From NCBI GenBank assembly GCA_017462385.1, contig JAFTRE010000021.1, forward strand, positions 1 to 56,327: 56,327 nucleotides of DNA, written 5' to 3'. Under the pieces are notes generated by a model, which saw only the letters and a list, made by a program, of their open reading frames with translations, was not told the origin of the DNA and ran no database searches. The position numbers and the translations under genes are program-made. Source of the DNA: Clostridia bacterium. GTDB taxonomy: Bacteria > Bacillota > Clostridia > Oscillospirales > CAG-272. Shown here in pieces: positions 1-56,327 of the stretch (its first letter is position 1; each line of letters starts with the position of its first letter).

Positions 1-1203
1 ATCTACAAGATTCAGAAGAAGATCGTTCGTCGTTGGCTTCTTGTTGACAAGAAGAGAGTTGACGGCAGACGTATGGACGAGATCCGTCCTCTTGCATCCG
101 AGGTAGGTCTTATTCCCAGAGTACACGGCTCGGGTCTCTTTACCAGAGGTCAGACTCAGGTGCTTACAGTTGCTACTCTCGGTACTCTTTCCGAGGCTCA
201 GATGCTCGCCGGTCTCGACTCCGAGACCTCCAAGAGATATATGCACCACTACAATCTGCCCGGCTTCTCTACCGGTGAGGCTAAGGCTGTCCGTTCTCCC
301 GGCCGTCGTGAAATCGGTCACGGCGCACTGGCTGAGCGCTCGCTCGTTCCCGTTCTTCCCTCCGAGGAGGAATTCCCCTATGCTATCCGTCTTGTTTCGG
401 ATGTTGTTTCCTCTAACGGTTCCACATCTCAGGGTTCTGTGTGCGGTTCTACACTTGCTCTTATGGCAGCAGGCGTTCCGATCAAGGCTCCTGTTGCAGG
501 TATCTCCTGCGGTCTGATTACAGCTGAGGACGGCTCCTGGGACACCATGCTCGACATTCAGGGTCTTGAGGACTTCTACGGCGACATGGACTTCAAGGTT
601 GCAGGTACTCACAAGGGTATCACCTCCATTCAGATGGACCTCAAGATCGACGGTCTGACACCCGAGATCATCAAAAAGGCATTTGCCGACACCCACAAGG
701 GTCGCGATTATATCATCGACGAGATACTTCTCAAGGCTATCGACGGTCCTCGCGCAGAGGTATCCATGTACGCTCCCAAAATGACCACCATGCACATCGA
801 TCCCGATAAGATCCGCGAGGTCATCGGTAAGGGCGGCGCGGTCATTCAGAAGATCGTTGCCGACAGCGGTGCAAAGGTCGACATCGAGGATGACGGTACT
901 ATCGTCATTGCCGCAGTCAACGGCGAGTCTGCCGCTATGGCTAAGGCTATGATCGATGCCATCGTATTCGAGCCTGAGGTAGGCGCTGTCTACACAGGTA
1001 AGGTCACCGGCATCAAGGAGTTCGGTTGCTTCGTAGAGTACGCTCCCGGTAAGGAGGGCATGGTGCACATCTCCAAGATCGCACCTAAGAGACTTGAAAA
1101 GGTCGAGGACGCAGGCATCGAGATCGGCTCCGTCGTTAAAGTAAAATACATGGGTCTTGACAAGAAGGGCCGCATGGACTTCTCCATCAAGGACGCTAAC
1201 TAA
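1..1203 (+). CDS. pnp: Polynucleotide phosphorylase, C-terminal part (5' end outside window)
   Basis: The reading frame is open from base 1, so the gene is cut by the window edge. About 400 residues remain of a protein usually near 700. PNPase is the phosphorolytic 3'-5' exoribonuclease of the cytoplasmic RNA degradosome. Visible in order are the second RNase PH core, with the HGSGLFTRG phosphate/RNA-binding segment and the GDMDFKVAGT catalytic segment; a KH domain (IREVIGKGGAVIQKI); and a complete C-terminal S1 domain (GAVYTGKVTGIKEFGCFVE to FSIKDAN). All expected motifs are intact. An internal ATG at 73 is not the real start, because conserved sequence runs upstream of it. The codon use is highly biased, as in strongly expressed genes. 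Identification is secure. Confidence 0.97.
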   Translation: MYKIQKKIVRRWLLVDKKRVDGRRMDEIRPLASEVGLIPRVHGSGLFTRGQTQVLTVATLGTLSEAQMLAGLDSETSKRYMHHYNLPGFSTGEAKAVRSPGRREIGHGALAERSLVPVLPSEEEFPYAIRLVSDVVSSNGSTSQGSVCGSTLALMAAGVPIKAPVAGISCGLITAEDGSWDTMLDIQGLEDFYGDMDFKVAGTHKGITSIQMDLKIDGLTPEIIKKAFADTHKGRDYIIDEILLKAIDGPRAEVSMYAPKMTTMHIDPDKIREVIGKGGAVIQKIVADSGAKVDIEDDGTIVIAAVNGESAAMAKAMIDAIVFEPEVGAVYTGKVTGIKEFGCFVEYAPGKEGMVHISKIAPKRLEKVEDAGIEIGSVVKVKYMGLDKKGRMDFSIKDAN

Positions 1204-1212
1204 AATTATATC

Positions 1213-1264
1213 GGGGCTCTGCCCCGTACCCCGCAGGGGACACTTTTGAAAAAGTGCCCCCTGC
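1213..1264. repeat. GC-rich double-hairpin intergenic element after pnp
   Basis: Two hairpins stand back to back: GGGGC-TCT-GCCCC at 1213-1225, and a 15-bp stem with one mismatch and a 2-base loop at 1233-1264. The second stem carries T and A runs near its tip. A C-rich and T-rich tail (CCCCTCAAAACTTTTC) follows. It could end pnp transcription, but it does not look like a standard G+C stem plus U-tract. It resembles the dispersed palindromic elements common in clostridial genomes; only this copy is in the window. Confidence 0.55.
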
Positions 1265-1356
1265 CCCCTCAAAACTTTTCAACCACAGACAAGGCTTTTG
1301 AGGTTTTTCATCTCGGGGCTGAGTTCCCGCAAATAATAAATAAAAGGAGAGGTAAT

Positions 1357-2364
1357 ATGCATACACCACCGATTCCGGGCAGCGGACGCGCGGCAAGACT
1401 GCGCAAAAGAAAGATCAAGCGAATAACACTGTTTGCCTCTCTTATTGTGATTATATTGCTGTTAATAACGGCGGCGATATTACTTGCCGTTCAGATTGCA
1501 AGATTATCGTCTAACCTTCCCAAGGACAACAACACCTCCGATACCACAACAAGCACGCCTACCGACACATCGGGGCCGGTCAGCAGTAACACGGGCTACA
1601 CCGCGTTTATGTATGATTCGGCAAAAATGAAGCAAGGTCCGCTCGTTTTGGTCAATAAGGATCATGAGTACACATTCCCCTCGGGTCTGTCCCAGCTCAT
1701 GGAGATACGCAGCAGCCGCACCAAAAGTGCGGACGGCAATTATGCCTATTCCTGCGACTATGACAAGCTCATGGATTCCGAAGCGCTCACCGCTTTCAAC
1801 AAAATGATGGACGCGTTCTATACCTCCACGGGCAACGGCTACGCTCTCGTCACCGCGGCATACCGCACAGCGGAGGAGCAAAATTCGCTCGGACTTGAAA
1901 CTAAAGGCGGCTACAGCGACCACCATACAGGTTGCCTTGTCACCATTAAATTCTACAAAGACGGCATAATGTACGACCAGCGCGATGCCTCCTTCACCGA
2001 GGATTACAAATGGCTCGCCGACCACGCGCATGAATACGGCTTTGTAACTCGTTACCCCGACAGCAAGGTCGCGGTAACCGAGGTCAGCAACTATTCAAAC
2101 GCTTACCGTTATGTCGGCATGTCGCATGCCGCATATATGCACGCCAACAACCTCTGCCTTGAGGAATACGTTGAACTGCTCAAATCTCATAACGTAGACG
2201 GCTCACACCTCACTGTCACCGCCGCTGACGGCGTGCAGTACGAAATTTATCGCATACCTGCCTCCACCGCGGCACAGACGTCGGTGCAGGTCCCCGAGGG
2301 CAAGCAATATACCATCTCGGGCGATAATGACGGCGGCTTGATCGTTTCCGTCAAGCTCAACTGA
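1357..2364 (+). CDS. VanY-like (peptidase M15) membrane protein, metal site degenerate
   Basis: 335 residues. The ATG at 1357 follows AGGAGAGG, so it is preferred to in-frame upstream codons that lie in the intergenic repeat. A basic N-terminus, a transmembrane segment (about residues 22-46) and a Thr/Ser-rich linker lead to an extracellular domain. That domain matches the VanY/M15B D,D-carboxypeptidase fold: AAYRTAEEQ, GYSDHHTG, WLADHAHEYGFVTRYP and YRYVG. In active enzymes the zinc ligands come from SxHxxGxAxD and ExWHxR. Here the Asp is Thr (SDHHTGCLVT), and the Glu/His of the second motif are replaced (YSNAYRYVG). Fold assignment is good. I infer loss of catalysis and perhaps a peptidoglycan-binding role. 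A terminator separates it from the next gene. Confidence 0.8.
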   Translation: MHTPPIPGSGRAARLRKRKIKRITLFASLIVIILLLITAAILLAVQIARLSSNLPKDNNTSDTTTSTPTDTSGPVSSNTGYTAFMYDSAKMKQGPLVLVNKDHEYTFPSGLSQLMEIRSSRTKSADGNYAYSCDYDKLMDSEALTAFNKMMDAFYTSTGNGYALVTAAYRTAEEQNSLGLETKGGYSDHHTGCLVTIKFYKDGIMYDQRDASFTEDYKWLADHAHEYGFVTRYPDSKVAVTEVSNYSNAYRYVGMSHAAYMHANNLCLEEYVELLKSHNVDGSHLTVTAADGVQYEIYRIPASTAAQTSVQVPEGKQYTISGDNDGGLIVSVKLN

Positions 2365-2374
2365 TAATAAACAT

Positions 2375-2403
2375 AAAGCCAAACTCGCGAGTTTGGCTTT
2401 TCT
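2375..2403 (+). terminator. Rho-independent terminator after the VanY-like gene
   Basis: A perfect palindrome spans 2375-2400: AGCCAAACTCG pairs with CGAGTTTGGCT, flanked by AAA and TTT, and a short T-rich tail follows. Confidence 0.85.
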
Positions 2404-2425
2404 GTAAAATAAAAAGGAGATCAAT

Positions 2426-3652
2426 ATGCCCAAAATACACCCCGCGGACGCCGAAGCCGAGCGCTGTCTCGAAATACAACGTCAAACTGCCTCGCGCGGC
2501 AAGGTCGCAGACACGATAATGCTCGCGACGCTCGCGCTGATAATACTTGTTTTTGGACTTTTAATATATATTTTACCTCACAGCACCTTTTCCGAGGATG
2601 AAAACCGCACACTTCAGACCTTTCCGAAGTTTTCGTTCAAAGCGCTTGCCGATGGGTCCTATACCGCCGATATCGGCACATTTTACGCGGACCAGTTCCC
2701 CGCCCGACGTGCTTTCGTTCAACTTAAAGGCGTCGCGGAGTTGGCACAGCTCAAAATGCAGAACAATTCCGTCATACCCGGCAAGGACGGCACGCTGATA
2801 AAACGGCAGGAGTACACCGACTATTCCTTCGCTCGCGCCAATATGTCTGCAATCGCGGATTTTCGGGCTACACTCGCAGAGGACAACATCCCCGTCACAG
2901 TCGCCATTGCGCCCCGCTCGGTCGATGTGCTCGCGCACACCTTGCACCCGCTTTACGGCGACAGCCGCTCGGCTGTCATCTGGAATGTACTGAGCGAATA
3001 CGAGTCGGACGCTACAGAGCTGCGCGACATAATGACACTGCACGCCCAGCTCGGCGAATACGTTTGGTACAAAACCGACCACCACTGGACGACCGCCGGC
3101 GCATATCTCGCTTACGTCGCGCTCGGCGAAAAGCTGGGTTATGAGCCCCTGCCCGAAAGTTATTTCACGCCCGAGACCGTCTCCGACGAGTTTTACGGCA
3201 CGACCTATTCAAGCTCGGGATTATATTCGACTCTTCCCGACACCATGCAGTATTACCGCTACGAGGGTGATGCCGGCTATGTCGTCGAGGATATGCTGAC
3301 GGGCGATGTGCTGAACGGCTTTTACGACACAAGCTATCTCGAGAAAAAAGATAAATACAGCTCGTTTATCGGCGAGAACAAGGCACACGTCCGCATCTAC
3401 GATACCGCCGCGACCGAGCAAAAACCCACACTGGTGGTCGTCAAGGACAGCTACGCAAACTCACTCGCACCTTTTCTCGCAATTCATTTTGACCTTGAGG
3501 TCATCGACCTGCGCTATTATGTCGGCTCGGTCGCCGAACTCGCACGCGAAAAGAGCGCCGCAGGCGTGATGATACTGTCAGGCGCGGACAACATCGCCAT
3601 CTCGGACAGCATGACGCTTCTGCGTTACGGCATGGCAAAAAAGGCAGAATAA
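2426..3652 (+). CDS. DHHW-family protein (AlgX/SGNH-like, membrane-anchored)
   Basis: 408 residues. The ATG follows AAGGAG at 7-bp spacing. One N-terminal transmembrane segment (about residues 33-52, IMLATLALIILVFGLLIYIL) anchors an extracytoplasmic domain. The domain has the family hallmark KTDHHWTTAGAYLAY and, later, VVVKDSYANSLAPFL, which corresponds to the SGNH-like Ser block. Such proteins resemble AlgX/PatB O-acetyl handling enzymes and are often found with MBOAT acyltransferases. No MBOAT gene is next to it here, so the substrate cannot be stated. It probably acts on a cell-surface polymer. It lies between two predicted wall-side proteins on the same strand. Confidence 0.82.
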   Translation: MPKIHPADAEAERCLEIQRQTASRGKVADTIMLATLALIILVFGLLIYILPHSTFSEDENRTLQTFPKFSFKALADGSYTADIGTFYADQFPARRAFVQLKGVAELAQLKMQNNSVIPGKDGTLIKRQEYTDYSFARANMSAIADFRATLAEDNIPVTVAIAPRSVDVLAHTLHPLYGDSRSAVIWNVLSEYESDATELRDIMTLHAQLGEYVWYKTDHHWTTAGAYLAYVALGEKLGYEPLPESYFTPETVSDEFYGTTYSSSGLYSTLPDTMQYYRYEGDAGYVVEDMLTGDVLNGFYDTSYLEKKDKYSSFIGENKAHVRIYDTAATEQKPTLVVVKDSYANSLAPFLAIHFDLEVIDLRYYVGSVAELAREKSAAGVMILSGADNIAISDSMTLLRYGMAKKAE

Positions 3653-3712
3653 TATCTGTATACGCTATAAAAAACAACGGCAAAATAATTATATATTAAC
3701 GAGGTAAGGATC

Positions 3713-3946
3713 ATGAAAACAGAAACCAAAATAAACAAAAAAATGCCCCGTCGCATCTGCCGTCCCTATATCAAAAACAGCGTCAGCTATCGCTGCGAGG
3801 TCTACCCCACCGACAAGTCCACACACCCTACGCTCTCCTCAGGCGTCACCGGCAGCTTCAGCATCCCACTTCTTCCCATACTGCTGTCCGTCGTAGCAAT
3901 GATTGGCGTCATGTATCTGTCGATACTCAAAAAATTGTGCAAATAA
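3713..3946 (+). CDS. Small membrane protein of unknown function
   Basis: 77 residues, with a GAGGTAAGG ribosome site 4-6 bases before the ATG. The N-terminal 45 residues are basic and polar. Residues about 50-73 (FSIPLLPILLSVVAMIGVMYLSIL) form one transmembrane helix, and the protein ends in KKLCK. No family is recognised. A strong terminator follows at once, which supports a real transcription unit. Confidence 0.55.
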   Translation: MKTETKINKKMPRRICRPYIKNSVSYRCEVYPTDKSTHPTLSSGVTGSFSIPLLPILLSVVAMIGVMYLSILKKLCK

Positions 3947-3951
3947 ATATA

Positions 3952-3991
3952 AAATGTGCGTACATCCATATCGGATGTACGCACATTTTTT
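3952..3991. terminator. Bidirectional terminator between the small membrane gene and recG
   Basis: A 16-bp perfect stem (AAATGTGCGTACATCC and its complement, 3952-3967 / 3973-3988) with a 5-base loop, then T-rich sequence on the plus side. It sits between converging genes. Confidence 0.88.
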
Positions 3992-4011
3992 CACAATATC
4001 AATACATCAAA

Positions 4012-6141
4012 TCAACTTATATCCGAGCTGTCCGTCTTGAACATAGCCGCCGCAGCACGGCGAAGCTCGGGGTAATCGGCGAGTGTCGCGTCGACGGTGA
4101 CAAGCTCACGGGCAGACTCTGTAGCAAGTCCCATCAGCTCGGGGTCGTCACACTGCCCTGCCAGTCGAAAACTGACACCTCCGCTTTGTCGTATACCGCC
4201 ACCGCCCGCATTTCCGACAAAGTCACCGGGGCCTCGCATGGAAAGGTCTGTCTCGGCGATGAGATAGCCGTCATAAGTCGTGCGCATGGTCTCAAGTCTG
4301 CGGCGAGCCGACTCACTCTCGGCATCCGAAACCAGCACGCAATAAGATTTTCTTTGCCCGCGCCCGACACGCCCGCGCAGCTGATGCAGCTGCGAAAGCC
4401 CGAACCGCTCGGCATTCTCAACTATCATAAGGCAAGCGTTGGGTACATTGACTCCTACCTCAATAACCGTCGTCGACACCAACACCTGACACTCACCGAG
4501 GCTGAACGACTGCATCACGGCGTCCTTTTCTGCGCTCGACATACGCCCGTGCATCAAGCCCACACGCAAATGCGGCAACCGCTCGGCAAGCTCGCGGGCA
4601 TACACCTCCGCCGCCTTTAGCGGCGGCTGTTTCTCCGCAACGCGATCAAACAGCGTAATATCCGCCAGACTTATTTCGTTGTCCTCACACTCGCGCTCCT
4701 CGATGGCGGGGCAAACTATATACACCTGACCGCCCGCGGCACACTGCTTGGTTATAAACACGTCCAGTCGCGCTCGATAGCTGTCGTCCACCACAAAGGT
4801 GTCAACGCGCTGACGCCCGGGCGGCATTTCGTCTATTTTGGAAATATCAAGATCTCCGTACATAACAAGCGCCAATGAGCGCGGAATGGGCGTCGCACTC
4901 ATTACGAGCACATGCGCACTTTTGCTCTTTTCTGCCAGCGTCGCGCGCTGTGCAACACCGAATCGGTGCTGTTCATCAGTCACAACTAGCCCAGGCGCCG
5001 CAAACTCGACACCGTCAGATATAAGCGCGTGCGTTCCGATAACAACATCGAGTCGGCTCTCATCCTCGGCGGCAAGCGCCGCCTTGATGCGCCGCTTTTC
5101 TGACGCGGGCGTCGCACCAACGAGCAAGCGGCACTCTATACCAAGCTCGGCGAAAAGCGGAGCCATATCCTCATAATGCTGACGCGCCAAAATTTCGGTC
5201 GGCGCCATAAGCGCCGCCTGGCGTCCGTTTCTGACGGCGATATACATAGCGGCGGCGGCACATACCGTCTTGCCGCAACCCACGTCGCCGACCACTATAC
5301 GCCGCATGGGCGTGTCACTTTCCATATCGGCGCGAATATCGTTGATGGTACGAAGCTGTGCACCTGTCAGACTGTAAGGCAGGCGGCGCAACAGCGTGGA
5401 CACATCGTTGTCAACACAGCGCGGCGCGCCCTTTTGCCGCTGTGCCTTTTGTGCCGTGGCAAGCCCCAGCGCGAACATAAAAAATTCGTCAAATATCAAC
5501 CGCCGCTTGGCAATGGCGAGCGATTTATAGTCCTCTGGCTCATGTATATTGCGCAGAGCGAACGCCAATGTGCACAGCGAATGGCGCGTGCGTATGCTGT
5601 CGGGCAGATGGTCCTCTAGCCGCTCCTTTGCAAGCAACAGCGCCGCGGCAATATCCTTTTGTATCTGCTTTTGGCTGAGTCCCTCGGTCAATCTGTACAC
5701 GGGATAAAGCGACGGTAACGGCTTTTGTTCGTCGTAAGGCTCGTATGCGGGGGACGACATGGAAAAGCCCCTGCCCTCTCGCTCTACCTTGCCCCAGAAA
5801 CGAAACGTCGAACCGATTGGGAATTTATCCTTGAGAAAATTCTGATTGAAAAACGTAATAATACAGCTACCGCTGTCATCAAACGCACGAAAGCGCAAAA
5901 GATCCATGCCGCGACGAATACGCACACCGCGCGGCTCGGTCGCGACCGTCAACAGCACCGCACTCTTTATATCATCCCGCGCCGCCCCCAGCAGGCAAAT
6001 ATCGCCGCGGTTTTCATATGCGCGAGGAAAAAAGAACAGCAGGTCTTCGACGGTATATATGCCCATACGGGCATACGCCGCCGCGCGCACCTCACCAACA
6101 CCGTAAAGCTTTTTTATGGATATTTCATTCAGACCCGCCAT
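4012..6141 (-). CDS. recG: ATP-dependent DNA helicase RecG
   Basis: 709 residues, close to family length (about 680-700). RecG remodels stalled replication forks and branch-migrates recombination intermediates. The N-terminal wedge/OB region (GVGEVRAAAYARMGIYTVEDLLFFFPRAYENR-type start) precedes two helicase lobes with GDVGCGKT (Walker A), TDEQHRFG (DEXH box, here DEQH), VMSATPIPRSL (motif III) and the C-terminal LRGRVGRGQRKSYC (motif VI). Conserved family sequence begins at the ATG at 6141, so that start was chosen over a longer in-frame extension that would overlap the promoter. A consensus promoter lies just upstream. The gene appears to be monocistronic. Confidence 0.96.
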   Translation of the reverse strand: MAGLNEISIKKLYGVGEVRAAAYARMGIYTVEDLLFFFPRAYENRGDICLLGAARDDIKSAVLLTVATEPRGVRIRRGMDLLRFRAFDDSGSCIITFFNQNFLKDKFPIGSTFRFWGKVEREGRGFSMSSPAYEPYDEQKPLPSLYPVYRLTEGLSQKQIQKDIAAALLLAKERLEDHLPDSIRTRHSLCTLAFALRNIHEPEDYKSLAIAKRRLIFDEFFMFALGLATAQKAQRQKGAPRCVDNDVSTLLRRLPYSLTGAQLRTINDIRADMESDTPMRRIVVGDVGCGKTVCAAAAMYIAVRNGRQAALMAPTEILARQHYEDMAPLFAELGIECRLLVGATPASEKRRIKAALAAEDESRLDVVIGTHALISDGVEFAAPGLVVTDEQHRFGVAQRATLAEKSKSAHVLVMSATPIPRSLALVMYGDLDISKIDEMPPGRQRVDTFVVDDSYRARLDVFITKQCAAGGQVYIVCPAIEERECEDNEISLADITLFDRVAEKQPPLKAAEVYARELAERLPHLRVGLMHGRMSSAEKDAVMQSFSLGECQVLVSTTVIEVGVNVPNACLMIVENAERFGLSQLHQLRGRVGRGQRKSYCVLVSDAESESARRRLETMRTTYDGYLIAETDLSMRGPGDFVGNAGGGGIRQSGGVSFRLAGQCDDPELMGLATESARELVTVDATLADYPELRRAAAAMFKTDSSDIS

Positions 6142-6171
6142 ATGCCGCCCCCGCTCTCGTTTGTTAATTAA

Positions 6172-6200
6172 ATTATACCCCGCCCCGCCCCGCTTGTCAA
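6172..6200 (-). promoter_or_regulatory. Sigma-A promoter of recG
   Basis: On the minus strand TTGACA (6200-6195) and TATAAT (6177-6172) are separated by exactly 17 bp, about 30 bp before the recG start codon. Confidence 0.85.
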
Positions 6201-6238
6201 GCACCGCGCACGCCGTATAAAAAATTTTCCCGCGGCAG

Positions 6239-6267
6239 TTTACAATTCGCAGGAAATGGTATATAAT
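6239..6267 (+). promoter_or_regulatory. Sigma-A promoter of the 6298 gene
   Basis: TTTACA (6239-6244), a 17-bp spacer and TATAAT (6262-6267), 30 bp before the ATG. Confidence 0.8.
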
Positions 6268-6297
6268 ATATAATGATAATATCAGGAGGGTAAGACA

Positions 6298-6573
6298 ATG
6301 TCAAGTTGGAATGATTTCAAAGCGGACGCTTCAAAGGTCGCGTCCAAGGTCGCCGTCAAAACAGGAGAGATAGCCGACGCAGCAACGGCTCATGTGCGGC
6401 TTCAGACGCTCAAGCTTCGCCTTTGCGAGGAATATGAAAAGCTCGGCAGACTTACATACAAGTCTACGCGTGCAGACGAACCCATAGACACCGCCGATCA
6501 GATCGCCAAAATAGATGATATTCGCGCTGAGATACAGCAGCTCCGAGATGAGATAGCGGCGAAAAAGAATTAA
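6298..6573 (+). CDS. Small helical (coiled-coil) protein, unknown function
   Basis: 91 residues after a strong AGGAGGG site. It is alpha-helical throughout, with an Ala/Lys-rich first part and heptad-like C-terminal sequence (IAKIDDIRAEIQQLRDEIAAKKN). There is no signal peptide, membrane segment or cysteine cluster. Small proteins of this type are frequent in clostridial genomes, but no function is known to me. It has its own promoter and terminator, so it is a free-standing gene. Confidence 0.75.
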   Translation: MSSWNDFKADASKVASKVAVKTGEIADAATAHVRLQTLKLRLCEEYEKLGRLTYKSTRADEPIDTADQIAKIDDIRAEIQQLRDEIAAKKN

Positions 6574-6579
6574 TATTCT

Positions 6580-6620
6580 AAGATAGAAAGTTGTTTTTGC
6601 AATTTTCTATCTTTATTTTT
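6580..6620 (+). terminator. Terminator after the small helical protein gene
   Basis: Arms AAGATAGAAAGTTG (6580-6593) and CAATTTTCTATCTT (6600-6613), one G-T pair, followed by TATTTTT. Confidence 0.82.
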
Positions 6621-6640
6621 AAAAATTTTTCAAAAACCTC

Positions 6641-6689
6641 TTGACAAATGCTCCGACATGTTGTATTATTGTGTTGGTACAATAATACA
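6641..6689 (+). promoter_or_regulatory. Promoter and overlapping operator of the YtrA-type operon
   Basis: TTGACA (6641-6646), 17 bp, TATTAT (6664-6669). An 11-bp inverted repeat with a 6-bp centre (TGTATTATTGT at 6662-6672, ACAATAATACA at 6679-6689) covers the -10 and the start of transcription. Its place suggests autorepression by the GntR protein encoded just downstream. Confidence 0.8.
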
Positions 6690-6707
6690 GAAAGGAGGCA
6701 CCTCGCC

Positions 6708-7070
6708 ATGGCATGGCAATTCAACAATACAGAAGCGGTGTTCTTGCAGATCGCAGACAGACTTCGCCACGATATTCTCAACGGCAAATATCAACCCGAT
6801 CAACAAATACCGCCTGTAAGACAGCTCGCATCTATCGCTGCTGTCAACCCCAACACCATGCAAAAAGCGCTGACTTGCCTTGAAGACGAAGGTCTTCTGC
6901 ATTCGCAAGGCACCGTCGGCCGATTTGTCACCTCGGATACAGCCGTTCTTGACGCCGCGCGCGAAAAAATGCGGCGCGACACTGTACGCGGCTGGCTCAA
7001 ACAAGCCAAGGAGCTTGGCATTTCCACCGAGGAGCTGATAAAATACATCGAGGAGGTAACACAACAATGA
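6708..7070 (+). CDS. GntR-family regulator, YtrA subfamily
   Basis: 120 residues, the short YtrA length: a winged HTH plus a small C-terminal helical tail, without the large FadR/HutC ligand domain. HTH features are FLQIADRLRHDILNGKY, PPVRQLASIAAVNPNTMQKAL and EGLLHSQGTVGRFV. The ATG at 6708 follows AGGAGG; upstream in-frame codons lie inside the promoter. Its stop overlaps the start of the ABC ATPase (ATGA), so the three genes are translationally coupled. In Bacilli such regulators repress adjacent ABC transporter genes and respond to cell-wall-active compounds. The inducer here is unknown. Confidence 0.92.
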   Translation: MAWQFNNTEAVFLQIADRLRHDILNGKYQPDQQIPPVRQLASIAAVNPNTMQKALTCLEDEGLLHSQGTVGRFVTSDTAVLDAAREKMRRDTVRGWLKQAKELGISTEELIKYIEEVTQQ

Positions 7071-7780
7071 ACGTACCTGTTTTGACTTGCAATCACCTGC
7101 GCAAAAGCTACAAGAACGGCGCATTGGTTTTAAGCGATTTCAACTGCACACTGCCTGCCGGCAAGATAATAGGCCTGCTCGGACCTAACGGGTGCGGAAA
7201 ATCCACACTTATGAAGCTTATCTGCGGCATTTTAGTGCCCGACAGCGGCGCAATAACCGTTTGCGGTCATCCGAGAAGCGAAAAGACCAACGCACTCATC
7301 TCATATCTGCCCGAGCGCACCTATTTCAACTCATGGATGAAAGTCGATGAGCTTATCGACTATTTTTCCGAATTTTATGAGGATTTTGACAGCGCACGCG
7401 CCCGCGAAATGCTGCACAATCTCGGAATCGACACCAAAGCAAACCTCAAATCCCTCTCAAAGGGTACAAAAGAAAAGGTACAGCTGATAATGGTCATGGC
7501 GCGCCGTGCAAGGCTTTATTTGCTCGACGAGCCCATCGCCGGAGTCGACCCTGCCGCGCGTGACTACATCCTGCAAACTATCATAAGCAATTACGATCCC
7601 CAAGCGACAATCATCATAACCACGCACTTGATACACGACATCGAGCCTATTCTCGATGAATTTGCCTTCATGGGCTACGGCGGACAGATACTGATGTCGG
7701 GAGATGCTGACGATGTCCGTACAGAAAAAGGCAAATCGCTTGACGAACTGTTCAGGGAGGTGTTCAGATATGTTCAGTAA
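7067..7780 (+). CDS. ABC transporter ATP-binding protein
   Basis: 237 residues. Walker A is GPNGCGKST, the signature is LSKGTKEK (degenerate LSGGQ), Walker B is LYLLDEP with the D-loop GVDPAAR, and the switch His is in TTHLIHD. The degenerate signature and short length fit the YtrB/CcmA-like ATPases encoded beside YtrA-type regulators. The start overlaps the regulator stop by 4 bases and the end overlaps the permease start by 11. It drives the membrane protein encoded next, probably for export or membrane-stress defence; the substrate is unknown. Confidence 0.93.
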   Translation: MNVPVLTCNHLRKSYKNGALVLSDFNCTLPAGKIIGLLGPNGCGKSTLMKLICGILVPDSGAITVCGHPRSEKTNALISYLPERTYFNSWMKVDELIDYFSEFYEDFDSARAREMLHNLGIDTKANLKSLSKGTKEKVQLIMVMARRARLYLLDEPIAGVDPAARDYILQTIISNYDPQATIIITTHLIHDIEPILDEFAFMGYGGQILMSGDADDVRTEKGKSLDELFREVFRYVQ

Positions 7781-8633
7781 ATTATTAAAACACGACATGC
7801 GTTCGATCGGCCGCTATTGGTGGATAATAGCTGTCAGCACATTGGGACTGTCTCTTGTAGGCGCGTTTGCCTTTCGCTTTATTCTGGAAACCTCTATGAA
7901 TGACTTCGAGTATCCCGTCTTTACAATACTTGCAATGTTGATCTTGATAGGATGCTACCTGGGCGTCATTGCATCAGTCATCATAACCGAAATACTGGTA
8001 TTTCTGCGCTTTTACAAAAACTTTTTCACAGATGAGGGGTACTTGACCTTTACCCTACCCGTAAGCCGTAAAAGCTTGCTCGCCTCAAAAACCGTCAATG
8101 CATTTATATGGACGCTTGCGCAAGTATTTTTGCTTTTGTTCTGCATCATATTTATATTCGGCACTATAAGCACGCCTATGAGCGAGGGAAGCGGTATTAT
8201 AAACCCCGTTCTGCTTGTGTCGATAGGTGACTTTTTCATCGAGGCTTGGAAAAGCGTCGGCGCATGGGTTATAGTATATGTTATCGAGGCACTCGTTATG
8301 GTGGGACTATCCACACTGTTTTCCATATCGCTGGCTCATTTCTGCATCACCTTCGGCTCGGTCATCGCGAAAAAGCACAAATTGCTTGCCGCTATCGGCA
8401 TTTACTACGTAACCAACATGGTGCTGTCCTTTATTACTCAAATAGCAGCAATATTGGGCATGGCTATCATAGGCTCGCTGTACGATGCAGATGGCTATTA
8501 TTCAGCGGTGTACGACATCAATCCTGTTATTGCGGTCTTGCTGTTGATAGTCATAGCGGTTATGGCAGTGCTTGCCATAGTAATGTATCGACTGACACTG
8601 CGTCAGCTCGAGCGCAAGCTTAACCTCCCGTAA
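7770..8633 (+). CDS. ABC-2 type transporter permease
   Basis: 287 residues. The ATG at 7770 has AGGGAGG 9 bases upstream and lies within the end of the ATPase gene. About six hydrophobic segments are visible, for example WWIIAVSTLGLSLVGAFAF, FTILAMLILIGCYLGVIASVIIT, VFLLLFCIIFIFGTI and AVLLLIVIAVMAVLAIVMY. The loop YLTFTLPVSRKSLLASK is typical of ABC-2 permeases in this operon type. It forms the membrane channel for the preceding ATPase. Confidence 0.9.
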   Translation: MFSKLLKHDMRSIGRYWWIIAVSTLGLSLVGAFAFRFILETSMNDFEYPVFTILAMLILIGCYLGVIASVIITEILVFLRFYKNFFTDEGYLTFTLPVSRKSLLASKTVNAFIWTLAQVFLLLFCIIFIFGTISTPMSEGSGIINPVLLVSIGDFFIEAWKSVGAWVIVYVIEALVMVGLSTLFSISLAHFCITFGSVIAKKHKLLAAIGIYYVTNMVLSFITQIAAILGMAIIGSLYDADGYYSAVYDINPVIAVLLLIVIAVMAVLAIVMYRLTLRQLERKLNLP

Positions 8634-8640
8634 ATTTGCC

Positions 8641-8673
8641 GAGGGATGCCGTTTTGGCGGCATCCCTCATTTT
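8641..8673. terminator. Terminator between the ABC operon and the converging minus-strand gene
   Basis: An 11-bp stem GAGGGATGCCG (8641-8651) / CGGCATCCCTC (8658-8668), loop TTTTGG, then ATTTTT. Confidence 0.88.
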
Positions 8674-8677
8674 TGAT

Positions 8678-9124
8678 TTATAAATACTGCTTTGCACTCT
8701 CGAGGTTGTCATTTTCGAATTTTATAATGGCGCGGCAAAGGCGGAGCATGTCCTCGGAGCAATTGGTGTTCTCAAAGGTGCGAAGCGTGCGCGTCAGCTC
8801 ACAAATTCCCATGACAGAGCCCTCCATCATAAGCTCGGCAATGTGAGAGGAGGTGGAATCCACCATCGTCTTCATGCTCATGCCCATCTTGGCACCCATT
8901 TTGGACATCATTCCCTCCTCGCGCGGCTCGACGCCCTCGGCGTCCAGCACCTCTTTTGCCTGCTTGGCAAACTTTTCATAGCCGTCAAGCTGCTCGGTCA
9001 TGCGCGAGCGCATAGCCTCGTCATCTACCTTGGGAAGCAGATTGATTATCGAATCTGCCCCCATTTTCATATCCTTATATATAAGACCGGCAAGCTCGGC
9101 GGTCTTGGTCAGTGTTTGTTGCAT
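8678..9124 (-). CDS. Helical-bundle protein of unknown function
   Basis: 148 residues, with GGAGG 6 bases before the ATG at 9124. The predicted structure is all helical: a bundle with QQTLTKTAELAGLIYKDMKMGADSI, the KVDDEAMRSRMTEQLDGYEKFAKQAKEVL helix, a Met/Gly-rich middle (GMMSKMGAKMGMSMKTM), and a final ENDNLESAKQYL helix. The layout recalls ferritin-like or DUF2383-like four-helix bundles, but the Glu/His metal set is not clear. It lies 54 bp downstream of the dnaC-like gene, beyond a terminator. Confidence 0.7.
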   Translation of the reverse strand: MQQTLTKTAELAGLIYKDMKMGADSIINLLPKVDDEAMRSRMTEQLDGYEKFAKQAKEVLDAEGVEPREEGMMSKMGAKMGMSMKTMVDSTSSHIAELMMEGSVMGICELTRTLRTFENTNCSEDMLRLCRAIIKFENDNLESAKQYL

Positions 9125-9137
9125 TATAACCTCCAAC

Positions 9138-9170
9138 AAAAAAGTGTACGCCGTTAGTATCGGCGTACAT
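9138..9170 (-). terminator. Terminator after the dnaC-like gene
   Basis: On the minus strand the stem TGTACGCCG / CGGCGTACA (9161-9169 / 9145-9153) is followed by ACTTTTTT. It may attenuate read-through into the gene at 8678-9124, which has no obvious promoter of its own. Confidence 0.8.
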
Positions 9171-9178
9171 CTTTTATT

Positions 9179-10162
9179 TTATGTATTTTGAGATAATTTC
9201 TGTTTGCGGACATCTATACCCACAAACCGCAACATTCTGTATTCGCCCAAAAGTCGGCTGACAATGCGATCGGTATATCGGCTCTGAAGCTCTGAGGGTG
9301 TCAGATTTGTATTTATTATAGTCGAACGCCCCGAGCTGAGGCGGGTATTTATAATATTGAAAAGGCAAGCAACCGTAAACTGATTTGTCACCTCGGTGCC
9401 GAGGTCGTCTATAATAAGAAGATCGCAGTCAAAATATCTGCCGATCTCCTCGCCGCCGCCGTAAGAAGCACTGTTACCGAAGCGCTCCCGCTCAAAGTCG
9501 GAGATCATGCCCTGCGCGCCGGTATAGTAAACGTCGTAGCCGCGCTCGATTATGACACGCGCCATCGCGGAACACAAATGCGTTTTGCCAAGTCCCGTAC
9601 CGCCCATCAAAAGCAGATTTCCCGAGCTTCCGGCCTCAAAGCCGTTGGCATAACGGTACGCAAGCGAGACATTTCGATCCATCTCCGCCTGCTCAGCGGC
9701 ATTTTGCCGATAATAATCCAACGAAAAATTATCAAAGCTCTGCGTCCGCATGAGGTGCCCCATACCCGACGATTCACAGCCCGCCAGTATCAACTGCTTT
9801 TTCATACAAGCGCACATTTTGCCGTCGACATAGCCGCTGTCCGAGCAAACAGGACATTCGTAACGCACATCCGAATAATCCTCGGGATAACCGTGCTCGC
9901 GCAGAAGTGCCGCTCTTTTTTTCTGCAATTCTTGGTTGCGGCGGCGTATCTCGTCGACCTGCTTGGCCGTTGCCTCCCCGCCTGCCACGATGGCGCGCAT
10001 TATCTCAAGCCCTACACGCCCGAGACTTGCGTCTATCTCACGCACCCCCGGCACCGCTTCATGGAGCTGTGCGCGGCGGCGGTCGGCGTCCTCATGCGCT
10101 CGCTTATATTTTGTTTCATACTCGCCGCGAATACGACGGTAATTTTCGGAATTATATCCCAT
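9179..10162 (-). CDS. DnaC/DnaI-like helicase-loader AAA+ ATPase
   Basis: 327 residues. The N-terminal part is helical and charged. A CPVC ... CAC cysteine cluster (about residues 105-122) resembles the zinc-binding region of DnaI. The AAA+ module has GGTGLGKTH (Walker A) and DLLIIDDLGTE (Walker B), followed by FNIINTRLSSGRSTIINTN and an Arg-finger region (SRLLGEYRMLRF). Such proteins load the replicative helicase DnaB/DnaC onto DNA. The gene follows dnaD by 15 bp, which supports a replication role. The start is preceded by AAGGAG at 11-base spacing. Confidence 0.92.
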   Translation of the reverse strand: MGYNSENYRRIRGEYETKYKRAHEDADRRRAQLHEAVPGVREIDASLGRVGLEIMRAIVAGGEATAKQVDEIRRRNQELQKKRAALLREHGYPEDYSDVRYECPVCSDSGYVDGKMCACMKKQLILAGCESSGMGHLMRTQSFDNFSLDYYRQNAAEQAEMDRNVSLAYRYANGFEAGSSGNLLLMGGTGLGKTHLCSAMARVIIERGYDVYYTGAQGMISDFERERFGNSASYGGGEEIGRYFDCDLLIIDDLGTEVTNQFTVACLFNIINTRLSSGRSTIINTNLTPSELQSRYTDRIVSRLLGEYRMLRFVGIDVRKQKLSQNT

Positions 10163-10177
10163 TTATAAAAGTCTCCT

Positions 10178-11170
10178 TTAATTTTCGGAGTAACTGCGGC
10201 GCAATGCCGCCTCAAAAAATTCATCGGTATCAAAGCTGCCGAGGGACCTTTGCTTACCTGCCTTGTACTGCTCTGCCTCGGCGCGCACTGCCTCGGGTGT
10301 TGCTATCGCCTTTGAATACCACTTTTCAAGTATTCCGTTCATATAGGCGGGATTGTACTCGTGCTGTGTGTCAACGGTTATCTCGTAAGCCAGCTCTACC
10401 ATTTCGAAGCCGTATTTCATCTCGGTCGTCCAGCGATTGATAAACCGCTTTTCCTTGGCACTCAGCTTGCGTCCGCGAGCACCGACAAGCGATTTGAACT
10501 TGCCCTCAAACGTCGCGTATTCCTCGCGCTCGCGCAGGCTTTGCTCCAGCGACTCGACGTCACTCACACCATCGTCATACAGTCCGAAAGCCATAGTCTC
10601 AACGTAACGCATGGACGTTTTACCAACGCGTGCGCAGTGCTCGAGCAGAACATATATGTATTCGTCATCAAGCTCAAGATATTTTTGCAGACCTACAAGT
10701 ATCGACACCTCGCGAGGATTGAACATGCGCCCTATGCGGCGCTGTGCTTCGTCGACAAGATGAAGCGAGCCGCTGTTTTGCTCCAGCATATCGCCAAGCT
10801 CCTCGGACGTATACTCGGGCAAGCCCGCCGCACGCATCAGCTTGGGGGTACGCTTTTGCGGCTTTTCCACAGGCTCCTCCGCCGGCGGCGTCAAAGCCTC
10901 GGAGCATACAGTCTCCGCATCGCCGTCATTGACTATATCCGCAATACCCGCACCGCACCAAAAGGCCAGCGCCATATCCAGCTCTGCCCGACTGCATTTG
11001 AGCTGAGTCATCAGCCGCTCGGCGGAGGCGTCAAAATCGGCTCTCGCCTCACTATCAGCGGCAAGTATTATTAGCAAGCGAAGCGCCGTGTCGGACGCTT
11101 TTGTCACGCGGGACAGCGCCGCCGCGGGAAACTCCGCCCTGCCGCTCTCAAAATCAAATTTTATTTTCAT
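10178..11170 (-). CDS. DnaD/DnaB-domain replication initiation protein
   Basis: 330 residues. The N-terminal about 110 residues form a winged-helix-like region (KCSRAELDMALAFWCGAGI). Two DnaD-type helical modules follow, about residues 120-220 (YTSEELGDMLEQ ... LLEHCARVGKTSMRYVETMA) and 225-310, ending in the diagnostic YMNGILEKWYSK. These proteins help DnaA melt origins and recruit the helicase loader. The ATG at 11170 was chosen; it lies 2 bp after the rex stop, and its ribosome site is weak, suggesting translational coupling to rex. Confidence 0.9.
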   Translation of the reverse strand: MKIKFDFESGRAEFPAAALSRVTKASDTALRLLIILAADSEARADFDASAERLMTQLKCSRAELDMALAFWCGAGIADIVNDGDAETVCSEALTPPAEEPVEKPQKRTPKLMRAAGLPEYTSEELGDMLEQNSGSLHLVDEAQRRIGRMFNPREVSILVGLQKYLELDDEYIYVLLEHCARVGKTSMRYVETMAFGLYDDGVSDVESLEQSLREREEYATFEGKFKSLVGARGRKLSAKEKRFINRWTTEMKYGFEMVELAYEITVDTQHEYNPAYMNGILEKWYSKAIATPEAVRAEAEQYKAGKQRSLGSFDTDEFFEAALRRSYSEN

Positions 11171-11172
11171 AA

Positions 11173-11886
11173 TCAGGACTGCTCTCTGTCGCGGCGGCAA
11201 AGCTCATAGCACAGCGTCATAAGCGAGTCTCCGATATGTACATTTTCCACCACCACGGGTCCGTCACCTGTGTCTATTTCTTTACCCGTAAAATTCCAAA
11301 TACCCTCAATGCCGGCTGAAATCACCTGCTTTGCTGCTTCCACAGCCGCTTCTTTTGGGAGTGTCAGCACTGCGATATCTATATGATTTTCGTCGCAATA
11401 AGCCGGAAACGCTTTCATGTCATAAACCTGTATGCCGCTGACAGTTTTGCCGACGATGTTTGGCGAAACATCAAACATCGCGACAACATCAACTCCGCGT
11501 TTCTCAAACATTGGGTTTCGCGCCAGCGCCATACCGAGATTTCCAGCGCCGATAATAACCGCCCGATACCCGCATCCAACGCCGAGTATGTCGCAAATTT
11601 TGGCATAAAGATAATTGACGTTATAGCCGTATCCCTGCTGACCGAAGCCACCAAAGCAGTTGAGATCCTGCCGTATCTGCGACGCTGTAACACTCATTAT
11701 CTCAGCAAGCTCGCCGGAACTGATACGCGATTTGCCTTGCCTTATCAGCTCACGCAAATAACGGAAATATCGCGGCAGTCTTTTTATGACCGCCGGTGAA
11801 ACATTACCCCGAACCACTCCGCGGTCGGACATTTCGACATCATCTATATCTAAAAACACATCTTTTTCAAATTTATTTTTGTCCAT
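11173..11886 (-). CDS. rex: Redox-sensing transcriptional repressor Rex
   Basis: 237 residues, with about 25 extra residues (MDKNKFEKDVFLDIDDVEMS) before the usual N-terminus. The winged helix contains SSGELAEIMSVTASQIRQDLNCFGGFGQQGYGY, and the Rossmann domain has VIIGAGNLGMALA and VAMFDVSPN, the NAD(H) pocket. C-terminal helices (IGDSLMTLCYELCRR) swap between subunits. Rex senses the NADH/NAD ratio and represses fermentative genes. Here it leads the dnaD-dnaC operon. GGAGG stands 6 bases before the ATG. No Rex-type operator is visible in its own upstream region; DnaA-box-like repeats are there instead. Confidence 0.95.
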   Translation of the reverse strand: MDKNKFEKDVFLDIDDVEMSDRGVVRGNVSPAVIKRLPRYFRYLRELIRQGKSRISSGELAEIMSVTASQIRQDLNCFGGFGQQGYGYNVNYLYAKICDILGVGCGYRAVIIGAGNLGMALARNPMFEKRGVDVVAMFDVSPNIVGKTVSGIQVYDMKAFPAYCDENHIDIAVLTLPKEAAVEAAKQVISAGIEGIWNFTGKEIDTGDGPVVVENVHIGDSLMTLCYELCRRDREQS

Positions 11887-11955
11887 TTATGCCTCCGTGC
11901 ACACAAAACAGCAAAATATGCTCTGTGCGCTCTGCTTTTTTATTGAAAAGTGAGG

Positions 11956-12046
11956 TTTTCCACATGACTTTTCCACAGGGATGTGGAAAACTGCCTGCTA
12001 TATGACCCCACTTTTCCACAGGGGTGTGGAAAAGTTATGTGGAAAA
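11956..12046. promoter_or_regulatory. Six DnaA-box-like 9-mers in mirror-symmetric array
   Basis: TTTTCCACA occurs on the plus strand at 11956-11964, 11969-11977 and 12012-12020, and on the minus strand at 11982-11990, 12025-12033 and 12038-12046. Spacing within each triad is 13 bp start to start, and the whole set is exactly symmetric about base 12001. The 9-mer differs from the DnaA box TTATCCACA at one base. The array lies 70-160 bp before rex-dnaD-dnaC and after tsaD. A role in DnaA binding is inferred. It can also fold as two short hairpins. Confidence 0.7.
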
Positions 12047-12079
12047 CTGACGTCTATTTATTTCTTTGTGACATATCTA

Positions 12080-13081
12080 TCAAATTGCCGACGCATTAAG
12101 CGAGGTGTCGGCAAAATTTCCGTCGAGATACTCAAAGTATCCCGCCGCCGCCACCATGGCTGCATTGTCGCCGCAAAGCGACAGTGGGGGTACCGACAGG
12201 CGTACATTTTGCTTTTTGCACATATCCTCAAGCGCCGCTCTCAGGTGCGAGTTTGCGGCAACGCCGCCCGCCAGCACCAGTCTGCGCATTCCCGTCTGCT
12301 TCAGTGCCAGACGCGCCTTTTTGGTTATCGCATTTACTATCGCGTGCGTATACGACGCGGCAAGATCCGCACGGGCGATCTCATGCCCCTGCTGACGCTC
12401 GGAATTTATATAGTTGAGCGCGGCGGTCTTGATGCCGCTGAAGGACAGATCAAGCGTGTCTCCGCCGAGTGCGGGTGACGGCAGGGCAATAGCTGTCGCG
12501 TTGCCCTCGTAGGCAAGCTTATCTATCGCCGCACCGCCCGGGTACGGCAGACCTATAACACGCCCTATCTTGTCAAACGCCTCGCCCGCTGCGTCATCCC
12601 GCGTACCGCCTATCTCCTCAAAGCTATTGTAAGACTCCACGCGATATATCGAGGTATGTCCTCCCGACACGACAAGCGCCAGAAACGGCGGCTCAAGCGA
12701 CGCATCCGAAAGATATGCCGCCGCCGTATGTGCCTTAATATGATCAACGGGTACCAGCGGGATATTATACGAATACGCCAGCGATTTGGCAAAATTTACT
12801 CCCACAAGCAATGCCCCTATAAGCCCCGGATGCGAGGTAACGGCAACTGCGCCGATATCGGATATGCCGATACCCGCTTTGCGCAGTGAGTCATATGTGA
12901 TATTGCTGACCGCCTCGATATGCGCACGGCTGGCTATCTCGGGCACAACACCGCCGTAAAGTCGGTGCGTCTCTATCTGGGACGCGACGATGTTTGAGCA
13001 TATAACCCGCTCGCCCTCCCCCATTCTGACGACAGCCGCAGAGGTCTCGTCGCACGAGCTTTCAATTCCGAGTATATACAA
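12080..13081 (-). CDS. tsaD: tRNA t6A threonylcarbamoyltransferase TsaD
   Basis: 333 residues, the normal length. TsaD transfers the threonylcarbamoyl group to A37 of ANN-decoding tRNAs. Visible motifs are GIESSCDETS, VPEIASRAH, VDHIKAH (metal-binding His), VSGGHTSIY and GGVAANSHLR. The start is TTG at 13081: homology begins there, no ATG is available, and AGAGG lies 8 bases upstream inside the end of rimI, 3 bp after its stop. It is the last gene of the comEB-lipoprotein-rimI-tsaD run. Confidence 0.95.
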   Translation of the reverse strand: MYILGIESSCDETSAAVVRMGEGERVICSNIVASQIETHRLYGGVVPEIASRAHIEAVSNITYDSLRKAGIGISDIGAVAVTSHPGLIGALLVGVNFAKSLAYSYNIPLVPVDHIKAHTAAAYLSDASLEPPFLALVVSGGHTSIYRVESYNSFEEIGGTRDDAAGEAFDKIGRVIGLPYPGGAAIDKLAYEGNATAIALPSPALGGDTLDLSFSGIKTAALNYINSERQQGHEIARADLAASYTHAIVNAITKKARLALKQTGMRRLVLAGGVAANSHLRAALEDMCKKQNVRLSVPPLSLCGDNAAMVAAAGYFEYLDGNFADTSLNASAI

Positions 13082-13084
13082 AAT

Positions 13085-13525
13085 TCAGTCCTCTTTTTTT
13101 CTTGTCATTATAATGGCATCCTCTCGCGGATGCGAATAAAATCCCGGGCGAGTACCAACAGCCTCAAAGCCCTCCGACTCATAAAGCGCCCTCGCCGCAC
13201 TGTTGGATGCCCGCACTTCAAGCGTCAGCACTGTCACACCGCGCTCCCCTGCTATTCTGAACAGCTCGCGCAGAGCCGCCCGCGCATAACCGCGGCGGCG
13301 GAAATCGGGATGAGTCGCCACATTTACTATCTCTCCCTCGTCAAGCACCGAAACCATGCCAGCATACGCCACCAGCCTTTCCTGCTCAACGCAAGCAACA
13401 CCCGCGCCGTATCCGCCATCGGCAAGCATAACAAGGCTGTCCTCACTCCACGGCTCGCTAAAGCACAACCGCTCGATCTCTGCCGCCTCGGCAACATGCT
13501 CGCGCGAGAATCTGACTGTTTCCAT
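13085..13525 (-). CDS. rimI: Ribosomal-protein-alanine N-acetyltransferase RimI
   Basis: 146 residues, a GNAT acetyltransferase. The acetyl-CoA loop is HPDFRRRGYARA, preceded by GEIVNVAT and followed by LEVRASNSAARALYESEGFEAVGTRPGFY. RimI acetylates the N-terminus of ribosomal protein S18 and is normally encoded beside tsaD, as here. The start ATG shares its A with the stop of the upstream lipoprotein gene (TAATG), so translation is coupled. Confidence 0.92.
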   Translation of the reverse strand: METVRFSREHVAEAAEIERLCFSEPWSEDSLVMLADGGYGAGVACVEQERLVAYAGMVSVLDEGEIVNVATHPDFRRRGYARAALRELFRIAGERGVTVLTLEVRASNSAARALYESEGFEAVGTRPGFYSHPREDAIIMTRKKED

Positions 13526-14154
13526 TATCCCTCTATCGTACCGTCAAGATATCCGCGGATGAGGTCGCCCGCCTCGACGCATCTGCCGTCATCACGGCTG
13601 TAGAGATAGCATCCGCCGTCCGAATATTCAATGTAGATAAGATTATAGTACATCCACGGATAGGTCGGAGAGACCATTTTTATTCTATAATTGATGGTTG
13701 GGGTAAGCGCGGGGTATTCTACCGCCTCGGCGTTCTGCCATGTATCGATGATGCTGTCGATATGCTCGGCATTTTCGATGCTTGCCAGCGTCATGATATG
13801 CTCGCCATCAACACACACAAGTATCTTGTTGATATCCATTTCATCGGGCTCGGGAAGCGTCACGCCGTCCGCGTAAAACAGTACCTTGCCTGACTCGGTC
13901 AACCATTCCGCAGGGTCAGCGCCCTCCATTGAGTGAAAAATGACCGTAGTTGCGGAGTTGCGCCACTTGGCGTACTTCTCGCCGACACTCACCGCCTCAT
14001 AACGCGTAGGAGCATCGGTATAGGAGATGCCCGTTTTCGTGTCTGTATAGGTGTTTGCGTCGTTATCGTATTCAAGCTTGTCAAGACCCAAGGTGCAAGA
14101 GGTGAGCATCAACATCACCAGCATCAGCGCTATCGCCGCTTTGAAAAATCTCAT
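13525..14154 (-). CDS. Predicted lipoprotein, unknown function
   Basis: 209 residues. The signal peptide ends in a lipobox (MLMLTSC, Cys about residue 20). The mature part is acidic and Tyr-rich (NYRIKMVSPTYPWMYYNLIYIEYSDGGCYLYSRDDGRC). No known domain is recognised. Its place between comEB and rimI is odd, because tsaB would be the usual partner there. It overlaps rimI by one base. Confidence 0.75.
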   Translation of the reverse strand: MRFFKAAIALMLVMLMLTSCTLGLDKLEYDNDANTYTDTKTGISYTDAPTRYEAVSVGEKYAKWRNSATTVIFHSMEGADPAEWLTESGKVLFYADGVTLPEPDEMDINKILVCVDGEHIMTLASIENAEHIDSIIDTWQNAEAVEYPALTPTINYRIKMVSPTYPWMYYNLIYIEYSDGGCYLYSRDDGRCVEAGDLIRGYLDGTIEG

Positions 14155-14182
14155 TTAAAATCAAGCCTTTCTATGTAATAGT

Positions 14183-14671
14183 TCAATAACCGAACTGCCC
14201 CGACAGCGAATCGTCGTTGTTTATCCAGTCCTCAACGTCAATAACACGGTAATCCGTCGGCGTATCGCGCACGACCACCCGCTCAATGCCCGCGTTGATT
14301 ATCATGCGCTTGCACATCATGCAGGAGGTAGTGTCGGGGACGAGCGAACCGTCCGACGGCTCAACACACACCATATAAAGCGTCGAGCCCAGCATTTGAT
14401 CGCGGGGAGCGGCGATGATGGCGTTTGCCTCGGAGTGGACCGAGCGGCACATTTCATAGCGCTCGCCTCGGGGAATATTCAGCTTGTCCCGCATACAGAA
14501 ATTCAGGTCACTGCAATTCTGCCGTCCTCTCGGCGCGCCGTTATAGCCTGTAGACACGATGACGTCGTTTTTAACTATAATAGCTCCGTACTTTTTGCGC
14601 AGGCAGGTGCTTCGCTCGGCGACCGTCTGCGCGATGTCGAGATAATAATTTTCTTTACTTACTCTTTGCAT
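14183..14671 (-). CDS. dCMP deaminase (ComEB-like)
   Basis: 162 residues. Zinc-dependent deaminase motifs are SVHSEANAI (HAE, ligand plus catalytic Glu) and TTSCMMCKRMI (PCxxC-type, with Ser for Pro). An extra region, STGYNGAPRGRQNCSD, is typical of the dCMP deaminase/ComEB family. The enzyme converts dCMP to dUMP for thymidylate synthesis. The ATG at 14671 with GGAG 7 bases upstream is preferred to a TTG four codons earlier. A consensus-like promoter precedes it. Confidence 0.9.
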   Translation of the reverse strand: MQRVSKENYYLDIAQTVAERSTCLRKKYGAIIVKNDVIVSTGYNGAPRGRQNCSDLNFCMRDKLNIPRGERYEMCRSVHSEANAIIAAPRDQMLGSTLYMVCVEPSDGSLVPDTTSCMMCKRMIINAGIERVVVRDTPTDYRVIDVEDWINNDDSLSGQFGY

Positions 14672-14700
14672 ATCGAACTCCAAACAGAATAGTTATAATT

Positions 14701-14729
14701 ATTATAATATATATGGAGAGATAAATCAA
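14701..14729 (-). promoter_or_regulatory. Promoter of the comEB-lipoprotein-rimI-tsaD run
   Basis: On the minus strand TTGATT (14729-14724), 17 bp, TATAAT (14706-14701), 30 bp before the ATG. Confidence 0.78.
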
Positions 14730-14808
14730 GTTTTTTCGCAAATTTTGCAACAGGAATATTTGTTCACTGTCACGCTCCACGATTTTACCGTGAATTTCAA
14801 GGCAACAT

Positions 14809-14848
14809 AAAATCCGCCGCCTCAAATTACAAATTCGAGGCAGCGGAT
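14809..14848 (-). terminator. Terminator of the 54-residue lipoprotein gene
   Basis: The stem ATCCGC-x-GCCTC pairs with GAGGC-x-GCGGAT across an AT-rich loop, with TTTAT on the minus side. Confidence 0.75.
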
Positions 14849-14864
14849 AAGCATCAGAATTATC

Positions 14865-15029
14865 TTATTCCCCTATAAAATCACTTATATTTCCGGTTCT
14901 TACAGATTTCGCAGATATGACATCCGACAGCGCGGGGGGCGTCGTGAAATCGTTTTGCGCCGTCTCGTCACAGGAAGCGAGTACAAAACAAAGCGCAAGC
15001 GCGGCAATCATTACAAACAATCTTTTCAT
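14865..15029 (-). CDS. Very small lipoprotein (54 residues)
   Basis: A complete short gene: CGGAGG, 7 bases, ATG at 15029, and a TAA at 14865. It starts MKRLFVMIAALALCFVLASC, a signal peptide with lipobox LASC, so the mature peptide is only about 35 residues (DETAQNDFTTPPALSDV...). A promoter and a terminator bracket it, so it is likely expressed alone. No family is recognised. Confidence 0.7.
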   Translation of the reverse strand: MKRLFVMIAALALCFVLASCDETAQNDFTTPPALSDVISAKSVRTGNISDFIGE

Positions 15030-15076
15030 GGCGTACCTCCGTTGTATTTTGGAGCCGTATCATGCTCCTTGGTTAT

Positions 15077-15104
15077 ATTTTATTACATTTTATAATAAAG
15101 TCAA
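15077..15104 (-). promoter_or_regulatory. Promoter of the 54-residue lipoprotein gene
   Basis: On the minus strand TTGACT (15104-15099), 16 bp, TAAAAT (15082-15077). The region is very AT-rich, so the -10 choice is uncertain. Confidence 0.55.
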
Positions 15105-15154
15105 CAGGTTTTAATAATTATTAACAAAAGCGAAACAGAATTCTTACAAGACGG

Positions 15155-15298
15155 TCATTTTTTGTTCTTATTTTTCATGAACAGCACGACCCCGACCACA
15201 GCGGCGACCACAAGCACGCCCGCGATCACCCAAGGCCACGGGCTAAACATAAATTCCGCAACGGGATCAACAACAACATCAAGCGCAAAATTTTTCAT
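15155..15298 (-). CDS. 47-residue single-span membrane protein
   Basis: CGGAGG lies 7 bases before the ATG at 15298. The sequence has a short amphipathic start (MKNFALDVVVDPVAEF), one helix (PWPWVIAGVLVVAAVVGVVL) and a Lys/Asn tail (FMKNKNKK), giving an in-out topology. It lies 19 bp after the 118-residue membrane protein gene, so it belongs to the MFS operon. It could be a small accessory subunit of a transporter, in the manner of KdpF-like peptides; this is inference. Confidence 0.65.
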   Translation of the reverse strand: MKNFALDVVVDPVAEFMFSPWPWVIAGVLVVAAVVGVVLFMKNKNKK

Positions 15299-15317
15299 GG
15301 TATTCCTCCGAAAATTT

Positions 15318-15674
15318 TTATAAAATTCCGACCGCGTCAAGCAACAGGCCGGTAAAATACGAGGCTATATTGGCCACAAGCGCAAATATCATTGCCTTTT
15401 TGCGCCCGAGATCAAGCATTCTGGAAAGCAAAAGTCCCTCCGCCACCACAACAGCTACCTCCGCCGCCACGAGCACCGCCCAATATATCGGCGTATGCAA
15501 GCCTGCCGCCAGCGCCACAAGGCGCATAAGTACGTTTACGGACGGATTTGTCAGCATATTGACCAGAAAGACCGCCGCCACACCGTCAAGCCGGCGCAAC
15601 CAGACCGCCGCTACCGGTAGCTCGGCCGCAAGCGTCAGCCCCAGCGCCGCAAGTATCGCCCACACACCGCTCAC
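15318..15674 (-). CDS. Small multi-span membrane protein, unknown function
   Basis: 118 residues starting with GTG; the codon overlaps the MFS stop (GTGA), so translation is coupled. Four hydrophobic segments are visible (ILAALGLTLAAELPVAAVWL, FLVNMLTNPSVNVLMRLVAL, YWAVLVAAEVAVVVAEGLLL, MIFALVANIASYFTGLLL). The sequence TNPSVN and a central Glu in a helix are notable polar features. No function is known to me. Confidence 0.7.
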   Translation of the reverse strand: MSGVWAILAALGLTLAAELPVAAVWLRRLDGVAAVFLVNMLTNPSVNVLMRLVALAAGLHTPIYWAVLVAAEVAVVVAEGLLLSRMLDLGRKKAMIFALVANIASYFTGLLLDAVGIL

Positions 15675-16720
15675 GATTTGCCTCCCCGCCCCGGCGAGGA
15701 CAGATATATCGCGCCCGCCGCAAGCACGCCCGTCACAGCAACCGTTACAAACGCCGTTACCGTGGGCAACTCGATAAATGTAAACAAAAGATATCCGATC
15801 AGCAACGCCAGCGTGGTAAGTCCGAAAGCAAAGCCCTCGCGACCGCGCAGGCGTGCCGCGGCAGTGTGCAGAGTTATAGGCATTGCAATATTGAAGCAGA
15901 CTATTCCGATAACCGACAAAATCATGCTCTCCCGCCCGAATATAACGAGCGGCACTGACGCCAGCAGTGACACAGTCCCCACCGCACGCGCACCCAGCTT
16001 ATCCGCAAGCAAGCCGCCCGCCGCTTTACCTACAAGCGCCGCCGCGGCGGCAAGCAGTACAAGCCAGAAGCCTTGTTTCCACGGCATGGAAAACAGAAAT
16101 CCCGCATACGAACGGACAAGCACCGCGAAAAGGCACAGCACAAGTCCCAAGCCACCCGCGCACAGCGGCGAGGGATACGGAGCATCGGCGGGCGTGGTCA
16201 TGTCCTCACGACACTTGCCTAAAAACAGTATGAGCAATGCGCAAAATGCCGCCGCCGTCGCAGGTATGTAGGTCATATTGCCGAAGCGGGCACCGCACAG
16301 CATGCCGAGCGAAACGCCGACCGCGCCCGACGAAACGAAAATACCGCATCTGCCCATCTTACCCCTTGCGTACAGCAGGGAGTCGGTTCCTCCGCCCACA
16401 TGAAAGGCGGCGTTGCCCAGTCCCACCAGCGTCACGGCAATCAACGGTGCGTGCGTGCCAAGCAAAAGCGCTGTCATGACCAGCACACAGCCAACATAAG
16501 CCGCCTCGCAGTGGTAAAGGCGCCCGCGCTCACGAAAAACGTCGATTACCGCGCCGATGACAAATTGCAGTCCGAACGCGAGAAAATTATACAGTAAAAA
16601 CGCGTTCGCCCCCGACAGCGCACCGCCGCCGTACAATGCGTACATAAGCCAGCCGCAACCGAAGTCTACCGCAAAATGCGAGAGAGTGTATACCGTGAGT
16701 GTAGTGCTTCTTTTAGTCAT
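15671..16720 (-). CDS. MFS-type transporter
   Basis: 349 residues, short for an MFS protein but with about 10-11 hydrophobic segments. A Gly-rich helix with LGNAAFHVGGGTDSLLYARGKMGRCGIFVSSGAVGVSLGMLCG resembles sugar or small-molecule MFS permeases; the second half has GKAAGGLLADKLGARAVG, the usual loop between helices. The ATG at 16720 follows GGAGA; an upstream in-frame extension lies in the promoter region and was rejected. It heads a three-gene operon of membrane proteins and is divergent from cls. Confidence 0.8.
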   Translation of the reverse strand: MTKRSTTLTVYTLSHFAVDFGCGWLMYALYGGGALSGANAFLLYNFLAFGLQFVIGAVIDVFRERGRLYHCEAAYVGCVLVMTALLLGTHAPLIAVTLVGLGNAAFHVGGGTDSLLYARGKMGRCGIFVSSGAVGVSLGMLCGARFGNMTYIPATAAAFCALLILFLGKCREDMTTPADAPYPSPLCAGGLGLVLCLFAVLVRSYAGFLFSMPWKQGFWLVLLAAAAALVGKAAGGLLADKLGARAVGTVSLLASVPLVIFGRESMILSVIGIVCFNIAMPITLHTAAARLRGREGFAFGLTTLALLIGYLLFTFIELPTVTAFVTVAVTGVLAAGAIYLSSPGRGGKS

Positions 16721-16849
16721 GTTGGTCTCCGTTCCGCCGCCAAGTGCGGCGCATATCAATACCTTTACTATATAAGTCGCCAAAACGGGCGAAAAGTTCC
16801 GCATTTTTGAAAAAAATTGTCCCACAAGCACAAAAATTTTTCAAAACGC

Positions 16850-16878
16850 TTGAAACATACGACAAAATCGTGTAAAAT
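16850..16878 (+). promoter_or_regulatory. Promoter of the cardiolipin synthase gene
   Basis: TTGAAA (16850-16855), 17 bp, TAAAAT (16873-16878). It leaves an untranslated leader of about 85 bases. Confidence 0.72.
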
Positions 16879-16971
16879 TATTTAAATTGATAAATTAAAT
16901 CGGAGTCAGCGGGCAAATACTCAACTTAAAAACGTCCGTCTCCCTCTATCCCCTCAACGGAGGTGTCCAAA

Positions 16972-18507
16972 ATGCAAAAAAGAAAATGGTATCGCGTGCT
17001 GTTGCGCCGCAGACTGATAGTAGCGTTCATATTACTGCTTCAGCTCGCATTTGTATTTATCGCTATTTTTTACGGCAGCCGCTACTATTCCATCGTATCA
17101 TCTGTGCTGGGACTGATCAGCCTGATAGTCTCGCTTTATATTCTCAGTAACAAAAGCAAAAGCGCTTTCAAGCTGACCTGGATCTTTTTAATACTTCTCT
17201 TCCCGCTTTTCGGCGGACTGATGTATGTTTTGTTCAAAATGCAAAGCTCAACTCGCCGCTTTGAACGCAAAAAACGCGAGATAAGCACAAAAATTAGCCC
17301 GTTGTATCACACCTCGGATGCCGCTTACATCCAAGCGTCAGAGGCTTTACCTCAATACAGTCCTCTGATACGTTACCTTGAAAAATTCGCCGGGTTCCCC
17401 GTCTATGCCAACACGGCAACCGAATATCTCTCCCCCGGCGAGGCAAAATTCGAGTGCTTGCTTCGCGAGCTTCGCAAAGCAAAAAAATACATTTTCCTTG
17501 AATATTTTATCATACAAGAAGGCGTCATGTGGGACAGCGTGCTTGAAATACTCAAGCAAAAGGTACAAGAGGGAGTCGAGGTGCGCGTCATGTACGACGA
17601 CATGGGATGTTTTCTTTTGTTGCCCAAAAATTACGCTCAAACGCTGGCAAGCTACGGCATAAAATGTACTGTTTTCAATCCCTTCCGTCCCGTTTTCAGC
17701 GCCGTTCAGAACAACCGCGACCACCGAAAGATAGTTTCCATTGACGGTAAAGTCGCTTTCACCGGCGGCATTAATCTTGCTGACGAATATATCAATGTTC
17801 ACCGCCGTTTCGGGCACTGGAAGGACGCATCGGTCGTGCTTCGCGGACAAGCAGCATGGAGCATGACGCTCATGTTTCTCGAAATGTGGTCAAGCGCCAA
17901 AAATACGGTTGAAGATTATTCGCTCTATCTTCCCGACATGACTCCCTCTGCACAAAGTGCGGCGGGCTTTGTGCAGCCCTATTGCGACAGCCCCATGGAC
18001 ACCGAAAATGTCGGCGAACAGGTATATTTGCAAATACTCGAGCGCGCCCGCGATTATGTATATATATGCACTCCATATCTTATTGCCGACGACAATATGA
18101 TGTCCGCGCTCGCGCTTGCCGCAAAAAGCGGCATCGATGTCCGCATAATCACCCCGCACATACCCGATAAAAAAATAGTTCATACGACTACCCGCTCATA
18201 TTATCATGACCTGATAAGTGCCGGTGTCCGCATATATGAATATTCGAATGGCTTTATGCACTCCAAGACCTTCGTATCAGATGACAGAGTTGCCACCGTC
18301 GGCACGACAAATCTGGATTTTCGCAGTCTTTATCTGCACTTCGAATGCGGCGCGGTATTATACGACAGCCCCGCCATCGCATCTATAAAGCAGGATTTTC
18401 TCGCGACGCTGGAGAAATGCGAGGAAATAACCGAAAAGCAATGCCGCGGCAATATTTTCATCCGCATGTGGAGGGCAATATTGCGTCTGTACGCGCCGCT
18501 GATGTAA
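16972..18507 (+). CDS. cls: Cardiolipin synthase (phospholipase D family)
   Basis: 511 residues. Two N-terminal transmembrane segments (about residues 10-60) and a third hydrophobic stretch precede two PLD catalytic repeats: NRDHRKIVSIDGKVAFTGG (the HKD core appears as HRK...D) and FMHSKTFVSDDRVATVGTTN. The enzyme condenses two phosphatidylglycerol molecules into cardiolipin at the membrane. GGAGG is 8-9 bases before the ATG at 16972; a GTG three codons earlier overlaps the ribosome site and is less likely. Confidence 0.95.
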   Translation: MQKRKWYRVLLRRRLIVAFILLLQLAFVFIAIFYGSRYYSIVSSVLGLISLIVSLYILSNKSKSAFKLTWIFLILLFPLFGGLMYVLFKMQSSTRRFERKKREISTKISPLYHTSDAAYIQASEALPQYSPLIRYLEKFAGFPVYANTATEYLSPGEAKFECLLRELRKAKKYIFLEYFIIQEGVMWDSVLEILKQKVQEGVEVRVMYDDMGCFLLLPKNYAQTLASYGIKCTVFNPFRPVFSAVQNNRDHRKIVSIDGKVAFTGGINLADEYINVHRRFGHWKDASVVLRGQAAWSMTLMFLEMWSSAKNTVEDYSLYLPDMTPSAQSAAGFVQPYCDSPMDTENVGEQVYLQILERARDYVYICTPYLIADDNMMSALALAAKSGIDVRIITPHIPDKKIVHTTTRSYYHDLISAGVRIYEYSNGFMHSKTFVSDDRVATVGTTNLDFRSLYLHFECGAVLYDSPAIASIKQDFLATLEKCEEITEKQCRGNIFIRMWRAILRLYAPLM

Positions 18508-18509
18508 GG

Positions 18510-19484
18510 TCAGGCGTGCGCGGCGGCAACGTCAGACATCAATTTGTTAAGCTCGTCAATGACATTTTGCGGTGATGCTACCTTCATTCGTCCGCAAAAG
18601 CCGACCACCCACGACAAAAACATGGGCGAAACAACGACATTGACTGTTGCTTCAAATCTTCCGCCGTCGCGGCGGCGAATAGAGACGTCGTCTCCGAAGC
18701 GGTCTATGATAACACCCGCCAGCTCGTCGGCACAGTCCAGCACCACGCATTCCCGCTTGCCGCCGAACATTCCGAACACCTGGCGCGAATATATCGCCAT
18801 ATCAAAGTCCTCAAATATCTCCCGCCCGTCTCTCGGCTGCTCGGCGGGAGTAATTTTTTGCATTTTGTCGACGCGATAATGACGAATACCGTCCGCGTCC
18901 GAGTCATATGCGATAAGATAATAGTTTTCGTCATCCCATGTCAGCGCCCAGGGGCTGACGCAGTAGCGCATACCGTCGTGACGAAGCTGCTTTTGCTTAT
19001 CGGGCGTCCAGTCGAAATACTGAAATGTGATGCGGCAGTTTTTGAGCATCGCCGAATGAATGGCGTCAATATTGTAGTAAATACTTTCATTTGCCGTTTT
19101 GATGCGGTTTGCGACATACACCTGCCGCCGCAGCTGCATAGCCTCATAAACGCTGGACATTCCTGACAGCTTTTTTATCAGCTCCCCACTCTTTTTGCGC
19201 GTAATAAAGCGGGAGGACTGCACCGCATCTACGAGCAGCTTCAGCTCGGGCAGCTCAAACAGGCGGTTTGCCACATAATAGCCGACCGATTTGCCGCGGC
19301 GCAGCTCTATATCTATACCGTATTCGCGCAATGCTTCAATGTCGGCATAAAGGCTTTTGCGCTCAGCGTCAATGCCGTACTCGCCAAGCGCTTCAATAAG
19401 CTCTGACATGGTCAGCACGTGATCCTCGTCTGTGCGCTCGAGTAATATTTTCATAAGATAGAGTATTTTCATCTTTTGAGACAT
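18510..19484 (-). CDS. WYL-domain transcriptional regulator
   Basis: 324 residues. The N-terminal winged HTH of DeoR type (VLTMSELIEALGEYGIDAERKSLYADIEALREYGIDIE) is followed by a WYL domain with YCVSPWALTWDDENYYLIAYD and IRHYRVDKMQKI, and a C-terminal WCX-like extension. WYL domains sense nucleic-acid-like or other ligands and often control defence or stress genes. No defence gene is adjacent. Its promoter is followed by an inverted repeat, so it probably autoregulates. It converges on cls with a 2-bp gap. Confidence 0.88.
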   Translation of the reverse strand: MSQKMKILYLMKILLERTDEDHVLTMSELIEALGEYGIDAERKSLYADIEALREYGIDIELRRGKSVGYYVANRLFELPELKLLVDAVQSSRFITRKKSGELIKKLSGMSSVYEAMQLRRQVYVANRIKTANESIYYNIDAIHSAMLKNCRITFQYFDWTPDKQKQLRHDGMRYCVSPWALTWDDENYYLIAYDSDADGIRHYRVDKMQKITPAEQPRDGREIFEDFDMAIYSRQVFGMFGGKRECVVLDCADELAGVIIDRFGDDVSIRRRDGGRFEATVNVVVSPMFLSWVVGFCGRMKVASPQNVIDELNKLMSDVAAAHA

Positions 19485-19498
19485 AACAACATACCCCC

Positions 19499-19558
19499 AA
19501 TTTTATTGTCCTAATATCGGTACAATAAAATTATGCCATATATTTCGCTGTTTGTCAA
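19499..19558 (-). promoter_or_regulatory. Promoter and operator of the WYL regulator gene
   Basis: On the minus strand TTGACA (19558-19553), 17 bp, CATAAT (19535-19530). Overlapping and just downstream is an 11-bp inverted repeat: AATTTTATTGT (19499-19509) and ACAATAAAATT (19522-19532), 12 bp apart. Confidence 0.78.
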
Positions 19559-19575
19559 TATAAATATGCAGAAGC

Positions 19576-19607
19576 AAAAAGCACTGTACAATTTTTAGTA
19601 CAGTGCT
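19576..19607 (-). terminator. Terminator after the 203-residue lipoprotein gene
   Basis: A 10-bp stem AGCACTGTAC / GTACAGTGCT with an 8-base loop, followed by TTTT on the minus strand. Confidence 0.85.
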
Positions 19608-19614
19608 TTGCCTT

Positions 19615-20226
19615 TTATCTCTCGTGGCGGGCAACTATTTCGTTCACGTCTTGCATTTGTGCGCGCGGGATAGGTACAAGAATTATATGCCACCCCACAT
19701 CATCCGTGGTGGGGGGATGGTCGGGATCTTCTTTAAGCTCCACAACTATCTTGTCTTTTTCAATAATATAGCTTGCCATATAGCGCATCGTTCCGCTTGC
19801 CGACGATGTAGCCGTCAATATGATAGCATTCTCCTCAAAGAACTCACTGTCGTATCCATAGCTGAGGTAACTGTCATAATTTCCACTCGTGTCATAACAA
19901 TGCGTAGGGCTAAGCCTAACATATCTCATATAGTAATACACTCCGCAAAGATCCTCAAAGCTCGTGACAGTATATGTCGGAATATCGCCGTCCCCAACAT
20001 GATAGGGTTGCCCCGCCACCGACTTAATAAATGCCGTCGCAGGACTTTGCTTGAGTAACTCATGAGATATCGTGCTAACAGGCTCGGACGTGTCGGGTGC
20101 GGATGTATCCGGTGCCTGTAACGATGTTATCGTACCATCATCGGCAGGTATATCATTTGCGTCACCACACGAGACGAGAGACACGCACAGTAGAAGAGCC
20201 ACTATAATAACTATACTCCGTTTCAT
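19615..20226 (-). CDS. Predicted lipoprotein, unknown function
   Basis: 203 residues. The ATG at 20226 follows AAGGAG; lipobox LVSC (Cys about 20). A Ser/Thr/Pro/Asp-rich linker (TSLQAPDTSAPDTSEPVS) separates the anchor from a globular domain with FEDLCGVYYYMRYVRLSPTH and IIEKDKIVVELKEDPDHPPT. No domain is recognised. It lies 27 bp after the VWA lipoprotein gene, ends at a terminator, and so is likely the second gene of that operon. Confidence 0.75.
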   Translation of the reverse strand: MKRSIVIIVALLLCVSLVSCGDANDIPADDGTITSLQAPDTSAPDTSEPVSTISHELLKQSPATAFIKSVAGQPYHVGDGDIPTYTVTSFEDLCGVYYYMRYVRLSPTHCYDTSGNYDSYLSYGYDSEFFEENAIILTATSSASGTMRYMASYIIEKDKIVVELKEDPDHPPTTDDVGWHIILVPIPRAQMQDVNEIVARHER

Positions 20227-20253
20227 TTTAATACTCCTTGCTTTCACGATATT

Positions 20254-21633
20254 TTACGAGCAATATTCTTTTATGACTCTGACCATAAGATCGTTGAGTT
20301 TTTCCACATTATATTCGCCAACGCTCTGCTCGGCGTGCGCGTTTCCGACTCCGCTGTGGTTGGTCAAAAATGCGTATGTTCCGCCCGTCAATATCGCCAT
20401 ACTGCGGAAAAGCACTTCGCAGGTGGTATCACTTCCGCTCGCCATAACGGGTATTATGCGTATGCCCAGCGTTGCCGCCTGCTCGATTGAGGAACTGAGC
20501 GAGGCTATAACATCCTGCTTTTGGTGAGGCGGCGCATCAAGCACCAAAAACAGCAGCTTTACGCTGTCGCTGTCCCACGCGTGAGCGTTTATGGCGTTAT
20601 CAAGCGCGGTGTGTACCGCCTCGGGGTAGTCACCGCCGCCCTCAGCATGCTGTGCCGAAATATTGGCGATCGACTCAGAAATATCGTCGCGGAAACCGAA
20701 ATAACGTACCACATATTCGTCGCCCTCGTCGCGGTAAAAATTGACGCTGGTGCGTATGGAGGCTACCTTGCTCTCCTTACCAACGCGCTCGACAACATCT
20801 TCAAGCTCGGCCTGCAGATATTTCAACTCATCCGCCATAGAGCCTGTCGTATCAACGACAAACATGAGATCCAGCTTGACCTCCCGTCTTGCCGCCGCGA
20901 GCGACACCTGCAAGCTGTCACTCGCTCCCAGTTCGACAGTTACCGTCTCACAGTCCACGGCGCTGACGCGCACCGATGTCGGCTTATCAGACTCTCGCGC
21001 CTGCTCCGACGCCATGCAGAACAAATATGCCTTGCCCTCATGGTCTGTAACCGTGCTCCAGATATTCTCACCCGCCGCATTCATCAGCTCGACGCGCGCG
21101 CCGCGAATCGGCACACCTCCGTTGCTCACCGTGACCTCAACGCGGCGCTCGATGCTGACATTCCATGCATCAGCAATCCCCCGCCACGCGTCCTGTCCGA
21201 TCTTCTCAAGCCAGTCCGACCACGCGCTGTTATCTCGCCACTCACCTGCCGTAAGCGTACCGGCGCTGTAAACCGTCTGGTCATCACCATAGATAACATC
21301 CCCTCTGACGGCTATCTCAGGCTCTGCCCAGATCTCGGACGGTGCCATGGTCCAATCCTCCACCGCTTCGGTCGCCATAACGTCCGTCACGGCAGAATGA
21401 TAGCTGTCTATCCTATCGTACGCCTCGTCCACGGTATACGTGCCGTCCACACCGTCCGACACCCCGCGCCCGCCTATTTCTCCGTCAACATTGGGCACAT
21501 CCGTAACGACAGGCCCGGCAGACAACACGGTATCATCCTCGCCCGAGGTCTGTGGCGTCTGTTTTGAGCAGGATACTACGCCAAGCAGCATACACGCAGC
21601 AAGCAACAATGCAAAAATACTTTTGAATTTCAT
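20254..21633 (-). CDS. VWA-domain lipoprotein with a CarboxypepD_reg-like module
   Basis: 459 residues. The ATG at 21633 follows AAAGGA. The lipobox is VVSC (Cys about 22). A beta-sandwich of the carboxypeptidase-regulatory type (VEVTVSNGGVPIRGARVELMNAAG) precedes a von Willebrand A domain with an intact MIDAS (LMFVVDTTGSMADEL, then a Thr and an acidic LFLVLDAPPHQ). It is an extracellular metal-dependent adhesion or sensing domain. An ECF-type promoter precedes the gene. Ligand unknown. Confidence 0.85.
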   Translation of the reverse strand: MKFKSIFALLLAACMLLGVVSCSKQTPQTSGEDDTVLSAGPVVTDVPNVDGEIGGRGVSDGVDGTYTVDEAYDRIDSYHSAVTDVMATEAVEDWTMAPSEIWAEPEIAVRGDVIYGDDQTVYSAGTLTAGEWRDNSAWSDWLEKIGQDAWRGIADAWNVSIERRVEVTVSNGGVPIRGARVELMNAAGENIWSTVTDHEGKAYLFCMASEQARESDKPTSVRVSAVDCETVTVELGASDSLQVSLAAARREVKLDLMFVVDTTGSMADELKYLQAELEDVVERVGKESKVASIRTSVNFYRDEGDEYVVRYFGFRDDISESIANISAQHAEGGGDYPEAVHTALDNAINAHAWDSDSVKLLFLVLDAPPHQKQDVIASLSSSIEQAATLGIRIIPVMASGSDTTCEVLFRSMAILTGGTYAFLTNHSGVGNAHAEQSVGEYNVEKLNDLMVRVIKEYCS

Positions 21634-21683
21634 GACAAATTCCTTTCTCCGAGTAGCCTCGGCAATATCGTTTTGCTTATACA

Positions 21684-21708
21684 GACGCGCAAGGCGCAAA
21701 AAAGTTCC
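21684..21708 (-). promoter_or_regulatory. ECF-sigma-type promoter before the VWA lipoprotein gene
   Basis: On the minus strand GGAAC (21708-21704), 16 bp containing a T-run, and CGTC (21687-21684), about 50 bp before the ATG. This matches the usual ECF pattern (GAAC, 16-17 bp, CGTC). No sigma-A elements are evident nearby. Confidence 0.62.
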
Positions 21709-21734
21709 CTGAAAATTAAATTTTTCAAAAAATA

Positions 21735-21766
21735 TGCGCATACACCGTTTCTGCGATGCATGCGCA
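21735..21766 (-). terminator. Terminator after the CHAP hydrolase gene
   Basis: On the minus strand TGCGCAT (21766-21760) pairs with ATGCGCA (21741-21735) across an 18-base loop, then TATTTTTTG. Confidence 0.65.
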
Positions 21767-21776
21767 ATTTTGATTA

Positions 21777-24110
21777 TTAACCTATTCTTTTCTTTCTGAT
21801 AATAATAAATGCTATAAACGCCGCGGCGAGCAATACAACAGCCACAAGCGAGACAATAAGTCCGGTCGACATTCCGGGAGTATCATCGCCGGGTACGCCC
21901 GGGTCAGTGGGGGCAGTCGTAACATCCGCGGCGCGGAAAGTAGCGGTGTACGTCGTATTGCCCTCAACGGGAGTTACGACGGGCGTCCAGCCCACAAACT
22001 CATATCCGTCCTTTTCGGGATTTGCGGGAAGCTCGACAGAGTCGCCGTAATTATATTCGCTTGTCTTGCATACCGTTCCGTCCTCATTGAAAAACGTCAC
22101 GGTATACACGCGCAAAACGCCGTCAAACTGTGCCGTATATTCGGTATCGCCGGTGACAGCGGTGAAATTCTTGTCCCAACCCTTGAAAGTATAATCGTAC
22201 ATTTTATCCGACGTTTTGGCGATAATGCCCTCGTAATTGAGCGTGGGTGTATCGCCGTAATGGTATGTCGCCGTCTCAACCGTTTTGCCGTCGCCGTCAA
22301 TAAATTTGACAGTATAATCGATATATGTACTGTCAAACTGAGCGGCATAGATGGCATCTCCCGTCACGCTTGCAACAGCGGGCGACCAACCGCTAAAGGC
22401 ATATGTATATGTCTCGTCCGCCGCCTTTGTGGGAGTTTCGGCGGGCACGACGACAGTGTCGCCGTACAAATATTCTTTTTCTGCTATAAGCTTTCCGTCG
22501 TCGCCCACAAAGCTGACCTTGTACCTTGCAAGCTCCTCGTTATATGTCGCGGTATACTCGGCGTTTTCGGTAACAGTTGCAACAACAGCCGCACTCCAAC
22601 CCGCAAAAGTGTATTTATACTTGCCGTCGATCACCGTGGGAACATCGGGGATAACGACCGCATCGCCGTAATGATATGTCTTTTCGGCTATCGCCTTGCC
22701 GTCGCGACCGATAAATTTCACGGTATAATCGATATATGTCTGCTCATAAACGGCGCGGCAGACCAAATCCCCCGCCGCCGTGACTTTGCCGTCGGGCAAA
22801 ACATCGACCTTGCCATCACCATTGGTATCCCAACCCGCAAAGGTGTATGTATAAGTGTTATCGGCCGGCTTTGTAGGAGTGGCGGGCTGTGTAACGATAA
22901 CGCCGCTCGGATATGCTCCCGACTGCAACGTATTCTCACCGTCAACAAATTTGACCGTATATTCGCCGCCCTCAGTCCAAACCGCGTAAAGCGTAGTGTC
23001 CTCATCAATATTGAAGCTGTCACCCGAGCGATACTCTGCGGCGGTTGCGTTCTTCTTTGTAGCCCAGCCCACAAAGGTATAGCCCTCTCTTATCGGAGTC
23101 TCCGAGGTCAGCGTTGCGGCAACGCCGTCCGCTTTGGGCTGTGTGGGAACGGTGGTTGAACCGCCGTTGGAATCATAATAAATAGTATATTTTGCACTGG
23201 GAACATACTGGGCATACCCGAGCGATATCCAGCCCTCCTGCCCATCTACAGTTATTTTACCCCAGCCATTCGAGGATATCTCGCTGACTGTTACCTTGTC
23301 GGCATAACCAACACTTCCAATAATGGAATACGAGATGCCGGGGCCCGAACGGACATTGAGATCGGAGGAAGTGACCGTGATAAAATACGTTCCGGTGGTA
23401 TTCTCGGAAAAATCTATCGCGACGGAAGGCCGTGAAGTATACGCGGGAACGCCGTAGCCAACGACATAAGAATCGGTCAGGCTGTATTCCTTGAGTGCAA
23501 CATTGTGAGTAGCCGTGTTACCCTCGACGGTATACACTTTATTACCGTCACAGTAGCGGACAATGCCGATATGGCTTGCCCACTGACGGTTAGCGCCCGC
23601 GGTCTTAAAGAAAATAAGGTCGCCCGTCTCGGGAGTGTAGCCGTCACCGCTTGTATGATATGTAGAATTTTCGCGAAGCCAGTTGACAAGGCGGTCACAG
23701 CTGACCTCGGTCTTGACAACGCTTGTCGAAACATTTGCCTGACGCACGCACCAGGTCACAAACGCACAGCACCAGTTATATCCGTAGCTGACGCCGTTGC
23801 CCTCGTTGTTGTCCAGCTTACCGTAAAGGCGGTTATATTCAACGAAATTTCGTGTACCCGACGAGCCGCCGCCCATATCGGCATCACTGTTACCCTCGTG
23901 GTATCCGAGCTGAGACAGCGCCACCAGTACAACATCCGTCCGCTGGTCGCCTGTCAGCGTCACCGACTGCAACTGTGCGTGATAGGGACTTGCGAGGTAT
24001 TCATTCGAGGCATTATGTATAGGCGCGACCGCCGTTGCGGGCAACACAATCGTTGCCGCGAGCAACAACAGCAGCGCACTGAAAATTCCCGTTCTTTTAC
24101 ATAGCTTCAT
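21777..24110 (-). CDS. Secreted CHAP amidase with SH3b and six InlB-type repeats
   Basis: 777 residues. A signal peptide (SALLLLLAATIVLPATAVA) leads to a CHAP-type domain: Cys in GYNWCCAFVTWC, His in ASHIGIVRY, and an acidic/Asn site at YTVEGNT. An SH3b wall-binding domain follows (LNVRSGPGISYSIIGSVGYADKVTVSEI). Six Flg_new/InlB B-repeats run from about residue 305, each ending near GW or AxF/AVW. The protein ends in one transmembrane helix and RKKRIG, without LPXTG. It probably cleaves peptidoglycan while anchored in the membrane. The ATG at 24110 has GGAG upstream; an ATG 15 bases earlier has none. Confidence 0.88.
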   Translation of the reverse strand: MKLCKRTGIFSALLLLLAATIVLPATAVAPIHNASNEYLASPYHAQLQSVTLTGDQRTDVVLVALSQLGYHEGNSDADMGGGSSGTRNFVEYNRLYGKLDNNEGNGVSYGYNWCCAFVTWCVRQANVSTSVVKTEVSCDRLVNWLRENSTYHTSGDGYTPETGDLIFFKTAGANRQWASHIGIVRYCDGNKVYTVEGNTATHNVALKEYSLTDSYVVGYGVPAYTSRPSVAIDFSENTTGTYFITVTSSDLNVRSGPGISYSIIGSVGYADKVTVSEISSNGWGKITVDGQEGWISLGYAQYVPSAKYTIYYDSNGGSTTVPTQPKADGVAATLTSETPIREGYTFVGWATKKNATAAEYRSGDSFNIDEDTTLYAVWTEGGEYTVKFVDGENTLQSGAYPSGVIVTQPATPTKPADNTYTYTFAGWDTNGDGKVDVLPDGKVTAAGDLVCRAVYEQTYIDYTVKFIGRDGKAIAEKTYHYGDAVVIPDVPTVIDGKYKYTFAGWSAAVVATVTENAEYTATYNEELARYKVSFVGDDGKLIAEKEYLYGDTVVVPAETPTKAADETYTYAFSGWSPAVASVTGDAIYAAQFDSTYIDYTVKFIDGDGKTVETATYHYGDTPTLNYEGIIAKTSDKMYDYTFKGWDKNFTAVTGDTEYTAQFDGVLRVYTVTFFNEDGTVCKTSEYNYGDSVELPANPEKDGYEFVGWTPVVTPVEGNTTYTATFRAADVTTAPTDPGVPGDDTPGMSTGLIVSLVAVVLLAAAFIAFIIIRKKRIG

Positions 24111-24190
24111 TTTCCGTTTCTCCATATTTTGTGATAGTTCAGTAAGATTAAACCATATATATTGTCATATTCAGACTGTTTTCAAACAAA

Positions 24191-24220
24191 ATTATACCAC
24201 ATATACCTACCGTTTGTAAA
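24191..24220 (-). promoter_or_regulatory. Promoter of the CHAP hydrolase gene
   Basis: On the minus strand TTTACA (24220-24215), 18 bp, TATAAT (24196-24191). Confidence 0.7.
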
Positions 24221-24249
24221 TAGCTTTGGCAAAAAATCCGCGTTTCCTA

Positions 24250-24278
24250 TTGAAACCAAAACGGGAATATGATATAAT
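24250..24278 (+). promoter_or_regulatory. Promoter of the GH73 glucosaminidase gene
   Basis: TTGAAA (24250-24255), 17 bp, TATAAT (24273-24278). It is back to back with the CHAP promoter, 30 bp between the two -35 boxes. Confidence 0.8.
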
Positions 24279-24341
24279 TTTATGAAAACATTTCACGCTC
24301 ATGAAAATTTATCGAATCACCGCTATGTGAAAGGAATAAAA

Positions 24342-26684
24342 ATGAAAACATCAGTTCGTATACTCGCGACACTGCTCGCCCTGCTGACATTGCTCGCCAT
24401 ACCGCTTCCCGTCACCGCCGCGCCGAGCACCGAGGGCTCCGACTACCGTACATATCTACGCTCGCTCGGCTTTCCCGAATCTTATGTCGACGACCTTTAC
24501 GAGCTGCACCTGCTTCATCCCACATGGAGCTTCGAGCCGTTGCTCGTCACAGAGCTAAACAGCAAATATACCTGGGATTATGTTCTGCACATGGAGACCG
24601 AGGACAATGTCAAGCGCTCGCTCATCTCCTCAGGCTCCGCCTACACAGCCTACCGCCACAAGACCAATACCACTCTTTACGATTCGGGCTGGTATCAGGC
24701 GTCTGCCGAGGCAGTAGAATACTTCATGGATCCTCGCAATTTTCTTAACGAAAAGGATATTTTTCAGTTTGAGGACCTTAGCTTTCGCGACACCGTCACC
24801 GTCGAGCAGATAGAAACCTCGCTCGTCGGCACATTTATGGCGGGCAAAACACTTGAAAACGGCAAAACATACGCTGAGTATTTTCTCGAGGTCGGCCGCG
24901 AGCTGGGCATCAATCCGCTCCACCTCGCCTCCCGCGCGCGACAGGAGCAGGGCCTGGTCGGCACAAGCTCGCAGATCAGCGGTCTGGGCGGAGACAAGCT
25001 TTGGTATTACTACTCAAACAACATACAAACCGAAAACGGAGCAATCGTCTACGCTCCCGCGAGCGGTCACACCGAATCCGAGCTCAAGGACTACAACGGT
25101 CTTTATAATTTCTACAACATAAACGCCGCCGGCACGGGGCGATTTGCAATACTGCTCGGCGCACTCCAAGAGGCGCAAACGGGAACCGCCGCAATGGCGG
25201 ACAAATGGGGCGGCTCACCCTCATGGGATACCCGCTGGAAATCCATTTACGGCGGCGCGTACAAGCTGGCAAAATCCTACATAAGCAATTATCAAAATAC
25301 GCTGTATCTGCAAAAATGGAACGTGGACGCCCGTTCCAAGTCCTCGTCTGGCAGCTCGCGCAACTTTTGGGGACAGTATATGCAAAACGTCGGCGCGGCA
25401 CTGTCCGAAGCACGCAACAGCTATAACGCACTCGCCGAAAACGACTGCCTCGACTGCGCATACACATTTCTCATTCCCGTTTACAAGGGCATGCCCGAAA
25501 GCTGTCCTGACCCCGCAGGCGGTAACTGTGAATTTTACGCCGTCTCCGATGCAAAATACAGCTCTCGTAATGCACTTACGATCACAACAGGCATCCCACA
25601 GGCCGAAAACACTTATGTCAGCACCCAAACAATGCATTATTCCGGAAATTCTTTGAATATCATAGGGTACTCCCTTCACTCCTCCGCACCAGAAGCGTAT
25701 GAATACAGCCTTGACGGCGGTGCGTGGCAAAGCATGCAGGGCAAGCATGAGAACACGCTGATCATATCCGACCCCAAATTTGCCGCCTGCGAAGATGCCT
25801 CGGTCCCATATTATTTCAGCGCCACGATACCTGCCAACAGGCTGACGGCGGGCGAGCACACGATTCTTGTTCGCGGACGCGTCCGTTTTGACGCCGCGGA
25901 CACAACACTCAACAACTGCCGCTATTATCTCATCGCCGAAATGACGGTCGATGTACGCGGCTCCACAGCGTCCATTATTATCGAGGATATAGCCAAAACC
26001 AAGTATGACGGTGTCGACCTCGGCGCCACATACACGCTGCCCGTCGCGACAGCGTCATCCGATGCCGACACTTATTTCGCGGGCTGGCTCGTCACCGGCG
26101 AGAGCTCAGACAAGTCATTTTTGCCTGCGGGAGCCGACATTACCGTAACCGAAAATCTGACACTAACTCCCATCTATATCTTCATTCAAATGCGCCCCGG
26201 CGCGGCAATTAAAATATCCCCAACCTCTGCTCTGCGCTTTTGCGCGGCTCTGGACTATGACGGCTACACCGCTCTGGTCGGCGCGGCGGGACAAAATAAA
26301 GTCGAGCACGGCATGATAATCTGCCAAACTCCCGCATCGGGACTTACCACGCTGCACCCCGACTCGCTCGCACTCAGCTCTATAAGCTATAAAAAGACGG
26401 TCGCTACCGAATGGTGTCAGAGAGCCGACTCCTCGGGTGAATATTACGGTTTTTTCGGCGACAGCGCCGCCATCGGTGAAAAAGATTACGAAACGACCTA
26501 TTCCGCCACCGCATATGTCCGCGTCACTTATTCAAACGGCGCATCCGCTTATATCTGCGCCGCATATGACGCCGACACCGCCGCGCGCTCCGTCAAGGAA
26601 GTGGCAGAGACGGCACTTCAATACTCCCGCAACAAATATACGGATGTCGAGCGCGCAGTGCTTGGCTCGATGCTCGGAAAATAA
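24342..26684 (+). CDS. Secreted beta-N-acetylglucosaminidase (GH73-like)
   Basis: 780 residues. The ATG at 24342 follows AAAGGA; a signal peptide ends near TAAPSTEG. An N-terminal region (YLRSLGFPESYVDDLYELHLLHPTWSFEPL) and the catalytic domain (GINPLHLASRARQEQGLVG, with the probable general acid Glu in RQEQG; later YNFYNINAAGTG) match clostridial endo-beta-N-acetylglucosaminidases that cut wall glycan. Then come Ig-like and InlB-like modules (YFAGWLVTGE) and a C-terminal module with HGMIICQTP and AYICAAYDADTAARS found in other secreted clostridial proteins. It is divergent from the CHAP amidase. Confidence 0.87.
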   Translation: MKTSVRILATLLALLTLLAIPLPVTAAPSTEGSDYRTYLRSLGFPESYVDDLYELHLLHPTWSFEPLLVTELNSKYTWDYVLHMETEDNVKRSLISSGSAYTAYRHKTNTTLYDSGWYQASAEAVEYFMDPRNFLNEKDIFQFEDLSFRDTVTVEQIETSLVGTFMAGKTLENGKTYAEYFLEVGRELGINPLHLASRARQEQGLVGTSSQISGLGGDKLWYYYSNNIQTENGAIVYAPASGHTESELKDYNGLYNFYNINAAGTGRFAILLGALQEAQTGTAAMADKWGGSPSWDTRWKSIYGGAYKLAKSYISNYQNTLYLQKWNVDARSKSSSGSSRNFWGQYMQNVGAALSEARNSYNALAENDCLDCAYTFLIPVYKGMPESCPDPAGGNCEFYAVSDAKYSSRNALTITTGIPQAENTYVSTQTMHYSGNSLNIIGYSLHSSAPEAYEYSLDGGAWQSMQGKHENTLIISDPKFAACEDASVPYYFSATIPANRLTAGEHTILVRGRVRFDAADTTLNNCRYYLIAEMTVDVRGSTASIIIEDIAKTKYDGVDLGATYTLPVATASSDADTYFAGWLVTGESSDKSFLPAGADITVTENLTLTPIYIFIQMRPGAAIKISPTSALRFCAALDYDGYTALVGAAGQNKVEHGMIICQTPASGLTTLHPDSLALSSISYKKTVATEWCQRADSSGEYYGFFGDSAAIGEKDYETTYSATAYVRVTYSNGASAYICAAYDADTAARSVKEVAETALQYSRNKYTDVERAVLGSMLGK

Positions 26685-26702
26685 AGCAACAGCATGATAA
26701 AA

Positions 26703-26884
26703 GGGGCTGTCTCAAATGCATAAATGCATTTGGTCGACAAGCCCCTGGTTTTTGCTTGGCGGCTGAACGCCGCCATTTTTGCGTGTTAAAACACGCAAAA
26801 ACCACAAATTCCCGGTGTAAAGAAACCTACCGTCGGTTTCTTTACACGAGAGGCTGTCTCAAATTTTCAATTTGAGACAGCCTC
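26703..26884. repeat. MITE-like element with five tandem hairpins (complete copy)
   Basis: The ends are inverted repeats: GGGGCTGTCTCAAAT at the left, and its near-complement ATTTGAGACAGCCTC at the right. Between them are hairpins at 26703-26745, 26758-26774 (GGCGGC/GCCGCC), 26776-26801 (12-bp arms), 26815-26847 (13-bp arms) and 26850-26884 (16-bp arms, loop TTC). A second copy, inverted, begins at 56173, and the 35-base end hairpin also stands alone at 53550-53584. No coding capacity is seen. The end hairpins would act as terminators on both strands. A non-autonomous mobile element is the likeliest explanation. Confidence 0.8.
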
Positions 26885-26886
26885 CT

Positions 26887-27519
26887 TTATTTGATCTTAT
26901 CCGGCGCGGCGATACGCGCTTTGAGTCGGTCTATGCTCTCGTCCGAAACCTGCATGCGCTCGTCATAGCGCGCATCAATGTACAGCTCGAACAGCTCCTC
27001 CTGCTCGCGGCTCTCGGCAAGACGCTCCCGGAGCTCAGCCGGTGTGTCCGACGCCCGCGCACGCATTCCCGATGCGATCCGCTCGCTTATCATATAGCGG
27101 TACAAAAATCCCAGCCGCTCGCGCGCGTTGCCGAGCTGTTTCCATTTAAGCGTGCGCCGCGTCGCCTTTTTTTCACGGTCGGCGGTAACGCCGTAATATG
27201 TAACCGTCGTTTTGCCGTAAATAACATTTTTGCGATCACGCCCCATTATATGCGCTATCTTTTCCGCAATTCGCATAAAAAATTTAGCCACGGTTCGCAT
27301 AACGCCCTGCACCGCCGAGACAAAGGCACGCCGCCACTTGAGTCGCCAAAGCGAACGCAACAGCATGATCAGCACTATGGCATCCGCGACCATACACACA
27401 ACGGCCCACATGCGCTCGACACTGCTCTCGGCACCTCTCAGCCACGGCACAAAATAGAAGAATCCCGAGCCCAGCACAACGCATGCCGCCTCGCGCCAAT
27501 ATTCACGAATAAATTTCAT
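26887..27519 (-). CDS. DUF4129-like membrane protein of the MoxR operon
   Basis: 210 residues. Two N-terminal hydrophobic segments (ACVVLGSGFFYFVPWL; MWAVVCMVADAIVLIMLL) are followed by a basic linker and a C-terminal cytoplasmic domain with LGNARERLGFLYRYMISERIASGMRARASDTPAELRERLAE and ELYIDARYDE. That pattern resembles DUF4129, often attached to transglutaminase-like proteins next to MoxR and DUF58. No transglutaminase gene is present here; the repeat element follows at once. The ATG at 27519 has GAGG 8 bases upstream. Confidence 0.65.
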   Translation of the reverse strand: MKFIREYWREAACVVLGSGFFYFVPWLRGAESSVERMWAVVCMVADAIVLIMLLRSLWRLKWRRAFVSAVQGVMRTVAKFFMRIAEKIAHIMGRDRKNVIYGKTTVTYYGVTADREKKATRRTLKWKQLGNARERLGFLYRYMISERIASGMRARASDTPAELRERLAESREQEELFELYIDARYDERMQVSDESIDRLKARIAAPDKIK

Positions 27520-27529
27520 ATGCACGACC

Positions 27530-28642
27530 TCACCTCACCGTAACAAAGCTTATATTGACGCCGCTCGCTTCAAGTCTGCGCAACGTCTCGCCCGACTTGA
27601 CATCAACATACGGCGTAATAATATAAAGATCGGTGTCCGCGTCAATATCCTCGCGAGCACGCAGTATCAGCGAGTCAAATGAAAAATCGCACCGCGAATA
27701 ATAATTGACCTCGGCAAAGCAACGTAAAATGTTTTTGACATGCAAACCGCCCGTCGAGCACGGTATGCTGACATATCTGCGCGAGCGCACGGCGCAGTTG
27801 GTCGCAAAGCCGACCTTGCCTCCATGCCGCAATGTTTCGGACAGCAAAAAGCAGGCATATTCAAGTCCTGTTTCCAACCATCTCTGCTGATCCGTTGCCT
27901 CTTCGTTCTCACCGTAATTGGTCAGGTCCAGCAATATCATAGAATTATAATGCCGCGAGCTGTCGTAACAATTTGTCATAAGACGGCGAATACCGCCCGA
28001 AAACGAGCGCACGGACGCCTTGAAGTTTATGGAGCGCATGGGGTCGCCCGCCTGATACGGGCGAATGCCCGACAGAAAAAACGGATCCTCTATATATTTT
28101 CGGTTTGCAATACTGTTGCCCGCACGATAAAGATCGGGGTCTGTATCTGCGCTGACCGCCGTACATTTTGGGTAAACATATATATCAAACGGAACGGAAA
28201 ACAAAAACTCATTGCCGCGGTAGCGCACAGAGGCTGTCTCAAGGCTGTAATGCCCCCGAATGTCGGCGCGGACAATATGCGTTTTGGTCACGGACGAGTT
28301 GGGCGGAATGTTAAAAAGACTGCTTATCTTGGTGTACTCGCGACACTCGACATCGTCGATAACAAAGCCCGCGGGCACAAAAAAATCCATTCGCACCATG
28401 ACGAGAGGAAAAAGCGTTGGGTTATGTATGACCTCGGTGAACTCAAAGCTGTCACCGACAAACACGCCGTCAGTCGAAAACGAGCGGCTGTACTCAAGCT
28501 GTCCCAAAGCCCGCAGCTTGCCGCGGCGATAAGCCATAACGCCCAGCCGAACCAGTATCAACACCGCCACTATCGCCAAAAACCAGACCGACAGCACAAT
28601 ATTTGCAATAAAATTGCCTATTGAGATAAGTATTTGCTGCAT
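27530..28642 (-). CDS. DUF58-domain protein
   Basis: 370 residues. Two close hydrophobic segments at the N-terminus are followed by a beta-rich region (FVGDSFEFTEVIHNPTLFPLVMVRMDFFVP) and the DUF58 core (YQAGDPMRSINFKASVRS), which has a VWA-like fold with SMILLDLTNYGE. DUF58 proteins are encoded with MoxR ATPases and are thought to be their membrane partners in assembly or chaperone tasks. It starts 4 bp after the moxR stop and lies 10 bp before the next gene. Confidence 0.9.
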   Translation of the reverse strand: MQQILISIGNFIANIVLSVWFLAIVAVLILVRLGVMAYRRGKLRALGQLEYSRSFSTDGVFVGDSFEFTEVIHNPTLFPLVMVRMDFFVPAGFVIDDVECREYTKISSLFNIPPNSSVTKTHIVRADIRGHYSLETASVRYRGNEFLFSVPFDIYVYPKCTAVSADTDPDLYRAGNSIANRKYIEDPFFLSGIRPYQAGDPMRSINFKASVRSFSGGIRRLMTNCYDSSRHYNSMILLDLTNYGENEEATDQQRWLETGLEYACFLLSETLRHGGKVGFATNCAVRSRRYVSIPCSTGGLHVKNILRCFAEVNYYSRCDFSFDSLILRAREDIDADTDLYIITPYVDVKSGETLRRLEASGVNISFVTVR

Positions 28643-28646
28643 AGCG

Positions 28647-29609
28647 TCATCTGCGCGAGAAATCGATGTCCTCGCTGGGAACGGGTGTGTCGCTCAAAAT
28701 GCTGTCTATCAGCTTGATGCCAAGCTGCTCACGATCAAGAAAGCTGTTGTTGAAAATTATTCTGTGCGATAGCACCGGGCGGGCAGCGCGCTTCACGTCG
28801 TCCGGCAGAACATGGTCGCGCCCCTCTATCGCCGCATAGCCCATCGCCACACGCACCAGCGCTATCATTGCGCGGGGGCTTGCCCCGAGCAGTACATCGC
28901 GCTCGCGCCGAGTCGCCTCGCAAATTGCGGCGGCATAGCTCAAAACATCACGGTGAACATAAACGCTTGCAAGCTCAGCTCTTGCCGCGCGTATTGTGTC
29001 TTGGTCTATCCCGACAGATGTCTCCCGTGCCTCACTGACATTCAATTTGCGGCGCAATATCTCGATATTTTGCTCATGCGTCGGGTATCCCATGCCGGTT
29101 TTTACTAGGAAACGGTCAAGTTGTGCCTCGGGAAGCTCAAATGTTCCCTTGGTCTCGATTGGGTTTTGGGTTGCGATGACCATAAACGGCTCGTCAAGCG
29201 TATATGTCACACCCTCAACTGTCACCTGGCGCTCCTCCATACACTCAAGCAGACCCGACTGCGTTTTGGGCATGGCACGGTTTATCTCGTCGACAAGCAG
29301 TATATTTGTAAACACAGGCCCCTTGATAAAGCGGAATTCCGACTGCTTCATATCAAAAAAGTTGATGCCGACAAGATCGGAGGGCAGCATATCGGGTACA
29401 CACTGAACGCGTTTGAAGTCCAGCGACAGCGCCTCGGCAAAGGTTTTGGCAAGCATGGTCTTGCCCGTACCGGGAACATCGTCGATGAGCATATGACCGC
29501 CGCAAAGCAGAGTGATGACAGCAAGCTCGACAACCTCCTGCTTGCCCACTATCACACGCCCGACGCGCTCGGTGACAGTGCTGTGTATTTTGCTGATCTC
29601 GTTGAACAT
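28647..29609 (-). CDS. MoxR-family AAA+ ATPase
   Basis: 320 residues. Walker A is DVPGTGKTML, Walker B LLVDEINRA followed by the MoxR signature PKTQSGLLECMEERQVTVEG, sensor 1 is FMVIATQNPIETKGTFELPEAQLDRF, and sensor 2 GASPRAMIALVR. MoxR ATPases act as chaperones in metal-cofactor insertion or surface-protein maturation. GGAGG precedes the ATG. It is the first gene of the MoxR-DUF58-DUF4129 operon. Confidence 0.95.
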   Translation of the reverse strand: MFNEISKIHSTVTERVGRVIVGKQEVVELAVITLLCGGHMLIDDVPGTGKTMLAKTFAEALSLDFKRVQCVPDMLPSDLVGINFFDMKQSEFRFIKGPVFTNILLVDEINRAMPKTQSGLLECMEERQVTVEGVTYTLDEPFMVIATQNPIETKGTFELPEAQLDRFLVKTGMGYPTHEQNIEILRRKLNVSEARETSVGIDQDTIRAARAELASVYVHRDVLSYAAAICEATRRERDVLLGASPRAMIALVRVAMGYAAIEGRDHVLPDDVKRAARPVLSHRIIFNNSFLDREQLGIKLIDSILSDTPVPSEDIDFSRR

Positions 29610-29680
29610 ATGAAGCCTCCTGATATTTTCTAACCAAGTGAAAGGGCCTTTTGCCTCTTACATTACATTCGGTTGCAAAA

Positions 29681-29709
29681 ATTATAAAAATTTCATTTAT
29701 AATTGTAAC
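29681..29709 (-). promoter_or_regulatory. Promoter of the moxR operon
   Basis: On the minus strand GTTACA (29709-29704), 17 bp, TATAAT (29686-29681). The leader before the ATG is about 65 bases. Confidence 0.65.
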
Positions 29710-29753
29710 ATGATTTTTTATATTTGTAAATATATTTATCCTTAAAACATTCT

Positions 29754-29767
29754 CCCCCCCCCCCCCC
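29754..29767. repeat. Homopolymer tract of 14 C
   Basis: Fourteen C in a row on the plus strand between the P-type ATPase gene and the moxR promoter. On the minus strand a lone TTGACA lies 7 bases upstream of the G-run, but no acceptable -10 is near. Confidence 0.9.
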
Positions 29768-29818
29768 GCACGGTTGTCAAGTATTTTTTTAGAAATATTT
29801 GCATCTTTATTAAATTGT

Positions 29819-29843
29819 AAAGGGCGCCGTGAAAGCGCCCTTT
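29819..29843 (-). terminator. Terminator after the P-type ATPase operon
   Basis: AAAGGGCGC / GCGCCCTTT, 9-bp stem with a 7-base loop. The T-tract on the minus side is weak (ACAATTTAAT). Confidence 0.7.
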
Positions 29844-29848
29844 ATGAT

Positions 29849-31762
29849 TTATTGATCAAACTTACCCCTCAGCAATCTTGAGCTGTTGAGCAGCACGGCA
29901 AATGCGCCGAAATTGTGCAATACCGTACCCGCCAGCGCGCTGATGACACCAAAAGCCGACAGCGCTATCATCAGCACACTGATGCCGATGGAAAGCCCCA
30001 GATTCTGATAAACTATACTGCGAGTACGTCTTGCCAGACGAATCGCAAACGGAATATTTTGCAGATTATTGTTCATCAACGCGATATCCGCCGACTGAAT
30101 GGCAAGATCCGAGCCCATAGCTCCCATCGCAATACCGACATCCGCCTCGCGGAGCGCCAGCGCGTCATTGATGCCGTCACCGACGGCAAGCACGCGATGA
30201 TCCTCGCGAAGTTCATGCAATCTGTCCAGCTTTTGCTGAGGAAGCAGACCCGCGTGAAGCGTGTCAATGCCCACCTGCTCGCAAATGGCGCTCGCAGGTG
30301 CCTCGCGGTCACCCGTAAGCATAACGGTCTGCTCAACTCCGAGTTCACGCAAAGCAACTATACTCGCGTCCGCGCCCTCGCGAACACGGTCGCCAAAGCC
30401 GAGACAGCCCAGCAGTCTGTCGTTCAGCGCAACATAACTGACACTTCCCGCGACATCATCACCAAAGCCCTCCGGAATGGCAATACCGAGCGACTCCATC
30501 CAATCGCGGTTGCCGAAGCGAAGCGTGTACGCGCCATCGGCGGACACGCCCTCCATGCCCTTGCCCGAGATCTCCTTGACATCATAGCCTCGGTCATATT
30601 CCAGTTCGCCCGCGGCTACCATTACCGCGCGGGAGACGGGGTGCGTTGATGCCGATGCGACTGCCGCCGCAAACGCCAATATCTCGCCCTCACTCACGCC
30701 CTCAACTCCGTTTACAGCATTCAGAAATAGGTCACCCTCGGTAACAGTACCCGTTTTGTCGAACACCACCGCGTCTATCTCGGTCAGTTCCTCGATAAAC
30801 TTGGAGTTTTTGATAAGTATTCCCCGCTTAGTCGCCACGGACAGCGCCGCGATCATGGGAGCCGAGCTGACAAGCATCTGTCCGCACGGACAGGAAACCA
30901 CAAGTATAGCTATCGCGCGGGAGATATCCGCCTCGATAAGCGCAACCGCCGCCGCGACCGCAAGCACAAACGGAATATAGTACATCATAAAGCGGTCGAT
31001 CAGGCGCGACTCGGGAATGGAAATACTCTCGGACTGCTCCAGCAATTTAAGTATCTTTGAAAATGAGGTATCTACATACTCCTTTTGAACCTCGACCACA
31101 ATGCGTCCGTCAAGATTGACGGTTCCCGCATAAACGGGATCCCCCTCCTCGGCGCTTGCCGGCTGAGGCTCGCCCGTGAGCGACTTTTGGTCGATATGCG
31201 TACGTCCGCTGACAACGATACCGTCGATCGGTATGCCCGTACCGGGGCGCACGACTATTCTCTGCCCTATCTTAAGCGTTTTGGCATCAACGGTTACCTC
31301 ACTGTCACCGTCAAGCAGTATGGCGGTGGACTGCTGCATGCGCTTCAGTCCCTCGATAACATCGCGCCCGCCCATGATGCTGCGTTCCTCAAGAAAATGA
31401 ACGACATTGAGTATAAGCGGTATCAGCACAGACAGAACAAGCTGTTGCGAGAAATAGCAAGCGATAATGGCTATAGCGACCAGTATCTCCATGGCGTTGG
31501 TCAGATTTTTGGTAACGATACCCTTAACCGCCGCCACAAAAACGGGAATTCCCTCGACCAAAAAGCCTACGGTATAAAGAAGCGCGGGAATTGTGGTGTT
31601 GTTAGGGAAAATTCGGCTGTATATCAGACCGACTATAAGGCAAGAAACGGCAACCGCACCGCAGATTATCTCGCGTGCAAGCCTTTTTTTGCCCGAGCTT
31701 GTAAGATTGTCGCGAGACAGCGATTCAAGGCTGTTGGCGGCCATATTATTTATATTTTCCAT
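29849..31762 (-). CDS. P1B-type metal-transporting ATPase
   Basis: 637 residues without an N-terminal HMA domain. There are paired helices at the N-terminus, the TGEP actuator loop (SLTGEPQPAS), the membrane metal site SCPCGQ, the phosphorylation site DKTGT, the HP dipeptide in STHPVSRAV, and GDGINDALAL. The C-terminal helix (VLHNFGAFAVLLNSSRLL) resembles the Zn/Cd/Co-type P1B branch. CPCGQ differs from the common CPCAL, so the metal is not certain. It is the last gene of the SPFH operon, starting 1 base after the HflC-like stop. Confidence 0.9.
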   Translation of the reverse strand: MENINNMAANSLESLSRDNLTSSGKKRLAREIICGAVAVSCLIVGLIYSRIFPNNTTIPALLYTVGFLVEGIPVFVAAVKGIVTKNLTNAMEILVAIAIIACYFSQQLVLSVLIPLILNVVHFLEERSIMGGRDVIEGLKRMQQSTAILLDGDSEVTVDAKTLKIGQRIVVRPGTGIPIDGIVVSGRTHIDQKSLTGEPQPASAEEGDPVYAGTVNLDGRIVVEVQKEYVDTSFSKILKLLEQSESISIPESRLIDRFMMYYIPFVLAVAAAVALIEADISRAIAILVVSCPCGQMLVSSAPMIAALSVATKRGILIKNSKFIEELTEIDAVVFDKTGTVTEGDLFLNAVNGVEGVSEGEILAFAAAVASASTHPVSRAVMVAAGELEYDRGYDVKEISGKGMEGVSADGAYTLRFGNRDWMESLGIAIPEGFGDDVAGSVSYVALNDRLLGCLGFGDRVREGADASIVALRELGVEQTVMLTGDREAPASAICEQVGIDTLHAGLLPQQKLDRLHELREDHRVLAVGDGINDALALREADVGIAMGAMGSDLAIQSADIALMNNNLQNIPFAIRLARRTRSIVYQNLGLSIGISVLMIALSAFGVISALAGTVLHNFGAFAVLLNSSRLLRGKFDQ

Positions 31763-31763
31763 A

Positions 31764-32714
31764 TCAACCGGCGCCTCCTATCACTATCTTTGTTTCGTCG
31801 TCACTCACCACATAAATTTTCAGTTTTGCAAGCATCTCTGACACCTTTGCGCTGTAAAGACGCGTGCGAACCACCTCGGGGCTGTTGCCGTACTCTTCAA
31901 GCACGCCCCAAAATTCGGCAAGATCGTCATTTGCCGCCGCAACAGCGGTGGAATAATCCGAGTTGGCCTTTGAAATAAGCGTATTAGCCTGGGACTGCGC
32001 CTTAGGTATGAGGTTTTCCACATACTGACGCGCCTGCTCAAGCTGTGTAGCATACTGCACGGATGCCGAGTTTACGGCATCATATGTGTCCTTGACCTCG
32101 TTCGGCATAGAGACATTTGTCAGCTCTACGGTACCGATGGTGACACCCGTGCCCGCCGCGCTCAGCTTTGCCTGTGCGCGGGTCATAACTGCTGTTGCAA
32201 AAGCGTCCTTACCCTCGGTGAGCAGGTCGTCAACGGCGATGCAAGCCGCCTCATCTATCATGGCATTGCTGACAAACGCGTTGATAAGCTTATCTATCTG
32301 ACCCACATTCAGCGCATACGCCACGGGGTCGGATATGACATATTTGACCGACGCGCTGATGACAGCTATGTTCTGATCACCCGTAATAACGTAGCCGTTG
32401 TTACGCAGTGTTGTCATACTGCCCTCGGTATAGTGCGTCGTCACCTTTTGCTCGATGATGTTGCCCGTGGGCACGGTTACAACTTCATCAATTATATAAG
32501 GAAAGGCAAAAAGCAACCCCGGCTCATGCACCTGCTCCTCATAGCTGTCGCCGACCAGCTTGCCGAAGCGCAGTATAAGGGCGACCTCGCCGCTCTTGAC
32601 CACGCGCACACCCGACAAGGCTATGAACACCACCACAACAGCGACCAGCACAAGAAAGTACTTTGTCACACTGCTGAGTATGTCGGCGAGCAGAGTTTTC
32701 TTTTTCTCTCTCAT
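31764..32714 (-). CDS. SPFH/band-7 protein, HflC-like
   Basis: 316 residues. One N-terminal transmembrane helix (about residues 17-37) is followed by a band-7 domain (GEVALILRFGKLVGDSYEEQVHEPGLLFAFPYIIDEVVTVPTGN) and an Ala/Gln/Asp-rich coiled coil (ASVQYATQLEQARQYVENLIPKAQSQANTLISKA). HflC and HflK form large membrane cages that control FtsH protease. The start overlaps the HflK stop (ATGA). Confidence 0.87.
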   Translation of the reverse strand: MREKKKTLLADILSSVTKYFLVLVAVVVVFIALSGVRVVKSGEVALILRFGKLVGDSYEEQVHEPGLLFAFPYIIDEVVTVPTGNIIEQKVTTHYTEGSMTTLRNNGYVITGDQNIAVISASVKYVISDPVAYALNVGQIDKLINAFVSNAMIDEAACIAVDDLLTEGKDAFATAVMTRAQAKLSAAGTGVTIGTVELTNVSMPNEVKDTYDAVNSASVQYATQLEQARQYVENLIPKAQSQANTLISKANSDYSTAVAAANDDLAEFWGVLEEYGNSPEVVRTRLYSAKVSEMLAKLKIYVVSDDETKIVIGGAG

Positions 32715-33775
32715 GATGCGTCTCCTGTGCCCGCGGCGGCTATCAGCTCATAAATAGCATCGGTCAGCGCCTTTCTGTCGGCTTCGGGAAGCTGAGAAAG
32801 TATATGTGAAAGATCCTTAACAATGGTTTCATCACTCTCGTCTGTCAGATAAGAGCCGTATTCGCTCAGAATGCTGAACGGGTATTCGTTCGCCTTGACG
32901 ACCAGAACATTACCCTCGTTCACCGATGCGACCACGGTATCCAGCTGCTTCAAGAACTGATACAGCTCCAGATTTGCCGCCTGCGCCTCGGCATATATCT
33001 TTGCCACGTCGGTCTCGGTCTGCTGCTTGATCGCGGCAGCGGCGGTAACGCCGTCAGCGATAATCTGGGACGCCTGCGCATCCGCATCTGAGGTTATCTT
33101 GTTGGCATCGCGCTGAGCGTTGGCAAGAATGGTGTCGATATCCTTCTGACGGTCTGCTCTCATCTGGTCAAACACGCTCTGCAGGTTTGTATCGGGCAGA
33201 GACAGGCGCAAAATGCTGACGTCATCGACCTCAATACCGTAATTCTTTGCGCAATTATCGCGCACACGGGCGAATATCTCGTCCTGTATCTGCGCCGTTT
33301 TGATCTGCTCCTTCTCCAGTGACACCAGCGCCGACAGCTCATAAGCACCCATAACGCTGTTGGTGGCGCTGAACACCTGACCCTTTATGTAGGTATCCAC
33401 CTTGCCCTGTGAGCCGACGCTGTTATGATATTTAACGGGATCGTTGATTTTCCAAACAACGTAGGACTGTATAATGACATTTCTCTTGTCCTTGGTAGTA
33501 GTCTCAAGATAGTTGGACTCGAGATACTGCAAGCGGTTATCATATGTGACTACCGTTTCAAACGGCCAAGGCAATCTGAAATAAAGCCCCGCGTCACTGA
33601 TCTCCTCGCGCACCGCGCCAAAGCGCAATATAACAGCACAGCTTCCCTCGCGCACCTCTGTTGTAAATCCGAAATACGCCATAAGCACGACCAGTGCTAC
33701 CGCGATTACATATTTGAAAACGGTAAACGATACCGATCTTTTCTCCTTTGGCTGTTTTACTTGTTCATTGTTCAT
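32711..33775 (-). CDS. SPFH/band-7 protein, HflK-like
   Basis: 354 residues. The second ATG (33775) sits 7 bases after GGAG; one two codons earlier is too close to it. A single N-terminal membrane helix (VFKYVIAVALVVLMAYFGF), a band-7 domain (EVREGSCAVILRFGAVREEISDAGLYFRLPWPFETVVTYDNRLQYLES, with the HflK-type LPWP) and a coiled coil (RADRQKDIDTILANAQRDANKITSDADAQASQ) are visible. It is probably the direct partner of the HflC-like protein. Confidence 0.87.
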   Translation of the reverse strand: MNNEQVKQPKEKRSVSFTVFKYVIAVALVVLMAYFGFTTEVREGSCAVILRFGAVREEISDAGLYFRLPWPFETVVTYDNRLQYLESNYLETTTKDKRNVIIQSYVVWKINDPVKYHNSVGSQGKVDTYIKGQVFSATNSVMGAYELSALVSLEKEQIKTAQIQDEIFARVRDNCAKNYGIEVDDVSILRLSLPDTNLQSVFDQMRADRQKDIDTILANAQRDANKITSDADAQASQIIADGVTAAAAIKQQTETDVAKIYAEAQAANLELYQFLKQLDTVVASVNEGNVLVVKANEYPFSILSEYGSYLTDESDETIVKDLSHILSQLPEADRKALTDAIYELIAAAGTGDAS

Positions 33776-33786
33776 ATTCATTCTCC

Positions 33787-35619
33787 TTACTGAAGCAGGG
33801 CAAAATCGCCGAAATAAAGCTGTGCCTTGTCGACACCCTCGCCTACTATGACCAAGCGAGAGCCGCCGTAATAGTTTCCGATGGCCTTGAGATATTTATA
33901 ATATCTGTAAGCATCGGGATAAGCCTGGTCTGCCGCGACGCTCGCCATAAACTCGGCAACATCCGATTCGGCGGCGGATATTTTGGTGTAGCTGTCCGCC
34001 TTTGCGGCGTTTACGGAGGTATCGTATTGCTTCTCCGCGTTCGCAATGGTCTTTGCCGCCGTGGCCTCTGCATCAAGTATATATTTTTCCGCCTCGATCT
34101 CGGCGCCGATTATATTCTGATATACATCCGCGATGTCGATGGGGGGGTGTATGCTCTCAAGCACCACGCCGACAAGCTCTATCCCCGTATCATATTCGGT
34201 AAGCTTTTGAGCAAGCTCGGTCTTGAAGCTTTCGGCAAATGCGCTTCGGTCTACGGAAAGAAGCGAATCAAGGTCGGTAATTATAGTTCTGTCCGTGACC
34301 AGCTCGTATGCTTTTGCCTCAAGCAGCTTTTCGGGCGTCGAGCAGCTACGCAGATATTTGACCACATCGTCTATTTTGTATTCAAGCCGCAGATTTATCG
34401 AGACCAGTTCGTTGCCGCCGCCAAGCAACAAGCGGTATTCCTGAGCACCGTGAGTTCCCGTCCAGGTATTGTCGGTGTTCTCGGACGACGTATATCCTAT
34501 GACGACGGTATTGACCGTTTCGGTGTCGTGTAATACTACCTTGTCAAGCGGCCAGGGCAATGTCAGGTGAAGACCCGGTTGAAGCGGCTCGTCGCACAGC
34601 CGACCCAAGCGGTATACCGCGCCGGTCTGATATGCCTCTACCTGAACTATACCCGAGCACAGCCACAGCATCAGCGCCGATATGAGCACTGTATACGGTA
34701 CCAGCTTTTTGATCATCTTGATACTCCACAGAGAGCGCATGGTGATACCGGTATTTTTCTCCAGATAGCTGAGCACGCCGAGATCGCGGTTCTTGCCACC
34801 CGAGAAGGGCACGGGAATGCTGATGTCGGGCTCACTCAAGAATTCGCGCCGCAAAAGCTTTACCGCAAGCGACAAAACTATAAACAGCGTAGCATAGCAG
34901 AATACGACCGCCAGCGCGATATTTACCCAGCGAAGCAGCTCGTAAAATCCAAGCAGCTTTATAACCTGCGCTACGGCAATAAGCACCAACACCAATCTGC
35001 CCGCGCCGAACGCTGTGCGGACATTGCGCAGCTGTGCCGTGCCGCCCTCGTCGTCCGCACTGACATGAGCGCACCATTTTTCAAATATTATGTAAGTGAC
35101 AAAAATGACCACCATGATCACCGGCATGAGGTAATTCAACTTATATATAGTGGTCGCGCGGCGAAGCATCAGCCAAAACAGCACCTGCGAGCCGCCCGCA
35201 AACAGCACTATAAGCGTTACCGCCGCGCCGAGTCGACTGCGGAAATACAGTCTCACAAAAGCTCCGCCAAACTTTTTTGCCACACGCACACACCATGCCG
35301 CACACCGCTTCAGCCATCCTGCCTTTTTGACAGGAGAGCCCTCCGTCTCATCGCTCGCGGTCGCGTGGGGCGAAGCTGTCATTTCAACTGCATCAGTTGC
35401 GTCGGCATCGGCACTGTTGCCCTCCGACGGCTTGGATCCGCAAAAAGCAAACACAGTGCCGTATATCAGCGTCGGCATCAATATGGTCAGCGCGCCGAGC
35501 AGCATGGGCAAATATTTTGTTATGATATACAGTACTATCAGCACGACCGCCGTGACTGCCAGCCACAGCAGTGACAGCAGTACCGGCAAGCGCCATGCCG
35601 ACCCTTTATTTTTTTTCAT
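33787..35619 (-). CDS. SPFH/band-7 protein with a polytopic N-terminal half
   Basis: 610 residues. About 300 N-terminal residues contain five or six hydrophobic segments (LPVLLSLLWLAVTAVVLIVLYI, LLGALTILMPTLIYGTVFAF, GAAVTLIVLFAGGSQVLFWLML and others) with a Ser/Thr/Glu-rich cytoplasmic-type loop. The C-terminal part is an HflK-like band-7 domain (YQTGAVYRLGRLCDEPLQPGLHLTLPWPLDKVVLHDTETVNTV) with an Ala-rich coiled coil (EATAAKTIANAEKQYDTSVNAAK). Normal HflK has one helix. The start at 35619 is 2 bases after the previous stop. Confidence 0.85.
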   Translation of the reverse strand: MKKNKGSAWRLPVLLSLLWLAVTAVVLIVLYIITKYLPMLLGALTILMPTLIYGTVFAFCGSKPSEGNSADADATDAVEMTASPHATASDETEGSPVKKAGWLKRCAAWCVRVAKKFGGAFVRLYFRSRLGAAVTLIVLFAGGSQVLFWLMLRRATTIYKLNYLMPVIMVVIFVTYIIFEKWCAHVSADDEGGTAQLRNVRTAFGAGRLVLVLIAVAQVIKLLGFYELLRWVNIALAVVFCYATLFIVLSLAVKLLRREFLSEPDISIPVPFSGGKNRDLGVLSYLEKNTGITMRSLWSIKMIKKLVPYTVLISALMLWLCSGIVQVEAYQTGAVYRLGRLCDEPLQPGLHLTLPWPLDKVVLHDTETVNTVVIGYTSSENTDNTWTGTHGAQEYRLLLGGGNELVSINLRLEYKIDDVVKYLRSCSTPEKLLEAKAYELVTDRTIITDLDSLLSVDRSAFAESFKTELAQKLTEYDTGIELVGVVLESIHPPIDIADVYQNIIGAEIEAEKYILDAEATAAKTIANAEKQYDTSVNAAKADSYTKISAAESDVAEFMASVAADQAYPDAYRYYKYLKAIGNYYGGSRLVIVGEGVDKAQLYFGDFALLQ

Positions 35620-35621
35620 AT

Positions 35622-36632
35622 TCATTCACCCGCACTTTGGTAAATTTTATCAACATCCTTGAGAATGTAGTTTGTACTTCCGAGCTCCAGCGCGGCGAAC
35701 TGCTCCTCGGTGCCCTCGTAAAACACGAGCGTAAGCGTCTCACATCCGCCGAAAGCATTTGTTCCTATCGTCTCAACCGTAACCGGAATATTTATAAGCT
35801 TCATGCGCAGGCAGGTGTAAAAAGCGTTCTCGCCTATCTCGCGCACCGACTTGCCCATTTTCACCTCTGTAAGATTATTGCAGTAGTTAAAGGCATACGA
35901 GGCTATTTTAACAACGCTGTCGGGAATCTCGACACTGGTAAGCACGGTACAGCTGTCAAATGCGCCATCGTCTATCAGCACAGTGTTTTTGCCTATGACC
36001 ACGCGGCGAAGTGCGGCGCAGTATGCAAAAGCGTATTTACCAACGGTAAGCACATCGCCTCCCATCTCAACGCCGACGATACTCTCGTTCATACTGAATG
36101 CATATGCCAGATGCTTGATACCGTCGGGAACAGTCAGATAGGACGCTTTGCCCTGATATTTGAGCAGTACACCGTCGCCGACAATGACGAATTCGTCCGT
36201 CTGAGCCGCCAGCCAAGGCGTCCCCTCAAACGCCGCAACGCCTATCGACCACACCTTTTTGCCAATGGTAATATTCGAAAGCGAAAGACAATTGTAAAAA
36301 GCATAGTCTCCGATAATCTCAAGGCTTGCATTGAGCTTGATCGAGGTAATGTCCATTTTGTCATAAAAGACATCAACGCCCAGCTCTACTACCTTGCCGC
36401 CGTCTATGGTATCGGGAACAGTGATATCGGTCTCACTTCCGTTGTATGCAACGATCTTGACCGTTCCGTCGTCATACACCTGATAATCATAGTTGCCGAA
36501 CGACTTTGTCTCCTCCGAGACAAGCGTTCTGGTCGGCAACGTAAAGCTTTTTTCGCCGCCGCAGGAGACAAGACACGCCGCGCACATAACAGCGACAAGT
36601 ACAAATGAAATAATATTTACAAACTTTTTCAT
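35622..36632 (-). CDS. BspA-like leucine-rich repeat lipoprotein (second copy)
   Basis: 336 residues with GGAGG before the ATG; lipobox LVSC (Cys about 24). Eight or so LRR_5-type units are visible, with the repeat pattern xxIGxxAFxxCxxLxxIxIPxxV (for example ASYAFNYCNNLTEVKMGKSV, GENAFYTCLRMKLINIP). An insert with AAQTDEFVIVGDGVLLKY is shared with the neighbouring protein. BspA-like proteins are surface LRR proteins often linked to binding of host or polymer ligands. It is 11 bp after the other LRR gene and 2 bp before the SPFH gene. Confidence 0.88.
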   Translation of the reverse strand: MKKFVNIISFVLVAVMCAACLVSCGGEKSFTLPTRTLVSEETKSFGNYDYQVYDDGTVKIVAYNGSETDITVPDTIDGGKVVELGVDVFYDKMDITSIKLNASLEIIGDYAFYNCLSLSNITIGKKVWSIGVAAFEGTPWLAAQTDEFVIVGDGVLLKYQGKASYLTVPDGIKHLAYAFSMNESIVGVEMGGDVLTVGKYAFAYCAALRRVVIGKNTVLIDDGAFDSCTVLTSVEIPDSVVKIASYAFNYCNNLTEVKMGKSVREIGENAFYTCLRMKLINIPVTVETIGTNAFGGCETLTLVFYEGTEEQFAALELGSTNYILKDVDKIYQSAGE

Positions 36633-36643
36633 CACTGACCTCC

Positions 36644-37921
36644 TTAAGGCTTTTGTGAATACGCAATATTTGCGGCCTGAAGATACTCATTGCCCTTTTC
36701 AAGCGTTATTTTGGACCATGCCGAGGCGTTGCCGGCAAAGTTCACATTTGTCAGCGCCTCGCAACCGTAAAACGCGCTCACTCCAATGCTTTGGAGACTT
36801 TCCGGCAGATATATCACCGCCAGCGCCGAGCAGGACGAAAATGCATTTAAGCCTATTTTTTTAACATTCGCGGTGATCGTGACTCTGCTGAGCTGCTTAC
36901 AGCCGCTAAAGGCATAGTCAAATATCTCGCTTACCTTGCCCGATATCTCCACGCTTCTGACGTCAGAAACACCGCAAAACGCGTCTCCGATACGTTTGAC
37001 GCTCGACGGAATAACGACATTTGAAGCCGTTCCGTTGTATTTCAGCAGTATTCCGTCGCCGACAATGACAAATTCGTCTGTCTGCGCCGCCAACCATGCC
37101 GTTTCCTCAAACGCACTGCTGCCTATGTACGTCACATTTTTGCCTATGGTAACAGTATCCAGCCGCTCACAGCCGCGGAAAGCACTCTCACCGATGTATG
37201 TCACCTTGTTGCCTATTTCGATCACTGCCAGCGAGGTGCATTTTTCAAAAGCACCCGTAGGAAGCGTACTTATTCCGCCGAGATCGACTATACTCAAAGC
37301 GTCACAGTAGGAAAACGCGCCGTTTCCGATCACGCAGTCATTCTTCGGAAGCGTCAGCGTATTCAATGCGGAACATCCGTAAAACGCCTGATCTCCGATG
37401 CTCGTTACAGTGTCTGGAAGAGTTATAAACGCAAGCGAGCTGCACTGAGCAAACGCAGAGCTGCCTATGGAGGTCACCTTTTGCATGCCGTTGACCTCGC
37501 AGAGCACATTGCAGGAGTAAAAAGCCTCGTCGCCTATAGTGCGGACAGCGCCGCCGAGGTCGATGCGAACAAGAGAAGTACAGCCCGAAAAAGCTCTCGC
37601 ACCTATGGACTTGATATTACTGCCCATTTTCACATACGTGACCTGTGTCTGATCGCGAAAGGCATAGTCTCCGACGGCATTTACGGGATGGCCGTCGACG
37701 CGCTCGGGAATCGTCAGGTAACACGAGGAAATGTTCTCAACACCCACAATAGTAGCCGAACCGTTTTCGTATAGATCATAATAAAAGCCGTCGGAAGACA
37801 AAACTCCCTCCGAGACCGGCGCATAAACAGTGTTGTCATTAAGCATACCGCAGCCGCACAACAGCACAGCACATATCAGTGCCGACGAGCATAGCAGTAT
37901 TACAAGTTTTAATGTTTTCAT
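36644..37921 (-). CDS. BspA-like leucine-rich repeat lipoprotein (first copy)
   Basis: 425 residues. GGAG precedes the ATG at 37921; lipobox LLCGC. More than ten LRR_5 units follow (for example GARAFSGCTSLVRIDLGGAV, GSSAFAQCSSLAFITLPDTV, GDQAFYGCSALNTLTLPKND). Insert AAQTDEFVIVGDGILLKY matches its neighbour, so the two arose by duplication. It heads the six-gene operon and is preceded by a consensus promoter. Confidence 0.9.
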   Translation of the reverse strand: MKTLKLVILLCSSALICAVLLCGCGMLNDNTVYAPVSEGVLSSDGFYYDLYENGSATIVGVENISSCYLTIPERVDGHPVNAVGDYAFRDQTQVTYVKMGSNIKSIGARAFSGCTSLVRIDLGGAVRTIGDEAFYSCNVLCEVNGMQKVTSIGSSAFAQCSSLAFITLPDTVTSIGDQAFYGCSALNTLTLPKNDCVIGNGAFSYCDALSIVDLGGISTLPTGAFEKCTSLAVIEIGNKVTYIGESAFRGCERLDTVTIGKNVTYIGSSAFEETAWLAAQTDEFVIVGDGILLKYNGTASNVVIPSSVKRIGDAFCGVSDVRSVEISGKVSEIFDYAFSGCKQLSRVTITANVKKIGLNAFSSCSALAVIYLPESLQSIGVSAFYGCEALTNVNFAGNASAWSKITLEKGNEYLQAANIAYSQKP

Positions 37922-37955
37922 ACGCTCTCCGTTAAAGCAAATTATAGTTAATTTT

Positions 37956-37984
37956 ATGATATCACAATGCCCCCGATTTGTCAA
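37956..37984 (-). promoter_or_regulatory. Promoter of the LRR-SPFH-ATPase operon
   Basis: On the minus strand TTGACA (37984-37979), 17 bp, TATCAT (37961-37956), 35 bp before the first ATG. Confidence 0.8.
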
Positions 37985-38044
37985 GATATTTGTGCCGCTG
38001 TTATATAATATGTACATAAAAATAAAAGCCAAAACAGTATAAAA

Positions 38045-38080
38045 GCCCCGCGAAGCCTTAATAAAACGGCTTCGCGGGGC
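38045..38080 (-). terminator. Terminator after the 237-residue lipoprotein gene
   Basis: A 13-bp GC-rich stem GCCCCGCGAAGCC / GGCTTCGCGGGGC with a 10-base loop; TTTTAT on the minus side. Confidence 0.88.
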
Positions 38081-38098
38081 GAGCTTGTCGCTCCAAAA

Positions 38099-38812
38099 TT
38101 ATTTTATATACTTTTCAATAGCGGCATCCCACATATGAGAATATCCTATGTTAGTTGGGAATCCATTAGCAGCTATAATATTAGCATATTCATTCCAAGA
38201 TGAATAGTTTAGTGGAACCGTTCCTTGCGGTTTACTGCTGAAAATCAAATTCCCGTTATATTTATGACTCCCACGAAATATTTCGCGTGACGCAAATAAC
38301 AAATATTCACTGTCCGGCAATATCAATGTTTCATAACTGAATTTATCATTCAATGGCGTTGCGGCCAAAAATATCATCTTATTTTTATCATCTACAACAT
38401 ATTCGTTGGCAATCCACACATCGTCACCAACATAAATATCATACTCAAATGCATCCGATACATGATACAATTCAGTTACGGTAGCACCTGTCAGCATTAT
38501 ATACGGACTGGTATATTTGGATATCGCCTCGCTCTCCGTAGGCTCTCCACGATGCTTGTAAACCATCTTTTTAGATGTTTTTACTTTCATAATAACATGT
38601 GAATATAAATTATTAGTGTAATAATTATTCATCGATTCAAAGTCATTTGAAGTAAACCCCAGCATAACGGTAGTTACTTCGTATCCTTCGGGCTTGATTA
38701 TTCTAACATCATATCCGTGATAGCGATCAAATGTATTTCCAACCGAACCGCAGGACGACAGACTAAACAAAATACATATTGTTATTAATGTACAAATAAA
38801 TTTCAATTTCAT
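38099..38812 (-). CDS. Predicted lipoprotein, unknown function (AT-rich)
   Basis: 237 residues. The ATG at 38812 has GGGGA 8 bases upstream, inside the end of the metalloprotease gene; its stop is 5 bp away. Lipobox LSSC. The mature protein is Tyr-rich and has no recognised domain. Base composition is much more AT-rich than the genes to either side, and shared with the metalloprotease gene. Confidence 0.72.
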   Translation of the reverse strand: MKLKFICTLITICILFSLSSCGSVGNTFDRYHGYDVRIIKPEGYEVTTVMLGFTSNDFESMNNYYTNNLYSHVIMKVKTSKKMVYKHRGEPTESEAISKYTSPYIMLTGATVTELYHVSDAFEYDIYVGDDVWIANEYVVDDKNKMIFLAATPLNDKFSYETLILPDSEYLLFASREIFRGSHKYNGNLIFSSKPQGTVPLNYSSWNEYANIIAANGFPTNIGYSHMWDAAIEKYIK

Positions 38813-38817
38813 ATGAC

Positions 38818-41800
38818 CTATCCCCATTTTTGAATAATATTATGTTTGTCAAGCCATGACGGTGTGTATGTTCTGTTATTATCAAGTTCGGTTGATAGAT
38901 CATAATTCATTATAGATAGCATCGTAGTTTCATCAGGATACTCTCCCCCTGTTGTCTCTATATGTCTTAATGTTAACAGATGCCCCATCTCATGAGCAAC
39001 TACAGCCTTTTTTTTCCTATCAGACGAAAGACCGTTTATTCCTGCATTGTTTAACAACATCTCACATTTGGAAAAAACTACATCTGTATCATAATTGGCG
39101 ACTTCCCCCAACTCATATTTTGTTCCTAAAGGGGTATATATTTGAGCTCTGCCCATAATATCTTCCGATCCAAAATTATGCAAAAGAACATCGACATAAA
39201 CTATAATTTTCCCATCGGAAATAGCTTGTTGTGCGTCTTCATTATTAAATTCGTCCGACATATAAATGCTTATTTTGTTTGTAATACCATTCCACATTTT
39301 TACACCGTCTTCAATAAGAGTGCCCGAAAAAGCTCCGTCTGTAAGATCATTTATAATATATATTACTTCTTTACCCACGGCATAGTTAACTGGAATCAGT
39401 CGATAACAGTGATCATTTATTTCATCGGTATCGGCTATTTCGGAATTTAAAATCCAACCAGTTTGATACGATGACATTATAATTTCGTCATTTGATAATG
39501 AAATATATGTATTGCTACTGAAATTTTTAATATATGCATTACCGCCAGTTCCATAAAACTTCCACAATTTTGTATCACTTATGGATGTGTCTGATGAAAA
39601 TGCCAAAGAACCTGAAGAATATGTCAGCACTTGATTGTTTTCATTATAGTTGCTAATATTAGACATGCTGTAAATAAGGTATGTTTTTTCTGATTCCGAA
39701 TACTGTTTTATATACCATACAAAATTGCCGTAATCCGAATTAGTTTTATAAGATGTATCTGCAATTTTTTCCACATTCACATACGAACTATAAGAATATA
39801 TATAGTTATTTAGTGATGATGTAGCTTCAATAGTATATAATCCATCCTCTATAGTAATTGCCGAATCTACAACAGTCACCTGCTTACTTTCACTTATTCC
39901 CGTAGATTTATGTGTCGCAGTAATGGTAACCGAGCCTCCTGTAGAATACGATGTCAGCACTCCCGTTTCCGAAACTTCTATGATAGATGTATTTGAACTT
40001 GACCAAGTAAAATCCGAAGCATTTTTCAGTGTAGCAGTGGATGGCGTAGCTGTTATACCACAGGTTTGAGTTGAAAACGCATTCATTGATGAGGCACTTA
40101 TGGAAAAGTTCGTCAAATTAACAAACGAAGCGGTATCCAATGTACGCCACACACATTTATCATAGTCCGTACTCGTAGAGGAGGGGGTGGTAATTAAATC
40201 GACAGCAGTATTGGAAGATTGATGCAATACTTTATTTGATGCAACATTTTTGATTATCGTCCCGCCTGTTGCGGCAGATATTGTCCATTGATAGCTTGTT
40301 GTGAGCACGCTCGGCTTGGTTGCCATTCCTACGGTTGAACCGGTATAATACAGCAGCTTATTTTCATTGGCGGCAGATGCTATGGTATATTTATTATCTC
40401 CGATATAATTGACTACCCATTTTTGGTAAGTTGTGCCTGCGTATGTATTTGACGTCAAAGAATAGCTCGAATTGGTAGTCAAAAAATACCCGTATTCTTT
40501 ATTAAGCAAATAATACTCTCCGCCTTTATCGCCGTAATCAATGGTAATATATGTTTCGTGAGCCGGATTTTCTATAGTATCCAAATATAAATACTCCCCG
40601 TCTTCGGCCGCCCCCTCATTAGCATTTATCAAAATAAGGCCTTGACGTTGCAATGTGCTTGATCCATTGATCCAATACCCAACAATATTGGTTATATCAT
40701 ATGCGCATATACCGACAGTTCCTCCGGTCAACGTAGTTGTATCATATATTGATGAATTGTAATTGTCGAACTCCGTTGCCGTGCAATAGGCAACACTTCC
40801 GTCTGCCCAAGTTGAATTATATTGATATGCAGTAACCGTTGCATTATATTCTCCAACCTGCGTATATACATTAAGAGCTGCCGAGGAAAAATTATTTTCG
40901 TCAAGCGTTGATATAAATGAATTACTTACATATTCGCTGGTAAGTGCAAACAGCATACGTGTATTGCCATCCGACAATTCATATTCTGCGCCGACATTGA
41001 TCATATTTGTAGATATATAATCTGCCACTTCCGATTTTTCATATATACCTTTATCAATGATTATGCCCTCGGAATCCTCTGTAGCATCAAGATCATATTC
41101 ATATATAGTAGTAGTTGGGTCTATATATACAGGGTATGCGGTATTACTTGATGTCAGGAATTCGCTGTCAACGGTAACTGTGACAATATATTGCTGTGCA
41201 GCTTTTATTTCGCTTACGGAAATCGTTCCGACACTCATGTTGCCATTGCTGTCATAGCAAATAATATCACTCAAATATCCCAATTTTATATTCTTGTCCG
41301 TATCGGTAAGATAAACCGTGTTATCCTCTTTTATCAACGATACTCCGTTTGTTTGATATATAAAACGGAATTCACTTGTACCGGTATATGTATACAGTAT
41401 TATATCTTCTTTGACACCGGACAGTGTGGGGGTATATTGAAGACCCGTATTTGCTCCAAAAGCCCTATTATAGGATATGCGATTTGTATTTTTATTGTCG
41501 CTTATAGAAGTTGTTGTTGATAGCTGTGCGACAGTGTTTTCTATAAACTCGGTGGACATTATCTCTGCGTTTGACGGTGCATAATAAGGATAAAATTCAA
41601 TCGAATATGAATTAAAGTTCAATGCTACACCGTCACTTACACTGGCAGGATAATATGTTTTAATATTATTGTCTTCGGCCGCATAGGCATATTGGCTGTT
41701 TATAGCATTTGAAGCACTGATTGTTGTACTTTTGTCTTTTATATTTCCGGACTCATCAACATATTTTATAGGTGCAGAAAAAATATATGCCGTATTTTTT

Positions 41801-42051
41801 CCGTCTGCGTTTTCAAAGATAGCTGTGTTTAAATCAGATTCCAAATCATAACGCCTTGCAATATGTTGTTTTTCCGCAACAGAAGCATTTGAAATACTTT
41901 CCGGGATGTCCGACGATAACAGGGTCGCTGTGGATTGTGTTGCATTGTCAGCCGTTTCTGAAATGTTTTCACTGTCTGCCGCAGTAATACTTGGAATATA
42001 CATGCACAGCATTGCAATACAAAGCATTATGGCGATTATTTTCTTTTTCAT
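38818..42051 (-). CDS. Large secreted metzincin-like metalloprotease
   Basis: 1077 residues with a signal peptide (IIAIMLCIAMLCMYIPSITA). Domains in order are an N-terminal propeptide-like region; a DNRLRE-like beta domain (about 300-520); a ricin-type beta-trefoil (YYLLNKEYGYFLTTNSSYSL ... KWVVNYIGDNKYTIAS); a BIG2 Ig-like domain (WSSSNTSIIEVSETGVLTSY); a second trefoil-like region; and a C-terminal catalytic domain with HEMGHLLTLRH at about residue 1020 and a SIMNYD Met-turn. Metzincins have HExxHxxGxxH; here the Gly is Thr. The gene is AT-rich compared with its neighbours, a sign of transfer. Confidence 0.85.
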   Translation of the reverse strand: MKKKIIAIMLCIAMLCMYIPSITAADSENISETADNATQSTATLLSSDIPESISNASVAEKQHIARRYDLESDLNTAIFENADGKNTAYIFSAPIKYVDESGNIKDKSTTISASNAINSQYAYAAEDNNIKTYYPASVSDGVALNFNSYSIEFYPYYAPSNAEIMSTEFIENTVAQLSTTTSISDNKNTNRISYNRAFGANTGLQYTPTLSGVKEDIILYTYTGTSEFRFIYQTNGVSLIKEDNTVYLTDTDKNIKLGYLSDIICYDSNGNMSVGTISVSEIKAAQQYIVTVTVDSEFLTSSNTAYPVYIDPTTTIYEYDLDATEDSEGIIIDKGIYEKSEVADYISTNMINVGAEYELSDGNTRMLFALTSEYVSNSFISTLDENNFSSAALNVYTQVGEYNATVTAYQYNSTWADGSVAYCTATEFDNYNSSIYDTTTLTGGTVGICAYDITNIVGYWINGSSTLQRQGLILINANEGAAEDGEYLYLDTIENPAHETYITIDYGDKGGEYYLLNKEYGYFLTTNSSYSLTSNTYAGTTYQKWVVNYIGDNKYTIASAANENKLLYYTGSTVGMATKPSVLTTSYQWTISAATGGTIIKNVASNKVLHQSSNTAVDLITTPSSTSTDYDKCVWRTLDTASFVNLTNFSISASSMNAFSTQTCGITATPSTATLKNASDFTWSSSNTSIIEVSETGVLTSYSTGGSVTITATHKSTGISESKQVTVVDSAITIEDGLYTIEATSSLNNYIYSYSSYVNVEKIADTSYKTNSDYGNFVWYIKQYSESEKTYLIYSMSNISNYNENNQVLTYSSGSLAFSSDTSISDTKLWKFYGTGGNAYIKNFSSNTYISLSNDEIIMSSYQTGWILNSEIADTDEINDHCYRLIPVNYAVGKEVIYIINDLTDGAFSGTLIEDGVKMWNGITNKISIYMSDEFNNEDAQQAISDGKIIVYVDVLLHNFGSEDIMGRAQIYTPLGTKYELGEVANYDTDVVFSKCEMLLNNAGINGLSSDRKKKAVVAHEMGHLLTLRHIETTGGEYPDETTMLSIMNYDLSTELDNNRTYTPSWLDKHNIIQKWG

Positions 42052-42133
42052 TGTGTTTCTCCTTTTTGTTTAATAATTTGTTAGTAGTGTGATACTTGCG
42101 GTTGACAAAAAGCAAAAAACATAATGTAAATTT

Positions 42134-42162
42134 ATTTTAACATCATTTTAAGCAGTTGTCAA
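42134..42162 (-). promoter_or_regulatory. Promoter of the metalloprotease gene
   Basis: On the minus strand TTGACA (42162-42157), 17 bp, TAAAAT (42139-42134). The TTGACA overlaps the stop of the 10-codon frame at 42159-42191. Confidence 0.75.
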
Positions 42163-42191
42163 CCGAATTGCGCAGAGTCTTCAATTGTCAT
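42159..42191 (-). other. Ten-codon open frame with a strong ribosome site
   Basis: AAAGAGGTGAG, then ATG, encodes MTIEDSAQFG and a TGA. It lies 41 bases after the terminator of the leader RNA, where a regulated gene would be expected. It may be the remnant of a lost gene; the ribosome site is very good for such a short frame. Confidence 0.45.
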
Positions 42192-42231
42192 GGGACTCAC
42201 CTCTTTCTTTTTATATTTGTCCTTTGAGGTC

Positions 42232-42357
42232 AAAAAAAGCATAATGCGACCTTTGTGCATTATGCGTTTATTTTTCACGATGATGTCGGTGGCAGTCGAA
42301 AGACAATAAACGCACGGGAGCATATTTGTGTGTTTGTCGCCGGGAGCTACCTCTTTA
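42232..42357 (-). ncRNA. Conserved leader-like RNA, copy 1 (candidate riboswitch, attenuator or sRNA)
   Basis: The transcript predicted from the promoter at 42363-42391 is about 125 nt and ends in the hairpin GCATAATGC / GCATTATGC (42257-42265 and 42239-42247) plus seven T. A 10-bp stem pairs 42305-42314 with 42263-42272 and shares three bases with the terminator stem. The strand 42303-42313 can instead pair with an upstream A/C-rich stretch (42328-42335). About nine tenths of bases match copy 2 at 49800-49925. No known RNA family is recognised. Confidence 0.68.
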
Positions 42358-42362
42358 ACATC

Positions 42363-42391
42363 ATTATACAATACTATTTTGATAATGTCAA
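42363..42391 (-). promoter_or_regulatory. Promoter of leader RNA copy 1
   Basis: On the minus strand TTGACA (42391-42386), exactly 17 bp, TATAAT (42368-42363). Upstream (42392-42474) is AT-rich sequence with no feature seen. Confidence 0.85.
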
Positions 42392-42474
42392 TATTTTTTT
42401 GCCTTAAAAAGGATTTTTGTAAATAATATACACTTTTGCCGATGTAAATTTGACAATATTGCCAATTGTAAATT

Positions 42475-42507
42475 CAAAGGAGCCTCGTCAATGACTCAGC
42501 TCCTTTG
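42475..42507 (-). terminator. Probable terminator after nadE
   Basis: CAAAGGAGC / GCTCCTTTG, 9-bp stem with a 15-base loop. The T-tract is weak. Confidence 0.55.
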
Positions 42508-42523
42508 GCATTTTAATATTCAA

Positions 42524-43258
42524 TTAATCCAACTTCGGCTCGAAGATGGGCATAAGCTCCAATTTGAAAAGATTATTGCGGTGCTTGGTGTCGATCAGCT
42601 TCTTTTTCTCGGCGTCCTCGATCTCGCCCGTGCGGATATATCTGTCAAGCTCGGCATAGGTAAAGCCGAGATTGTCCTCGTCCGTCTTGCCGCAAAGACC
42701 GTCTATAGGCGTTTTTTCGACCAGCTCGCGAGGGACTCCCAAAAGATGGCCTATCTGCTTGACCTCTGTGACAGTCAGCTTCGAGAGCGGGCTGAAATCG
42801 CCGACCGAGTCTCCGTATCTCGTCGAATATCCCACCCAGTCCTCGGACAGATTGCAGGTGTTGGCGACACGGCCGTTACAGCTCTGCGACACAGCATAAA
42901 GCGTGGTCATGCGAATGCGAGGGGGCAGATTGTTGAGCGTCTGACTTGTCAGCGGCAGATCCTTTGGCAAATTCGCCTTGATGCCCTCGACGGCGTCCTT
43001 TATATTGACAACATAATGCTTGATGCCGAGATGGTTTACCAGCGCATAGGCGCAATCGATATCGTGTTGCTCGCCGCAGGGCATGAGCACACCGATAACG
43101 CGTTCGCGTCCCAGCGCCTCGACGCACAGCGCCGCGACGACCGAGCTATCCTTACCACCTGAAATTCCCACAACGGCATTACAGCCCTTTCCGTTGTTTT
43201 CAAAAAAATCTCTTATCCAATTTACACAGTCATTCTTGACCTTTTCCGCATTAAACAT
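42524..43258 (-). CDS. nadE: NH3-dependent NAD synthetase
   Basis: 244 residues, the short ammonia-dependent form without a glutaminase domain. The PP-loop is GISGGKDSSVVAAL, and later motifs include NLSEDWVGYSTRYGDSVGDFSPLSKLTVTEVKQIG and a C-terminal KTDEDNLGFTY. It amidates nicotinic acid adenine dinucleotide to NAD in the cytoplasm. GGAG precedes the ATG. The gene stands alone behind its own promoter, with a weak terminator downstream. Confidence 0.94.
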   Translation of the reverse strand: MFNAEKVKNDCVNWIRDFFENNGKGCNAVVGISGGKDSSVVAALCVEALGRERVIGVLMPCGEQHDIDCAYALVNHLGIKHYVVNIKDAVEGIKANLPKDLPLTSQTLNNLPPRIRMTTLYAVSQSCNGRVANTCNLSEDWVGYSTRYGDSVGDFSPLSKLTVTEVKQIGHLLGVPRELVEKTPIDGLCGKTDEDNLGFTYAELDRYIRTGEIEDAEKKKLIDTKHRNNLFKLELMPIFEPKLD

Positions 43259-43299
43259 AGCTTTCTCCGTTCAAGTTTCGGTATGTATTATCATGACTC

Positions 43300-43328
43300 A
43301 TTTTATCACGAAAAACCACACTTGTCAA
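43300..43328 (-). promoter_or_regulatory. Promoter of nadE
   Basis: On the minus strand TTGACA (43328-43323), 17 bp, TAAAAT (43305-43300). The -35 overlaps the last codon and stop of the upstream membrane-protein gene. Confidence 0.78.
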
Positions 43329-44659
43329 CCTAAATTCGCATCTTTATACTGCCACTTCAGCAGCAAAATCCACGCCACCGTAATGCCGACCGCCGACACG
43401 CACTCGACAATTCCCTGCAGCATTATCAAGGACTGCGAATACAAAAACAGAAGTAAAAGCTTTGACGCAAGCTGTGCCGCCGGTAAAACAAACAACACTC
43501 CCGACAGCCTTACATCCCGCACCAATCCACACGCCGTCAAAAACATCAGCGCTATCGATGCAAACATTATTATATATCCCGTTATATTCGAAAATTCCGC
43601 AATATCCCGAACAGCGGTTCCATATTGAAACGGCTCAAAGCCAAATATTATAATATAAGATACCAGCGCACTCTGCACCGTAGATATTGCCGTCAGCAAA
43701 AGGCTGCCCGCAATGCCGCATCTGACGGATTTACTCCCCCGCGTTTGCGTCATAACATGGCACCAAAACATTGCCGACACGACATTTACAACATACGCCA
43801 TTTGCTTGCGGACAACGCTTGCCGCCGCCAGATGCTCTCCCACAGCAACACCTGTCTGCGCCATAAGATCAGCGTTTGCCGCGATGCTATAATACCACAT
43901 TGTAAAAGCGGACCATATTATCTGCACGATAATAAAGGTAACTCCGACAATAACAGTCGATTTTTTAAGCCCCCGTGGCATCTCCTCGTCATATGAAACC
44001 TTTTCCACCCAAGATATAAACAAATATTCAAGGCCCAGACCGACGGCCGATTCAACATATGCCAGCAAAATTACAAGCAAGCTGCCAAGTGTATGATTGA
44101 CAGCGAGATCAAGCACCGCCGCCACAAGATAAACTCCGGCAAGCACGCCTGCAAGCTTACCTATATTTATCAGCACGCCGTAATAATATTTTGACTTATT
44201 CTCAGCAATAAACGAATAATTGAAATTGATATCCCGCCGCTTGAAGCAGTAAAACAGATACATAACCCCCAGCACCTCAAGCACAAGTATCAACTCATTT
44301 GCAGCTCTGTCGCCCACATTGCCGAACATTTTTCCTATCGAAAACGGAATGCTGATGCCGTATCCGCCCAGCGCCGCGATAACAAACAGCTTGCCCGCCC
44401 GCAGATAATAGTCATGCCGCTCGGCTATTTGCCGCTCATCTCCCCGCCCCGGGAAACGAAACGCACCGACAAGCAGTATTCCCGCGCCGACCGCGACGAT
44501 CACCAGCTCTGTCAGCAAATATGATATCAAAAATCTGTCTATGGAGATCAGATAAACTGCGTGCACCGCACCGTACAGCAGTGCGACAAGCGTTGCAAGC
44601 AGTATGCCGCGGCGGTATATCTTGCCGCATTCGGAGTTTATTCTTTCGTCGTAAAACAT
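43325..44659 (-). CDS. Polytopic membrane protein paired with an XRE regulator
   Basis: 444 residues with about 11 hydrophobic segments (GILLATLVALLYGAVHAVYLI, LTELVIVAVGAGILLVGAF and others). A cytoplasmic loop DERQIAERHDYYLRAGK recalls the small DUF2178-type proteins encoded beside XRE regulators, but this protein is far longer. The start is 3 bp after the XRE stop with GGGAGG 10 bases upstream, so the two genes form one unit. Function unknown. Confidence 0.72.
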   Translation of the reverse strand: MFYDERINSECGKIYRRGILLATLVALLYGAVHAVYLISIDRFLISYLLTELVIVAVGAGILLVGAFRFPGRGDERQIAERHDYYLRAGKLFVIAALGGYGISIPFSIGKMFGNVGDRAANELILVLEVLGVMYLFYCFKRRDINFNYSFIAENKSKYYYGVLINIGKLAGVLAGVYLVAAVLDLAVNHTLGSLLVILLAYVESAVGLGLEYLFISWVEKVSYDEEMPRGLKKSTVIVGVTFIIVQIIWSAFTMWYYSIAANADLMAQTGVAVGEHLAAASVVRKQMAYVVNVVSAMFWCHVMTQTRGSKSVRCGIAGSLLLTAISTVQSALVSYIIIFGFEPFQYGTAVRDIAEFSNITGYIIMFASIALMFLTACGLVRDVRLSGVLFVLPAAQLASKLLLLFLYSQSLIMLQGIVECVSAVGITVAWILLLKWQYKDANLG

Positions 44660-44662
44660 GGC

Positions 44663-44854
44663 TCAGTCCTCCCAAAACAGATCGTTAAGCGTACATTCAA
44701 GTGTGCGGCATATCTTCAGACACAGTGCAATAGTGGGGTTGTAGTCACCGTTTTCTATCATATTAATAGTCTGCCTTGAAACACCTATCATTTTAGCAAG
44801 CTCTGTCTGCGACAGATTTTTATTCTGCCGCGCCTGCCTCATTTTTTCATTCAT
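44663..44854 (-). CDS. Small XRE/Cro-type HTH regulator
   Basis: 63 residues, one HTH_3 domain: LSQTELAKMIGVSRQTINMIENGDYNPTIALCLKICRTLECTLNDLFWED. This compact type (YozG-like) is often encoded next to a membrane protein. The ATG at 44854 follows GAGGTGG; a TTG six codons earlier lies over an operator and is less likely. Two identical-type palindromes flank its promoter, indicating autoregulation. Confidence 0.92.
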   Translation of the reverse strand: MNEKMRQARQNKNLSQTELAKMIGVSRQTINMIENGDYNPTIALCLKICRTLECTLNDLFWED

Positions 44855-44866
44855 CGCCGCCACCTC

Positions 44867-44930
44867 TGTCAATTATATTTGACACTTGGATTATATCATA
44901 TCCTCCGAAGATTGTCAAGTATATTTGACA
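44867..44930 (-). promoter_or_regulatory. Promoter with two 18-bp operators for the XRE operon
   Basis: On the minus strand TTGACA (44918-44913), 17 bp, TATAAT (44895-44890). Two palindromes, each TGTCAA-6 bp-TTGACA, occupy 44913-44930 (over the -35) and 44867-44884 (start region), 46 bp centre to centre. The two agree in at least 16 of 18 bases. Confidence 0.85.
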
Positions 44931-44965
44931 AAAAACAAGCAGACGCAAAATTTCGCATCTGCTTG
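44930..44965 (-). terminator. Terminator after the MerR gene
   Basis: On the minus strand CAAGCAGA pairs with TCTGCTTG with an extended inner stem, then six T. It abuts the XRE operator without a spare base. Confidence 0.82.
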
Positions 44966-44971
44966 AAAAGG

Positions 44972-45700
44972 TTATTTCTCCGCTTTATCTGCGTATGTCT
45001 CCACGCAATAGCCCTTGTAACCGCATTTGGAGCAGGTCACGCGGCGCGTGTTGGGCGTATGCGCCGCCCAGAACGCCTCACCAAACTTAGGCTTGAACAC
45101 CTCGTGGCACTCGGGGCAGATATACGCTACATTCTTAAAATAGTAGACGGATACCCATACTCCCATCGCGATCACTGCCGCCATACCGACGACAAACGGC
45201 CACCAGATGCCCTTTGCGATCCAGAGTATCGGCGTTGACACCTCGATGATATCCATAAAAATACCCACCGAGAGAATAATGGCGCGCAAACGGCGCATTT
45301 TTTTCTTGTTTTGCATAATGTGGGCTATGTCGCCTATAGATTCGACCGAGAAACGCTCCACGCTCTTCAGTCCCCGCCGCAGCTCCTCAAGCTTATCCAG
45401 CCGCCCCTGCCGCTCCGCTATCTCCTCGCGCAGCACATCCTCCTGCCCGTCGAGCAGCAGTGTGATGACCCGCTCGGGATTTTTTTCGGCAAGCAGCTCG
45501 CCAATGCTGTTGATGGGCAAGTCAAGCTCGCGCAGAAAACAGATTATTTTCATGCGCCGCAAGTCGTCCTCCGAATAAAGACGGCGACCGCCCTCGCTCA
45601 GCTCGCTCGGAACCAAAATTCCGCGTGTGTCGTAATATTGCACCGTTCGCACCGACACTCCGCACAGCTTTGCTATTTCTCCTGTCGTAAATTTTGACAT
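44972..45700 (-). CDS. Membrane-anchored MerR regulator with C-terminal zinc ribbon
   Basis: 242 residues. The N-terminal MerR HTH (FTTGEIAKLCGVSVRTVQYYDTRGILVPSELSEGGRRLYSEDDL) is followed by a dimerisation coiled coil (about 85-125). Two transmembrane helices follow (IILSVGIFMDIIEVSTPILWIA; WWPFVVGMAAVIAMGVWVSVYYF), then a zinc ribbon CPEC ... CSKCGYKGYC. The ATG at 45700 has GGAGG 8 bases upstream. Classical MerR proteins are soluble; the membrane part suggests it reads a membrane or protein signal. Its own promoter has the 19-bp spacer expected of a MerR target. Confidence 0.85.
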   Translation of the reverse strand: MSKFTTGEIAKLCGVSVRTVQYYDTRGILVPSELSEGGRRLYSEDDLRRMKIICFLRELDLPINSIGELLAEKNPERVITLLLDGQEDVLREEIAERQGRLDKLEELRRGLKSVERFSVESIGDIAHIMQNKKKMRRLRAIILSVGIFMDIIEVSTPILWIAKGIWWPFVVGMAAVIAMGVWVSVYYFKNVAYICPECHEVFKPKFGEAFWAAHTPNTRRVTCSKCGYKGYCVETYADKAEK

Positions 45701-45715
45701 AGCTTTCACCTCCTT

Positions 45716-45754
45716 GTGACGCCATTATATATCATTACGCCGCGTCACGAGCAA
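45716..45754 (-). promoter_or_regulatory. MerR-type promoter of the membrane-anchored regulator
   Basis: On the minus strand TTGCTC (45754-45749), 19 bp, TATAAT (45729-45724). Inverted arms GTGACGC (45716-45722) and GCGTCAC (45742-45748) flank the -10. Confidence 0.68.
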
Positions 45755-45859
45755 CCCCTCACGCCGGGGGATTTTTTGAAAATTTCAAATTTATTTTATT
45801 ATAACGGCAATCTACGCCGATGTCAACCAAAATTCCCCGCAAAATTTGCCCGCCGCCGA

Positions 45860-45888
45860 TTTACAAATAAAAAAGTATGTGGTATACT
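45860..45888 (+). promoter_or_regulatory. Promoter of the oxidoreductase gene
   Basis: TTTACA (45860-45865), 17 bp, TATACT (45883-45888). Confidence 0.75.
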
Positions 45889-45947
45889 ATCCCCAAAGGC
45901 AAACCGCCGCATGACATCAAAAACATCTCAAACGGAGGTATTCTACC

Positions 45948-47192
45948 ATGAGAAAGATCAAATTCGGAATATTCGGTCTCGGCAGAGGCAGTTCATTTTA
46001 CAACAGCATCCTTGTCAATGACGGCGATATCGTCGCTGTCTGCGACCGCGACGAAGCCAAGCTTGCCGCCGCAAAGACTGCCATCGGCGAGGATGTCGCA
46101 ACCTACACCGACTTTGACGCCTTTATCGCACATGAGGGACTTGAAGCCGTATTTCTCTGCAACTTTTTCCACGAGCACACCCCCTATGCCATCAAGGCGC
46201 TCGAGCGAAACATCCATGTGCTCAGCGAATGCACCTCAAACGGCACGATGGCGGAGGGCGTCGCACTTATCCGCGCGGCGGAGAAAAGCCAAGCAATATA
46301 TATGCTCGCCGAAAACTATCCCTTCATGAAATTCAATCAGGAGATGTACCGCGTTTACCGCGGCGGAACACTGGGCAAGGCGCTGTTCGCCGAGGGTGAA
46401 TATAACCACCCGCTCGACCCCGCCGATACGAAAAGCATCAAAAAATACCGCCCCTATTCCAAGCACTGGCGCAATTATCTGCCCCGCACATATTATATTA
46501 CCCACTCTCTTGCCCCACTTATGTACATAACGGGAGCCACGCCCGTCCGCGTGACAGCCATGCCCGTTTTCTGCCCCGATTACCCGTCAGATACGCTCAT
46601 GGGGCTGGCTGTCGGCGACCGTTCCGCCATCATCACCTGCCTCAATGACGACGATTCGGTATTCCGCGTGACCGGCTGTGCGGCATACGGTGCGCACGGC
46701 AACTCATATCGGCTCTGCTGTGTCAAGGGGCAGATAGAAAATCTGCGCGGTACAGACGGCAAGGTCATGCTGCGCTACAACAAGTGGAACATCCCCGAGG
46801 GAAAAGAGGCAAATAATTTCTATATGCCCGAATGGCCCGAAAGCGAACGCGAAGCGATTGAGAAGGCAGGCCACGGCGGAGGAGATTATTTTGTAATCAA
46901 GGAATTTTTCAACTGCATCCGCGAATGTCGCCGCCCCGTGTTCGATGAGTATTTCGCCACGACCGCCGCGTCAGTCGGTATTCTCTCGCATCGCAGTCTG
47001 CTGGAGCGCGGCGTGCCCTATGACATTCCCGACTTCCACCGCGAGGAGGACCGCAAAAAGTATGAAAACGACACCATCTCCCCCTTCTACGGCTCGGATG
47101 GCACCGAACCCACCATTCCCTGCTGCTCGCATCCCGGTTACATGGCGTCACAAGAGGAAATCGACTACTACAACAGCATAATAGAAGAATGA
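45948..47192 (+). CDS. Gfo/Idh/MocA-family oxidoreductase
   Basis: 414 residues with CGGAGG upstream. The N-terminal Rossmann fold has FGIFGLGRGSSFYNSI and VCDRDEAKLAAAKTAIGED, then NIHVLSECTSNGTMAEGVALIRAAEKS (usual EKPxA segment replaced by SECTSNG) and an alpha/beta substrate domain. Family members oxidise or epimerise sugars and inositols with NAD(P)H; the substrate is not evident. A perfect palindrome follows the stop. Confidence 0.88.
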   Translation: MRKIKFGIFGLGRGSSFYNSILVNDGDIVAVCDRDEAKLAAAKTAIGEDVATYTDFDAFIAHEGLEAVFLCNFFHEHTPYAIKALERNIHVLSECTSNGTMAEGVALIRAAEKSQAIYMLAENYPFMKFNQEMYRVYRGGTLGKALFAEGEYNHPLDPADTKSIKKYRPYSKHWRNYLPRTYYITHSLAPLMYITGATPVRVTAMPVFCPDYPSDTLMGLAVGDRSAIITCLNDDDSVFRVTGCAAYGAHGNSYRLCCVKGQIENLRGTDGKVMLRYNKWNIPEGKEANNFYMPEWPESEREAIEKAGHGGGDYFVIKEFFNCIRECRRPVFDEYFATTAASVGILSHRSLLERGVPYDIPDFHREEDRKKYENDTISPFYGSDGTEPTIPCCSHPGYMASQEEIDYYNSIIEE

Positions 47193-47198
47193 CCAAGC

Positions 47199-47226
47199 AG
47201 GCTGTCACACTGCAGTGTGACAGCCT
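47199..47226 (+). terminator. Terminator after the oxidoreductase gene
   Basis: A 28-base perfect palindrome, AGGCTGTCACACTG followed by its complement, then TTGC. A weaker hairpin (CCGCACC/GGTGCGG) lies near 47253-47273. Confidence 0.75.
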
Positions 47227-47348
47227 TTGCAGTGTAAAAATGCTTATCACGGCCGCACCCGATAGGTGCGGATTGCAATCGGGCACGGTCAAATGCTCAA
47301 AAAATGTTTTGTTTTTTTTACAAATGCGCACACAAACGACACATATTG

Positions 47349-47357
47349 TGTTATAAT
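47349..47357 (+). promoter_or_regulatory. Extended -10 promoter of the acyltransferase gene
   Basis: TGT-TATAAT, an extended -10 (TATAAT at 47352-47357). No -35 is visible. ACACA-TAT-TGTGT overlaps it from 47341. Confidence 0.5.
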
Positions 47358-47400
47358 AGTAAATGCAAACCAAAACTTACCCCACGGATAGGATAACATA

Positions 47401-48633
47401 ATGAAAAATCAAAAGCCCAAGCAATACAAAAAGCGCCCCCTACATCATGTTGTATATCAAGTAATAGCTCGCCCGATTGCCAAGCTGTTGACTCGCAAAT
47501 ATAAATATCGCACACTTAACACGCCCCCGCGCGAGGTCTTTAAACAGCCATTTATTCTGGTATCCAATCACACCTCGCATAAAGACAAAAATTTTATGAT
47601 ATCCTCGCTCCCACATCAGGCTTATTTCGTTGCTACCGAGGACATTTTCTGCAACGGCGCCATCTCGCGCATCATGCGGGCGCTGTTTGATCCCATCCCG
47701 CTGTTCAAGCCCGATATGTCAACCGTCCCCGTCCGCACCATGCTGCGCAGATTGCGCGGCGGCGACAGCATCGTCATGTACCCCGAGGGCCATCATTCTC
47801 CCGACGGACTCACAACAGATATCAAAAGCTCTGTCGGCTCGCTTGTCAAGGCGGCACGCTGTCAGCTCATAACTTTCCGCCTTGTCGGCGGCTTTTTCAT
47901 GGCACCCCGCTGGTGCGCAAGCTTCCGTACAGGCCCCGTCCGCGGCGAATATGTCAATGTCTATTCACCCGAGCAGCTGTCCGACATGTCGGCAGACGAG
48001 ATAACCGAGCTTATCAACCGCGACCTCGCCGTCGATGCCTATGAAATTCAGGCCGCCGAGGGGCCGCACAAATACATCAGTGACCGACGCGCCGAAACCT
48101 GCGAGGTGCACTACTATATCTGCCCTCATTGCGGCGCTCAGAGTCACATACACAGCCACGGCAATACATTCCACTGTGCCGAATGCGGCATGCTGGTATC
48201 TGTCGACGAATACGGCTACCTGCACAGCGAAAATGACAAAAAGCCCTTTCCGTTCAAGACATTCAAGGAATATAATGTATGGCAACGCGAGCGCGAGAAT
48301 GAATATCTTGCTACAAAGAACGCTGACGACATACTGTATTCCGACGAGGGCTTGACACTGCTCGAATATATCATCGACGAGGCAAAAACCGTCACCGTGG
48401 CGACAGGCGATGTCTACGCCACATTTGACGCTTTCCATATGCCCGCCGCAAATATTCATCTGAAATGGACAGATCTCCCGTGGCTCAATTATAATCAGGG
48501 CGGGCGCGGCATGCAGTTCATTTACGAGGGGCACCATTACGAGGTCTTCCACCCCACATTCTGCGCCGTGCGCTACGGAAACCTGTTTTTCCGCGCCAAG
48601 GATAAGAACGGAGAGCTAAATATCAGATATTGA
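47401..48633 (+). CDS. PlsC-like acyltransferase with a zinc ribbon
   Basis: 410 residues. The acyltransferase motifs are NHTSHKD (HX4D), the FKP-type substrate region (FKPDMSTVPVRTMLRRLRGGDSIVMYPEG) and EGHHS. This fits 1-acylglycerol-3-phosphate acyltransferase activity in phospholipid synthesis. About residues 240-280 hold a zinc ribbon (ICPHCG ... FHCAECG), which is not part of standard PlsC, and a further about 130-residue C-terminal domain of unknown type. The ribosome site is AGGATAGGAT before the ATG. Confidence 0.85.
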   Translation: MKNQKPKQYKKRPLHHVVYQVIARPIAKLLTRKYKYRTLNTPPREVFKQPFILVSNHTSHKDKNFMISSLPHQAYFVATEDIFCNGAISRIMRALFDPIPLFKPDMSTVPVRTMLRRLRGGDSIVMYPEGHHSPDGLTTDIKSSVGSLVKAARCQLITFRLVGGFFMAPRWCASFRTGPVRGEYVNVYSPEQLSDMSADEITELINRDLAVDAYEIQAAEGPHKYISDRRAETCEVHYYICPHCGAQSHIHSHGNTFHCAECGMLVSVDEYGYLHSENDKKPFPFKTFKEYNVWQRERENEYLATKNADDILYSDEGLTLLEYIIDEAKTVTVATGDVYATFDAFHMPAANIHLKWTDLPWLNYNQGGRGMQFIYEGHHYEVFHPTFCAVRYGNLFFRAKDKNGELNIRY

Positions 48634-48725
48634 CAGCAACCATCAAAGGCGTTTTGCTGTGCCTCGCCGTCGACCCGCTGACGCTGCGGAAATACTGTAA
48701 GGCGTGAGACAATAATTAAAGAACG

Positions 48726-48759
48726 GCCACAAATGCGTTTTCCGCATTTGTGGCTTTTG
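48726..48759 (+). terminator. Terminator after the acyltransferase gene
   Basis: GCCACAAATGCG / CGCATTTGTGGC, 12-bp stem with a 5-base loop, then TTTTG. It may also end the converging minus-strand gene. Confidence 0.85.
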
Positions 48760-48767
48760 TGATAAAA

Positions 48768-49766
48768 TTATTCTTCAATATACCATAACCGCTCGTACAG
48801 CCCAAGCTGTTGGTAAGAAGTACATACATGAGGATTGGAAGCGTCGGGAAACCCGCTTAAGAATGAACTGCCACGTAAATCATCACCGATGTTTGCACCT
48901 ATCCAACGCCCCTCACTCTCCGAGGCGGAAAGCCAAATTGCATATTCATCATTGCTTTCACGTAACTGAGCTATATTATTTACCGTTCCGGATACAGCAA
49001 ACATTATATACCATTCCGAAAATCGTCTGGCGCGGTACAAATGATATTGCCAGCTTGAGTCATTTATATCGCCAATAATATCAAAGCCTTGCTCCTCAAA
49101 AAGCTTTATATATTTAGAAATTGCCTCATTGTTTTCATGAAAATACTGTTCTGCCTGAGCATGAATAAGCTGTTCTTCCAAATACAGTTTGCGGGCATAA
49201 AGCTCCAAATATTGCTCGTTCATCTCAATTTGTTTTTTGCCCATACCGCTGTCTCGCAATGCTTTTTCGAGATTGGATATTTGAACGTCCAATTTCCCGC
49301 TTTCCGCAGACCATTCGTTGATCGTTTTCCCTTGGTATACATAATTGAAATATGCACGGCTGACGGCGATGTTATCATAATCTTCGGGCAACGGCTCATA
49401 AACATACACAAGAAAATACATAGTTTCATTTGGCTCGGAGGTACTTACGAGCGCTTCTGCCAAGGGCGTCAGAGATGTTGTGCCAAGCACAGGCGGCATA
49501 TCCCACTTAAGTGGACAATAATTTTCGATCTGTTTATATTTGGTTTCGATCGGCGGCTGTGAGGGCTGGTCGATAGTCGTTTGCGATGAACTGTCTGTAG
49601 CCATACTGACCGTAGTGGTTTCAACAGTGTCAGGTGGCTCGGATGTGTTGATCGGCGTTGTAGAGTCCGAATTGTCATTTGCAGGGCTGTCCGTATGGCA
49701 ACCAAACAGCAGTGAAATAATCAGTATCAGGGTCAGCGGTATTTTTAAACGATTAATGTTTTTCAT
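48768..49766 (-). CDS. Predicted lipoprotein behind the leader RNA
   Basis: 332 residues. The ATG at 49766 follows AAGGAGG; lipobox LLFGC. A Ser/Thr-rich linker (STTPINTSEPPDTVETTTVS) leads to a charged helical domain (IEMNEQYLELYARKLYLEEQLIHAQAEQYFHENNEAISKYIKLFEEQG) and a C-terminal part with aromatic clusters (SSWQYHLYRARRFSEWYIMF). No domain recognised. Its expression is probably governed by the terminator 33 bases upstream of its start. It is AT-rich relative to many neighbours. Confidence 0.78.
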   Translation of the reverse strand: MKNINRLKIPLTLILIISLLFGCHTDSPANDNSDSTTPINTSEPPDTVETTTVSMATDSSSQTTIDQPSQPPIETKYKQIENYCPLKWDMPPVLGTTSLTPLAEALVSTSEPNETMYFLVYVYEPLPEDYDNIAVSRAYFNYVYQGKTINEWSAESGKLDVQISNLEKALRDSGMGKKQIEMNEQYLELYARKLYLEEQLIHAQAEQYFHENNEAISKYIKLFEEQGFDIIGDINDSSWQYHLYRARRFSEWYIMFAVSGTVNNIAQLRESNDEYAIWLSASESEGRWIGANIGDDLRGSSFLSGFPDASNPHVCTSYQQLGLYERLWYIEE

Positions 49767-49799
49767 GTTCAAAACCTCCTTATACTTGTTTTATGGATC

Positions 49800-49925
49800 A
49801 AAAAAAGCATAATGCTGCCGTTTGTGCATTATGCGTTTACTTTCACGGTAATGTCGGGGGCAGTCGAAAGACAATAAACGCACGAAAGCATATTTGTGTG
49901 TTCGTCGCCGAGGGCTACCTCTATG
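49800..49925 (-). ncRNA. Conserved leader-like RNA, copy 2 (upstream of a lipoprotein gene)
   Basis: The predicted transcript of about 125 nt ends in GCATAATGC / GCATTATGC (49826-49834 and 49807-49815) and seven T at 49806-49800, 33 bases before the ATG of the lipoprotein gene. The inner 10-bp stem (49873-49882 with 49832-49841) is kept, with a U-A pair of copy 1 replaced by a U-G pair. The loop of the terminator differs while the stem is identical. This is the arrangement expected of a terminator-controlled regulatory leader. Confidence 0.72.
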
Positions 49926-49930
49926 GTTTT

Positions 49931-49959
49931 ATTATACGACACTGCCTTCAAAATGTCAA
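49931..49959 (-). promoter_or_regulatory. Promoter of leader RNA copy 2
   Basis: On the minus strand TTGACA (49959-49954), 17 bp, TATAAT (49936-49931). The 17-bp spacer sequence differs from copy 1, so the promoter boxes themselves are what is kept. Confidence 0.86.
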
Positions 49960-50110
49960 CAGTTTTTTGCTTGAAAATGGTATTTTGGCACTTTAAATAA
50001 AAATATCCACTTAATTTTGTAAATGCTGACGGCGCGCATATTTTGACGCACAACAGCATCGTACCGTACGGCATCTTAACATAAAAACACGGTATTTATA
50101 TTCCAAATCA

Positions 50111-50139
50111 TTGACATTTTTTTATTCACATGATATAAT
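50111..50139 (+). promoter_or_regulatory. Promoter of the ECF S component-coaX operon
   Basis: TTGACA (50111-50116), 17 bp T-rich spacer, TATAAT (50134-50139). The 150 bases before it (49960-50110) contain no feature I can support. Confidence 0.85.
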
Positions 50140-50192
50140 ATCCTCGCACTATATTCGGCAAGACCGAAACAGTAGCAGGAGGAAAATTTAAT

Positions 50193-50804
50193 ATGAAAAC
50201 AAAGCACACCCAAAACATTCGCCGTATGGTCTCAATGGCAATACTGATTGCTATTGTCATCATTTTGCAAGCTGCAATTGCAATTCCGCTCGGCCCGTTT
50301 ACCATCACACTAACATTGGTACCTATCATTATTGGCGCTATCATTTACGGCCCTGTGGCAGGCGCAATTCTGGGAGGCATATTCGGAATTGTAGTCTGTA
50401 TTCAAGTAGTCACCGGTGCCGCAGGTCTATATTCTTTCATGATGTTTGAATACAGCCCCGTACTCACATTGGCAATATGCATTATCAAGGGTGCCGCAGC
50501 CGGTTTGGTATCAGGACTTATTTATAAGTTGTTAGCCGCAAAGCAACATAACAAATTAGGTGTTATTTTGTCTGCCATTGCTTGCCCTATTGTCAACACC
50601 GCCATATTTGCCATTGCGCTTCTTGCTTTTTACGGAAATCTTACAACCACTTGGGCTATGGAAAATTCCTACGCATCCGTTTTCACATTTATCATAATGT
50701 TTATGATAGGCTTGAATTTTGTGGTTGAGTTCGCAATAAATGTTTTGCTCATACCCGCAGTTCTCACCATAATCAAGGCTGTCAAGCGCCAAATATCAAG
50801 ATGA
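50193..50804 (+). CDS. ECF transporter S component, probably for pantothenate
   Basis: 203 residues after AGGAGG. Six hydrophobic segments are visible (MAILIAIVIILQAAIAIPLG, IIIGAIIYGPVAGAILGGIFGIVV and so on), with the S-component pattern near the N-terminus. ECF S components bind a vitamin and share an energising EcfAAT module encoded elsewhere. The stop overlaps the coaX start, so pantothenate uptake (PanT) is the likely role. This substrate call rests on context. Confidence 0.82.
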   Translation: MKTKHTQNIRRMVSMAILIAIVIILQAAIAIPLGPFTITLTLVPIIIGAIIYGPVAGAILGGIFGIVVCIQVVTGAAGLYSFMMFEYSPVLTLAICIIKGAAAGLVSGLIYKLLAAKQHNKLGVILSAIACPIVNTAIFAIALLAFYGNLTTTWAMENSYASVFTFIIMFMIGLNFVVEFAINVLLIPAVLTIIKAVKRQISR

Positions 50805-51595
50805 AAAATATAATTCTCACAATAGATTGCGGCAACACGCACACCACTCTCGGCTGTGTTGACTGTGACAAAAACGTCACCGCCGTCTGCCGCATACCTA
50901 CCGACCGCGTCGACACCGAATTCGGCTACGCGGCAAAAATAAAACAAATACTTGACCTGAAAAATATCGCCCTCGACAGCATCGAGGGCGCGGTCATTTC
51001 CTGCGTTGTCCCGCCTGTGACCGACGTGCTCGCGCGCGCCGTCAAGCTGATAACCGGGCATGACGCGCTGGTCATCGGCGCGGGCATCAAAACGGGGCTT
51101 CACATCTGCATCAACGATCCCGGCACCGTCGCCTCCGACCTTGTCGCCGCCGCAGTCGCGGCAAAGGAGCAATATCCTCTGCCCTGCATCATAATCGACA
51201 TGGGCACGGCAACCACCGTCACCGCCGTTGACGAAAAAGCGCGCTTTATCGGCGGCGCTATCTTCCCCGGTGCAGGTATATCGCTCACCGCCCTCGCTCA
51301 CAACACGGCACTTCTGCCGCATATCGAAATACAGCCGCCGAGCAAGGTCGTCGCCACCAACACTGTCGACTGCATGCGCTCGGGCATAGTTTACGGCACT
51401 GCAGGTGCCGTTGACGGTATACTGGATCACTTCGCCGAGGAGCTCGGCGAGCCCGCCAGCATCGTTGCAACGGGCGGCATCAGCTCGCTTATCTGCCCCC
51501 ATTGCCGCCACAACATCACCCTTGACGACACATTATTGCTCAAGGGTCTGCGCTCCATTTGGGATAAAAATCAAAAAACATCCAAAGACCGCTGA
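50801..51595 (+). CDS. coaX: Type III pantothenate kinase
   Basis: 264 residues. The ATP-binding DCGNTHTTLG at the N-terminus, HDALVIGAGIKTGL, and DMGTATTVTAVDEKARFIGGAIFPG are typical CoaX motifs. The enzyme phosphorylates pantothenate in the first step of CoA synthesis, and needs a monovalent cation. The start overlaps the transporter stop (ATGA). The last 15 residues are a Lys-rich tail. Confidence 0.94.
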   Translation: MKNIILTIDCGNTHTTLGCVDCDKNVTAVCRIPTDRVDTEFGYAAKIKQILDLKNIALDSIEGAVISCVVPPVTDVLARAVKLITGHDALVIGAGIKTGLHICINDPGTVASDLVAAAVAAKEQYPLPCIIIDMGTATTVTAVDEKARFIGGAIFPGAGISLTALAHNTALLPHIEIQPPSKVVATNTVDCMRSGIVYGTAGAVDGILDHFAEELGEPASIVATGGISSLICPHCRHNITLDDTLLLKGLRSIWDKNQKTSKDR

Positions 51596-51619
51596 CGAAA
51601 TAAGGAGTAAAATATCAAA

Positions 51620-52660
51620 ATGAGCAGAACACTTTTGACCGGCGTTGCCTATCACGGCAACCGCATGCCCTCTCATGTCCGCGCCGACATGGCGGAGATC
51701 GCCCGCGCGGACATGGACATCGTTGTACATATGCTTTCCCACACCGACTGGGAGCGCCACAAAACTGTCATGAAGGACATTATCGCCATCACCGAGGACG
51801 CAGGTCTTGAGGTGTGGGTGGACAACTGGGGCATCGGCGGCTCGCCCGGCGACGTCTCCCATTTTCTCGCCTACTACCCCGACAGCCACATGATATACTC
51901 AAACGGTCAGATGCACCCTTATCAGGCATGCCTCAACAGCCCCGATTACCGCAAATTCGTCAGGGAATGGCTTGATACCGTCGCCGAGATCGGCGGCAAG
52001 ACCGTCTTTTGGGACGAACCGCACATTCCAACAAAGCTTTTCGGTGACACCCGCGCGTTCTGCTGCTGTTGTCCAACCTGCCGTCGGCTTTTTGAGGAAA
52101 AATACGGTCACCCCATGCCCTCCATACTCACTCCCGAGGTCGAGGAGTTCCGCACAGACAGCATAATCGACTATTTCCGTGACGTTACTGAGTATAGCAA
52201 CTCGCTCGGGCTCTATAATGCCGCCTGCATCATGCCGGGCGCAAACCACGGTATCAGTCTCGAATCCGTGGGCAAGCTCGCCGACCTGCCCTATATGCAG
52301 AATATCGGCTACGATCCCTATTGGTACAACAAAAAGGGCGCGAACGCTTATGAATATGTCTACAACGGCACAAAGCAAGCTATTGACATCAGCAATTCGT
52401 TCGGCAAGCAGCACAACATCTGGATACAGACCTACAATGTCCCCCGCGGGCGCGAGGAGGAGATAATCGAAGGCACCGCCGCCGCTTATGACGCAGGCGC
52501 GCGCTGCATTCTCGCGTGGGGCTATCGCGGAAGTGAGTCCAACGACTACCGCGCCGCTAACCCCGACCGCACATGGGCAATGACTGTTGAAGCCATGCGC
52601 CGCATACGCGCCGTCGAGCGCGACCGCATCTGGGCGGAAAACAGGAAGAAATATCAATGA
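51620..52660 (+). CDS. TIM-barrel, glycoside-hydrolase-like protein of unknown specificity
   Basis: 346 residues. Segments such as LTGVAYHGNRMPSHVRADMAEIARADMDIVVHML, DAGLEVWVDNWGIGG and GGKTVFWDEPHIP have the alternating pattern of a TIM barrel. The strand-end acidic WDEPH followed by FCCCCPTCRRLFEEKYG recalls glycoside-hydrolase-like families with a C-x-C-x-x-C motif. No signal peptide is present, so it acts in the cytoplasm. It overlaps the next gene (ATGA) and follows coaX by 24 bp. Function not established. Confidence 0.7.
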   Translation: MSRTLLTGVAYHGNRMPSHVRADMAEIARADMDIVVHMLSHTDWERHKTVMKDIIAITEDAGLEVWVDNWGIGGSPGDVSHFLAYYPDSHMIYSNGQMHPYQACLNSPDYRKFVREWLDTVAEIGGKTVFWDEPHIPTKLFGDTRAFCCCCPTCRRLFEEKYGHPMPSILTPEVEEFRTDSIIDYFRDVTEYSNSLGLYNAACIMPGANHGISLESVGKLADLPYMQNIGYDPYWYNKKGANAYEYVYNGTKQAIDISNSFGKQHNIWIQTYNVPRGREEEIIEGTAAAYDAGARCILAWGYRGSESNDYRAANPDRTWAMTVEAMRRIRAVERDRIWAENRKKYQ

Positions 52661-53538
52661 CAAGCTTTGTTCTTATCACATTTATAATAATACTTTTCAC
52701 ACTGCAATCCCTGCTGTGTAAAAAATATTCGGACGCCTATCCGGGGAACCCCGCCATGGCATCCCCCGTATTCACCGTCGTCAGCGGACTGACCGTTGTG
52801 CTCGTCTCGCTCACACTAATGCGCTTCTCTTTTGATGCGTCAGCCCTCACTGTAGTGCTCGGCATCATAAACGCGCTTGCCCTAGTGGGCTACAATACCA
52901 GCCTTATCAAGGCATCGCAATCGGGACCGTATTCGGTGCTCATGGTGTTCTCGCTCGCGGGCGCCATCGTCATACCCGCTATTATTGCAACTGTCGTCTT
53001 TCACGACGGGCTGTCATGGCTCAAGGCACTCGGTATACTCATCGTAATCGCCTCGGTATATATGGTCAGCTACCGCCGCGGCGAGCGGACATCAAGCAGT
53101 AAGTGGTTTATTCCCTGCTGTCTTGTTTTGGGGCTATGCAACGGAGCGTACGGCACACTGCTTGACATTCAGCAACGGCTGACAGGTGCTGAGCAAAAAG
53201 AGGAAATGGTGGCTATCACATACGCTGTCGCGGCACTGCTTTCGATCCTTATTCTGACGGTTCAAAACAAAAGCAACACCATGCGGGTGTTCAAGCAAAG
53301 CAAAAGATCGCTTATATACCTCATTACCTGCTCGCTCGTAGTGGCATCGGCGATACATGTCATGGTCTACATACTGCCGCTGGTAAATGTCACTATGCTT
53401 TACACGATGGATAACGCCGGAGTGCTATTGCTCAGTGTGCTGTGCTCCTGCATTATGTTCCGCGAAAAGCTTTCCGCGCTCAATATCATTGGCTGTTTAA
53501 CCATGTGCGGGGCTCTTGTAATGGTGGCAATGTTTTAA
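52657..53538 (+). CDS. DMT-superfamily (EamA-like) permease
   Basis: 293 residues with about 10 transmembrane segments in two halves, the usual drug/metabolite transporter layout. The first half has YNTSLIKASQSGPYSVLMVFSLAGAIVIPAIIATVVF and the second MLYTMDNAGVLLLSVLCSCIMFREKLS. The ATG overlaps the stop of the TIM-barrel gene, so a shared substrate is plausible. A repeat-type terminator follows. Confidence 0.83.
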   Translation: MTSFVLITFIIILFTLQSLLCKKYSDAYPGNPAMASPVFTVVSGLTVVLVSLTLMRFSFDASALTVVLGIINALALVGYNTSLIKASQSGPYSVLMVFSLAGAIVIPAIIATVVFHDGLSWLKALGILIVIASVYMVSYRRGERTSSSKWFIPCCLVLGLCNGAYGTLLDIQQRLTGAEQKEEMVAITYAVAALLSILILTVQNKSNTMRVFKQSKRSLIYLITCSLVVASAIHVMVYILPLVNVTMLYTMDNAGVLLLSVLCSCIMFREKLSALNIIGCLTMCGALVMVAMF

Positions 53539-53549
53539 TATAAACAAAA

Positions 53550-53584
53550 GAGGCTGTCTCAAATTGAAAATTTGAGACAGCCTC
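53550..53584. repeat. Solo end-hairpin of the MITE-like element, used as bidirectional terminator
   Basis: 35 bases identical to the end hairpin at 56173-56207: GAGGCTGTCTCAAATT, loop GAA, and its complement. The downstream TCGT is shared too. It separates converging genes, so it can end both transcripts. Confidence 0.85.
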
Positions 53585-53591
53585 TCGTATT

Positions 53592-53837
53592 TTATTCCTC
53601 GGTAGGAGCCTGGGGCTGTTCTGCGGGAGCCTCAGCTGCTGCGGGAGCTGCGGGCATGCAAAGCAGAAGAATACCTGCAATCAGGTTCACAAAAAGCAGG
53701 GTGCAGACTTTCCATCCGGTAGTCATCTGTCCTTTTTTCATTTTGCTGAGCGCGATGATGCCAAATACAAGGGGAAGTACATACCAGAAGCCGGCAATCA
53801 TGCCAATGATGATAAATACTTTTGCAGCGGTTTCCAT
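53592..53837 (-). CDS. Small two-helix membrane protein (DUF4190-like layout)
   Basis: 81 residues, AAAGGA before the ATG. Two membrane helices (AAKVFIIIGMIAGFWYVLPLVFGIIAL; VCTLLFVNLIAGILLLCM) are joined by a basic loop (SKMKKGQMTTGWK). An Ala/Pro/Glu-rich tail (PAAPAAAEAPAEQPQAPTEE) follows. The GIIALSKMKKG segment resembles small clostridial DUF4190-type proteins. Function unknown. Confidence 0.75.
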   Translation of the reverse strand: METAAKVFIIIGMIAGFWYVLPLVFGIIALSKMKKGQMTTGWKVCTLLFVNLIAGILLLCMPAAPAAAEAPAEQPQAPTEE

Positions 53838-53890
53838 AGGGTTTTCCTTTCTTGATCAAAAAATGTCTTTTTACGGTGTCCCGTATATAC

Positions 53891-53919
53891 ATTATATTGT
53901 ATATTTCGCAATTTGTCAA
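53891..53919 (-). promoter_or_regulatory. Promoter of the small two-helix membrane protein gene
   Basis: On the minus strand TTGACA (53919-53914), 17 bp, TATAAT (53896-53891). Confidence 0.85.
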
Positions 53920-53958
53920 TAGCATATTTGTGCCAAATTATAATTTTTGTAAGAGATC

Positions 53959-53984
53959 GGGGAGCGCTTTGCGCTCCCCTTTTT
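53959..53984. terminator. Hairpin downstream of the sigma-partner gene
   Basis: GGGGAGCGC-TTT-GCGCTCCCC followed by TTTTT on the plus strand. It probably stops the minus-strand operon, though the U-tract lies on the other side. Confidence 0.65.
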
Positions 53985-53994
53985 ATCGGTTTAT

Positions 53995-55500
53995 TTAATC
54001 CGCGAATATCTGCTGAACAGGCTTGCCGTCACGGAATATCCAGACCTTTTCAAAATCAAAGCCCGTAACATCCTCGGAATTCAACGGCTTGCCCAGGTCA
54101 AGGGTATAGCAACAGGTCTCGCCGTAATTAAGGTAAGAATATTCACATAACTGCTTCAACGCCTCTTTGTCACCGTCAAAAGCATTGAGTAATATCGCGT
54201 ATATCTCGGATCTTTCCGCATGCGAGGCCGTGGGATCAAAGATATACCATACGTGCTGATTTTCAAGATCCATTTTTCCGCCCGTCATATTGTTAAGCTG
54301 TTCCAGCATCGTCATAAGCTCTGCCAACGCTCTTTCATTGTCGGCCAAAGCGTCTATATCCTTTTTCAGATAATACGCACAGAATTTCTTATAATCAAAA
54401 TTATCCTTTCCATATTTACTCAGCAGCTTTTCTCTGATAAACTCAAAGGTTTCTTCATCTATAATAAGCGGGAAGCTGTCGGACACATCCTTGACGGTGA
54501 TATTATCAGTTCCCGTCCAATAAAACTTGCCCTCCAAGCTATTATTCACCTCGCCCGAGAACCAAGAGGTAATACAAGACTGACAGTAGCCTACAACGCC
54601 GCCCACCATGAGCGTCACGGCATCGTCACTGCTGTCGTCAAGTCCCGTACCGCCGACGTTTATTTGAGCATTGTTTACATAACAGGAGTCCACATAATTT
54701 GCTTGACCACAAAGACCGCCTATCATTATATCATAGCGCCAAAGCGACTCAGGCGTGTTGTCTTGCATACCGTACTCGATATCGACCGTAAGTCCGTCAA
54801 CATAGCAGGCACCGACAAAGTTTGCCGCCGACGAAACAGCCCCCACATAAAGATCTTTATATCCTGTGCCGTCCCTTTGAACGGTTATCTCGCAGTTCTC
54901 TATGCCGAGATTTATGACTGTAGTTACTCCGCCGAAAAGTCCGCATTTATAGCCGCGTTCGTCGGGTATAAGCCTCAGGTTGCGAATAACGTACCCATTG
55001 CCGTTAAACGTCCCTAAAGAAGTATGCGCCACAGCGGTTTCGCCGTTACTCATTTGATAATAATGTGTGAGTTCGATGGGTTTTATACCGCCCTCGCATA
55101 TACCGCCAGCAGCGTAATCCTCGTCGGTAAAGGTAATGTCATTCATCAAAATATATTTCGTCGCCGGCTTCTCATCGCCGCGATTGCTCATCGCCAGCAG
55201 GTCCTCTTTAGTATATATTCCGACATACCCCTCGGGAACTACGGTCAGCTGTTGAGTGTTTTCGGTAATACGGCTGTCGTTGATAATCTTAACTATCATT
55301 GGAACTGCCGTTGCCGCCGCAACGCCGAATACCATGCAACAGCATAAAATAACAGATATCGCCATAGCTCCGAGGCGCTTATTCGCTCTCGGCGCGTGCG
55401 AGCAAGCTGCTTTTTGCACGCTCGCGGCGGGAAGTATTTTTTCAATAGCGGGAGTCTCTATCTTCGCTAAATCTTTTTTGAACATTTTTTCGTGTTTCAT
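53995..55500 (-). CDS. Transmembrane GLUG-like protein, putative anti-sigma partner
   Basis: 501 residues after AAAGGAG. About 50 cytoplasmic residues (KMFKKDLAKIETPAIEKILPAA) precede one transmembrane helix (LGAMAISVILCCCMVFGVAAATAVPMIV). The outer part is beta-helical, with repeated GLUG-like segments (LGTFNGNGYVIRNLRL, CGLFGGVTTVINLGIENCEI, IGGLCGQANYVDSCYV, MVGGVVGYCQS). A helical C-terminal region follows. It starts 23 bp after the ECF sigma gene stop. A sigma-holding role for the N-terminus is inferred from context; no ZAS zinc motif is seen. Confidence 0.72.
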   Translation of the reverse strand: MKHEKMFKKDLAKIETPAIEKILPAASVQKAACSHAPRANKRLGAMAISVILCCCMVFGVAAATAVPMIVKIINDSRITENTQQLTVVPEGYVGIYTKEDLLAMSNRGDEKPATKYILMNDITFTDEDYAAGGICEGGIKPIELTHYYQMSNGETAVAHTSLGTFNGNGYVIRNLRLIPDERGYKCGLFGGVTTVINLGIENCEITVQRDGTGYKDLYVGAVSSAANFVGACYVDGLTVDIEYGMQDNTPESLWRYDIMIGGLCGQANYVDSCYVNNAQINVGGTGLDDSSDDAVTLMVGGVVGYCQSCITSWFSGEVNNSLEGKFYWTGTDNITVKDVSDSFPLIIDEETFEFIREKLLSKYGKDNFDYKKFCAYYLKKDIDALADNERALAELMTMLEQLNNMTGGKMDLENQHVWYIFDPTASHAERSEIYAILLNAFDGDKEALKQLCEYSYLNYGETCCYTLDLGKPLNSEDVTGFDFEKVWIFRDGKPVQQIFAD

Positions 55501-55523
55501 CTCAATTTCTCCTTTCGTAAAGG

Positions 55524-56039
55524 TCAATTCAGGTAATAGGGCTTCAGCTTTTCAAGCGCGCGGCGGTACCGCTTCTGACACGCCGCGGTGCTGATGCCGA
55601 TAAGCTCTGCTATCTGCTTGTGCCTCATGCCGCCGTCCAGCTTCAGGACCACTATCTGCCGCTCGGTCTCATCCAGCAGACTCAGCGCTTCAAGCGCGGT
55701 AAGGCAGGGGGCGTCGGTGTCGTCGGAAACATCGGGAACATACTCCGTGGGGCACTCGCGTCGGCGGCGGTTCAACAGATTAATCGAAAGGTTGCGCGTC
55801 ACTGTCAAAATAAAGGCTATCGCATTGCTGCCGTGACGGTAAGCATGAGCCTCGGCGGCAAGCCTTACGAATGTATCCTGCATGATGTCCTCTGCCGAGT
55901 GGGTGTCCCGAAGAACGGACAGCGCAAGCATATATATGCGTCTGCCAAGCTTGCTGTAGATATCTTCAAGTGCGCTCATGTCGCCGCTCGCGAGTCGGCG
56001 CAGTGCGTTATCACATTGCTGATTTAAGAAAACATCCAT
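55524..56039 (-). CDS. ECF-type RNA polymerase sigma factor
   Basis: 171 residues after GAGGAGGG. Region 2 is visible in IYSKLGRRIYMLALSVLRDTHSAEDIMQDTFVRLAAEAHAYR, and region 4 in LSLLDETERQIVVLKLDGGMRHKQIAELIGISTAACQKRYRRALEKL. Region 3 is absent, as in ECF factors. It likely responds to a wall or surface signal through the transmembrane protein encoded downstream. A weak autoregulated promoter may lie near 56105-56140 but could not be fixed. Confidence 0.92.
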   Translation of the reverse strand: MDVFLNQQCDNALRRLASGDMSALEDIYSKLGRRIYMLALSVLRDTHSAEDIMQDTFVRLAAEAHAYRHGSNAIAFILTVTRNLSINLLNRRRRECPTEYVPDVSDDTDAPCLTALEALSLLDETERQIVVLKLDGGMRHKQIAELIGISTAACQKRYRRALEKLKPYYLN

Positions 56040-56172
56040 ATTCGTCCCTCCTCTGCTGTTTTCCGTTCGACTTCACCTACTAAACAATCGAACCTACTCT
56101 TTTCGGACATGAAATCAAAACTTTTTCAAAAAAATATATCATATCCACCCAAAAAGGCAATGTTATGGAGCG

Positions 56173-56327
56173 GAGGCTGTCTCAAATTGAAAATTTGAGA
56201 CAGCCTCTCGTGTAAAGAAACTGACGGTAGGGTTTTACACCGGGAATTTGCGGTTTTCGCGTGTTTTAACACGCAAAAATGGCGGCGTTCCGCCGCTTCG
56301 CCGAAACCGGGGGCTTGGTGGGCCCAA
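56173..56327. repeat. MITE-like element, inverted second copy, cut by the window end
   Basis: The first 35 bases are the same end hairpin as at 53550 and, reversed, at 26850-26884. Then come degenerate versions of the other hairpins in reverse order: the GTGTAAAG stem, the CGCGTGTTTTAACACGC palindrome and the GGCGGC stem. Many mismatches to the copy at 26703 show that the family is diverging. Its far end lies outside the window. Confidence 0.8.

Follow-up and report, generated by a model that had tools for sequence, protein, structure and literature searches.

The c-di-GMP regulon of Clostridioides difficile includes a secreted metalloprotease. According to passages of PMC6366702, the class I c-di-GMP riboswitches of C. 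difficile are off switches that terminate transcription. A rare candidate structured leader, the yjbM motif, is described in passages of PMC11109978 as having three representatives in one genus, and it was judged there by GC content, structure and nearness to the Shine-Dalgarno site. Leader-peptide and T-box attenuators, like the RNA analysed here, combine a terminator with a competing antiterminator.

Our analysis concerns a unit of promoter, RNA and terminator in a window of 56,327 nucleotides (the whole stretch of DNA analysed) from a Clostridia bacterium. Like the class I c-di-GMP riboswitches, the unit is a leader RNA with an intrinsic terminator. Unlike them, it gave no match to that family at the Rfam gathering score, nor did its first copy (copy 1) at E up to 10, and the class I core was not seen here. 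It has in common with the yjbM motif few copies, a narrow host range and a position near a gene start, while it differs in having an intrinsic terminator and in occurring as three paralogues within a single genome, with unrelated genes downstream. Unlike leader-peptide and T-box attenuators, it has no conserved start codon and no T-box match in Rfam. The original prediction recognised no known RNA family, and the scan of the window against Rfam 15 (cmscan) agrees, with no match at the gathering threshold; a scan of the 241 bases at and around copy 1, with hits admitted up to E 10, gave two sub-threshold matches (E 4 and 7.6), neither of them credible. A literature keyword search found no such element named. 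On paper the unit resembles a termination riboswitch, but to class it as one is not warranted, because it has no assigned ligand and no covariation and was found in one genome among those sampled.

Two copies of the unit lie on the minus strand of the window (copy 1, 42391-42232; copy 2, 49959-49800), each consisting of a TTGACA-17-TATAAT promoter, a predicted RNA of about 120 nt and an intrinsic terminator (Table 1). The perfect sigma-A promoter proposed for copy 1, whose strand had been left unstated, was confirmed on the minus strand, and the RNA does run into a terminator, the stem of which (GCATAATGC/GCATTATGC) is followed by seven T. Copy 2 had been put at about nine tenths identity to copy 1; the mean column identity is 90% in a wider alignment, and blastn gave 84% over 160 bases (E 1.5e-42), so the likeness is not due to chance. 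Searched with blastn, the window's own genome (1.76 Mb in 32 contigs, 83% complete) returned the query copy and two paralogues, one of which is a third copy outside the window (G000:C27:96227-96078, 86% over 149 bases, E 1.5e-42). Promoter, body and terminator are in register across all three copies. Perfect promoters by themselves are fairly common in this DNA, with five sites of 12/12 matches in 12.5 kb. A simple terminator scan with a loop limit of 8 reported the copy 1 site for the plus strand alone; the minus-strand terminators were missed because their loops of 9 and 10 exceed this limit, and their stems are taken from RNA folds, not from the simple scan. The copy 1 terminator looks bidirectional, as GCATAATGC...GCATTATGC on the plus strand (window 42239-42265) runs into GTTTATTTTT, and antisense transcription from the gene side could thus end there too.

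Table 1. Positions of the features of copies 1 and 2 and of the genes that follow them in the window
Feature	Position	Strand	Remark
Copy 1 promoter, TTGACA-17-TATAAT	42363..42391	-	12/12 hexamer matches
Copy 1 RNA start	near 42356	-	presumed
Copy 1 5' domain (fold A), GGUAG/CUGCC around interrupted hairpin	42291..42351	-	RNAalifold consensus of 3 copies
Copy 1 putative switching strand, GUGCGUUUAUU	42305..42315	-	invariant in 3/3 copies
Copy 1 putative antiterminator 3' arm, AAUAAACGCAU	42262..42272	-	four bases shared with terminator 5' stem
Copy 1 intrinsic terminator	42232..42265	-	stem 42265-42239, seven-T tract 42238-42232
10-codon ORF MTIEDSAQFG after copy 1	42159..42191	-	read from sequence
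Promoter-like site TTGACA-17-TAAAAT between copy 1 and secreted-protein gene	42134..42162	-	11/12 matches
Copy 1 gene, 1077-aa protein	38818..42051	-	RicinB_lectin_2 and Big_2 domains, HExxHxxxxxH stretch
Row of exported-looking genes after copy 1 (by eye)	36644..42051	-	leucine-rich-repeat-like lipoprotein; 242-aa lipoprotein without Pfam family; 1077-aa lectin/Big_2 protein
Copy 2 promoter	49931..49959	-	12/12 hexamer matches
Copy 2 5' domain	49859..49919	-	
Copy 2 putative switching strand	49873..49883	-	
Copy 2 putative antiterminator 3' arm	49831..49841	-	one A to G change, U-A becomes U-G
Copy 2 intrinsic terminator	49800..49834	-	stem 49834-49807, T tract 49806-49800
Copy 2 gene, lipoprotein-like	48768..49766	-	LLFGC, by eye

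In the alignment of the three copies (gap-only columns were not scored as variable), none of the 12 columns of the promoter hexamers was variable, while 14 of the 17 spacer columns were. Between the -10 box and GGTAG 8/11 columns varied; within the unit the counts were then 7/64 for the 5' domain, 5/18 for the linker, 3/35 for the antiterminator arm and terminator and 1/7 for the T tract, followed by six variable columns among the 17 beyond. The upstream flanks are far more variable than the RNA body (22/28 versus 15/117 columns, P-value = 3e-11, Fisher test), and any two copies have 7-14 differences in the 17 spacer positions and 4-5 in the 61 of the 5' domain. One constant stretch spans 26 successive invariant columns (alignment columns 42-67, CGUGCGUUUAUUGUCUUUCGACUGCC). 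Because the spacer drifts while the hexamers and the RNA body stay nearly fixed, the sequences suggest that the RNA is probably under selection; the copies are not simply recent duplicates, since adjacent bases have drifted far and the RNA has not. Selection on both boxes and stems had been proposed, and the part about conservation stood: besides the hexamers, the paired columns of fold A and the terminator are less variable than the unpaired ones (2/58 versus 13/59, P-value = 0.004), although for the antiterminator helix alone the difference is not significant (1/22 versus 14/95, P-value = 0.30). The part about stems was weakened by the lack of compensatory changes among the three copies (0/29 and 0/11 pairs changed on both sides), the stems being invariant rather than covarying. 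With just three sequences, which also served to derive the structure, stem conservation supports the stems and does not prove them.

The consensus fold consists of GGUAG/CUGCC enclosing a long interrupted hairpin, followed by the terminator. The two competing pairings of one strand that had been proposed both exist on paper: 42305-42315 can pair with 42262-42272 (11 pairs) or, within the 5' domain, with 42328-42335, so that GUGCGUUUAUU may serve as the 3' arm of the fold A hairpin or as the 5' arm of a putative antiterminator. The former of these pairings does share bases with the terminator, namely the four at 42262-42265. The 11-pair helix of GUGCGUUUAUU and AAUAAACGCAU is possible in 3/3 copies, and its duplex strength was matched by 3, 6 and 3 of 2000 dinucleotide shuffles of the upstream RNA for copies 1, 2 and 3, which are not independent of each other. 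Folding of partial transcripts predicted fold A at 64-88 nt, the antiterminator at 92-112 nt and the complete terminator from 116 nt on in copy 1, and the same succession at 68-88, 96-112 and from 120 nt on in copy 3, with antiterminator probabilities of 0.77-0.99 at those lengths in both. Copy 2 behaved less clearly: the antiterminator reached 0.63 at 92 nt and at most 0.21 at other lengths, the inner hairpin of fold A formed instead at 108-112 nt (0.98-0.99), the outer fold A helix never exceeded 0.31, and the minimum-energy fold is not fold A. The whole RNA is unusually stable compared with shuffles in copy 1 (z = -3.0, 1/200) and not clearly unusual in copy 2 (z = -1.5, 14/200), and the stability of the 5' domain by itself is modest (equalled by 75, 85 and 55 of 1000 shuffles in copies 1, 2 and 3). 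In the full-length RNA, forcing the antiterminator costs 5-12 kcal/mol of stability relative to the terminated fold (the copy 3 energy was computed on a region starting 10 bases early, as GGTAG occurs twice), so the unit would be off at equilibrium and read-through would have to be kinetic or helped; in copy 3, a shortened terminator still forms alongside the forced antiterminator. The extent to which upstream RNA covers the terminator foot does not stand out (equalled by 145, 204 and 42 of 500 shuffles in copies 1, 2 and 3). Since A-rich AAATAAACGC-like flanks also occur upstream of other terminators in the same bacterial family, part of the antiterminator arm may be an ordinary terminator flank. 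Judged by these modelled folds, a switch between fold A and the antiterminator is plausible and falls short of being established.

In copies 2 and 3, promoter, leader and intrinsic terminator immediately precede a gene of the same orientation; in copy 1 they do so less directly. The distance from T tract to ATG, 33 nt for copy 2 and 32 nt for copy 3, leaves little room for a second promoter, and the two copies are alike past the terminator as far as the Shine-Dalgarno site. Both genes are lipoprotein-like and matched no Pfam family at E 0.01; beyond their own genome, weak partial matches were found in 2/59 genomes for the copy 2 gene and in 0/59 for the copy 3 gene. Copy 1 sits between an NAD synthase gene and the gene of the 1077-aa protein, whose N terminus looks like a signal peptide by eye. 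No peptidase family was matched in this protein; its HExxHxxxxxH stretch is metzincin-like and may be a zinc-protease motif. Control of this gene by copy 1 is less sure because two features intervene: a second promoter-like site and a 10-codon ORF, the latter at about the position of the lipoprotein start in the other two copies. The downstream products look exported in 3/3 copies, as judged by eye, for which we estimate a chance of about 1 in 100 if one fifth of genes are exported.

To describe the distribution of the unit, covariance models with (R1) and without the terminator (R2) were searched against sampled genomes; the draws overlap and include the window's own genome, stricter filters were applied, and the best 9 or 11 candidates per genome were scored. 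With R1, no strong match was obtained in a second genome among the sampled 395 genomes of the family, 394 of the order and 391 of the class (order and class searches were evaluated at E up to 1e-4 only), and R2 gave strong matches in the own genome only among the 395 family genomes. At E up to 0.1, 28/395 family genomes were matched by R1, the own included, and the best outside match scored 33.4 bits versus 144-149 for the three copies; nine of these loci were rescored, and the five alignments inspected consist mostly of a terminator and an A-rich flank. At E up to 1, R2 matched 71/395 genomes (best outside match 32.1 bits versus 106-112 for the three copies), and of eight loci considered (six alignments and eight surroundings) six were coding-like by eye without an ORF call and two were unrelated terminators. 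In one genome of the same family (G360), an unrelated terminator hairpin is followed by a TTGACA/TATAAT-like promoter and a lipoprotein-like gene (L074:1501-1571, minus strand, onward).

In a blastn search of 196 family genomes, only two short matches were found outside the own genome, one of 29 promoter bases (genome G147, E 4.8e-4) and one of 28 bases in the 5' UTR of a lipoprotein-like gene (genome G013, E 9.5e-4). The latter, in another genus (L005:1500-1545), covers bases of the linker and the antiterminator arm at 89% right after a strong promoter, and the gene behind it is short, Ala/Thr-rich and lipoprotein-like. It was rejected as a homologue: 8/49 relatives were matched at E up to 0.01, mostly at promoter bases, and the likeness is probably due to chance. 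The two other genomes of the genus gave blastn matches of E 0.26 or worse and no strong R1 match; searches for the NAD synthase and ECF genes that flank the copies had no hit in them at E 1e-30 and 1e-20, so neither an empty site nor synteny could be read there. An exact 18-base core pattern hit two stretches in genome_contigs and two in viral_contigs, none with the remaining element, an 18-base 5' pattern hit two viral stretches that the covariance model did not match, and a 19-base 3' pattern hit none. Plasmids and phages gave no match at E up to 1. The many hits with compensatory changes that the original prediction hoped for from a covariance search were thus not obtained. It had also named hits in one genome with no conserved structure as speaking against the RNA; the first half of this was found among the sampled genomes, and for the second the copies offer no compensatory evidence. 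What stands of the candidate regulatory RNA is the probable selection, the absence of an Rfam family and the exported-looking genes at all three copies; its occurrence in one genome and the missing compensatory changes tell against it.

We give about an even chance to the reading that the unit is a lineage-restricted cis-acting transcription attenuator, duplicated with its promoter and controlling genes of exported proteins. The promoter would start an RNA in which the 61-64 nt from GGUAG to CUGCC form a two-part hairpin (fold A); while a further 30 nt are being made, GUGCGUUUAUU would leave fold A and pair with AAUAAACGCAU, covering the foot of the terminator stem. Should a ligand or protein hold fold A, or the terminator be completed first, transcription would stop before the Shine-Dalgarno site, while a persisting antiterminator would let RNA polymerase continue into the gene; the RNA would have to be made, its pairings to switch in the cell and the control to run in this direction. 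A further step, that the unit is a new lineage-confined riboswitch-like sensor which coordinates a small regulon of secreted enzymes and exported, lineage-specific lipoproteins through this switching, appears rather doubtful. Copy 1 keeps the RNA despite the neighbouring gene's own promoter-like site, which counts against an attenuator and, together with the intervening 10-codon ORF, fits sibling trans-acting sRNAs, in which the terminator would be the normal 3' end, distant mRNAs would be paired and expression of the neighbours would be leakage. The long invariant stretch favours sRNAs as well, as the sequence itself and not pairing alone is conserved. Against them, the lipoprotein genes 32-33 nt past the T tract of copies 2 and 3 have little room for a promoter of their own, and the similarity of these two copies extends beyond the terminator to the Shine-Dalgarno site; we consider sRNAs unlikely.

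Scarcely better placed, and still rather unlikely, is a dispersed promoter cassette, in which promoter, leader, leaky terminator and ribosome-binding site would be copied before lineage-specific genes and sense nothing, the RNA bodies being alike through gene conversion or through constraint on a stable 5' UTR. Such a cassette would agree with strong matches confined to one genome among those sampled and with the near-orphan genes behind copies 2 and 3. However, conversion tracts would have to end near the RNA start in every pair, given how spacer and 5' domain differ, and a terminator placed between promoter and gene would be hard to understand unless it served control. Attenuation by ribosomes translating a leader peptide encoded in the RNA was also considered, since copies 2 and 3 have one frame that stays open along the body, with its TAA inside the terminator stem, and the 3-base insertion of copy 3 preserves it. 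But copy 3 has no ATG, GTG or TTG in frame after the promoter, and a 1-base insertion shifts the frame of copy 1 ahead of the TAA, and on these grounds the leader peptide was rejected as highly improbable. By eye, moreover, the ATG of copies 1 and 2 has no Shine-Dalgarno site before it, and the changes are about 4 silent versus 7 replacement; the 29-residue frame had no match in phages.

If the attenuator is real, it is a case of a structured control element that emerged and multiplied inside a single genome as a ready-made unit, promoter included, serving genes that are themselves lineage-specific. Narrowly distributed RNAs easily escape comparative searches in which many species are demanded, and comparing paralogues within one genome against freely drifting promoter spacers would be another route to them.

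Other genes beside the copies were also inspected. Copy 1 is followed by a row of exported-looking genes (Table 1). Divergent from copy 2 lies a gene for an ECF transporter S component, the next gene being type III pantothenate kinase-like by eye (window 50193-51595, plus strand), which suggests a pantothenate link. At copy 3, the gene after the lipoprotein gene is subtilase-like and split in two frames by a stop (L068:7441-9450, minus strand); its second piece matched Peptidase_S8 at E 4.6e-16 and its first at 0.013, and the split may reflect decay of the gene or a mistake in the assembly.
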